Source of the DNA: Sedimenticola sp.
GTDB lineage: Bacteria; Pseudomonadota; Gammaproteobacteria; Chromatiales; Chromatiaceae
Direction of reading: 5' to 3'
DNA: 41,505 nt
NCBI GenBank assembly: GCA_026983675.1
Contig: JALSTP010000155.1
Span: forward strand, 1-41,505
In this document: positions 1 through 41,505 of the stretch, piece after piece
Layout: every line of letters starts with the position of its first letter
Position numbering within the stretch: the first letter of the stretch is position 1
Position numbers and translations under genes: made by a program
The notes under the pieces: model-generated
What the model saw: the letters and a program-made list of their open reading frames with translations, nothing else
What the model was told of the DNA's origin: nothing
Databases searched by the model: none

Positions 1-1202
1 GCCAGGGCGTTGCCCCTGTTGTAGTGGCCAATGGCGGTATCCACGCCGCCGAACGCCTTGGCCGCAGCGGCGTAGTCCCCGGCGCGGTAGAGGGCGATGC
101 CCCGCCAGAGGGGGTCTCTGAACAGGCGCGCCGCCCTCGCGGCCTCGCCTTCTCGGAGCAGCGCCAGCGCCCGCTGGTCCTGATTGAGCCAAAGATCACG
201 CCACTCCACAGCCTCGCTGTCCGCAGGCTGAATCAGGAGCGCCAGCGGGAGGATCAGCAACCCGTTGCGCCGGAACAGCAGCGCGGCCAGGGGCAGGGCG
301 AACAGCAGTAGCCAGGCGCCATCGTCTCGCCACTGGGGACTGCGATGCGCCGCTTGGGTGGCCATCCGATCCGTCGGGCGTGCGATGCCCTCCAGCAACG
401 CGGTGATGTCGTCGGTAGTGCGGCGATAGGCGATGAATCGGCCGCCACCGGCCAGGGCCATGTCCTTAAGTTTGGCCGTATCCCTGTCGTCATCGGAACG
501 CGCTGCCCCGGGCACGATGGCATAGACGCTCAGGCGTTGGCCGGTGCCTTTCACTTTGCTGGCCGCGTCGATTGCGGCCGCATCAGCGCGGGCGGTGATC
601 ATCAACAGGTCGCCGTGGGTTTCGCCGCTGCGGTGGATCATTGCCAGACCGGCGTGAATGGCGTCGGCGGGGTTGTGCCCGGGGGCCGGCAGTAAGTCGC
701 TGTCGAGGCTCTCCAGTAGCGACACCACCAGCCGCCGGTCTCGGGTCAGCGGCATTACCGGATAGGCCTCTGGTCCGAACGCGACCAGGGCCAGACGCCG
801 TGGCGGCAGGCGCTCCAACAGGCTGCGAAGTCTGGCCTTGGCCGCCTGCAGGCGCGATGGCTTGATGTCAGTGGCCTGCATGTGGCGGGAGAGGTCGAGC
901 AGAACGACCAGCGGTGGGGCGGCTGGTCGGTAGAGGGGTGTCGGCGCCTGACGCCAGCTGGGGCCGGCCAGCGCCAGCGCAGCGAGGGTCCAGAACAGGG
1001 CGAGGAGCAGCCAGGGCAGCCGTTCCGCGCGGCCCGCGGCTGGAATCAACAGAGTGCGCAGTAACGGCGCGTCCACCCACTGCGGCCAGGGGTTGACCGC
1101 ACGGTGGCGCCGCCAGCCGCGCCACAGGATCAGCGCCAGTGGCAGCAGGGCGAGCAGCCAGGCGGGGCGCAGGAAGTGGAAGGACGCCATTGCCGCCATC
1201 AT
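1..1202 (-). CDS. BatB-like VWA-TPR membrane protein, partial
   Basis: This minus-strand frame runs off the window edge, so the C-terminus is missing. About 400 residues are visible. The N-terminus carries a hydrophobic segment, then a second one before a von Willebrand A domain whose metal site reads LLDLSRHM (D103, S105, H107). Family members usually have DxSxS, so the last serine is replaced by histidine. After the VWA domain come a membrane segment and a start of TPR-like sequence (AIGHYNRGNAL) at the window edge. This order matches BatB-type proteins of MoxR/aerotolerance operons, which sit in the inner membrane and are thought to act with a MoxR ATPase on protein or metal-centre assembly. 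The start ATG overlaps the stop of the preceding VWA gene by four bases (ATGA), so translation is probably coupled. The exact cellular role is not known. Confidence 0.82.
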   Translation of the reverse strand, partial: MMAAMASFHFLRPAWLLALLPLALILWRGWRRHRAVNPWPQWVDAPLLRTLLIPAAGRAERLPWLLLALFWTLAALALAGPSWRQAPTPLYRPAAPPLVVLLDLSRHMQATDIKPSRLQAAKARLRSLLERLPPRRLALVAFGPEAYPVMPLTRDRRLVVSLLESLDSDLLPAPGHNPADAIHAGLAMIHRSGETHGDLLMITARADAAAIDAASKVKGTGQRLSVYAIVPGAARSDDDRDTAKLKDMALAGGGRFIAYRRTTDDITALLEGIARPTDRMATQAAHRSPQWRDDGAWLLLFALPLAALLFRRNGLLILPLALLIQPADSEAVEWRDLWLNQDQRALALLREGEAARAARLFRDPLWRGIALYRAGDYAAAAKAFGGVDTAIGHYNRGNAL

Positions 1203-2191
1203 GCCCCTGCGTTCCCCGCCATCGATCTGCGCAACAACAGGAGCGCGCTGGTCACCAACGATGCCGCCAGCGGCCAGGGATAGAGCGGGGTCCAGTATTG
1301 CAGCGGGATCGGTGCGCCCAGGGCGGGTTCCAGTTCATCGAGGCGCGTGTAGACGCGTCGCAAGGCATCGGTGTCGAGGGCATGGAAGTCGCGTCCGCCG
1401 GTGATCGCCGCCACCTTCTTCAGCACCTCGCGGTTGAACCGCGCCGCCCCCTCCGTGGACCAGAGGCCGTACGGGTTGGGCGCGGGTACGTCCTGACGGC
1501 CAATGCCGATGGTATAGATGCGGATGCCGTAGCCGGCGGCGATCGCCGCGGCTTGACGGGGGTCGAGTTGGCCGCTGTTGTTGTCACCGTCGGTGAGCAG
1601 CACCAGAGCGCGACTGCGCGCAGGGAGGTCGCGCATGTGTTTCACCGCCATGCCGATGGCGTCGCCAATGGCGGTGTATTCGCCGGCGAGGGCGACTTCG
1701 GCCGCCTCCAGTAATGCCTTTACCGCTTCGTGATCGTGAGTGAGCGGTGCGCGCAGGTAGGGGCGCTGGCCGAACAGGATCAGCCCGAGCCGGTCGCCGT
1801 GGCGATGGTCGATAAAGGCGCCCGCCACCTCCTTCACCAGCGACAGGCGGTCAATTGGCGCCCCTTCCCGCTCGAAATCGGCCTGGCGCATACTGCCGGA
1901 GATATCCACCAGCAGCATCAGGTCGCGGCCGGTCACGGGCAGGGGGGCAGCTCGGTCGCGCCACAAAGGTTGGGCCGTGGCCAGCAGAAAGAACGTCCAG
2001 CAGAGCAGGGACCAACGTATGGCCGGAGACCCGATTGCGGCGCCCGGGCGGGTGGGGAGCCGCTGAAGACGGTCGATGAAGGGGACGCGCAGCGCCGCCG
2101 TCGGGGTGGCGGCGGCAGGGCGCAGAAGGCGCCGCACCAGCAGCGGCAGTGGCCACAGCAGCAGGATCCACGGCCAGTGCAGGCTCAACAT
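1199..2191 (-). CDS. BatA-like VWA membrane protein
   Basis: A 330-residue protein with an N-terminal hydrophobic segment (about residues 7-23), a second around 60-73, then a von Willebrand A domain with an intact metal site, VDISGSM (D96, S98, S100), and the downstream TDGDNNSG loop. A last membrane segment lies near the C-terminus before a short basic tail. This is the BatA layout found in operons with MoxR and DUF58 proteins. The frame stays open upstream to about 2572, but the start at 2191 is preferred because it begins MLSLHWPW, the family-like membrane start, and its ATG shares one base with the TGA of the DUF4381 gene. It probably forms a membrane complex with the BatB-like protein encoded next. 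The client is unknown. Confidence 0.88.
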   Translation of the reverse strand: MLSLHWPWILLLWPLPLLVRRLLRPAAATPTAALRVPFIDRLQRLPTRPGAAIGSPAIRWSLLCWTFFLLATAQPLWRDRAAPLPVTGRDLMLLVDISGSMRQADFEREGAPIDRLSLVKEVAGAFIDHRHGDRLGLILFGQRPYLRAPLTHDHEAVKALLEAAEVALAGEYTAIGDAIGMAVKHMRDLPARSRALVLLTDGDNNSGQLDPRQAAAIAAGYGIRIYTIGIGRQDVPAPNPYGLWSTEGAARFNREVLKKVAAITGGRDFHALDTDALRRVYTRLDELEPALGAPIPLQYWTPLYPWPLAASLVTSALLLLRRSMAGNAGA

Positions 2192-2664
2192 CAGCGGCAC
2201 ACCGTGGTGATCCAGGCCCGCGCCACCCGTTCGAGGGCGTCGACATCGACCGCTCCCCGACCACTCCAGAGCCTCCACCCCAGGAAGCGCCCCGGTCCGT
2301 GGGTGAAGGCATCGGTGTGGCCGCTCCGGTCCAGGAACTGTAACCAGGCGCCGCCGAACAAGGACGCCACCTGCTGGCGTGGAAAGCGGCTCAGCGCCAC
2401 CCGCCTCAACAGGGTGGAGACGCCGAGAGCAAAACGGTCTGCTTCGCCGTCGCCACAACGCTGGCGCAGCGCCGTCAGCTCCCGCAGCGCCCCGCGGCGC
2501 AGCCGGCCCCGCTGCCAAATGCCGTAGAGCACGGTTCCGGCGGTGACCACCAGGAGCGCCAACGCGATCCACACGCCGGGTCCGGGCGGCCAGACCGGCA
2601 CCCCCTCCGGTTGCAGGATGTCATGTAGCGGTGGCAGGGAAGGGGCGGGAGGCGCGGTCATCAT
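2191..2664 (-). CDS. DUF4381 domain membrane protein
   Basis: A 157-residue protein with a proline-rich N-terminus, one membrane helix at about residues 30-50 (WIALALLVVTAGTVLYGIW) and a cytoplasmic helical region with the sequence SRFPRQQVASLFGGAWLQFLDR, typical of DUF4381. These proteins are found only in MoxR/Bat operons between the DUF58 and VWA genes, as here, and probably contribute to the same membrane complex; no biochemical function is known. The start at 2664 overlaps the stop of the DUF58 gene by four bases. A second ATG follows directly at 2661, so the exact first residue is uncertain by one. Confidence 0.85.
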   Translation of the reverse strand: MMTAPPAPSLPPLHDILQPEGVPVWPPGPGVWIALALLVVTAGTVLYGIWQRGRLRRGALRELTALRQRCGDGEADRFALGVSTLLRRVALSRFPRQQVASLFGGAWLQFLDRSGHTDAFTHGPGRFLGWRLWSGRGAVDVDALERVARAWITTVCR

Positions 2665-3581
2665 CTTTCCAACAGGCGATCGGGCCAAGGGGCATCGGTG
2701 CTCAGGGTGCGCAGTGGGATGCGGTGCCGCCGCAACAGCCTGCCGATGGCATCGACACGGGACACGAACTGGGCCTCGAATGCGGCGCGCACGCGGCGTG
2801 AACGGGCGTCCAGGGTAAGACGTTGGCCGTCGCTGGCGAAGCCAAGCGGGCTGGCTGCGGGCAACCGGGCCTCCATCGGGTCGTAAACGAGAAGGGTGGC
2901 GAGTTGCTGGTGACGGGCCAGCGCCGCCAAGCGTTTGCCAAGGCCGTCGCCGGCGTTCTGAAAGTCGCTGAGGATCAGGACGGCATTACCGGGCGGCGCA
3001 TGGCGTCGCACATGATCAAGGGCGTCCGGCAGCCGGCTCGTACCGCCCCTGCGGGGGCGTTGCCGGATGGCGGCAAGATGCTGGAACAGACGGGCCGCGG
3101 CCGGATCGCCTCCGCTGGCTCTGGTGGTCAGACAGCGTCGGCCCTGGCCAAAGAGCGTGCCGGCCACGCGGTCACCCCTGGCGATCTCCAGCCAGGCGAA
3201 GAGGGCGGCGGTGCGGGCGGCAAGTACCCATTTGAAGCAGCGGCGGGTGCCGAAGTGCATCGAGGGCGAGGCGTCGACGACGATGTAGAGGGTGCGCTCC
3301 CGCTCTTCGTGGAATACCTTGGTGTGGAGGCTGCCGAGACGGGCGGTGACGCGCCAGTCGAGGGCGCGGTAGTCGTCACCGGGGAGATACGGGCGCACTT
3401 CGTCGAAGTCCAGGCCGCGCCCCCGGGAGTAGGCCCGGTGGAGACCGCCGAACAGGCCAGCGACGGCGTCTGGCGCGGTGGCGGCGATGTGGGCGGCGGT
3501 GGCGCGCAGCCGCATCAGTTCGCCGAAACCGACGCGGGTGGCGCCGTCGGGTGGCAGGGGCTGGGCGCTGGCGTACGGCAT
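2661..3581 (-). CDS. DUF58 (VWA-like) protein of MoxR operon
   Basis: A 306-residue soluble protein. The diagnostic DUF58 stretch is present: GRGLDFDEVRPYLPGDDYRALDW, ending in the conserved Arg/Asp/Trp motif, in the first third, followed by a VWA-like core with VDASPSMHFG and a later LILSDFQNAG strand. DUF58 proteins occur beside MoxR ATPases and may act as adaptors between the ATPase and the membrane VWA proteins. The gene starts nine bases after the MoxR stop codon and overlaps the DUF4381 gene at its end, which makes a five-gene operon. The function is inferred only from operon membership. Confidence 0.9.
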   Translation of the reverse strand: MPYASAQPLPPDGATRVGFGELMRLRATAAHIAATAPDAVAGLFGGLHRAYSRGRGLDFDEVRPYLPGDDYRALDWRVTARLGSLHTKVFHEERERTLYIVVDASPSMHFGTRRCFKWVLAARTAALFAWLEIARGDRVAGTLFGQGRRCLTTRASGGDPAAARLFQHLAAIRQRPRRGGTSRLPDALDHVRRHAPPGNAVLILSDFQNAGDGLGKRLAALARHQQLATLLVYDPMEARLPAASPLGFASDGQRLTLDARSRRVRAAFEAQFVSRVDAIGRLLRRHRIPLRTLSTDAPWPDRLLER

Positions 3582-3590
3582 GGGGGGCGC

Positions 3591-4562
3591 TCAGGGCAGG
3601 GCCACCACGTGCAGCAGCCGTTCGACGATCCGGCCACTGTCGATGCCGTCCGCCTCGGCCTCGTAGCTGGGGAGGATGCGGTGGCAGAGGACGTCGGGGG
3701 CGACGGCGTGGATGTCGGCGGGAGAGACGTAGTCGCGGCCCGCGAGCCACGCGTGGGCGCGGCTTGCCAGGTCGAGGGCAATGGTGCCCCGGGGGCTGGC
3801 GCCGAGGCGGATCCAGCCCGCGAGTTCCTCGTCCAGTGGGGCGGGGTCGCGGCTGGCCGTCACCAGATCCACGAGATACTGCTCCAGTTCCGGTGCAAGG
3901 TGCAGGTCGAGGGTCGCCCTCCGGGCGTCGAGGAGCGTCTCCTTGCTGATCCTCCGTTCCATCTCCGGCGCAAGTTGGCGACGCCTCTCGCGCATCTCTC
4001 CCCGGACCAGCCGCAGGATCTCCCGTTCCGCCTGCTTGTCGGGGTAGCCGATGCGAATATAGAGGAGGAATCGGTCACGCTGCGCCTCCGGCAGGGGATA
4101 GGTGCCTTCCTGCTCAATGGGATTCTGGGTGGCCATCACCAGGAAGGGCGTGGCCATGGGGTAGCTCGTGTGGCCCACCGTCACCTGGCGTTCCGCCATC
4201 GCCTCCAGCAGCGCCGACTGCACCTTGGCCGGTGCCCGGTTGATCTCGTCGGCGAGGAGGAAGTTGTGAAACAGAGGACCGTGCTGAAAAAGGAACCGTC
4301 CCTCTTGCGGTTTGAACACTTCGGTGCCGATCAGATCCGCCGGCAGCAGGTCGGGGGTGAACTGAATTCGGTGGAAGTCGCCTTCGAGCCCGCCGGCGAG
4401 GGTCTTGATGGCAGAGGTCTTGCCTACCCCCGGCACCCCCTCCACCAGCAGATGGCCGTCCGCCAGCAAGGCAATGATCAGCCGTTCGACCAGTCTTTCC
4501 TGGCCCAGTATGCTTTGGTTGACGTGGGACTGAAGCCGCCGGATCTCGTCGAGGGAGGACAT
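3591..4562 (-). CDS. MoxR-family AAA+ ATPase
   Basis: A 323-residue AAA+ ATPase. The Walker A motif GVPGVGKT is at residues 42-49 and the Walker B region FLLADEINRAP puts the Asp-Glu pair at 105-106. The sensor 1 region reads MATQNPIEQEGTYPLPEAQRDRF, which is highly characteristic of MoxR. MoxR proteins are chaperone-like ATPases that work with VWA-domain proteins on maturation of enzyme complexes or stress tolerance. It is the first gene of the minus-strand operon, so the promoter must lie in the 139-base space shared with the divergent helicase gene. Length and motifs are normal for the family. Confidence 0.95.
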   Translation of the reverse strand: MSSLDEIRRLQSHVNQSILGQERLVERLIIALLADGHLLVEGVPGVGKTSAIKTLAGGLEGDFHRIQFTPDLLPADLIGTEVFKPQEGRFLFQHGPLFHNFLLADEINRAPAKVQSALLEAMAERQVTVGHTSYPMATPFLVMATQNPIEQEGTYPLPEAQRDRFLLYIRIGYPDKQAEREILRLVRGEMRERRRQLAPEMERRISKETLLDARRATLDLHLAPELEQYLVDLVTASRDPAPLDEELAGWIRLGASPRGTIALDLASRAHAWLAGRDYVSPADIHAVAPDVLCHRILPSYEAEADGIDSGRIVERLLHVVALP

Positions 4563-4627
4563 GGACGCGCCTTTGATGCACCTGCTTCGAGTCTACCATA
4601 TTCAATGAAGACACCAATGGTGGAAGG

Positions 4628-4659
4628 TTGGATCGACACCGCGCTTTTTCCCGTATAAT
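4628..4659 (+). promoter_or_regulatory. Putative sigma-70 promoter of SNF2 gene
   Basis: A perfect TATAAT lies at 4654-4659, 43 bases before the helicase start. A TCGACA (one mismatch to TTGACA) lies at 4633-4638 with a short 15-base spacer, and a TTGGAT at 4628-4633 gives a 20-base spacer. The -10 is convincing; the -35 is not settled. Confidence 0.55.
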
Positions 4660-4701
4660 GCGTGTCGTTACCAAAGTATCCTGTCAGCGCACATCTTCCC
4701 T

Positions 4702-7700
4702 ATGAAACCATTGAAACGCGGCGACATCCGCTCCGAGTGTGGGAACACGTACTACACTCGGGGACTGGGCTATTACAACACCGGTCGGGTACTGGAGATT
4801 TCCGACATCGAATCTGACGCAGACGGGGACAGCATCACCTTCAAGGCAAAGGTCGGCGGCTCCCGGGGCACGCCCTACAGACAGGAGATTGCCATCGAGT
4901 GGTTTGGCGATGAGGTCAGTATCGAAGGTCATTGCAGTTGTCCGATGACCTACAATTGCAAACATGTGGCGGCGGCCTGCCTGAAATTCATCGATGTCGC
5001 CGGGAATTGGCTCAACCCTTCCCCTTCGGTGGCATTGGGTTGGTTGTCCGAGTTGGTGGAAGCCGGCGGCGAAAAGGAGGAAGCGCCGGGGCCGCGGGAC
5101 GATTTTCTGGTCTATCTGTTGCAGCCCGGTTCGGCGCCCGGGCGGATCCGCATCGAATACAGGCTGTTGCGCACCAAGAAGCACGGGGGCCTGACCAAGC
5201 CCCGTAAGGTGCAATACTATCGTTTGACCTCATCTTACAACCGGCCCCGGTACCTGACCGCCGAGGACGTGGATATCATCAATCTCCTTGAGGTGAGCCG
5301 GGGTGATGTCTGGAACTATCATCCGGTACAAGGCGCAACGGGAGGGATCGCGCTGTTGCGCATGTTGGCCACCGGTCGGTGCTACTGGCGGGAGGCCGAG
5401 GAAGGCGCGGCGCTCGAATGGTCCGATGAGATACGGCCGCTGGCATTGTCATGGCAACGCGAACAGGACGGGGGGCTGCACCTCGAGGTGGGAGTCCAAC
5501 CCCCGGGCCTGATCCTGCTGGTGGAGCCACCGTTCTATCTCGATCCCAAGACCCACGCCGTGGGTGCGCTGGATATCGGGGCGTTTACCACTGGACAACT
5601 GGCCAAGTTGCTGGCCGCCCCGACATTGAACGAGAAGGTGGCGGCGACATTCAGCCGCGAACTGTTGCTGCGTTATCCGGATCTTGCCATCCCACCGCCC
5701 GTGGAGCTGGAGACCCGGGAGATCGGCGGGGTGGCGCCGGTCCCGGTGCTGGACCTGTTTCGAACCCCGATGGAAGGTGGCGAGATTCATGTGATGCGTA
5801 TCGGCTTCGACTATCAAGGGTACAGAGTGGCGCCATTGCCTTTGATGGAGCAGGTGACGCTGGAGGAGGCGGGCGGGTTGGTGCGGATCGCACGCGAGCT
5901 TGAGCAGGAGGTTCAGGCGCTTCAACGGCTGGAGGCGTGGGGCTGCGAACCGTTGGTGGATCAGGACAGCGGCGATGTGGCCTTCTATGTGCCGGGGGAT
6001 GGGACGCTGCTGGACAGCGTGGCGCGCTGGAAGCGCATGGTCGAGGAATATCTGCCGCAACTGGAACGGGAGGGCTGGCGCATCCAATATGACGCCTCCT
6101 TCCAGCTCGGCTTCTACGAAGCGGACGCATGGTGGGGCGAGCTGGCGGAAGAGGGCGACGGCGGCTGGTTCTCCATGAGTCTGGACGTGGAGGTAGAGGG
6201 CCGGCGGATGCCGTTGCTGCCCCTGTTGGGACCGGTGCTGGAGGCCTATGAGCCAGACGATCTGCCCGAGACGGTGCATGTGCCGCTGGGGAAACATCAG
6301 TACCTCGCCGTGCCGGGCGAGCGGATTCGGCCCTGGATCCAGACCATCGTCGAACTCTTCGATCGCGAACCGCCCCAGGGCGAAGCGTTGCGCATGTCCC
6401 GATTCGACGCCGCGCGGGTGGCCGAACTGGAAGACAACAGCAATGTGGCCTGGCGCGGAGGTGAGCGGCTGCGCAGCCTGGGCCGCCGCTTACGCGACTT
6501 CAAGCGGATCGAACCGGTCGATCCGCCGCCTGCCTTTAACGGCGAACTGCGTGATTATCAGAAGAAAGGCTACGACTGGCTTCATTTTCTGCACGACTAT
6601 GAATTGGGTGGCATCCTCGCCGATGATATGGGACTGGGCAAGACGGTGCAGACCCTGGCCTTCCTCGCCAGTCAGAAGGCGCGTGGGGGGCTGTCCGGGC
6701 CGGCGTTGGTCATTGCCCCCACCAGCCTGATGGGGAACTGGCAGCGGGAGGCGGCGCAATTCACCCCGACGTTGAAGGTGCTGCTCTTGCACGGTCCCGG
6801 ACGGCGCCGCCATTTCCAGCACATCGGCGCGCATGATCTGGTGCTCACCACCTATCCGCTGTTGCCTCGCGACCATGAGGCGTTACTGGAGCAACGCTAC
6901 TCCATCCTGGTGCTGGACGAGGCGCAGGTGGTTAAGAATCCCAAATCTCAGGCGGCGCAGGTCGTTCGCCGGATCAAGGCGGATCAACGTCTCTGCCTCA
7001 CCGGCACGCCGATGGAGAACCACCTGGGCGAACTCTGGACCCAGTTCGATTTTCTCATGCCGGGGTTCCTCGGCGACCAGAAGAGTTTTTCCCGACTGTA
7101 TCGGACCCCGATCGAGAAAAACGGCGACACCGGCGTGCAGGCGCGGCTTGCCCGCCGCGTGGCGCCCTTCATGCTGCGGCGGCGCAAGGACGAGGTGGAA
7201 AAGGACCTGCCGAAGAAGACCGAGATCGTCCGCAACGTCCCACTGGGCAAGGCGCAGGCGGGGCTCTATGAATCGATCCGCCTGACGATGGAGAAAAAGG
7301 TGCGCGACGCCGTGGCCTCGAAAGGGCTGGCGCGCAGCCACATCACCATCCTGGATGCCTTGCTCAAACTGCGCCAGGTCTGCTGCGATCCGCGGCTGGT
7401 GAAGCTCAAGGCCGCGGCGAAGGTCAAACAGTCGGCCAAACTCGAGATGCTCATGGGTCTGCTGCCGGAGATGCTGGAAGAGGGCCGGCGTATCCTCCTC
7501 TTCTCCCAGTTCACCACCATGATCGGCCTGATCGAAAAGGAACTCGGCGCCCGCAACATTCGCTATTCCAAGCTCACCGGCCAGACCCGCAAGCGCGACG
7601 AGGCCATCCGGCGTTTCACTCAAGGCGAGGCGGATGTCTTCCTAATCAGCCTCAAGGCGGGGGGTGTCGGCCTCAATCTCACCGCCGCCGACACCGTGAT

Positions 7701-7950
7701 CCTCTATGATCCCTGGTGGAACCCCGCTGCCGAATCCCAGGCCATGGACCGTGCTCACCGCATCGGCCAGGACAAGCCCGTGTTCGTTTACAAACTGCTC
7801 ACTGAAGGGACGGTGGAGGAGAGGATTCTGGCGTTGCAGGAGAAAAAGAAGGCCCTCGCCGAAAGCGTCTACCGCAAGGGCAAGGGCGCGTCGTATCAAC
7901 TGACGGACGAGGATCTGAATGTGCTGTTCGAGCCGTTGACAGAGGGGTGA
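4702..7950 (+). CDS. SWIM zinc-finger SNF2-family helicase
   Basis: A 1082-residue DEAD-like ATPase of the SNF2 superfamily. A SWIM zinc finger sits near the N-terminus with ligands C78, C80, C86 and H88. A long middle region follows, then the SNF2 ATPase with GLGKT (residues 644-648) and the DEAQ box (739-742), and a helicase C-terminal domain with LLFSQFTTM around residue 932 and the late arginine motif AESQAMDRAHRIGQ. Proteins of this layout are common in bacteria and are thought to remodel protein-DNA complexes during repair or transcription; no substrate is established. No strong ribosome binding site precedes the ATG. It stands alone as a transcription unit, divergent from the MoxR operon and convergent with the following gene. 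Confidence 0.93.
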   Translation: MKPLKRGDIRSECGNTYYTRGLGYYNTGRVLEISDIESDADGDSITFKAKVGGSRGTPYRQEIAIEWFGDEVSIEGHCSCPMTYNCKHVAAACLKFIDVAGNWLNPSPSVALGWLSELVEAGGEKEEAPGPRDDFLVYLLQPGSAPGRIRIEYRLLRTKKHGGLTKPRKVQYYRLTSSYNRPRYLTAEDVDIINLLEVSRGDVWNYHPVQGATGGIALLRMLATGRCYWREAEEGAALEWSDEIRPLALSWQREQDGGLHLEVGVQPPGLILLVEPPFYLDPKTHAVGALDIGAFTTGQLAKLLAAPTLNEKVAATFSRELLLRYPDLAIPPPVELETREIGGVAPVPVLDLFRTPMEGGEIHVMRIGFDYQGYRVAPLPLMEQVTLEEAGGLVRIARELEQEVQALQRLEAWGCEPLVDQDSGDVAFYVPGDGTLLDSVARWKRMVEEYLPQLEREGWRIQYDASFQLGFYEADAWWGELAEEGDGGWFSMSLDVEVEGRRMPLLPLLGPVLEAYEPDDLPETVHVPLGKHQYLAVPGERIRPWIQTIVELFDREPPQGEALRMSRFDAARVAELEDNSNVAWRGGERLRSLGRRLRDFKRIEPVDPPPAFNGELRDYQKKGYDWLHFLHDYELGGILADDMGLGKTVQTLAFLASQKARGGLSGPALVIAPTSLMGNWQREAAQFTPTLKVLLLHGPGRRRHFQHIGAHDLVLTTYPLLPRDHEALLEQRYSILVLDEAQVVKNPKSQAAQVVRRIKADQRLCLTGTPMENHLGELWTQFDFLMPGFLGDQKSFSRLYRTPIEKNGDTGVQARLARRVAPFMLRRRKDEVEKDLPKKTEIVRNVPLGKAQAGLYESIRLTMEKKVRDAVASKGLARSHITILDALLKLRQVCCDPRLVKLKAAAKVKQSAKLEMLMGLLPEMLEEGRRILLFSQFTTMIGLIEKELGARNIRYSKLTGQTRKRDEAIRRFTQGEADVFLISLKAGGVGLNLTAADTVILYDPWWNPAAESQAMDRAHRIGQDKPVFVYKLLTEGTVEERILALQEKKKALAESVYRKGKGASYQLTDEDLNVLFEPLTEG

Positions 7951-8016
7951 TGTGGCACACACCCCCCTACGTCATCGAACACACTCTTCGATCCGCCGGG
8001 AGCGGGAAAGGAGGTC

Positions 8017-8253
8017 TCAGATCCCGCCCACCAGGGCGGCGTGCAGCCCCTGTCTCCGCAGCTTGTGCAGTACGTCCGTGGAGGAGGTGACCTCTGGGTC
8101 GTAGTCGATGATCCACAGATGGCGGGCGCGCTCGTTGACACAGGCGCAGAGGACGCCCATTTCGTCGGCCAGCCGGCGTTCGATCTCGTGAACCTGGTGG
8201 TCGCCCAGTTCTTCGTTGACATGCAGTACCACATTGGTGTCGCTGATTGCCAT
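8017..8253 (-). CDS. Small ferredoxin-fold (HMA-like) protein, no CxxC
   Basis: A 78-residue protein. The predicted order strand-helix-strand-strand-helix-strand (NVVLHV, VHEIERRLADE, VLCACV, LWIIDYD, TDVLHKLRRQG, AALVGG) resembles the fold of heavy-metal-associated domains, but the metal-binding CxxC of that family is absent; only CAC occurs, in the second strand. The start at 8253 is chosen because AAGGA lies just upstream, although the frame is open further to 8292. It is the gene after the flavoprotein on the same strand but has its own promoter candidate in the 130-base gap. It may bind a small ligand or a partner protein. The function is not recognised. Confidence 0.7.
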   Translation of the reverse strand: MAISDTNVVLHVNEELGDHQVHEIERRLADEMGVLCACVNERARHLWIIDYDPEVTSSTDVLHKLRRQGLHAALVGGI

Positions 8254-8347
8254 GTTCCTTACCTCGTTCGGTGGATGAGGTGGCCCGTGCACTTCAGGAC
8301 CCGTCCGGCACCTGTCGGATTAAACCCGCCAAGTGCCTTTAAGGGTA

Positions 8348-8375
8348 CTTATAGCGTAAATCCCAAGTAATTCAA
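8348..8375 (-). promoter_or_regulatory. Putative sigma-70 promoter of small HMA-like gene
   Basis: On the minus strand TTGAAT (8375-8370) and TATAAG (8353-8348) are separated by 16 bases, about 95 bases upstream of the ATG at 8253. The position between the two minus-strand genes fits an own promoter for the small gene. Confidence 0.45.
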
Positions 8376-8383
8376 TCGGTCTT

Positions 8384-9796
8384 TTATTCGTCGAGCATGT
8401 CCAACTCGGTGATCGGTCCCGCATTCTTGGCGTCCACCTTGCCATAGAGGTCGTAGAGGGCGGCCTGCAGGGCCTCCTCGATCACCGGGTGGTAGAAAGG
8501 CATGCGCAACAGCCTGCCGACGGTGAGACCCTGTTCGATGGCCCAGTTGAGCAGGTGGGCGAGGTTTTCGCCGTGGGGGGTCATCATCTCGGCGCCGAGG
8601 ATGCGGCCGCTGGCCTTGTCGCCATAGACCCGGATGACGCCCCGGTTCTTGCCCATGATGAGGGCGCGGCCCACCGGCGCGAGCCGGACCTCGCCCACGG
8701 CGGTGGCGGACGGGTCGAGTTCGTTCCAGCGCTGGCCGACGGCGACGATGTTGGGGTCGCAGAAGTTGATGGCGATGGGGGTCTTGCGGCGGAAGGCGTG
8801 GATTTCGTCGCTCACCGCGTTGTGGCCCGCGATGCGCCCCTCGTCACCCGCCTCGTGGAGGATGGGGCGGTCGCCGGTGACGTCGCCGGCAATGAACAAG
8901 GGCAGGTCGCCGATCTGCAGGGTGTTGGGGTTGTAGACGGGGATGCCGCGTTCGTCCAGTGGGGCGCCGGTGTTCTCCAGACCCAGGTTGTCCACGTTGG
9001 GCGTGCGGCCCAGACTGGCCAGCACCTTCTCCACGACGACCGAATGTTCACCGGCGGTGACCCGAAGGTGATCGCCTTCCTCCTCGATCTCTACGGGGTG
9101 ACCGAGGTGGAGGGGAAACTCCTTGCCGATGATCTCGACGGCGGCCTTGCCTACCTCCGGATCCTGGGTGCCGCCGATGGTCTCCGCCAAGTCGAAGCCG
9201 GTGACGTCGACTCCCAGCCGGGCGATGGACTGGCCCAGTTCCAGGCCGATGACGCCGAGGCCGACGACGGCCAGGGACTTGGGCAGGTCTTCCAGTTCGA
9301 ACAGGGTGTCGGTGGTGAGGATGCGGTCGCCGAATCGCTCCCACGCCCCGGGCACGACCGGCCGCGAGCCGGTGGCGATAATGATGCGCTGGGCGGTGAT
9401 GCGTTGGCCATTGTCGATCTCTAAGGTGTGCAGCTCCACGAAGCGGGCGTAGCCCTCGATGAAGGCGTCGCCCAGGGTGTCGGTGCTGTTGCTCAGCACC
9501 CGGTCGACGAAGGTGTCGCGCAGGTCCTGAACGTGCTCCATCGCCTCGCTCGCATTGAGGGTCAGTCCTTCGTGGCCGTCGACGCCGTAGCGGCCGAGGT
9601 GCGTGCGGCGGTGGAAGTCCTCCGCCACCTGGATCAGCGCCTTGGACGGCATGCAGCCCACCCGGGCGCAGGTGGTGCCCGGCTCGCCGCCGTTGATCAG
9701 CACGAAGCTCTTGCCGGAAGGGCGGACCTGGCTCAGGGCGTAGAGACCGGCGCTGCCAGAACCGATGATGGCGACGTCTACTAGTTTTTCGTCCAC
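8384..9796 (-). CDS. Dihydrolipoamide dehydrogenase-family flavoprotein
   Basis: A 470-residue class I pyridine nucleotide-disulfide oxidoreductase. The FAD-binding motif is GSGSAG (residues 12-17) and the redox-active disulfide is CARVGC with C43 and C48. The NAD(P)-binding site is the VVGLGVIGLELGQ segment. The C-terminal dimerisation domain carries HPVIEE (H436, with acidic residues at 440-441), the His-Glu pair that serves as catalytic base in lipoamide dehydrogenases. It is not next to any 2-oxoacid dehydrogenase genes, so its electron acceptor is uncertain; related stand-alone enzymes act on lipoamide, quinones or metals. Translation starts at GTG (9796), seven bases after an AGGAG. The following gene encodes the small HMA-like protein. 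Confidence 0.85.
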   Translation of the reverse strand: MDEKLVDVAIIGSGSAGLYALSQVRPSGKSFVLINGGEPGTTCARVGCMPSKALIQVAEDFHRRTHLGRYGVDGHEGLTLNASEAMEHVQDLRDTFVDRVLSNSTDTLGDAFIEGYARFVELHTLEIDNGQRITAQRIIIATGSRPVVPGAWERFGDRILTTDTLFELEDLPKSLAVVGLGVIGLELGQSIARLGVDVTGFDLAETIGGTQDPEVGKAAVEIIGKEFPLHLGHPVEIEEEGDHLRVTAGEHSVVVEKVLASLGRTPNVDNLGLENTGAPLDERGIPVYNPNTLQIGDLPLFIAGDVTGDRPILHEAGDEGRIAGHNAVSDEIHAFRRKTPIAINFCDPNIVAVGQRWNELDPSATAVGEVRLAPVGRALIMGKNRGVIRVYGDKASGRILGAEMMTPHGENLAHLLNWAIEQGLTVGRLLRMPFYHPVIEEALQAALYDLYGKVDAKNAGPITELDMLDE

Positions 9797-9873
9797 GAAT
9801 GACTCCTCTGATTGTTGTTCGCTATTCGGATTCTATCGAGTTCCGGAGGCAGGGTTCCCCCGGCGTTTACGGG

Positions 9874-10341
9874 TTATTCCAGACCGAGGATGAAGGCCCA
9901 TTGGGTCTTTGTCACGGGCATGATGGAGAGCCGGTTGCCACGCCGTAGCAGGGGGAAGTCGGCCAGTTCTCCATCTGCATATTGCTTCAGCTCCCGCAGG
10001 GTGATGATGCGCTTCAGATGGCGCACGTAGCGCACGTCCACCATGTACCAGCGCGGGTTGTCGGGATCGCTCTTGGGATCATAATATTTGCCCTCGGGAT
10101 CCTCCCAGGCCGTGAAGTCCGGATAGCCCTCGCGGGCGATCTCCATGATGCCGACGATGCCCGGCTCCTTGCAATTGGAGTGGTAGAAGAATACCTGGTC
10201 ACCCACCTTCATCTGGTCGCGCATCATGTTGCGTGCCTGGTAGTTGCGCACGCCGTCCCAGTGGTCGGTCTGGCCGGGTTCGGCGGCGAGGTGGTCGATG
10301 CCGTAGACATCGGGTTCGGATTTCATCAGCCAGTAGTTCAT
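9874..10341 (-). CDS. EVE domain-containing protein
   Basis: A 155-residue protein that is a single EVE domain. It begins MNYWLMKSEPDVYGIDHL and contains WDGVRNYQARNMMRDQMKVGD and FFYHSN, the family signature also seen in eukaryotic thymocyte nuclear protein 1. EVE domains are PUA-like folds thought to recognise modified bases. The start at 10341 overlaps the stop of rsgA by four bases, so the two are probably translated from one transcript. The longer open frame to 10494 is rejected as overlap with rsgA. Confidence 0.93.
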   Translation of the reverse strand: MNYWLMKSEPDVYGIDHLAAEPGQTDHWDGVRNYQARNMMRDQMKVGDQVFFYHSNCKEPGIVGIMEIAREGYPDFTAWEDPEGKYYDPKSDPDNPRWYMVDVRYVRHLKRIITLRELKQYADGELADFPLLRRGNRLSIMPVTKTQWAFILGLE

Positions 10342-11366
10342 TGTTCTATTCTGCCCTTGCCGTGATTCTTCGGCAGTTGTGCTGCCATGTGCTGGTAGTT
10401 TTCGAAGCGCCGGGGGTCTATCTCGCCCTCTGTTATCGCCTGTTTCAGGGCGCAGCCCGGTTCCTCCCGGTGGCGGCAGTCGCTGAAGCGGCACCGGCCA
10501 AGAAAGGGGCGAAACTCGCGGAAACCCTGTTCCAGCGTCTGACGGTCGATGCGGCCCAGACGGAAGCTGCGCACGCCGGGGGAGTCTATCAGCCTGCCAC
10601 CGCCTGGCAAGTGGTAACTGGTGGTGACCGAGGTGGTGTGACGGCCAAAGCCGGTGGCTTTCGACAACTCACCGATCTGGAGTTCCCGATCCGGCAGCAG
10701 AGCCTGGATCAGGGACGATTTGCCCACCCCCGACTGGCCCACGAGGATGCCCGTCTCTCCCTTGAGCCGGTCCACCAGGGCGTCGAGCCCATGCTGCGCG
10801 GTGGCGCTGACAAATATCACGGGATAGCCGATGCGCCTATAGACGGCAAGGCGCGTCTCCAGTCCCGCGCGTGCGTCGTCGTCGAGGAGGTCGCTCTTGT
10901 TCACCACGACGAGGGGGCGGATGCCCGCCGTTTCCGCGGCGACCAGGTATTGGTCGATGAGGTATTCGCTGGGGGCAGGGGCGGGGGCGACCACGATCCC
11001 CAACTGGGTGACGTTAGCCGCCAGCGGCTTTTCGCGGCCGGTGAAGTCGGGACGGCTGAGAACGGTGTCACGTTCCAGCAGGGCGGTGACCACACCGTTG
11101 CCGGGAGAGGTGGGCTGCCACACCACACGATCGCCGCAGACGATGTCGCCGATGTTCTGGCGTGACAGACAGTGGTGGACACGTCCCTTTGCATCTTCTA
11201 CTGCCAGGTTGGCGCCATAACGGGCCACCACATGGCCCTTGCGGGGGGTGTCGTCGTCTGCCGTGGCGAGCTGTTGTTTCACCCGGGTCGCGAGCCGCTG
11301 GCGCCGTCGCTCCTGGATCTTGCGGATGCGCGCCTTCTGGCGCTGGGAGAGGCGGCGCTTGCTCAT
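10338..11366 (-). CDS. rsgA: Small-subunit ribosome biogenesis GTPase RsgA
   Basis: A 342-residue circularly permuted GTPase. The order of GTP-binding motifs is inverted as expected: NKSD (residues 156-159) comes before the P-loop GQSGVGKSS (210-218) and DSPGV (261-265). The N-terminal OB fold follows a basic tail, and a C-terminal zinc site is formed by C292, C297, H299 and C305. RsgA assists late maturation of the 30S subunit and releases on GTP hydrolysis. The gene follows a strong terminator of the upstream cytochrome gene, so it needs its own promoter. It overlaps the EVE gene by four bases. Confidence 0.97.
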   Translation of the reverse strand: MSKRRLSQRQKARIRKIQERRRQRLATRVKQQLATADDDTPRKGHVVARYGANLAVEDAKGRVHHCLSRQNIGDIVCGDRVVWQPTSPGNGVVTALLERDTVLSRPDFTGREKPLAANVTQLGIVVAPAPAPSEYLIDQYLVAAETAGIRPLVVVNKSDLLDDDARAGLETRLAVYRRIGYPVIFVSATAQHGLDALVDRLKGETGILVGQSGVGKSSLIQALLPDRELQIGELSKATGFGRHTTSVTTSYHLPGGGRLIDSPGVRSFRLGRIDRQTLEQGFREFRPFLGRCRFSDCRHREEPGCALKQAITEGEIDPRRFENYQHMAAQLPKNHGKGRIEQ

Positions 11367-11374
11367 TCCTCGAT

Positions 11375-11410
11375 AAAAAACAGCCGGCAGGGCGGATGGC
11401 CCGTGCCGGC
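11375..11410 (-). terminator. Rho-independent terminator after cytochrome gene
   Basis: On the minus strand a GC-rich stem (GCCGGC with inner GGGC/GCCC around a five-base loop; arms at 11410-11399 and 11393-11383) is followed by T-G and a run of six T (11380-11375). It lies 33 bases past the cytochrome stop and just before the rsgA start, separating the two units. Confidence 0.85.
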
Positions 11411-11442
11411 GTCATGGCGGGTGTCTCGGGATGCAGACAAGG

Positions 11443-11721
11443 CTACTTGAACTTGTAGAAATCCCGGTTGAGGTACTCGGCCACGTTCTCGATCTGGTCG
11501 TCGAACCAAGTCAGGCCCAATGCCTGTTCACAACGTTGGACCTGTTTCGTCAAGCCCGGGCGGCTGGTCACCTTGCGGTCCTTGCGCGTGTAGACCTCGG
11601 TGCCATGGCACTGATAACAGTTCTTGTCGGTCAGCACCTTGCCCTCGTGGGGGTTAGCCGCAAGCGCGGCCCCGTTTAGGGTGAATATGGCGGCGATGCC
11701 GATAATGACCCGTAGATTCAT
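11443..11721 (-). CDS. Small monoheme c-type cytochrome
   Basis: A 92-residue periplasmic protein with a signal peptide (about residues 1-21, ending NGAALA) and one heme-attachment motif CYQCH (C35, C38, H39). No methionine occurs after residue 1, so the common Met axial ligand of class I cytochromes c is missing. The only other candidates are H25 and C64 (in QRCEQALGL). The C-terminus WFDDQIENVAEYLNRDFYKF resembles the last helix of class I cytochromes. The start at 11721 has an AGGGAG upstream. It lies 19 bases after the M48 protease gene on the same strand and is followed by a terminator, so the two form an operon. The electron partner is unknown. Confidence 0.88.
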   Translation of the reverse strand: MNLRVIIGIAAIFTLNGAALAANPHEGKVLTDKNCYQCHGTEVYTRKDRKVTSRPGLTKQVQRCEQALGLTWFDDQIENVAEYLNRDFYKFK

Positions 11722-11740
11722 AGGTTTTCTCCCTGATGGA

Positions 11741-12988
11741 TTACGCATTCATCTTAGCCGATAAGTGGGCAATGCGCACGGCGGCCGGCGGGTGACTGTA
11801 GTAGAAACCGGCGTACAAGGGATCCGGCGTCAGTGTGCTGGCATTGTCCTTGTAAAGTTTGACCAGCGCATGCACAAGGGATTCCGCGTTCACCTGGGAG
11901 GCGGCGAAATCATCGGCCTCGAATTCATGCCGGCGGCTCAGCCATGCCATCACCGGCTCGAAGAAACGGGTGAAGACGGGGGTCACGAACATGAACAGAA
12001 TGAGCGCCAGTGCGTTGTTCATTTCGGACACCCCCAGTCCGTTGTAGAACCATGGCTGTTGCGCCAACCAGCCGAGGAGGGCCAGTCCCAGCAGGGAAAG
12101 GAAGGCGGTGAGAAACAACTGCTGGCGGATGTGATGGTGTTTATAGTGTCCCAGTTCGTGGGCCAGCACCGCCTCCACCTCTTCCGGGGTCAGCCCCTCC
12201 AGCAGGGTGTCGTAGAAGACGATGCGCTTGTTACGCCCCAGGCCCGTGAAGTAGGCGTTGCCGTGTCCCGAGCGGCGGGAGCCGTCCATCACGAACACCC
12301 CCTTGGCATGAAATCCATTACGCTCCAGAAGACGCTGGATGCGGTCGCGCAAGGGAGCGTCGGAGAGGGGGGTGAATTTGTTGAACAGCGGTGCGATAAC
12401 CACCGGAAACAGCCACAGCATGAACAGCGAGAAGCCCATCCATACGGCCCAGGCCCACAGCCACCAGAGTGTTCCGGCGTGGTCCATGAGCCACAGGAGC
12501 AGCCACAGGAGAGGGCCACCGAGCACCGCGGCCAACCCAGTCTGTAACAGCAGATCCGTGATGAAGCGTTTCACCGTAGTGCGATTGAAGCCAAAACGCG
12601 CCTCCACGCCGAAGGTTCGCCAGACGGAGAGCGGAAGCGTGATCAGGCCATTGATCAGAAACACAGACAGAATGAAAAGCGCGCCCGTGACTGGCGGGGA
12701 CAGACCCCATGGCTGCCACACGCGAAACAGCCACGAAAGCCCGCCGCCCAAGGTCCAGCCAAGCAATACCACTGCGTCGAGCAGGATATCCCAGCGGGCG
12801 ATGCGGATCTTCGCCAGCGTATAGTCGGCCGCCTTGCGGTGATCGTCGGGACTGATGCGGTCGGCAAAGGAAACAGGCACTCGGTCACGGTGAGCCGCCA
12901 CATACCGCTGTTGCCGCTGCAACAACCACCACTGGAGCCCCACGCCCGCAGTCAAGGCGGCGAGGAAAAGGTAGGTAAATGGGTGCAT
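11741..12988 (-). CDS. M48 family (Ste24-like) membrane metalloprotease
   Basis: A 415-residue integral membrane protease. Several hydrophobic segments lie between residues 1 and 200, followed by the zinc motif HELGH at 277-281 and the third ligand in the HEFEADDF segment (E357). Two further membrane segments lie at about 290-310 and 325-340. The arrangement matches the Ste24/CAAX-prenyl-protease branch of M48 rather than the shorter HtpX. In bacteria such enzymes probably degrade or process membrane proteins. It is divergent from orn, with a 104-base gap, and is followed by the small cytochrome gene. Confidence 0.92.
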   Translation of the reverse strand: MHPFTYLFLAALTAGVGLQWWLLQRQQRYVAAHRDRVPVSFADRISPDDHRKAADYTLAKIRIARWDILLDAVVLLGWTLGGGLSWLFRVWQPWGLSPPVTGALFILSVFLINGLITLPLSVWRTFGVEARFGFNRTTVKRFITDLLLQTGLAAVLGGPLLWLLLWLMDHAGTLWWLWAWAVWMGFSLFMLWLFPVVIAPLFNKFTPLSDAPLRDRIQRLLERNGFHAKGVFVMDGSRRSGHGNAYFTGLGRNKRIVFYDTLLEGLTPEEVEAVLAHELGHYKHHHIRQQLFLTAFLSLLGLALLGWLAQQPWFYNGLGVSEMNNALALILFMFVTPVFTRFFEPVMAWLSRRHEFEADDFAASQVNAESLVHALVKLYKDNASTLTPDPLYAGFYYSHPPAAVRIAHLSAKMNA

Positions 12989-13055
12989 GATCCGTCTCGT
13001 TCCGTAGTCGCGTGCCGCATTCTATCAAGTTTTCATTCGTCTCTCGGGTGGCTTT

Positions 13056-13063
13056 GCTAGAAT
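13056..13063 (+). promoter_or_regulatory. Putative extended -10 promoter of orn
   Basis: The sequence TTGCTAGAAT at 13054-13063 offers an extended -10 (TG-C-TAGAAT) about 30 bases before the orn start. No good -35 is visible. A nearly identical TGCTAGAAT occurs upstream of hfq. Confidence 0.5.
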
Positions 13064-13092
13064 GGGCGGATTCATCAAGCGGAGGAGGCGGC

Positions 13093-13641
13093 ATGGCACA
13101 GGACCCCAACAATCTGATATGGATCGATCTTGAGATGACCGGGCTGGACACGGACAACGATCGCATTATCGAGATTGCCACCATCGTCACCGACAGCAGC
13201 CTCACGATCCTGGCGGAGGGACCGGTGCTCGCCATCCACCAGCCGAAGGAGGTGATGAAGGCGATGGATGAATGGAACCGCACGCAGCATGGCAATTCCG
13301 GTTTGACGGAGCGGGTGCGGGACAGCCGTGTGGACGAGGCCCAGGCGGAACGAGAGACCCTGGAATTCCTTGCCCGCTGGGTGCCGGCGGGCAAGTCACC
13401 CATGTGCGGGAACAGCATCTGTCAGGACCGCCGTTTCCTGGCCCGCTGCATGCCGAAGCTGGAGGCTTGGTTTCATTACCGCAACCTCGATGTGAGCACC
13501 CTCAAGGAACTGGCCAACCGTTGGGCGCCGGAACTGGCCAGCGGGTTCAGCAAGAAGTCGAAGCACTTGGCGCTCGATGACATCCGCGATTCCATCGCCG
13601 AGCTGCGTTACTACCGCGACTATTTCCTGCGGTTGCCCTGA
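13093..13641 (+). CDS. orn: Oligoribonuclease
   Basis: A 182-residue DEDDh exonuclease that degrades two- to five-nucleotide RNA and pGpG to mononucleotides. The first metal motif is [10 protein letters not shown] (D12, E14), followed by HQP, the central CQDRRFL region and the C-terminal [10 protein letters not shown] carrying the catalytic His and Asp. The start at 13093 is preferred over an upstream one because a strong GGAGGAGG lies eight bases before it. The gene is divergent from the M48 protease and convergent with queG. Length and motifs are normal. Confidence 0.97.
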
Positions 13642-13675
13642 AACAGCGGCGTGGTTTGCCGGCATCCTGGCCGGA

Positions 13676-14746
13676 TCACGGGCGCGAATGCCGTGCCAGC
13701 GCCCAGGCCACGTGTTCACGCACCAGCGCCGAGGGGTGGTCGCGCCGTTTCTCCAACGCCGTCACGACTGCCGGCGCAGTTGGTGCATTGCCCAACGCCA
13801 CGGCGATGTTGCGTAGCCAGCGTTCGTGGCCCAGGCGGCGGATGGCGGAGCCTTCGGTGTGTTTCAGGAAGGTCGCCTCGTCCCATTCGAAGAGTTCGAC
13901 CAGCCCGGCACCGTCGAGGCCGTGACGTGGCAGGAAGTCCTGTTCCTGTGTGAGTCGGGCGAACCGGTTCCACGGACAGACCTGCTGGCAGTCGTCGCAA
14001 CCGAAGATCCGGTTGCCCATAGCCGCCCGGAACGCCAGCGGAATGGCGCCATGCAACTCGATGGTGAGGTAGGAGATGCAGCGGCGCGCATCCAGTTGAT
14101 AGGGGGCGACGATCGCCTGGGTGGGGCAGATTCGCATGCAGGCATCGCAGCGGCCGCAATGGGCGCCGCTTGGGGTGTCGGGAGGCAGCCGCAGGTCGGT
14201 GTAGATCTCACCGAGAAAAAACCAGGAGCCCGCCGACCGGTTGAGCAGCAGGGTATGTTTGCCGATCCACCCCAGTCCCGCCTGCTCCGCCAGTGCTTTC
14301 TCCAGCACCGGCGCGGAGTCGACGAACACCCGATGACCGAAGGGGCCGATCTGTTCCGCAATGCGGTTGGCCAGCCGCTGCAAGCGTTTGCGCATCAGCT
14401 TGTGGTAATCACGACCCAAGGCGTAACGGGAGATGAAGGCGGCCCCCGGGGAAGCGCATTGCGCCTCGCTGTGCGCCAAGGGTTCCGGGAGGTAATCCAT
14501 GCGCACCGAGATCACGCTCAGGGTGCCAGGCTCCAGTTCCGCCGGCCGGCTCCGTTTGGTGCCGTGGCGGGCCATGTACTCCATCTCCCCGTGATAGCCG
14601 CGTTCCAGCCACTTCTGCAAACGGTGTTCGGCCTCCTCCAGCCGGATCGGGGCGATTCCGGCATGCTGAAAACCCAGTTTCCGCGCCATCTCCTTGATTC
14701 GGTTCGCGAGGATGGCGGGTTCAATCTGTTTCTCTGGCATCGGCAT
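13676..14746 (-). CDS. queG: Epoxyqueuosine reductase
   Basis: A 356-residue iron-sulfur and cobalamin enzyme that makes the last step of queuosine synthesis in tRNA. Two [4Fe-4S] motifs are clear: CGRCDACMRICPTQAI and CDDCQQVCPWN, in the central part of the protein. The N-terminal DUF1730-like region includes the conserved GYHGEMEYMARH segment, and a HEAT-like tail closes the protein. It is divergent from the NAD(P)HX repair gene, with only 48 bases between starts, and convergent with orn. Confidence 0.96.
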   Translation of the reverse strand: MPMPEKQIEPAILANRIKEMARKLGFQHAGIAPIRLEEAEHRLQKWLERGYHGEMEYMARHGTKRSRPAELEPGTLSVISVRMDYLPEPLAHSEAQCASPGAAFISRYALGRDYHKLMRKRLQRLANRIAEQIGPFGHRVFVDSAPVLEKALAEQAGLGWIGKHTLLLNRSAGSWFFLGEIYTDLRLPPDTPSGAHCGRCDACMRICPTQAIVAPYQLDARRCISYLTIELHGAIPLAFRAAMGNRIFGCDDCQQVCPWNRFARLTQEQDFLPRHGLDGAGLVELFEWDEATFLKHTEGSAIRRLGHERWLRNIAVALGNAPTAPAVVTALEKRRDHPSALVREHVAWALARHSRP

Positions 14747-14794
14747 GGGTCCCGACTATATCATTGAGACCGGCTTCTCCAACGGGTTTCCATC

Positions 14795-16303
14795 ATGCAC
14801 CGCGTCACCCCTTTGATCGATCAGCTTCCCTATGCCCTATATACCGCAGAGCAGGTACGGGCGCTGGATCGCTGCGCCATCGAACAGTTCTCGATTCCCG
14901 GTGAGACGCTCATGCAGCGGGCGGGGCAGGCGGTGTTCGAGTTGCTGCACCGGCGCTGGCCGGAGGCGCGGGTGGTGACCGTGGCATGCGGCATCGGAAA
15001 TAACGGCGGGGACGGCTATGTGGTGGCGCGGCGGGCGCGCGAGGCCGGGCTCAAGGTGCATTTGTTGCAGTTGGGGGACCCCCGGAAACTGAAGGGAGAC
15101 GCATTACGCATGGCGCAGGCCTATCGGGATGCCGGAGGAGAGGTGCATCCATTCGATGTGATCCCACCCGCCACGGATGTGGTGGTGGACGCGGTGCTGG
15201 GCACCGGCCTGGAGCGGGACGTGGAAGGCGCCTGGGGCGCGGCGTTGCAGGCCATCAACGATCACCGGGCTCCGGTGCTCGCGGTGGATATCCCCTCCGG
15301 CCTGCATTCGGATACCGGGTGCGTCATGGGGGTGGCGGTGAAGGCCTCTGCGACCATCAGTTTCATCGGTCTCAAGCGGGGTATGTTCACCGGCGCCGGC
15401 CGGGAGTGTTGTGGCGAGATCCATTTCGATGCCCTGGAGGTGCCAGCCCGGGTGTATGCCACCCAGATCCTCTCCGCCCGCCGGGTCGACTGGGTGCAGC
15501 AGGCGACGCGGCTCGAGCCCCGTCCGCGCAATGCCCACAAGGGGCAGTTTGGCCACGTGCTGGTGGTAGGTGGCGCGCCCGGTTTCGCGGGTGCGGCGCG
15601 TATGGCGGGGGAGGCGGCGGCACGCGGTGGCGCGGGGTTGACCACGATTGCGACCCATCCTGACCACGCGGCGGTGCTCAACGCCGGCCGGCCGGAACTC
15701 ATGGTGCATGGCGTCGGGACCGCGGAAGACCTGCGTCCGCTCCTGAAACGGGCAACGGTGGTGGCGCTGGGGCCGGGTCTGGGACAGGACGCCTGGGCGA
15801 TGGGGCTCTATCGGGAGGCCATGGAGAGCGGCCTGCCGATGGTGGTCGATGCCGACGGCCTCAATCTGCTGGCCCATGATGCGTTTCACCGCTATGATTG
15901 GGTGCTGACGCCCCATCCTGGCGAGGCGGCGCGCCTGCTGGGATGTGAGGCTGCCGCGATCGAGGCCGACCGGTTCAAGGCCGCGGGCGACCTCCAGCGC
16001 CGTTTCGGTGGCGCCGTCGTTCTGAAAGGGGCAGGGACCTTGATCGAGGGCGAGGGGCATCGTCCCCCGGCGGTCTGCTCAGAGGGCAATCCGGGCATGG
16101 CCACCGGCGGCATGGGTGATCTGCTGACCGGTATCATCGCGGCGCTGATGGCCCAGGGATTTGGGCCGGAGGAGGCCGCTACCCTGGGGGTATGCCTTCA
16201 TGCAGCGGCGGCGGACAGGGCGGCGGCGCGGGGTGAACGCGGCATGCTCGCCAGCGATCTGCTGCCGCATCTGAGAACGTTGCTCAATCCCTCTTCGGTA
16301 TGA
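14795..16303 (+). CDS. nnr: Bifunctional NAD(P)HX epimerase/dehydratase
   Basis: A 502-residue fusion. The N-terminal YjeF domain (about residues 1-225) carries CGIGNNGGDGYVVAR and epimerises damaged NAD(P)HX. The C-terminal ribokinase-like domain (about 230-495) carries GPGLG, VVDADGLN and NPGMATGGMGDLLTG, with the catalytic Asp in GMGD, and dehydrates it using ADP. The gene overlaps tsaE by four bases. The position upstream of tsaE and amiC is the usual one in gammaproteobacteria. Confidence 0.96.
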   Translation: MHRVTPLIDQLPYALYTAEQVRALDRCAIEQFSIPGETLMQRAGQAVFELLHRRWPEARVVTVACGIGNNGGDGYVVARRAREAGLKVHLLQLGDPRKLKGDALRMAQAYRDAGGEVHPFDVIPPATDVVVDAVLGTGLERDVEGAWGAALQAINDHRAPVLAVDIPSGLHSDTGCVMGVAVKASATISFIGLKRGMFTGAGRECCGEIHFDALEVPARVYATQILSARRVDWVQQATRLEPRPRNAHKGQFGHVLVVGGAPGFAGAARMAGEAAARGGAGLTTIATHPDHAAVLNAGRPELMVHGVGTAEDLRPLLKRATVVALGPGLGQDAWAMGLYREAMESGLPMVVDADGLNLLAHDAFHRYDWVLTPHPGEAARLLGCEAAAIEADRFKAAGDLQRRFGGAVVLKGAGTLIEGEGHRPPAVCSEGNPGMATGGMGDLLTGIIAALMAQGFGPEEAATLGVCLHAAAADRAAARGERGMLASDLLPHLRTLLNPSSV

Positions 16304-16761
16304 AACGTGAACTGTGCGCGACCTCGGAAGCCGAACAGGCGGAGCTGGGTGGATGTCTTGCCCGGGCGCTATCGGGAGGGGGAGTGGTTTTCCTCCGGGG
16401 GGACCTCGGCGCGGGCAAGACCACCTTGGTGCGCGGCTTTTTGCATGCCCTCGGACACAAGGGAAGGGTGAAGAGTCCCACCTATACACTGGTCGAACCC
16501 TATGATGTCGCCGGCCGGCATTGTTACCATTTGGATCTCTACCGGCTCGGGGACCCCGAGGAACTGGAGTTCATCGGTCTGCGCGACCTGCTCGCGCCTG
16601 AGTCGGTGCTGCTGGTGGAGTGGCCGGAAAGGGGGCAGGGCATGTTGCCGCCGGCAGATATCGTCATCCGTATCGCTTTCGAACACGGTGGGCGGCGACT
16701 CACCCTGGAGGCCTCGTCAGCGCGGGGCGAGGCGCTGTTGAAGGCATTGGAAGCCTGTTAG
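16300..16761 (+). CDS. tsaE: tRNA threonylcarbamoyladenosine ATPase TsaE
   Basis: A 153-residue P-loop ATPase required with TsaB, TsaC and TsaD to make t6A37 in ANN-decoding tRNAs. The Walker A motif is GDLGAGKTTLVRG, followed by SPTYTLVEPY, LDLYRLGDPEELEFIGLRD and LVEWPERG, all family signatures. The start ATG overlaps the stop of nnr (ATGA). A 154-base AT-rich stretch separates it from amiC, so amiC may have its own promoter. Confidence 0.96.
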   Translation: MKRELCATSEAEQAELGGCLARALSGGGVVFLRGDLGAGKTTLVRGFLHALGHKGRVKSPTYTLVEPYDVAGRHCYHLDLYRLGDPEELEFIGLRDLLAPESVLLVEWPERGQGMLPPADIVIRIAFEHGGRRLTLEASSARGEALLKALEAC

Positions 16762-16915
16762 AGTTGTTTTAAGAATTTTATCCTATCTAACAGAAAAGGC
16801 TGGAATTAATATTTCGGTAGTGCTATTTTTTAGGACACTGGTTCCTACGCCGCTTCGGTGGATTCAGATAAGAACCTGTTCGTCTATGGGGTCGCTCTCT
16901 CCGGGGTTATAAACA

Positions 16916-18211
16916 ATGAAAAGGCTGATCGCGTTTCTGTTGTTGATCCTTGCTTATCCTGTCTGGTCGCAGACTACGGAAATCTCCGGAGTTCGCTTGT
17001 GGACGGCGCCGGACCACGTGCGTTTGGTATTCGATTCTTCGGCCCCTCTCTCCCATACCATCTACGGTCTGTCGAAGCCCGATCGTCTGGTGATCGATTT
17101 CAAAAACACCCGGATGGGTGCCTCCTTTCCGCGCATTGCCGGGAACAAGTTGATCAAGAAGATCCGCGGCGCCAAGCGCAAGAATGGCGTGCTCCGCGTC
17201 GTGGTGGACCTTGCGGCGGCGGCCAAGCCCAGGAGTTTTCCTCTCAAGCCCAACAAGCGGTACGGGCATCGTTTGGTGGTGGACCTCTATCCGCGCAACC
17301 AGAAGAGCAAGAAGGCCGTGAGAAGCGCCGCCGATGTCCAGCAGGCGGCGCGGGATGTGGTGATCGCCATCGACGCCGGGCATGGCGGTGAAGACGGCGG
17401 GGCACGGGGGCCGCATGGAACCCAGGAGAAGGACGTGGTGTTGCGCATCGCGCGTAAGCTGGCCGTGCTGGTCCGCAAGGAGCCGGGGATGAGGCCCGTC
17501 ATGATTCGTGATGGGGATTATTACCTCGGTCTGCGCAAGCGCATCGAGCGGGCGCGTCAGGCAAAGGCGGACCTGTTCATCTCCATCCATGCGGATTCCT
17601 TTAAGGAGGATCGCAGCGTGCGGGGGGCTTCGGTGTATACCCTCTCGCACCGGGGCGCCTCCAGCGAATTTGCCCGGTGGCTGGCGAAACGGGAGAATAG
17701 CGCGGACCTCATCGGAGGGGTCGAACTGGCGGACAAGGACGAGGTGCTGCGCACCGTGTTGCTCGATTTGGCGCAGAACGCCACGATGCAGGTGAGCGCC
17801 GATGCGGCAAAGGAAGTACTGAAGAGCCTGAGGCAGGTCGGTAAGTTGCATAAGCCGAATGTCCAGCGCGCGGGCTTCGTGGTATTGAAATCCCCCGATA
17901 TTCCTTCCCTCCTGGTCGAGACGGCTTTCATCTCCAACCCCACCGAGGAGCGCAGTCTGCGCGATCCTCGCCACCAGGCGCGCCTGGCCAAGGCGATGAT
18001 GCAGGGCATCCGGAGCTATTTCCGCCGCTATCCGCCGCCGGGCACGCTGTTGGCGAAGAATGCGTCCAAACGCCATGTCATCCACCGCGGGGAGACCCTC
18101 TCCGGCATTGCCCAGCAATACCGCATCGGGCTGGGTGAACTGCGGCGTGTCAATGGCTTGCGTGACGACCGAATCCGTATCGGCCAGGTATTGCGTATTC
18201 CCAGGAGCTGA
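16916..18211 (+). CDS. amiC: N-acetylmuramoyl-L-alanine amidase with LysM (AmiC type)
   Basis: A 431-residue secreted cell-wall hydrolase that cleaves the peptide from muramic acid during daughter-cell separation. A signal peptide (MKRLIAFLLLILAYPVWS) is followed by an AMIN domain (about 20-115), a basic linker, a zinc amidase_3 domain (about 145-375; first ligand in DAGHGG, H156, another in SIHADS and the Glu in LVETAFISN) and one C-terminal LysM domain (HRGETLSGIAQQY) that binds glycan. The order AMIN-amidase-LysM is common in non-enteric gammaproteobacteria. It lies between tsaE and mutL as usual. Confidence 0.95.
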   Translation: MKRLIAFLLLILAYPVWSQTTEISGVRLWTAPDHVRLVFDSSAPLSHTIYGLSKPDRLVIDFKNTRMGASFPRIAGNKLIKKIRGAKRKNGVLRVVVDLAAAAKPRSFPLKPNKRYGHRLVVDLYPRNQKSKKAVRSAADVQQAARDVVIAIDAGHGGEDGGARGPHGTQEKDVVLRIARKLAVLVRKEPGMRPVMIRDGDYYLGLRKRIERARQAKADLFISIHADSFKEDRSVRGASVYTLSHRGASSEFARWLAKRENSADLIGGVELADKDEVLRTVLLDLAQNATMQVSADAAKEVLKSLRQVGKLHKPNVQRAGFVVLKSPDIPSLLVETAFISNPTEERSLRDPRHQARLAKAMMQGIRSYFRRYPPPGTLLAKNASKRHVIHRGETLSGIAQQYRIGLGELRRVNGLRDDRIRIGQVLRIPRS

Positions 18212-18313
18212 ACCGCCGACGCGCCCCGCGACTGGCCGTTGCGTTGGTCCGGTGGCACAATATCGCGCTGATCTTCTTACCTGATGAGGCGGCCGGGTGC
18301 CGCCTGCTCGCCG

Positions 18314-20107
18314 ATGCCCACAAAGATCCACGCCTTACCCCTCCAGTTGGTCAACCAGATCGCCGCCGGCGAGGTGGTAGAGCGCCCCGCGTCGGTGATC
18401 AAGGAGCTGGTGGAGAACAGCCTCGATGCAGGTGCCACGCGGATCGACATCGAGGTGGAGCGCGGGGGCGTCAAGCTGATGCGGGTACGGGATGACGGGT
18501 GCGGCATCTCGCCGGAAGACCTGCCTCTCGCCCTGGCCCGCCATGCCACCAGCAAGGTGGCCAGCCTGGACGATCTGGAGCGGGTCATCAGCATGGGGTT
18601 CCGGGGCGAGGCGTTGCCGAGCATTGCCTCGGTCTCCCGATTGACGATCCTTTCACGGGAGGCGGGTGCGGAGGCAGGCTGGCGCATCACGCCTGCCGCA
18701 GGGGGTGATAGCGAGGCGCCGGCCCCTGCGGCACATCCCGTTGGCACCACCGTGGAGGTGCGCGACCTGTTCTACAACACGCCGGCCCGGCGCAAGTTTC
18801 TGCGCACTGAAAAGACCGAATTCGGCCATATCGAGACGGTGGTGAAGCGGCTGGCGTTGGCCTGGTTCTCGGTGGCGTTCCGGCTCACCCACAATGGCCG
18901 GGCGGTGCTGGAGCTGCCGGTGGCGGATCGCCCCGAACGTCGGCATCAACGGTTGGCGCAGGTGCTCGGCGCGGCAACACCGGAACATCTGATTACGGTG
19001 GACCACGCGGCCGCCGGATTACAACTCAGCGGCTGGGTCGCCCGGCCCACCTTCTCCCGCAGCCAGGCGGACATGCAATACTTTTATGTCAATGGCCGTA
19101 TGGTCCGTGACAAGCTGGTGACCCATGCTATCCGCCAAGCCTATCGCGACGTGCTCTATCATGGCCGGCACCCGATCTATGTGCTCTATCTGAGCCTCGA
19201 TCCCGCGGCGGTGGATGTCAATGTGCATCCCACCAAGCACGAGGTGCGGTTCCGGGAGGGGCGGATGGTGCACGACTTTCTGTTCCGCGCCCTTGGTCGG
19301 GCGCTGGCGGGAGAGCGGCCGGGCGAGTCGCTGCCGGTGAGCGATACTGCACCCGAACCGCCTGCCACCCGTGTGGCTCCGCGGCCGACCACGCCTCCGC
19401 GGCAACACGCGATGCCACTCAGCGTGGAAGAGCGTGGCGCCCGTTATCAGGCGGCCTTCCACATGCAGCGGCCTCCATCGCCAGGGCCGGTTGCCGCGGT
19501 CGCGGCGGAAGAGGGTGCCGATGTCCCCCCTTTGGGGTATGCATTGGCACAACTGCATGGGATCTACATCCTCTCCCAGGCGGCCGATGGGCTGGTCCTG
19601 GTCGATATGCACGCGGCCCATGAACGGATCACCTACGAGCGTTTGAAAGCGGCGACTGCCGAACAGGGCATCCGCAGTCAGCCGCTACTGGTTCCCGTCA
19701 CCGTGGCGGTTTCCTCGCAGGAGGCGGATCTCGCCGAGTCCGCTCGGGAGGTCCTGGCGTCGCTTGGACTGGAAGTGGATCGCATGGGCGCCGAAACCCT
19801 GGTGGTGCGGGCCGTACCGGTATTGTTACAACAGGCCGATGCGGAACGGCTGTTGAGAGACGTGCTGGCAGATCTCAACACCTATGGCGCCAGCGAACGG
19901 GTCCGCGAGGAGATCGACGGGGTACTGGCGACCATGGCCTGCCACGGTTCGGTGCGCGCCAACCGGCGGTTGACCCTGGACGAGATGAATGCCCTGCTGC
20001 GTGACATGGAACGGACCGAGCGCAGCGGCCAATGCAATCACGGCCGGCCGACGTGGGTCAGGCTCGGGATGGCAGAACTCGACCAGTTGTTTCTGCGGGG
20101 GCGTTGA
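18314..20107 (+). CDS. mutL: DNA mismatch repair protein MutL
   Basis: A 597-residue GHKL ATPase. N-terminal motifs: [24 protein letters not shown] and [11 protein letters not shown]. The C-terminal domain keeps [12 protein letters not shown] (residues 431-442), ACHG (542-545) and CNHGRP (574-579), which correspond to the metal-binding endonuclease motifs of MutL proteins from bacteria without MutH; in E. coli MutL they are lost. The start at 18314 gives [22 protein letters not shown], matching the family; an upstream ATG at 18284 adds ten unlikely residues. The stop shares one base with the miaA start. Confidence 0.96.
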
Positions 20108-21042
20108 TGAGGATGCTGCCCCCGGCAGTCTGCCTGATGGGGCCGACTGCGTCAGGCAAGACGGAACTCGCCATCGAACTGACACGCCGTTTCCCATTGG
20201 AGATCGTCAGCGTCGATTCGGCCCAAGTCTATCGTGGCATGGATATTGGAACGGCGAAACCCCGGGCCGAAGATCTGGAGGTGGCGCCGCACCGACTGAT
20301 CGACATCTGTGAACCCACTGAGGCCTATTCCGCCGCCCGCTTCCGGGAGGATGCACTGGGGGAGATGGCCGCTATCACCACCGCCGGCCGTGTCCCGCTC
20401 CTCACAGGCGGCACCATGCTCTATTTCCGCGCTTTGCAGCAGGGACTCTCTCCGTTGCCGCAGGCGGATCCTGCGGTGCGTGCGGCCATCGAAACGCAGG
20501 CGTCGGTCGAGGGGTGGGCGACGCTGCACCGCAGATTGCAGGCTGTTGACCCTGTGTCGGCCCGGCGCATCCACCCGAACGATCCCCAGCGTCTCCAACG
20601 CGCCCTGGAGGTGTGGATGCTGACCGGCCGGCCGCTCTCGGAACTGCAACGCGGGGGCGGTGCAAGGTCCTTTCCCTATCGTCTGCTGAAGCTGGCGCGC
20701 GCACCGCGTGACCGCCAGCTCCTGCACCGCCGCATCGAGCAGCGTTTTCATGGGATGCTGGATGCCGGTTTTGAGGCGGAGGTGGCACACTTGATGGAAC
20801 GGCCAGGCATGACTGCGGACCTCCCGTCCATGCGCGCGGTGGGCTACCGGCAGATGTGGAAATACCTCACTGGAGAGTTCACCCGCGAACAGATGATCGA
20901 GCGCGGCATCATCGCCACCCGTCAACTGGCCAAGCGGCAGTTTACCTGGCTGCGCGCGGAGCAGGATCTGGTCTGGCTGGAGGAAGGTCCGCAATGTGTG
21001 GAACAGGCCACGGAACGACTGGCCGACTTTTTGATCCAATAG
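20107..21042 (+). CDS. miaA: tRNA dimethylallyltransferase MiaA
   Basis: A 311-residue prenyltransferase that adds a dimethylallyl group to A37 of tRNAs reading UNN codons. The P-loop [11 protein letters not shown] lies near the N-terminus, then [18 protein letters not shown], ending with the conserved [38 protein letters not shown] region. The start at 20107 overlaps mutL by one base; an open frame to 20032 lies inside mutL and is rejected. The gene precedes hfq, the ancestral gammaproteobacterial order. Confidence 0.96.
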
Positions 21043-21054
21043 TCACCCGGCAAC

Positions 21055-21132
21055 ATATGCCGTATTCAGCCGTGGTGTGCCGGTTCGCGGCAAGAAGGGC
21101 CATTGGCTGGCGGAGCCCTGAATGCGGCATAT
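21055..21132. repeat. 15-bp inverted repeat forming a structured 78-base element
   Basis: Arms ATATGCCGTATTCAG (21055-21069) and CTGAATGCGGCATAT (21118-21132) pair over all 15 positions with one G-U. The 48 bases between them contain an inner hairpin (TGCCG/CGGCA with a GTTCG loop). No T-run follows, so it does not look like a classical terminator. It fills most of the space after miaA. Confidence 0.7.
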
Positions 21133-21219
21133 AGTGTCGCCAGGTTGACGATAAAGCGAGCGATCCTGACGGGTGGATTCAGGAGCGTGTCACGGAAGGC
21201 GTTGTACCCCGGTAAGTTA

Positions 21220-21228
21220 TGCTAGAAT
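21220..21228 (+). promoter_or_regulatory. Putative extended -10 promoter of hfq
   Basis: TGCTAGAAT (TG-C-TAGAAT) is an extended -10; TTGTAC at 21202-21207 is a possible -35 with a short 15-base spacer. The location 125 bases upstream of hfq is sensible. Confidence 0.5.
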
Positions 21229-21352
21229 TCCATCACTGGCCTGACAGGGGTTATGCCAGGCTGTGCGGGTAGATGGAGCCGGCCCCGGCAGCGAGCAAAC
21301 CGGCAATCTCAACGAAGTTGTGTCGTCCATAACTAAAACAAGGAGACCATTC

Positions 21353-21607
21353 ATGTCCAAAGGGCAAAGCCTACAAGACCCTTTTCTGAATACCTTGCGT
21401 AAAGAACGCATTCCCGTTTCCATATTTCTGGTGAATGGAATCAAGTTGCAGGGACAGATAGAGTCCTTCGACCAGTTTGTGGTGTTGCTGAAAAACTCCG
21501 TCAGTCAAATGGTCTATAAACACGCGATCTCTACGGTCGTGCCTTCGCGGCCTGTGCGGCTGCCCGTGGCCCAGCAGGAGAGTCAACCTGAGCCTGGAAA
21601 CTTCTGA
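21353..21607 (+). CDS. hfq: RNA chaperone Hfq
   Basis: An 84-residue Sm-like hexamer subunit that brings small RNAs to mRNAs. Sm1 and Sm2 motifs are intact: [18 protein letters not shown] and [12 protein letters not shown]. The C-terminal tail is short (about 18 residues after the Sm fold), shorter than in E. coli and similar to that of Pseudomonas. The start at 21353 follows an AGGAG. hflX begins 63 bases after its stop. Confidence 0.97.
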
Positions 21608-21670
21608 TCCGGATCGGGGCGTTGGCATGAGGTGGCGAATGGGTCTCGCGCCTGTTGTCCCGTTGCGCTG

Positions 21671-22954
21671 ATGTTTGAACGTCCCGAAAGCGGTGAACGG
21701 GCGCTGCTGGTACATGTCGAGCTGGCGGCGGAGCGGGAGCCCGGTGAACTCGATGAATTTCGCGAACTGGTGGTATCGGCCGGAGTTGAAGCGGTAGGCA
21801 TCATCGAGGCGCGCCGCCGCGTCGCCGATCCCCGTCTGCTCGTGGGCGCTGGCAAGGCCCAGGAGATCAAGTCCGCCATTGCGGCCTGTGAAGCCGATGT
21901 GGTGATCCTGGACCACACCCTCTCGCCCAGTCAGGAGCGTAATCTGGAACGCGAATTCGGTTGCCGGGTGGTGGATCGAACTGGCCTCATTCTGGATATA
22001 TTCGCCCAGCGGGCCCGTTCCTTCGAGGGTAAGCTGCAGGTCGAACTGGCCCAACTCAGGCACCTCTCCACCCGTCTCGTACGCGGATGGACCCATCTGG
22101 AACGCCAGAAGGGAGGCATTGGCCTGCGGGGGCCGGGCGAGACCCAGCTCGAAACGGACCGCCGGCTCATCGGTCAGCGTATCAGCCAGCTCAGGCACCG
22201 GCTGGAAAAGATGGCCACGCAACGTGGACAAGGGCGGCGCGCGCGGCATCGGGCCTCCGTGCCCACGGTTTCCTTAGTGGGTTATACCAACGCCGGTAAG
22301 TCGACTCTGTTCAACCGGCTTACCTCCTCCGGTGTCTATGCAGCCGACCAATTGTTTGCCACCCTCGATCCGACCCTCCGGCGGCTGGAACTGCCGGAAG
22401 CGGGTACGCTAGTGCTGGCGGATACTGTCGGCTTCATCCGCCATCTGCCACATGATCTGGTGGCGGCCTTCCGTTCCACGTTGGAGGAGACTGCATCGGC
22501 CGCCTTGCTGCTGCATGTGGTGGATGCGGCCAGCGAGCGCCGCCGTCAGTGTAAGCAGGAGGTCCGGGAGGTGCTACGGCAGATCGGTGCGCACGAGGTG
22601 CCCCAGATCGAGGTCTATAACAAGATCGACTTGATTGATGGTGTGACGCCCCATATCGAGCGGGATGCCGACGATCGGATTCGGCGGGTCTGGCTCTCTG
22701 CGCGAACGGGGGAGGGGATCGACCTGCTCCAGCAGGTTCTGGATGAATTCTTCCACCACGACTGTGTTCGCCAGACCTTGAGGCTTCCACCCGCCGACGG
22801 CCGGCTGAGGGCCCTTTTGTACGAAAGCGCCCGCGTATTGTCCGAGCAGGCCACGGATGAGGGCGGGTGGGAGATGGAGGTCGAGTTCGAGCAGAGGGTC
22901 TACGACCGGCTTTTAAAGAAAACGGATGCCTTTCAGCGATCGCACACCCCATGA
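21671..22954 (+). CDS. hflX: Ribosome-associated GTPase HflX
   Basis: A 427-residue GTPase that splits or rescues ribosomes under stress. The N-terminal nucleotide-binding HflX domain contains LLVGAGKAQEI and DHTLSPSQERNLE; the GTPase domain has GYTNAGKSTLFN, ADTVGFIRHLP and NKIDL. GGIGLRGPGETQLE is the family signature between domains. The start at 21671 gives MFERPESGERALLVHVEL; the frame is open to 21632, but those extra residues are not family-like. It follows hfq, as in many gammaproteobacteria. Confidence 0.95.
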   Translation: MFERPESGERALLVHVELAAEREPGELDEFRELVVSAGVEAVGIIEARRRVADPRLLVGAGKAQEIKSAIAACEADVVILDHTLSPSQERNLEREFGCRVVDRTGLILDIFAQRARSFEGKLQVELAQLRHLSTRLVRGWTHLERQKGGIGLRGPGETQLETDRRLIGQRISQLRHRLEKMATQRGQGRRARHRASVPTVSLVGYTNAGKSTLFNRLTSSGVYAADQLFATLDPTLRRLELPEAGTLVLADTVGFIRHLPHDLVAAFRSTLEETASAALLLHVVDAASERRRQCKQEVREVLRQIGAHEVPQIEVYNKIDLIDGVTPHIERDADDRIRRVWLSARTGEGIDLLQQVLDEFFHHDCVRQTLRLPPADGRLRALLYESARVLSEQATDEGGWEMEVEFEQRVYDRLLKKTDAFQRSHTP

Positions 22955-23192
22955 AGGGGCAAAAACAGGGTATTGTGCTTGCTCCCCACCGTTGGGATCA
23001 CTAGAATGACCGGCTGTTTTGCCGGCAAGACGGCGCGGTTGTGGCGCCTGTTTCGGGTAGGTCCTCGTGAACGTGGTCAAGGGCTGCGGGTCGACTTGCT
23101 GTCGCCGTTCATATTAAGCTTGGGCGGACTGCGCGAAAGTATGCTGATTTCGGCGGTCTGCCAACAGTGTCAATCAATAGCTGGAGTCATTC

Positions 23193-24347
23193 ATGGCCTG
23201 GAACGAACCGGGAGGTGGTAACAAGGATCCCTGGAGCGGGAAAGGGGGGAACGAAGGTCCCCCCGATCTGGATGAGGTGGTACGCAATATCCAGGAGAAA
23301 CTGGGCGGTTTGTTTGGTGGCCGCAAGTCGGGCGGCGGAGGGGATGGATCAGGGAAACCCTCGGGTGCGGGGAAGCTCGGCATCGGCCTGATCGCGGGGG
23401 TGATCCTGCTCGGCTGGCTGGCGACCGGCATCTATATCGTTGAGCCTGCGGAACGCGGTGTCGTCATGCGGTTTGGCGCCTATAAGGAGGTCACTCAGCC
23501 GGGGCCCCATTGGCATCTTCCCTATCCCATCGAAGATGTGATCAAGGTCAACGTGGACCAGGTCTCCTCCCTTCGTCACAAGGCGGAAATGCTGACCCGT
23601 GACGAAAATATCGTGGATGTGGAGCTGACGGTGCAATTCCGTATCCAAGACGCGTCTGATTACCTCTTCCAGGACCAGCAGCCGGACAAGACCATCCGCG
23701 ACGCCACGGAGACGGCCGTGAGGGAGACCATCGGCAAGAGCGATCTCGATTTCGTACTCACCGAAGGGCGCAGCTCCATTGCCGCACGGATCAAGCAGCG
23801 GATTCAGGAACTGCTGAACAATTACCATACGGGCCTGGAGGCGATGAGTGTCAACATGCAGCCCGCCAAGCCACCGGACGAGGTGAAGGGCGCCTTCGAC
23901 GACGCCATCAAGGCGCGGGAGGACAAGGAGCGCCTGGAGAACGAGGCGCAGGCCTACGCCAACGAGATTGTGCCCAAGGCACGTGGTGCGGCGGCACGTC
24001 GTGTCGCGGACGCCAAGGCCTACCGGAAAAAGGTGATTGCGGATTCCGAAGGTGAGACGTCCCGCTTTTTGGCCATTCTCACGGAATACGAAAAGGCGCC
24101 GAAGGTGACGCGGGAGCGTCTCTACCTGGATACTGTGGAGGATGTTTTATCAAACACCCGCAAGGTATTCATGGATACGCAAGGAGGTAACAACCTCATG
24201 ATGTTGCCGTTGGATAAGATGTTTGGGGGCAAGCTTGGTTCTGCCAGCAATAATGGTCCGCGCCTGCCTTCCGAATCGACATTTTCGTCGAGGAAGCCGC
24301 CGGCCAAGGGGACGCGGGATGTGTCCCGGAGCAGGAGGACGCGATGA
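23193..24347 (+). CDS. hflK: FtsH protease modulator HflK
   Basis: A 384-residue SPFH/prohibitin-family membrane protein. A Gly/Pro-rich cytoplasmic N-terminus (GGGNKDPWSGKGG) precedes one membrane helix at about residues 66-84 (LGIGLIAGVILLGWLATGIYI) and the SPFH domain beginning VEPAERGVVMRFGAYKE. A long charged helix follows. HflK and HflC form a large cage around FtsH in the inner membrane and limit its proteolysis. A 238-base gap with no gene separates it from hflX; its stop overlaps hflC by four bases. Confidence 0.96.
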   Translation: MAWNEPGGGNKDPWSGKGGNEGPPDLDEVVRNIQEKLGGLFGGRKSGGGGDGSGKPSGAGKLGIGLIAGVILLGWLATGIYIVEPAERGVVMRFGAYKEVTQPGPHWHLPYPIEDVIKVNVDQVSSLRHKAEMLTRDENIVDVELTVQFRIQDASDYLFQDQQPDKTIRDATETAVRETIGKSDLDFVLTEGRSSIAARIKQRIQELLNNYHTGLEAMSVNMQPAKPPDEVKGAFDDAIKAREDKERLENEAQAYANEIVPKARGAAARRVADAKAYRKKVIADSEGETSRFLAILTEYEKAPKVTRERLYLDTVEDVLSNTRKVFMDTQGGNNLMMLPLDKMFGGKLGSASNNGPRLPSESTFSSRKPPAKGTRDVSRSRRTR

Positions 24348-25225
24348 ACAAGCTGAGACAATTCGCGGTGCCTCTCGTGGTGGCGTTGGGGCTTATACTC
24401 TATGCGTCTGCATTTGTGGTGCATCAGTGGGAGACGGCGATCAAGCTGCGGCTTGGCAAGATCGTGGACAGTGATTATGAGCCGGGTCTCCACTTCATGG
24501 TGCCACTCCTAAACAATGTCAAGACGTTCGATGCAAGGATTCAGACCCTGGACGCGCGTCCAGAGCGCTTTCTGACCATCGAGAAGAAAGACGTGATCGT
24601 GGACTCTTACGTCAAATGGCGAATATCCAATGTGGCGCAGTATTACCGTTCCACGGGGGGCAATCCCGCGATGACGGCGCGTCTGTTGGCCGAGCGAATC
24701 AATACCAGCCTGCGTAATGAGTTTGGCAAGCGCACCATCAAGGAAGTCGTGTCCGGGGAACGCTCGGAGATCATGGAGTTGTTGCGTAAGGATGCGGACG
24801 AGAAGGCGGCTGAGCTGGGTGTAGAGGTCGTGGACGTGCGGGTGAAGCAGATCGATCTGCCCGAAGAGGTGAGCAGTTCCGTGTATGAACGCATGCGGGC
24901 GGAGCGTGAGCGGGTGGCGCGCGACTTGCGGGCAAAGGGGGCCGAGGCCGCGGAGCGTATCCGCGCCGATGCCGACCGGCAGCGTACCATTATTCTGGCT
25001 GATGCCTACAAAGAATCCGAGGAACTGCGCGGTAAGGGAGACGCCAAAGCGGCGGAGATCTATGCCAAGGCATTCCGGAAAAACGATGAATTCTATTCGT
25101 TCTATAGAAGTCTGGAGGCCTACCGGACCGTGTTCAGTCAAGGAAAAGACATCATGGTGCTCCAGCCTGATTCCGAATTCTTTCGTTACTTCAAAGGCAA
25201 GTCGGGAGACCCGCTATCTGAGTGA
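24344..25225 (+). CDS. hflC: FtsH protease modulator HflC
   Basis: A 293-residue SPFH-family partner of HflK. It has an N-terminal membrane helix (about residues 8-27), then WETAIKLRLGKIV and the SPFH core with the periplasmic face, and a long charged helix with RAEREREVARDLRAKGAEAAER-type heptads. The start overlaps hflK (ATGA), so the two are made in equal amounts. A terminator-like hairpin lies 168 bases downstream. Confidence 0.96.
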   Translation: MNKLRQFAVPLVVALGLILYASAFVVHQWETAIKLRLGKIVDSDYEPGLHFMVPLLNNVKTFDARIQTLDARPERFLTIEKKDVIVDSYVKWRISNVAQYYRSTGGNPAMTARLLAERINTSLRNEFGKRTIKEVVSGERSEIMELLRKDADEKAAELGVEVVDVRVKQIDLPEEVSSSVYERMRAERERVARDLRAKGAEAAERIRADADRQRTIILADAYKESEELRGKGDAKAAEIYAKAFRKNDEFYSFYRSLEAYRTVFSQGKDIMVLQPDSEFFRYFKGKSGDPLSE

Positions 25226-25392
25226 TCCCACCGTCGTACCCTTCTGACGCGACAGATTGTTGAACTCCGGTCCGGGGTTGTTTCGCCCTGTTCAGGATAC
25301 GGACATGGACACAAACGCCACCGTTTGGGAAAATGGCGGGAGATCGCGGTTTTCTGGTGGCCGGCCGGTCCGTTGGCCCCAGGGCGTGGATG

Positions 25393-25416
25393 GCCGGGCG
25401 TCACCCCGGCTTTTTT
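25393..25416 (+). terminator. Rho-independent terminator between hflC and DUF2065 gene
   Basis: GCCGGG (25393-25398) and CCCGGC (25405-25410) form a perfect six-base stem with loop CGTCAC, followed by six T (25411-25416). It ends only 12 bases before the start codon of the DUF2065 gene. Confidence 0.8.
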
Positions 25417-25428
25417 ATGGGTGGTTCG

Positions 25429-25614
25429 ATGTGGCAAAAACTTGGGGTTGCCCTGGCGCTTCTCATGGTCATTGAGGGGATATTGCCTTTTCTGAATCCA
25501 CGCGGTATGCGGAAAGCGATGGAAATGTTTGCACAACAGGATGACAGGTCATTGCGGATCGCGGGGCTTGTCAGCATGTTGGCGGGCCTGGCGCTTCTGT
25601 ATCTGGTCAACTGA
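25429..25614 (+). CDS. DUF2065 family small membrane protein
   Basis: A 61-residue protein with two hydrophobic helices (LGVALALLMVIEGILPFL and IAGLVSMLAGLALLYLV) flanking the conserved NPRGMRKAMEMF. DUF2065 genes commonly sit between hflC and hisZ, as here. The function is not known. The start at 25429 is preferred because everything upstream in frame is terminator and leader sequence; the ribosome binding site (GGGTGG) is weak. hisZ begins 11 bases after its stop. Confidence 0.88.
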   Translation: MWQKLGVALALLMVIEGILPFLNPRGMRKAMEMFAQQDDRSLRIAGLVSMLAGLALLYLVN

Positions 25615-25625
25615 ATTGGGTCACT

Positions 25626-26810
25626 ATGCATAACGAGCCCTGGATACTTCCCGAGGGGATCGACGAGGTACTTCCCCCCCAAGCGTGGCGGCTGGAGGGT
25701 GTTCGGCGGGAGTTGCTCGATCTCTACGCCACGTGGGGTTATGAACTGATCATTCCCCCTTTCGTCGAGTACCTGGAGTCGCTGCTGACGGGGACCGGAG
25801 GGGATTTGGATCTCCAGACCTTCAAGTTGACCGATCAGATGAGTGGACGTCTGATGGGGATACGCGCGGACATGACGCCCCAAGCAGCGCGCATCGATGC
25901 TCAACGGCTGCGGCGCGGGGTGCCGGTCCGGCTGTGTTACATCGGGACGGTGCTGCATACCCGGCCCGGCGCACTGTCGAGCAGTCGCAGTCCGATGCAG
26001 ATCGGCGTTGAGCTCTATGGGCATTCAGGAGTGGAAAGCGATCTGGAGATCGTGCAGTTGATGATGCGCACCCTCCGTTGTGTGGGCATTGCGGAGGCCT
26101 TCCTCGATCTTGGCCATGTGGGCATTTTCAGGGGGCTGGCGAGGCAGGCGGGACTCGACGCCGGGCAGGAGTCGGCACTGTTCGACGCCTTGCAACGCAA
26201 GGCGGTTCCTGAAATCGATCAGCGACTGGGACAGCTGAGTCTCCGACCCAATATGGGCCGGATGCTGCGTGCGCTGGCCGACCTGAACGGCGAGGATGCC
26301 TTGCAGCGGGCGCGCGTGGAGCTTTCGGATGCCTCCCCAGATGTGATCTCGGCGTTGGACTATCTGGAACAGGTGGCGGATAGGGTGGCGCGGGCGTTCC
26401 CCGGAGTCCCGGTGCATTTCGACCTGGCGGAACTGCGCGGATACCGGTACAAGACTGGCGTCGTCTTTGCGGCCTTCGTACCTGGCCAGGGAGAAGAAAT
26501 TGCGCGGGGTGGTCGCTATGACGGCATTGGGCGGGTGTTCGGGCGTGCCCGACCAGCGGTCGGATTCTCCGCTGATCTCAAGCGCTTATTGCGGGCCGGG
26601 GCAGTCCCGGATGCGACGCAGCACCGGCCCGGAGCAATCTATGCGCCCTGGTCGGAGGACGAGGCGTTGCAGAAAAAGATTGCCGAGTTGCGTGCCCAGG
26701 GAGAGCAGGTTCTGGTAGCGCTGCCCGGACAGACCGGGGGAGCCGAGGAGATGGGGTGTAGCAGAAAGCTGGTTCAGGAGGGGCGGATGTGGGTCCTGAG
26801 TGGGGCATAG
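25626..26810 (+). CDS. hisZ: ATP phosphoribosyltransferase regulatory subunit HisZ
   Basis: A 394-residue histidyl-tRNA-synthetase paralog that has lost charging activity and regulates the short form of HisG in histidine synthesis. It begins WILPEGIDEVLPPQAW and contains LTDQMSGRLMGIRADMTPQAARI, the class II core motif 2-like region, and GGRYDGIGRVFGRARPAVGFSADLKRL. A short-form hisG should exist elsewhere in the genome. It lies between the DUF2065 gene and purA, the arrangement seen in many non-enteric gammaproteobacteria. Confidence 0.95.
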   Translation: MHNEPWILPEGIDEVLPPQAWRLEGVRRELLDLYATWGYELIIPPFVEYLESLLTGTGGDLDLQTFKLTDQMSGRLMGIRADMTPQAARIDAQRLRRGVPVRLCYIGTVLHTRPGALSSSRSPMQIGVELYGHSGVESDLEIVQLMMRTLRCVGIAEAFLDLGHVGIFRGLARQAGLDAGQESALFDALQRKAVPEIDQRLGQLSLRPNMGRMLRALADLNGEDALQRARVELSDASPDVISALDYLEQVADRVARAFPGVPVHFDLAELRGYRYKTGVVFAAFVPGQGEEIARGGRYDGIGRVFGRARPAVGFSADLKRLLRAGAVPDATQHRPGAIYAPWSEDEALQKKIAELRAQGEQVLVALPGQTGGAEEMGCSRKLVQEGRMWVLSGA

Positions 26811-28151
<1,341 letters not shown>

Positions 28152-28395
28152 CCGTTTGTCGTCAGTAGCGACAACCCAGTGCTTTGACATGATAATGAAA
28201 AATGCGTTTTCATGAATTTCTTCACTCAATGATCTGGATATTGTAATTTTTTTGCTATTTCATTATGTTACATGCAATCCAGGGCTGGTTGTGCCATTGC
28301 CTTTACCGTGGGAGCATGTTGAGTCGAACACGGATCGGCTGCAAATCCTTGGAGAGTGAGCATCCCACTATATAGGTAAGCACCGAGTTAAACCC

Positions 28396-28443
28396 GTCCC
28401 CTTTCAAGTATGCGCGTCTCGCCTAGCGAGATGTGCAAGGGAC
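28396..28443 (+). repeat. Long stem-loop upstream of EPS locus
   Basis: GCGCGTCTCGC (28412-28422) pairs with GCGAGATGTGC (28426-28436) through 11 positions including two G-U, with a three-base loop CTA. Flanking GTCCCCTT and AAGGGAC extend the stem after an internal bulge on the left. There is no T-run after it. It may be part of a small RNA or leader. Confidence 0.6.
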
Positions 28444-28708
28444 GACGAGATTAATCTACAGGCACTCTGTAAATGTAAACCCTAAAAGAAAGCACGATAT
28501 GTGAACGCTTTGGGGCTGTGAAACAGAAAATAACAGGGGTACGTGTTTAACTTGGCGCTTAACTATTATGGGGCTACTGTTCATTTTGCTCAATAAGCTG
28601 ATTTGATTCGCGCTCAGTGGCTTTTTTGCTTCTATCGATTAGATTTGACAGACTCTTGGTATCACGAGCAAATCAACAAAGTGCCGGGTTGTTAATGACC
28701 CGCTAAAT

Positions 28709-28737
28709 TTGATAGCGGTCTGCCGATAGTTTATTTA
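28709..28737 (+). promoter_or_regulatory. Putative sigma-70 promoter of EPS locus
   Basis: TTGATA (28709-28714) and TATTTA (28732-28737) are 17 bases apart. Transcription from here would read through foldback element copy A into the sugar-phosphate transferase gene. Confidence 0.4.
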
Positions 28738-28773
28738 ATGCATTGGGGGATGGATCGGTGTCGCAAAAGCAAT

Positions 28774-28941
28774 CTAGGAGTCTGTCGGGTTTAGGATTAA
28801 TCTACTGCGCGGGTGGGAAAGCGGTCCATTTTTCCTCGATTTTTCGTTGCGTAGACCCACTATGCGCCTCAAAATCGAGAAAAACTGGCCTCGCTTTCCC
28901 ACCATGCTCGCGACGATTACCTAAACCCGACAGACTCCTAG
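28774..28941. mobile_element. Foldback MITE, copy A (168 bp)
   Basis: The ends are perfect 22-base inverted repeats beginning CTAGGAGTCTGTCGGG. The whole interior continues as an imperfect palindrome: GGTGGGAAAGCG faces CGCTTTCCCACC, CTCGATTTT faces AAAATCGAG, and the centre is GCGTAG/CTATGC around ACCCA. The element could thus fold into one long hairpin with arms of about 80 bases. Outside bases AAT and ATT extend the symmetry. It encodes nothing. A longer relative lies at 34416-34628. The outer CTAG is self-complementary, so target duplication (TA) and element end cannot be separated by eye. Confidence 0.88.
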
Positions 28942-28989
28942 ATTAGAATCGTAAGCAGTACCTCGAATATTAAGGTTGTCCCAAGGAAA

Positions 28990-30411
28990 TTGATTTACGA
29001 GATACCGATGTTAGGTATTAACACAAATGCGAAGGTAGTTGATCACCCGATGATGTTGTTGGTACATCGGCTGTTGGCGCCGGTGGTTACACTGGCGACA
29101 CTGCTGGGTACCCTGTGGTATTACGGTGAGCCCGCTTCGTCGGGCTCCAATGTCGCGTTGGCGGTTATTGCGTTTCTGCTGGCGCTCACCATTTTCGACC
29201 TCCCTGAGAAAAATCAGTGGGGCAGGGTGGTAATGCGTCGACAGGCGTCGGACATCCTGTTTTCCTGGTTGCTCTTCTCTACGGCACTATTACTCGTGGC
29301 ATTATTGACGGACCAATTATTTCGCTATCCACGCAAGATGCTGCTGACGTGGTTTTTTGTGACGCCGTTTGTGCTTATCCTTGTTGAATCGGCGGTCAAT
29401 CAGTTGGCCCTGATGATGATTGTTAGTCGTCCGCCGAGAAAGATTGTGCTGGCGGGCGTTAATGATTTGGGGCGTGCCTTGATCGGACGTATCAACACGG
29501 ACCCGTATCTGAGGATGACTTTCGAGGCCGCATTCGACGACCGGGCTTCTTCCCGTGTAGGGCCTATTGGTGTAGACAAACTCAAAGGGCGCCTGGGTGA
29601 TCTACCGGCCTACGTGAATGCGCACCATATCGACGCCATCTTCGTGACGCTGCCTATGACCCATCAGGATCGTATTCTAAATCTTCTGGATCAGTTACGT
29701 GATACTACCGCCTCGATCTATTTCGTGCCGGATATCTTCGTGTTCGATCTCATTCAGGCGCGGGCAGAGGATGTTGATGGCCTGTTAGCCGTTGCCGTGT
29801 GCGATACTCCGTTCTATGGGGTAAATGCAGTGCTGAAGCGTGGTAGTGATATCGTCATTTCCACCCTCATTCTCACCTTGACGTTTCCCCTCATGATTCT
29901 CATTGCGCTTGGAGTCAAGCTGGGTTCTCCAGGCCCTGCGATATTCAAACAACGGCGCTATGGTGTGGATGGTAAGGAGATCGTGGTCTACAAGTTTCGC
30001 AGTATGAAGGTTTGCGAAGATGGTCAGCAGGTCTATCAAGCCAAGAAAGATGACCCCAGAGTCACACGGTTTGGCGCATTTCTACGTCGCACCTCGCTGG
30101 ACGAACTGCCGCAGTTCATCAACGTGTTGCAAGGGCGCATGAGCGTCGTGGGTCCGAGGCCACATGCAGTCGCCCACAATGAGATGTATCGTAAGCTCGT
30201 CAAGGGATACATGATTCGGCACAAGGTTAAACCCGGTATCACGGGGCTTGCTCAGGTCAATGGCCTGCGTGGAGAGACCGAAACGGTCGAAAAAATGGAA
30301 CAGCGCATTCGATACGATCTCGACTACCTGCGTCACTGGTCCCTTGCGCTGGATTTCAAAATCATTCTGAAAACGTTTCGGGTCGTGTTCAAAGGCAATA
30401 ATGCCTACTGA
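28990..30411 (+). CDS. Undecaprenyl-phosphate sugar phosphotransferase (EPS initiation)
   Basis: A 473-residue polyisoprenyl-phosphate hexose-1-phosphate transferase of the WcaJ/EpsB type. Four N-terminal membrane helices (to about residue 145) are followed by a nucleotide-binding-like domain (KIVLAGVNDLGRALIGRI), another membrane segment at about 288-312 and the catalytic domain with KRGSDIV, KFRSMKV, RRTSLDELPQFINVL and VVGPRPHAVAHN. It loads the first sugar phosphate on the lipid carrier at the inner membrane. The frame opens with TTG at 28990; ATG at 29008 (MLGINTNAK) is an equally good start. It is the first gene of the EPS locus, followed by a 758-base non-coding gap. Confidence 0.92.
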   Translation: MIYEIPMLGINTNAKVVDHPMMLLVHRLLAPVVTLATLLGTLWYYGEPASSGSNVALAVIAFLLALTIFDLPEKNQWGRVVMRRQASDILFSWLLFSTALLLVALLTDQLFRYPRKMLLTWFFVTPFVLILVESAVNQLALMMIVSRPPRKIVLAGVNDLGRALIGRINTDPYLRMTFEAAFDDRASSRVGPIGVDKLKGRLGDLPAYVNAHHIDAIFVTLPMTHQDRILNLLDQLRDTTASIYFVPDIFVFDLIQARAEDVDGLLAVAVCDTPFYGVNAVLKRGSDIVISTLILTLTFPLMILIALGVKLGSPGPAIFKQRRYGVDGKEIVVYKFRSMKVCEDGQQVYQAKKDDPRVTRFGAFLRRTSLDELPQFINVLQGRMSVVGPRPHAVAHNEMYRKLVKGYMIRHKVKPGITGLAQVNGLRGETETVEKMEQRIRYDLDYLRHWSLALDFKIILKTFRVVFKGNNAY

Positions 30412-30640
30412 CAACCTGTGGAATAGCAAGGCTGTTTCGGGTGTAGTGGTAATCGAATATCATTCTCTTCTGTGGATCTTTCGTTTTGCGGGATTGTGTT
30501 CGATAGACAACCGATTCGGATATTGGGCCAGAACGCGTTGATACGGCTGATTGTCCATTTTGACATCACCTGCCCAACGGGTAGGGGTGTGTATTGCGGT
30601 TACTACCAGCCAGCCCGATTTGGCGCAAATCGGCCGCAAG

Positions 30641-30654
30641 TCCGACAGACTCCT
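30641..30654 (-). repeat. Solo fragment of foldback element end
   Basis: TCCGACAGACTCCT is the exact reverse complement of 14 bases of the left end of copy B (34418-34431). It follows a hairpin with arms CCGATTT/AAATCGG by seven bases. No matching second end is seen, so this is either a relic or chance. Confidence 0.45.
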
Positions 30655-30870
30655 CGTGCTGTTTTTACATTCATCGGTCGTCATCCAGCGAGTCACTGGC
30701 GATTCCTGTAGTGGTTGTGGCATCCAATATCCGGTTGTGGATGAGGGAAGGCAGGTATGCGGGGCGCTATTCGGTTGACTTCTTGGTGTGTGAGGTGCCG
30801 GTTAAAGTCTGTTGTTTCATATGGTTACATTTCTAATCCATAGTTGGATGTTACATCAGCCCCTATTTAT

Positions 30871-30879
30871 TGGTATGAT
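30871..30879 (+). promoter_or_regulatory. Putative extended -10 promoter of chain-length gene
   Basis: TGGTATGAT (TG-G-TATGAT) resembles an extended -10. It lies about 290 bases before the start of the chain-length determinant gene. Two GTTACAT repeats, 26 bases apart, lie directly upstream and could bind an activator. Confidence 0.4.
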
Positions 30880-31169
30880 GAAAAGATGATGCGTTCGCGT
30901 GCCTTGTAAGGCGAGATTCAGCCAACGGCAGGCATGTGCGTTAGACCAGATCTTGCCCTAGCTCCATCGCCTTGGGAAAACGTCTCTCCCGCGGGATGCC
31001 AGGGCTGGGTGTAACGTCTCGGGCCGAAGTTGGAGGATCGGGAGTAACACCCGCGAGCAAGCAAGATTGTACTTGCCCTATTGGATTGATGATTCATTTT
31101 GATGGCGCTGTTGTTGGATGTGGGGATTTCGTTGTCTCTGCCTCCCCAGTCAATTAAGGATGAGAAAAG

Positions 31170-33008
31170 ATGCCAAATACTGCCCTCTCGATGCAACCTC
31201 AACACGATGATGTAGGTGATAGAAAAGAAAGAATGAATGTCGAATATCTGGAGATGGATGAGGAGGTCAGAAGTGTTCATGACTACCTCGATATTGTTAA
31301 GCGCCGCAAGTGGCAGTTTATCGTTCCTGCATTGTTGTTGTTTCTTGTTACTGCCGCCGCAGCATTCCTCCTACCACCGGTTTATCGCTCGACGGCAACT
31401 ATTCTGATCGAGCAACAAGAGATCCCGGAGGATTTGGTCCGCTCCACGGTGACCAGCTTTGCGGATCAACGTATCCAGACTATCAGTAAGCGCGTGATGA
31501 CCAAGTCCAATCTGGCCAAGATCATCAAGAAATATGATCTCTATAAAGAGGAGCGTCGCACGGAAAGCATGGTGAAGGTAGCGGACAAGATGCGCGACGA
31601 CATCAAGCTGGAAATGGTTAGCGCAGATGTTGTGGATCCACGCAGTGGCCGGCCGCGAGAAGCGACCGTTGCCTTCACGCTTTCCTATGAAAATCGTTCT
31701 CCACAGCTAGCGCAACGTGTGGCCAATGAAATCGTTTCGCTGTTCTTGGAGGAGAACTTGCGTGTCCGGCGTGAATCGACGAAGGAAACAGCTAGGTTCC
31801 TTGAAGAGGAAGGACGCAAGCTGAATGAAAAGATATCCGAGCTTGAGGCCAAGTTGGCGAAGTTCAAGGAAAAGAATGCAGGCGCGTTGCCGGAGTATGC
31901 CGCTTTGAACCAGCAGATGTTGACGCGAATGGAAGATGAGGTCTCAAAAATTGATCAGCAGATTCGAAATCTCAAGGACCGCAAGATATATCTCCGTTCA
32001 CAACTTTCGCAACTTGATCCAAACGGTAGTCTCTACTCGGTGGACGGGAAGCGTATCCTCACCCCAGAAGGTCGTCTGAAGGCGCTCCAGGTTCAATATA
32101 TCTCCATGACCACCAAATACGCTAAAGATCATCCGGACATGGTCAAGATCAGGCGCGAGATCAAGGCGCTTAAGAAGGAGATCGGCATCAACGATAACAC
32201 CGGGGAATTACAGACCCAGTTGGAGGCGCAAAAGGCGACGCTGGCGGACTTGCAGAAACGCTATTCGGATGACTACCCGGAAGTGAAGAGGCTGAAAAAG
32301 TCAGTGGCTGCAACGGAATCCATGCTCATAAAGGCGGGCGGCAGGAAGTCGAACCATAAGCCATCGATCCAGCAGGCGAAAAACCCAGCCTATGTTGAGC
32401 TTCAAACACAACTGGAAAGTACCGATGCGGAGCTGCGGTCACTTGAGGCACAACGGACGGACTATAAGCAGCGTATAGCGTCCCTGGAAAAGAAAATGAT
32501 GCGGGCGCCCGAAGTGGAGCGAGAGTACCGGGCACTGACGAGAGACTACGACAACTCCGTGGCGAAATATAAGGAGATCAAAGCGAAGCAGCAGCAGGCT
32601 CGTCTGGCTGAATCCCTCGAAGAAGAGCGCAAAGGAGAGCGTTTTTCCCTGATAGAGCCGCCAGCTCTGCCTGAGGAGCCCGCCAAACCCAATCGGCCGG
32701 CTATCTTGCTGTTGGGTTTTCTGCTTGCATTAGGGGCGGGGGCCGGGCATGTGGCCCTCCGGGAAAGCCTGGATGACACCATACAATCCTCTAAAGAAGC
32801 GGTTGAGTTACTTAGTATTCCTCCCATGGCAGTGGTACCATATATTAATAATGCAGAAGACCGGAAGCGAAGGCATAAGCGGATCTTGATTAAGATTGTG
32901 ATGAGCTTCGTGCTGTTGGGCGTAATCGCTGCCATAATACATTATTTTGTTATGCCCCTTGATGTCCTCTGGTACTATTTGTTGAGAAGAATAGGGGCGA
33001 TGGTATAG
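31170..33008 (+). CDS. Wzz/GNVR-family polysaccharide chain-length determinant
   Basis: A 612-residue polysaccharide co-polymerase of the exosortase-locus type. A Wzz domain starts at about residue 37 (VHDYLDIVKRRKWQFIVPALLLF) with a membrane helix at about 51-70. A long periplasmic coiled-coil region follows (about 200-480) and a second membrane helix at about 510-530. A third hydrophobic helix lies near the C-terminus (IVMSFVLLGVIAAIIHYFVM). Within the coiled coil the motif YAKDHPDMVKIRREIKALKKE recurs as YSDDYPEVKRLKKSVAATE, suggesting an internal duplication that lengthens the protein. It controls export length together with the tyrosine kinase. Start chosen at 31170 because AAGGA precedes it. 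Confidence 0.93.
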   Translation: MPNTALSMQPQHDDVGDRKERMNVEYLEMDEEVRSVHDYLDIVKRRKWQFIVPALLLFLVTAAAAFLLPPVYRSTATILIEQQEIPEDLVRSTVTSFADQRIQTISKRVMTKSNLAKIIKKYDLYKEERRTESMVKVADKMRDDIKLEMVSADVVDPRSGRPREATVAFTLSYENRSPQLAQRVANEIVSLFLEENLRVRRESTKETARFLEEEGRKLNEKISELEAKLAKFKEKNAGALPEYAALNQQMLTRMEDEVSKIDQQIRNLKDRKIYLRSQLSQLDPNGSLYSVDGKRILTPEGRLKALQVQYISMTTKYAKDHPDMVKIRREIKALKKEIGINDNTGELQTQLEAQKATLADLQKRYSDDYPEVKRLKKSVAATESMLIKAGGRKSNHKPSIQQAKNPAYVELQTQLESTDAELRSLEAQRTDYKQRIASLEKKMMRAPEVEREYRALTRDYDNSVAKYKEIKAKQQQARLAESLEEERKGERFSLIEPPALPEEPAKPNRPAILLLGFLLALGAGAGHVALRESLDDTIQSSKEAVELLSIPPMAVVPYINNAEDRKRRHKRILIKIVMSFVLLGVIAAIIHYFVMPLDVLWYYLLRRIGAMV

Positions 33009-33582
33009 CGTAGGAAACGTGTTGGACAAGGTTGATCAGTGGGAAGGTAGACTACATGCCGCAGATGTGGCGGTGGTCGGTCATCAGTCCAGCGACGCTG
33101 GCTGTGCTGTTAAAGGGGGGGACTCCCGGCTACGGCGACTCGACGGATACCACGAGCCAAGAAGCGGGTAGGTGTTAGATTCGTCTTTAAGGAAATGGTA
33201 TTCCCTTTCCAGAAAAATAAAGGCTCCATGACGCGTGTCACTGCGCCATAGCCTGCTCGAAAGGAGTTGCCCAAAGCGACCATACGGCGCGATGGGCCCT
33301 TGGATATGGAAATAACCATTCTCTACGGCTCATCCCGCGTCTTGGTAGCCTTGGGTGACCCTCTCTAGCTAATGTTGGGGGGAGTTGGGTCACGAGGAAC
33401 CTGTTGAGGTCCCTCGCGGTTTGACTACAAAATCCTGCGTCATGGTATCGAGTCGTTGAATCCTGTAGTCAGGTGCGATGGTGCCGAACGATTTGATATT
33501 TTGGTTGTGACATCCCGCTTGCATAGCAGGGCAGTGTTCACGGTAAGATAGAATCTTGCAAATACGGTGATGGTGAGGATCT
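33009..33582. other. Non-coding region before tyrosine kinase gene
   Basis: 574 bases without a supported gene. Two hairpins are visible: CGAGG-a-ACC facing GGT-c-CCTCG (33393-33416) and GACTACA (33423-33429) with TGTAGTC (33464-33470). A minus-strand frame at 33110-33319 was considered and rejected. GGTGAGGATCT just before 33583 serves as ribosome binding site. Confidence 0.6.
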
Positions 33583-34419
33583 ATGGAAAAAGTGAAAAAA
33601 GCGCTCGCGAAGGCCCGGGCGGAACGAGATGTGGTTGGCGCCACGAGTTCGCCGCCTAAACAGCGTAAGAAACGCTCGGATAAAAAGGCGCCAGCGGATC
33701 TGAAAATCGTATATACCGAAACGCAAGTTGTCGATGTTGTGCCAGAGTATTGGCAGCATAAGCGTGTCATAGCGGATGCGAGTCTAAATACCCATCAGGC
33801 AGAGGCTTATAAGATTTTGCGTACTCGGGTTTTACAGCGATTACGTGCCAATAACTGGAACGCAATTGGTATTACCAGCCCGACCGAAAATAATGGCAAG
33901 ACCCTTACTGCGGTGAATCTTGCCATCAGTCTTGCGAGGGAGGTCAATCAGACGGTTCTTCTTGTCGATCTTGATCTACGCAGGCCCAATGTGCACACTT
34001 GTTTTGTACCCCGTTCAGTTCCTGGAATCAGTGATTATCTGACGGATGATATGGAACTTAGCGATATATTGTTCAATCCGGGTATCGAGCGTTTGGTCGT
34101 GTTGCCAGGCAACCACTCTTTTGTCCATTCCTCCGAGATGCTTTCCTCTCCAAAGATGGTGTCGCTCGTCGAGGAGCTGAAGAATCGCTATCCATCACGT
34201 ATTATTCTATTCGATTTACCACCCGTGCTTTCATGTGACGATGTTCTTGCGTTTTCGCCGTATATAGATGCAACTTTGCTGATAGTGGAAGAGAGTAAAA
34301 CGACAAAACAAGAGCTGAGACGGGCAGTGGATCTATTGAAGGAAACGGAGCTTTTGGGCTGGGTGCTCAATAAATCCCGTGACGAACGGGAAGGATATGG
34401 GTACTATGGTTACTACTAG
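33583..34419 (+). CDS. Exosortase-locus tyrosine autokinase (BY-kinase)
   Basis: A 278-residue cytoplasmic BY-kinase of the CpsD/EpsG type that phosphorylates its own tyrosine tail and cycles with the chain-length determinant. Walker A is SPTENNGKT (99-107), Walker A' VLLVDLDLRRP (125-135) and Walker B IILFDLPPV at about 205-213. A basic N-terminal region precedes the kinase core. The tyrosine cluster GYGYYGYY forms the very C-terminus, and the TAG stop codon lies within the end of foldback element copy B, so the tail may be shortened by the insertion. Confidence 0.92.
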   Translation: MEKVKKALAKARAERDVVGATSSPPKQRKKRSDKKAPADLKIVYTETQVVDVVPEYWQHKRVIADASLNTHQAEAYKILRTRVLQRLRANNWNAIGITSPTENNGKTLTAVNLAISLAREVNQTVLLVDLDLRRPNVHTCFVPRSVPGISDYLTDDMELSDILFNPGIERLVVLPGNHSFVHSSEMLSSPKMVSLVEELKNRYPSRIILFDLPPVLSCDDVLAFSPYIDATLLIVEESKTTKQELRRAVDLLKETELLGWVLNKSRDEREGYGYYGYY

Positions 34420-34628
34420 GAGTCTGTCGGATTTAGGATTGATCTACTCGGCAACTGCTCCATGCGTTGCTCTACCTCCTGCATCCATGCAGTCGTGCGC
34501 TGGTGGGGAATCGGTTTATTTTTGCTCGATTTTTCGTTGCGTAGGCCCATTATACACCTCAAAATCGAGAAAAACTGGCCTCGCTTTCCCATCATGCTTG
34601 TGATCACCTAAACCCAATGGGCTCCTAG
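34416..34628. mobile_element. Foldback MITE, copy B (213 bp)
   Basis: Starts CTAGGAGTCTGTCGGA and ends in the inverted GGGCTCCTAG; the end repeats match at 17 of 22 positions, so this copy is more decayed than copy A. It shares the interior segments CTCGATTTTTCGTTGCGTAG and CTCAAAATCGAGAAAAACTGG with copy A but has about 45 extra bases in the left arm. The first bases supply the TAG stop of the tyrosine kinase gene. It encodes nothing. The flanking bases CTA occur on both sides and may be a target duplication. Confidence 0.85.
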
Positions 34629-34953
34629 CTAACCGCGGTAAAACGAAACGCGCTGGAGTCAATGTTATTGATTGGTCGAATGATGCGAACGATGAGTCTG
34701 TTTGACGAATCTGATAAGCTAAGTTTATCGTTTTTCACGGATTTGTGGTCGATCGGTGTTAAGTCGGACGGCGTGCCTTAGGGAAACGCCCCGGGCGATA
34801 TTCATTCTTTAGTTCTGGAGAAAGCAAAAAATATCCAGGGATAAAGAGCGTTGTTGTCGTTGTGGTAGACATAAGAGGACGTGTGTACGTCTTTTATTCA
34901 TAAACAGGGGTGATACATGAAGTTGATGCATTACCTCGGGAAGTGTTATCTCC
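34629..34953. other. Non-coding region before the ATPase gene
   Basis: 325 bases after foldback element copy B without a recognisable gene. The only structure seen is a terminator-like hairpin at 34878-34895. Confidence 0.6.
34878..34895 (+). terminator. Weak terminator-like hairpin
   Basis: GACGT (34878-34882) and ACGTC (34887-34891) form a five-base stem with a GTGT loop, followed by TTTTATT. The stem is short; it may end transcripts of the kinase gene or be incidental. Confidence 0.4.
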
Positions 34954-35844
34954 ATGTACAAACGGTTCTATGGACTGAAAGAAAAACCCTTTACGCTATT
35001 ACCTGATCCACGTTTCTTATATATGGGACACCAGCACAGCGTTGCGTATGCCATGTTGGAATACGGATTGACGAACCAAGCTGGCTTTTCTGTTATTGTA
35101 GGCGATGTGGGATGTGGCAAAACTACCCTCATACGTCACTTGCTCAATGAAGTGGAAAATGGCATTACTGTCGGGCTCATGAGTAGCATGCATAACAGCT
35201 ATGGACGCTTGTTGCAGTGGGTCATGATGGCGTTCGATCAGCCCTATCGTAACAAGAGCGATATCGAGCTTTTCGATGATTTTGTCGACTTCATTATAAG
35301 CGAATATGCACAAGGGCGGCGTACTGTACTGATTGTTGACGAAGCTCAGAATCTTCAGATCAGCACTTTGGAAGAATTGCGTATGCTCTCCAATATCAAT
35401 GCGGACCAGGACCAGGTAATACAGCTCATTCTGGTAGGCCAGCCTCAATTGGGTGACATGCTGAAGCGGCCGGAACTCGAACAGTTTGCGCAGCGCGTGG
35501 CAGTGGACTACTATCTTTCCGCCTTCACAGAAGAGGAAACGGTCGAGTATATCCATCATCGTGTTGTCTGTGCTGGCCAACCCAGTAAGCTTTTTTCCGA
35601 TGTAGCATGTTCGCAGGTCTATCAAGCGAGCCGTGGTACGCCCCGGTTGATCAATATCATTTGTGACACGGCGTTGGTCTATGGTTACGCAGGAAATAAG
35701 GCAGTGATCGACGAAGAGATCATTCAGAATGTGATAGAAGATAAAACACAGACCGGCATTATCCGGCTGACTACGGGCGAGGAAACGGGTATCGCTCGGG
35801 CGGCTGGCCAAGAATCGGCGAGTTTACAGTCATCTCGAACATAG
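34954..35844 (+). CDS. Exosortase-locus secretion ATPase (ExeA-like)
   Basis: A 296-residue AAA ATPase of the family found in exosortase/PEP-CTERM loci. It opens MYKRFYGLKEKPFTLLPDPRFLYMG, a strong family signature. Walker A is GDVGCGKTT (50-58), Walker B VLIVDEAQNL, and RGTPRLINIICD is the conserved C-terminal arginine-containing motif. It resembles ExeA of type II secretion and may energise surface export of the polymer or of sorted proteins. No TM helix is visible. A 300-base gap follows before the exosortase. Confidence 0.92.
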   Translation: MYKRFYGLKEKPFTLLPDPRFLYMGHQHSVAYAMLEYGLTNQAGFSVIVGDVGCGKTTLIRHLLNEVENGITVGLMSSMHNSYGRLLQWVMMAFDQPYRNKSDIELFDDFVDFIISEYAQGRRTVLIVDEAQNLQISTLEELRMLSNINADQDQVIQLILVGQPQLGDMLKRPELEQFAQRVAVDYYLSAFTEEETVEYIHHRVVCAGQPSKLFSDVACSQVYQASRGTPRLINIICDTALVYGYAGNKAVIDEEIIQNVIEDKTQTGIIRLTTGEETGIARAAGQESASLQSSRT

Positions 35845-36144
35845 TAGTAATATATGTCCCGTTCAGGGTTTCAGGCAGGTGCCGAAAAAAGGGGCAGTGC
35901 GCAGGTACGGGTCATTCCCCCGCCAAGGTCGTTCTAGCGTACCCATGCACTTGTAATACTTGACATCCGGTTCAGTTGCGTTGGAATGCAGGTCCGGCGC
36001 CTGCATGAACCCCCATAACCTTATGATCACCGATAAGAGGCCGCGGCTTGTCGGCCTCCTGCCACCGCTGAAATTAATGAATATTGTTTCCGGGTAGACG
36101 AACGCATTGCAGCTCCTCGGAGTGGACTCGACAACTTACGCTAT
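35845..36144. other. Hairpin-containing gap before exosortase gene
   Basis: 300 bases without a gene. Two perfect seven-base stems are present: ATGCAGG/CCTGCAT (35986-36006, loop TCCGGCG) and GAGGCCG/CGGCCTC (36037-36058, loop CGGCTTGT). Neither has a T-run. A TTGACA lies at 35960-35965 but no good -10 follows. Confidence 0.6.
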
Positions 36145-37719
36145 ATGAGCCTTCCATACGATGCAGTAATCCACAAATACAACCGAACCGCGTGGCTGGT
36201 ATTGGCGCTGCTGGGATCGATTGGCGCCTTTGTTTTCACGGATGCCCTGGGTTCAATGTTGGCGAGTTGGAGGAGCGCAGAATACAGTCACGGTTACCTG
36301 TTGCCAGTATTGACGCTCTATTTTATTTGGCAGAAACGCATTCGACTGTCATTGTTGCCCAATCAATGGGGCTGGGGTGGGCTTGCACTGGCCATGGCCG
36401 GTATTTTACTACGTTTTGCCGGTGAATTGGGTTCTCTTTACATCGTAGAGCAATATGCGGTTTTGATATTTATTTACGGGGTTGTCCTGGCGTTTGTTGG
36501 TTGGCCACGTTTCAAATTGATATTTCCAGCGTTGCTGCTTTTGTTGTTCGCAGTGCCGTTACCTTCTTTTTTATTCAATAACTTGTCTCAATCGCTTCAA
36601 TTGATTTCCTCGGAGATTGGGGTGCAGGTGATTCGCTTGTTTGGCGTCAGCGTGTTTCTGGAAGGCAATGTTATCGACCTTGGGAATTTCAAGTTGCAGG
36701 TGGTGGATGCGTGCAGCGGGTTACGGTACCTCTTTCCGTTGATGGCGCTGGGCTATATTGCAGCCTATATGTTTAAGGGCGCGTGGTGGAAACGGGCGCT
36801 GATTTTTCTGTCGACCATTCCGATCACGGTGTTGATGAACAGTTTTCGTATCGGTGTGATTGGGGTGATGGTGGATCGTTGGGGGCAGGCAATGGCCGAA
36901 GGGTTCCTGCACGATTTTGAGGGCTGGATCATTTTTATGGCCTGTGCAGGTGTATTGATTGCAGAAATGTGGGGGCTCGCACGTATCGGGCCGCACAAGA
37001 TGGCATTATCGGAAGCGTTTGGTCTAGAGGTGACGGCACAGTTCCCGAAAAGCGCCAGGGTACGCCGGTACCCAACGCCTGGTCCCTTGTGGGCCACGCT
37101 CGTGGTGACGGGGCTGGCCCTTGGAATGACGCAGGTAATGGGACACCGGCACGAGATTGCGCCGGTTGTGAAAAGTTACGCTACCTTCCCGATGCGGGTG
37201 GGACACTGGAGGGGAAAACCGGATCATCTGGATAAGATTTATACGGATGCACTAAAACTGGATGATTATGTGCTTGCCGACTATGTGGACGATGAAGGCG
37301 TAGCGGTGAATCTGTATGTCGCTTGGTATGCCACGCAACGGAAGGGAGCCTCGGTGCATTCACCACGATCATGTCTCCCGGGAGGGGGATGGGTGATAGA
37401 ATCGCTTACCCAGCGAACTTTTGATGATATCCGGGTGGCGGGAGAGCCCCTCAGGGTGAATCGGACTGTCATTCAGCAGGGTGATGTGAAGGATTTGGTT
37501 TACTATTGGTTCCAACAGCGTGGGCGGGTAATTACGAATGAGTATCTCGTCAAGCTTTTTCTGTTTTGGGATGCGATAACAAAAAACAGGACCGACGGGA
37601 CGTTGGTGAGGTTGACGGCATCGATTCCGGTGGGGAAGGACGTGGCAGAGGTGGATCGGGTATTGGTCCGGTTCGCCCGGGATATAGCGCCTGTTTTAGA
37701 CCAGTTTATTCCGAGATGA
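36145..37719 (+). CDS. xrtD: Exosortase fused to EpsI domain (XrtD-like, VPLPA type)
   Basis: A 524-residue inner-membrane transpeptidase. The N-terminal exosortase half (about 1-285) has eight or so membrane helices and the catalytic triad Cys190 (DACSGLRYL), Arg235 (NSFRIG) and His256 (HDFEGW). The C-terminal half (about 320-524) is an EpsI domain, with GHWRG, YVAWYATQRKG and SPRSCLPGGGW. Exosortases cut proteins at a C-terminal PEP-CTERM-like signal and attach them to the surface polymer. The fused architecture and VPLPSFLFNNLSQ segment fit XrtD, whose known targets carry VPLPA-type tails; a protein of this kind lies at 40343-40996. The XrtD label is from memory of family traits, not from a search. 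No strong ribosome binding site is seen. Confidence 0.88.
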   Translation: MSLPYDAVIHKYNRTAWLVLALLGSIGAFVFTDALGSMLASWRSAEYSHGYLLPVLTLYFIWQKRIRLSLLPNQWGWGGLALAMAGILLRFAGELGSLYIVEQYAVLIFIYGVVLAFVGWPRFKLIFPALLLLLFAVPLPSFLFNNLSQSLQLISSEIGVQVIRLFGVSVFLEGNVIDLGNFKLQVVDACSGLRYLFPLMALGYIAAYMFKGAWWKRALIFLSTIPITVLMNSFRIGVIGVMVDRWGQAMAEGFLHDFEGWIIFMACAGVLIAEMWGLARIGPHKMALSEAFGLEVTAQFPKSARVRRYPTPGPLWATLVVTGLALGMTQVMGHRHEIAPVVKSYATFPMRVGHWRGKPDHLDKIYTDALKLDDYVLADYVDDEGVAVNLYVAWYATQRKGASVHSPRSCLPGGGWVIESLTQRTFDDIRVAGEPLRVNRTVIQQGDVKDLVYYWFQQRGRVITNEYLVKLFLFWDAITKNRTDGTLVRLTASIPVGKDVAEVDRVLVRFARDIAPVLDQFIPR

Positions 37720-37879
37720 GGAGTAAACATTTGGCGCCGATCGCGGGCTTATGAGACCACGTTATGAGTCAGTGTGACTTGAGAGGAGGCGGCGGAGATT
37801 TGGAACGTGGATTGCTGCTTACATAGAGCCGCATGGGGTTCTTTGTGAGTCGTCTCCAGCTCATCGCCTATATTTTAAA

Positions 37880-39520
37880 GTGACGCGGATTACTGCGATC
37901 TATACATTTGTTTTGGCGTTGTTTGTTTCCACTGCCATGGTCCCTGTTCTCGTCCGGATTGCGGGTTTTTTGCGGATGGTGGATATCCCGGCTCCACGCA
38001 AGGTGCATCAGGCGCCCATCCCCCGCGTGGGGGGGATAGCCATTATTGCGGGTGCATTGCTTCCCCTTTTTATGTGGATGCCAACCAATCCGCAAGTCGA
38101 TGCTTATCTGGCAGGCGCGCTGCTGTTGGCGTTCTTTGGCGTTCTTGACGATCGCTTCGATCTTGATTATCGATTGAAATTCCTGGGGCAATTCATTGTT
38201 GCTATTATCGTCATAGCTTATGGTGACTTGGTGATTCGGCGCATCCCGTTTCTGGATGACGGCGTATTGTTGTCTGATGTTTTTGCTGTTCCTTTGACCA
38301 TTTTTTTTATCATTGGTGTGACCAACGCGATTAATCTCGCGGACGGCTTGGACGGGCTGGCGGGTGGGACGAGTTTGATCGCCATCGGTACGGCAGGATT
38401 GCTGGCATATCGTTCTGGGGAGATGGCTCTAGTCATTGTCGCGTTGTCAATCGTAGGGGCGACGTTAGGTTTTTTGCGCTACAACACCCATCCTGCAAGC
38501 GTCTTCATGGGGGACTCAGGAAGCCAATTTCTGGGGTTCAGCGCTGCGGTATTAATGATACCGGTTGCCGGGACACCTGATTGTGTCATAAGTCCCGTGG
38601 TGCCACTGCTCGTTCTCGGTGTCCCGATCTTTGATACGTTGGCAGTCATGGTACGTCGAATCCTAGACAAACGTTCGCCTTTTTCTCCAGATCGGGCACA
38701 TATTCACCATAAATTGCTCGATCGTGGTTTCAGTCAATACGAGGCAGTTGTATTAATTTATGGCGCACAGTTGCTCCTGGCACTCGTAGCCTTAATGTAT
38801 CCCTATGCGGCTGATGGCGTATTGTTGGGTTTCTATATTGCCTTTGTGATCAGCAGCATTACCATTCTAAGGATGGCGCGGAAATTTCAGTGGAATTCCC
38901 TAGGATGGCATGGTGAAGGGTCTCCGGTGAATACCCTCGTGGGCTATATGCGCCGTACCAGGGTATTGGCGCGATTGACGTATTCTTTGCTCCTCGTATT
39001 CGTCCCTGCATATCTTGTAGGTGGAGCAATCCTTGCTCATGCTATCGATAGAGATTTTGGATTGTCTGCCTTATTGGGATTTCTGTTGCTGGTGTTCGCG
39101 ATGCTCAGTCGCCGCGTGTCTGTGGTATATGCGTTGCGTCCAGTTGCATTTCTGGCGGCGACGTTTATCCCTTATCTAGTGGAGTCTAGTCTTTCTGATA
39201 CGGGGTATCTCATTATCGGTCTGCACGTATTTTTTGCGGGTGTGGCGATCCTGGTGGCGGTCTTGGTTCGTCTGGGCGGCGCTAGACCTGGTTTTAAGGC
39301 CAATACGCTGGATTACCTGGTTGTAGGTATCGCCTTTATTGTTCCAAATCTCTTGAACTACCAGTTAGGCGGTAAAATGCTTGGGGCCGTGGTGGTCGAA
39401 GCAGTCATCCTGTTCTATGCGATAGAGATCTTGCTATCGACAAAAAAAAATCACTGTAAACCATTGGTCTATGGTGTGCTTGCCTCACTGGGGATAGTAG
39501 CGCTGCGAGGTTTTCTGTAG
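37880..39520 (+). CDS. WecA-like GT4 polyprenyl-phosphate sugar transferase
   Basis: A 546-residue multi-span membrane protein of the WecA/MraY family that transfers a sugar-1-phosphate (likely a HexNAc) to undecaprenyl phosphate. Metal-binding Asp pair D90-D91 lies in GVLDDRFDLDYRLKF, NAINLADGLDGLAGG spans residues 149-163, FMGDSGSQFLGF follows, and HIHH (274-277) is the conserved His motif. It is longer than WecA; the C-terminal third (about 340-546) is a set of extra membrane helices of unknown role, seen in some EPS-linked members. Translation begins at GTG 37880. The locus already has one initiating transferase, so two priming enzymes coexist. The 160-base gap before it holds nothing recognised. 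Confidence 0.92.
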   Translation: MTRITAIYTFVLALFVSTAMVPVLVRIAGFLRMVDIPAPRKVHQAPIPRVGGIAIIAGALLPLFMWMPTNPQVDAYLAGALLLAFFGVLDDRFDLDYRLKFLGQFIVAIIVIAYGDLVIRRIPFLDDGVLLSDVFAVPLTIFFIIGVTNAINLADGLDGLAGGTSLIAIGTAGLLAYRSGEMALVIVALSIVGATLGFLRYNTHPASVFMGDSGSQFLGFSAAVLMIPVAGTPDCVISPVVPLLVLGVPIFDTLAVMVRRILDKRSPFSPDRAHIHHKLLDRGFSQYEAVVLIYGAQLLLALVALMYPYAADGVLLGFYIAFVISSITILRMARKFQWNSLGWHGEGSPVNTLVGYMRRTRVLARLTYSLLLVFVPAYLVGGAILAHAIDRDFGLSALLGFLLLVFAMLSRRVSVVYALRPVAFLAATFIPYLVESSLSDTGYLIIGLHVFFAGVAILVAVLVRLGGARPGFKANTLDYLVVGIAFIVPNLLNYQLGGKMLGAVVVEAVILFYAIEILLSTKKNHCKPLVYGVLASLGIVALRGFL

Positions 39521-39691
39521 ATCTCATTGCTTTATTTCCGTAACCGTTCAAACCACACCGTTCTTCCGTAAGCGCCCACGAATCGACACCTGTTTCCTGC
39601 CCCTCACCTGCTCCAGAGTTTCTCCTGTTTTATCACAACGCAGGAGGACGTCATGAGCTATAGTTGTCAAATCTGGTGTACAGGCTCTTGA

Positions 39692-39859
39692 TCAGGCTGC
39701 GTCCGTGTCTTCCTCGTCGTCGGCGTTCACTTCAACTCCATCCTGGAACTTTACTCCCTCGATAACCTTCGCGAGGTGTGCGAACCCTCTGAGCTTTCTC
39801 CAGCGCTTTTCGGCGCACATCCCCAGCTTGTAGATCATTGTCAATATCGTGGTAAGCGA
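39692..39859 (-). pseudogene. IS256-family transposase C-terminal remnant
   Basis: The minus strand encodes a fragment of about 55 residues, SLTTILTMIYKLG followed by AEKRWRKLRGFAHLAKVIEG and KFQDGVE, then an acidic tail and stop. This order (LxMxxKLxxxAEKxWRxLxG then VIEGVxFxDG) is characteristic of the C-terminus of IS256-type transposases. An in-frame TGA at 39860-39862 cuts it off upstream, and no catalytic domain is present. Confidence 0.7.
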
Positions 39860-39933
39860 TCATTCCAGACCGTTCTTCCCAAGCAGCAAGTTGCCCCCTA
39901 ATCTGCTCCTGTACTCACCAACAGGAGCTCATC

Positions 39934-40052
39934 ATGACTACACGACGCCCCCGCGCTCAATGGGAAGCATTTGGTACAAGAACAGGCCAAAAGCGGCCTG
40001 AGCCAGACCCCCTCTGTCAGGATAGATGTCGCCTCCCTGATGTGGGACTCTA
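39934..40052 (+). pseudogene. IS66 TnpA-like accessory protein remnant
   Basis: After an AGGAG, a frame begins MTTRRPRAQWEAF; with one base skipped at about 39973 it continues VQEQAKSGLSQT, then another frame change gives FCQD-like residues before a stop. The pattern (R-x-QWEAxxxEQAxSGLSQxxFC) recalls the N-terminus of IS66-element TnpA/OrfA proteins. Two frameshifts make it non-functional. Assignment is by pattern only. Confidence 0.5.
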
Positions 40053-40342
40053 ATAGACCGGCGGAACGAGGGGCAACCCATCACCACCTGGCAGGCGTCG
40101 AATCTAACACAGAATGATTTGCCTATGGACAGCGGCGGAAATTGTGATATACTTCACAATAATTACGAAGTGGAGTAGTATAGTTGAGGGTGACAATAGT
40201 GGGTTGTCGAAAGGGCGTCGCCATAAGTTGTGAACCCCGTGTAGCATGATTTTAAGTCTCCGTCTAGTGAGGGCTGTGTGCTGGAGGATGGGGCTTCGCT
40301 CCAAGTAATTCAAAGAAACGGGAATTTCAAGGAGAAAAGGGC

Positions 40343-40996
40343 ATGAAGGTAGGTGTGATTGAGGCAGTTATAGCGGCAGTGGGATTGGTTTTTTCAGGGG
40401 TTGCGTCAGCTAGTGCGGTGACGTATGCCTTTGTAAATGAGGGGGTTTTTGAGCATGACAGTAGTAGGGTGAAATTCGTCGGGGAGACCGTTCCGGGCGC
40501 CTATTCGGAAAGTCGGCAACCGTCGAAGGATAAGATTGCTAATGGGTACTATACAAGTTACTTCCTGGCTGCTGACGCAACCGGAACCGGCAGTCCTCAT
40601 AGCGATACCAAGACCTATACGTTCTCAAATGACATCGTTGCGGTGGTTTGGAATCGTGTTCTCTTAAGCCAATTGGACGCGGAGATCGGCCCCCACCTTT
40701 ACTCGGGGCAGAACCGACATGGGTTGGAGGGGCTCGATCTATCCCACCACGGTACCGGGCTTGGAAATATCCAGAATGATGCGTTTACGTTCGGGGCGGA
40801 TGGTCTTGCGCGCAATCAGATTAGGGTTGACTACAATCGGTTTGATTTGAATGTCGACGCGTTGCGCGTGCTGACCTCTCCTGTCCCGTTGCCTCCAGCG
40901 TTGCTCCTTTTCGGGTCAGCGCTGGTTGGGGTTCTTGTGGTTCCTCGTAGGAGAAAAAGTCAGCATCAGCAGGGGAGCACCGCTGTAACCGCGTGA
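40343..40996 (+). CDS. Secreted protein with VPLP-type PEP-CTERM sorting tail
   Basis: A 217-residue secreted protein with a signal peptide (about 1-25, ending SASA) and a C-terminal tripartite sorting signal: VPLPP at 181-185, a hydrophobic helix ALLLFGSALVGVLVV and the basic cluster RRRK. An unusual 12-residue hydrophilic tail SQHQQGSTAVTA follows the cluster, while most such proteins end soon after it. The middle is rich in Asp, Asn and Tyr and matches no domain I recognise. It is a likely substrate of the exosortase encoded 2.6 kb upstream. The ribosome binding site AAGGAG is good. Confidence 0.85.
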   Translation: MKVGVIEAVIAAVGLVFSGVASASAVTYAFVNEGVFEHDSSRVKFVGETVPGAYSESRQPSKDKIANGYYTSYFLAADATGTGSPHSDTKTYTFSNDIVAVVWNRVLLSQLDAEIGPHLYSGQNRHGLEGLDLSHHGTGLGNIQNDAFTFGADGLARNQIRVDYNRFDLNVDALRVLTSPVPLPPALLLFGSALVGVLVVPRRRKSQHQQGSTAVTA

Positions 40997-41402
40997 TCTC
41001 GACCCACACTCGAACAAGAGGGCGGGGAGGCCGTTTCCAGCGGTCTCCCTGTCGTCGTGTGTGAGAGTAACAAGATCGTTATCCCTGTGAGTCGGCTGCG
41101 AGTAGAGAGCAGATTTTTATCAATCCTCTATTCGCAAAATCAAGCTTGCTCTTTCGTTTTCTTTTGTCTGACAATGTCTCAAAAGTGTGGTCGTGAGTAC
41201 GTTTATATGCCGTCCGTTATGAACGTATCACCGGCCAGAAGCCGGTGGTTTCAGATTACGGCTGACAGCCGGGGGTGACTGGTAGCCCCAGGGCCGATCG
41301 TTCTCCTTCTCAATACTGGGAGAGGAAGGGCAGGGTGAGGGAACAATAAACCTGGGTTAGCTCCTAACGGTATGGGTTTTGCAGATCTCTTTGGTACAAA
41401 AT
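40997..41402. other. Non-coding region after sorted protein
   Basis: About 400 bases without a supported gene. It has the terminator-like hairpin just after the stop, a perfect hairpin CACCGGC/GCCGGTG (41229-41247, loop CAGAA), and at about 41301-41340 a CT-rich/GA-rich imperfect inverted sequence resembling decayed intergenic repeats of proteobacteria. Confidence 0.5.
41023..41051 (+). terminator. Possible terminator of sorted-protein gene
   Basis: GGGAGGCCG (41025-41033) pairs with CGGTCTCCC (41041-41049) with one G-U and a seven-base loop; one C-G and one G-U pair extend it. It stands 28 bases past the stop but lacks a clear T-run. Confidence 0.5.
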
Positions 41403-41505
41403 TCATGCCGCTTCCGACAAGGAAGCATGGGCGGCCCGCACCTTGGCGGGGGTGGCATAATAGCCATGCCGTTGGAGCAGCCAGTACCGGTTGAACCGTT
41501 CCTTG
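41403..41505 (-). CDS. C-terminal end of an unidentified protein, partial
   Basis: The minus strand is open from the window edge to a TGA at 41405-41403, giving 33 residues: KERFNRYWLLQRHGYYATPA and then KVRAAHASLSEAA. The GC-rich coding texture differs from the surrounding non-coding DNA. The style resembles a DNA-binding or transposase-type helix region, but the fragment is too short to assign. Confidence 0.4.
   Translation of the reverse strand, partial: KERFNRYWLLQRHGYYATPAKVRAAHASLSEAA

Follow-up and report, generated by a model that had tools for sequence, protein, structure and literature searches.

The window, i.e. the whole stretch of Sedimenticola sp. DNA that was analyzed, comprises 41,505 nucleotides (contig JALSTP010000155.1). 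An exosortase gene is located here among genes for exopolysaccharide (EPS) production. The features of concern are:

28990-30411, + strand: undecaprenyl-phosphate glucose phosphotransferase of the WcaJ type, EPS initiation (TIGR03023, 504 bits, above the cut-off of 410.75)
31170-33008, + strand: polysaccharide chain-length determinant (TIGR03007, 307.6 bits, above the cut-off of 278.85)
33583-34419, + strand: exosortase-locus tyrosine autokinase, TIGR03018-like (182.6 bits, below the cut-off of 230.65)
34954-35844, + strand: exosortase-locus ATPase, TIGR03015-like (274 bits, below the cut-off of 324.5)
36145-37719, + strand: xrtD, exosortase with fused EpsI/DUF3485 domain (TIGR04152, PF09721, PF11984/TIGR02914)
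37880-39520, + strand: WecA/MraY-like polyprenyl-phosphate sugar-phosphate transferase (PF00953, 137 bits; TIGR02380, 200 bits, below cut-off)
40343-40996, + strand: candidate XrtD substrate with signal-like N terminus, orphan body and VPLPP-type tail (translation, leave-out profiles)
40883-40957, + strand: sorting tail of the candidate substrate with VPLPP motif, hydrophobic helix and RRRK (match to profile A1, leave-out profiles)
40958-40993, + strand: hydrophilic C-terminal extension SQHQQGSTAVTA, 12 residues (translation)

The set upstream of xrtD, i.e. WcaJ-type initiator, chain-length determinant, autokinase-like and ATPase-like proteins, is typical of an exosortase-linked EPS locus. The wecA-like gene lies directly downstream of xrtD, the candidate substrate two genes downstream. 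Together with the WcaJ-type enzyme, the WecA-like protein is the second possible initiating transferase of the locus; roughly 200 of its residues are outside the conserved domain. Upstream of the candidate substrate gene about 0.8 kb (39540-40340) are devoid of a long ORF. Short pieces of this gap recur at three other sites of the genome with 72-100% identity and are possibly intergenic repeats or insertion-sequence remnants. The count of sigma-54 promoter sites in the window did not exceed chance expectation, and this gap had none. Known RNA families were not detected in the window.

The xrtD ORF codes for 524 amino acids. An 8-TM EpsH domain covers residues 28-277 (PF09721, 234.6 bits), followed by an EpsI/DUF3485 domain at residues 319-522 (PF11984, 202.2 bits; TIGR02914, 147.7 bits). 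The triad consists of C190, R235 and H256; in an alignment that combined 23 XrtD homologues with 4 outgroup exosortases, it was the same throughout. Thus, the fused exosortase with intact triad described in an earlier note on this DNA was confirmed in its domains and residues. The same note had proposed a profile search with exosortase subfamily models. The best match was TIGR04152, the VPLPA-CTERM-specific exosortase XrtD, with 570.8 bits at a cut-off of 400. The match was full-length (protein residues 38-523 versus model positions 1-486 of 486). The next subfamily model, XrtW, reached 303.6 bits, which is under its own cut-off. Neither XrtW nor XrtA, XrtV or any other named exosortase type exceeded its own cut-off, i.e. 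a subfamily with a different motif did not emerge. Judged by its sequence, the exosortase of the locus is a member of the VPLPA-specific subfamily XrtD. It shares with the model the full-length match above cut-off, the fused EpsI domain and the triad, and no notable difference was seen. The fusion with EpsI is nothing special because the TIGR04152 model itself covers the EpsH and the EpsI domain, and fused EpsH-EpsI proteins were reported already in 2006 (PMC1569441). In a genome-wide search XrtD was the only exosortase match; a second one was not found. Among the papers available for searching, none was dedicated to XrtD or VPLPA-CTERM. In the EpsI part, H405 and C410 are invariant in the 23 XrtD proteins and absent from the 4 outgroup fused exosortases. 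Possibly, these residues mark a second functional site.

The candidate substrate has 217 amino acids. The translation shows a hydrophobic stretch at the N terminus which, judged by eye, resembles a signal peptide, a body of about 155 residues, and a C terminus that reads VPLPPALLLFGSALVGVLVV-PRRRK-SQHQQGSTAVTA. The very end is VPLPPALLLFGSALVGVLVVPRRRK, then SQHQQGSTAVTA. The order in the tail is VPLPP, hydrophobic helix, RRRK and 12 more residues, exactly as the earlier note had described it. Thus motif, helix and basic cluster near the C terminus as well as an N-terminal signal are all present. One profile was built without this tail and another one without any tail of this genome. Both still scored it at 33-36 bits (i-Evalues 6e-8 and 9e-9, Z = 30000), and the latter matched along the whole length. 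Therefore, the likeness goes beyond coincidence, and the earlier proposal of a likely substrate is supported. The curated VPLPA-CTERM model TIGR03370 (cut-off 25.35 bits) did not list the tail even at E ≤ 10, i.e. it was recognized by the profiles built in this analysis and not by TIGR03370. Consequently, it is filed as a VPLP-type tail and not as a TIGR03370 member. In both, the VPLP motif is followed by a hydrophobic helix and then by a basic cluster at the C terminus; the TIGR03370 domain has Ala after VPLP, whereas the tail discussed here has Pro. The C-terminal part of the model for PepA, a flocculation-associated PEP-CTERM protein (NF033554), matched residues 160-205 with 24.4 bits (E 2e-5). 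This likeness is restricted to the sorting region; the body had no match and the score is far under the cut-off of 80.

The body is an orphan. No Pfam family and no relative among PDB sequences was found, and none of the other collected tailed proteins was related to it. A whole-protein search in 92 genomes yielded no convincing homologue of the body; the hits lay either entirely or predominantly in the tail region. Without any known domain or relative of the body, a conserved association between this protein and XrtD cannot be demonstrated. Structure prediction from the single sequence gave no usable model (mean pLDDT 36). One relative (G012) likewise has xrtD followed by a wecA-like gene and then a gene with a VPLPP tail. 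The tailed gene was considered as an ortholog of the candidate substrate and rejected as the bodies are unrelated. Taken together, the protein is a plausible XrtD substrate with an orphan body, as far as can be read from its tail and N terminus.

Does the enzyme have other clients in this genome? The genome-wide scan suggested earlier for VPLP-type tails uncovered seven strong ones with the tail profile (E from 1e-12 to 6e-8) plus some weak matches. Four of the strong tails are VPLPP, including that of the candidate substrate, and three are VPLPA. One tail of the genome is over the TIGR03370 cut-off. The bodies are mostly unrelated, e.g. a Spherulin4 protein, two GH16 glycosidases and a matrixin-like peptidase with a score slightly above its cut-off. 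The two GH16 genes are neighbors on one 3 kb contig and both are VPLPP-tailed. One sorting enzyme and several unrelated secreted candidate substrates are the usual picture.

Enzyme and tails were compared across 96 genomes from the family, of which 22 have XrtD over cut-off and 74 do not. By profile A1, at a threshold of E ≤ 1e-4 and with tails from some of the tested genomes included in the profile, tails were present in 22/22 XrtD genomes versus 5/74 others (Fisher p = 3e-17). The independent curated TIGR03370, over cut-off, gave 15/22 versus 7/74 genomes (p = 1e-7); both p values ignore phylogeny and the tested genomes are related. VPLP-type tails thus track XrtD across the genomes of the family. 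This bears on the possibility that the 40343-40996 product is simply an inner-membrane protein with a C-terminal anchor rather than a substrate. Its orphan body would fit, as would the intergenic sequence which separates its gene from the xrtD-wecA pair. However, the match along the whole tail to a VPLP profile made without this genome's tails speaks against it, as does the co-occurrence of such tails with XrtD. We consider it quite unlikely.

The earlier note had taken the Pro in place of Ala and the 12-residue extension as unusual features which may define a substrate variant. Neither point held up. The fifth residue in 101 VP[LIV]P-type tails was Ala in 74, Pro in 16 and Gly in 7, fractions that are rough since the collecting profile included VPLPP tails, and most of the set came from the taxonomic family to which the window's genome belongs. 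In 34 further tails of a wider sample Ala was found 31 times and Pro three times. In the genome itself Pro is at this position in 4/7 strong tails. Behind the first basic cluster the tails continued for a median of 4 and a maximum of 27 residues; at least 12 were counted in 11/106 tails. Two other tails of the genome have longer extensions, 18 and 13 residues. Within the family, Pro at position 5 and long extensions each occur repeatedly, for the most part not on the same tail. Both are minority variants, yet ordinary ones, and probably tolerated. Pro was also tried as a marker of genomes in which the wecA-like gene adjoins xrtD. In the family the numbers were 13/30 with adjacency versus 4/72 (post hoc p = 1.4e-5). 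The correlation failed in the wider sample because there, with tails mostly from genomes that have this adjacency, Ala dominated 31 to 3. That VPLPP tails with a hydrophilic extension are a distinct substrate class, handled unlike VPLPA tails, as the missing TIGR03370 listing and the apparent family enrichment might have suggested, is thus highly improbable: the genome has one detectable exosortase for tails of either kind, the two features usually do not travel together and the enrichment was gone in the wider sample.

Very probably, then, we are dealing with an ordinary XrtD (VPLPA-CTERM) exosortase system within an exopolysaccharide locus, with the 40343-40996 protein as a plausible substrate. 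The observations behind this are the enzyme subfamily, the triad, the tail architecture, further proteins of the genome with like tails, and the co-occurrence of XrtD and tails. Based on knowledge of the PEP-CTERM/exosortase system, the protein would be made as a precursor and its signal peptide would carry it through the inner membrane. VPLPP motif, helix and RRRK would hold the precursor in this membrane. XrtD, the genome's only exosortase found, would cut near the VPLP motif via Cys190 and hand the protein over to an acceptor that is on the surface or linked to EPS. Export, cleavage, transfer and final location, and the substrate role of this particular protein, are inferred by analogy.

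With this locus, a known sorting system gains one more example. The locus also indicates that the VPLPA-CTERM model in its present form misses some likely XrtD substrates, as Pro at position 5 and extensions are normal there. To our knowledge, the acceptor of exosortases is not established. A wecA-like gene adjoins xrtD in 5/22 XrtD genomes of the family, in 23/29 XrtD genomes of the wider class and in a metagenome-assembled genome. Conceivably, though this is a long shot, the WecA-like neighbor makes a polyprenyl-linked glycan onto which XrtD transfers its substrates. If so, the xrtD-wecA pair would code for a transpeptidase together with the first step towards its acceptor. The frequent adjacency of the two genes offers a clue to this acceptor that can be put to the test, and is the one lead here that deserves pursuit.
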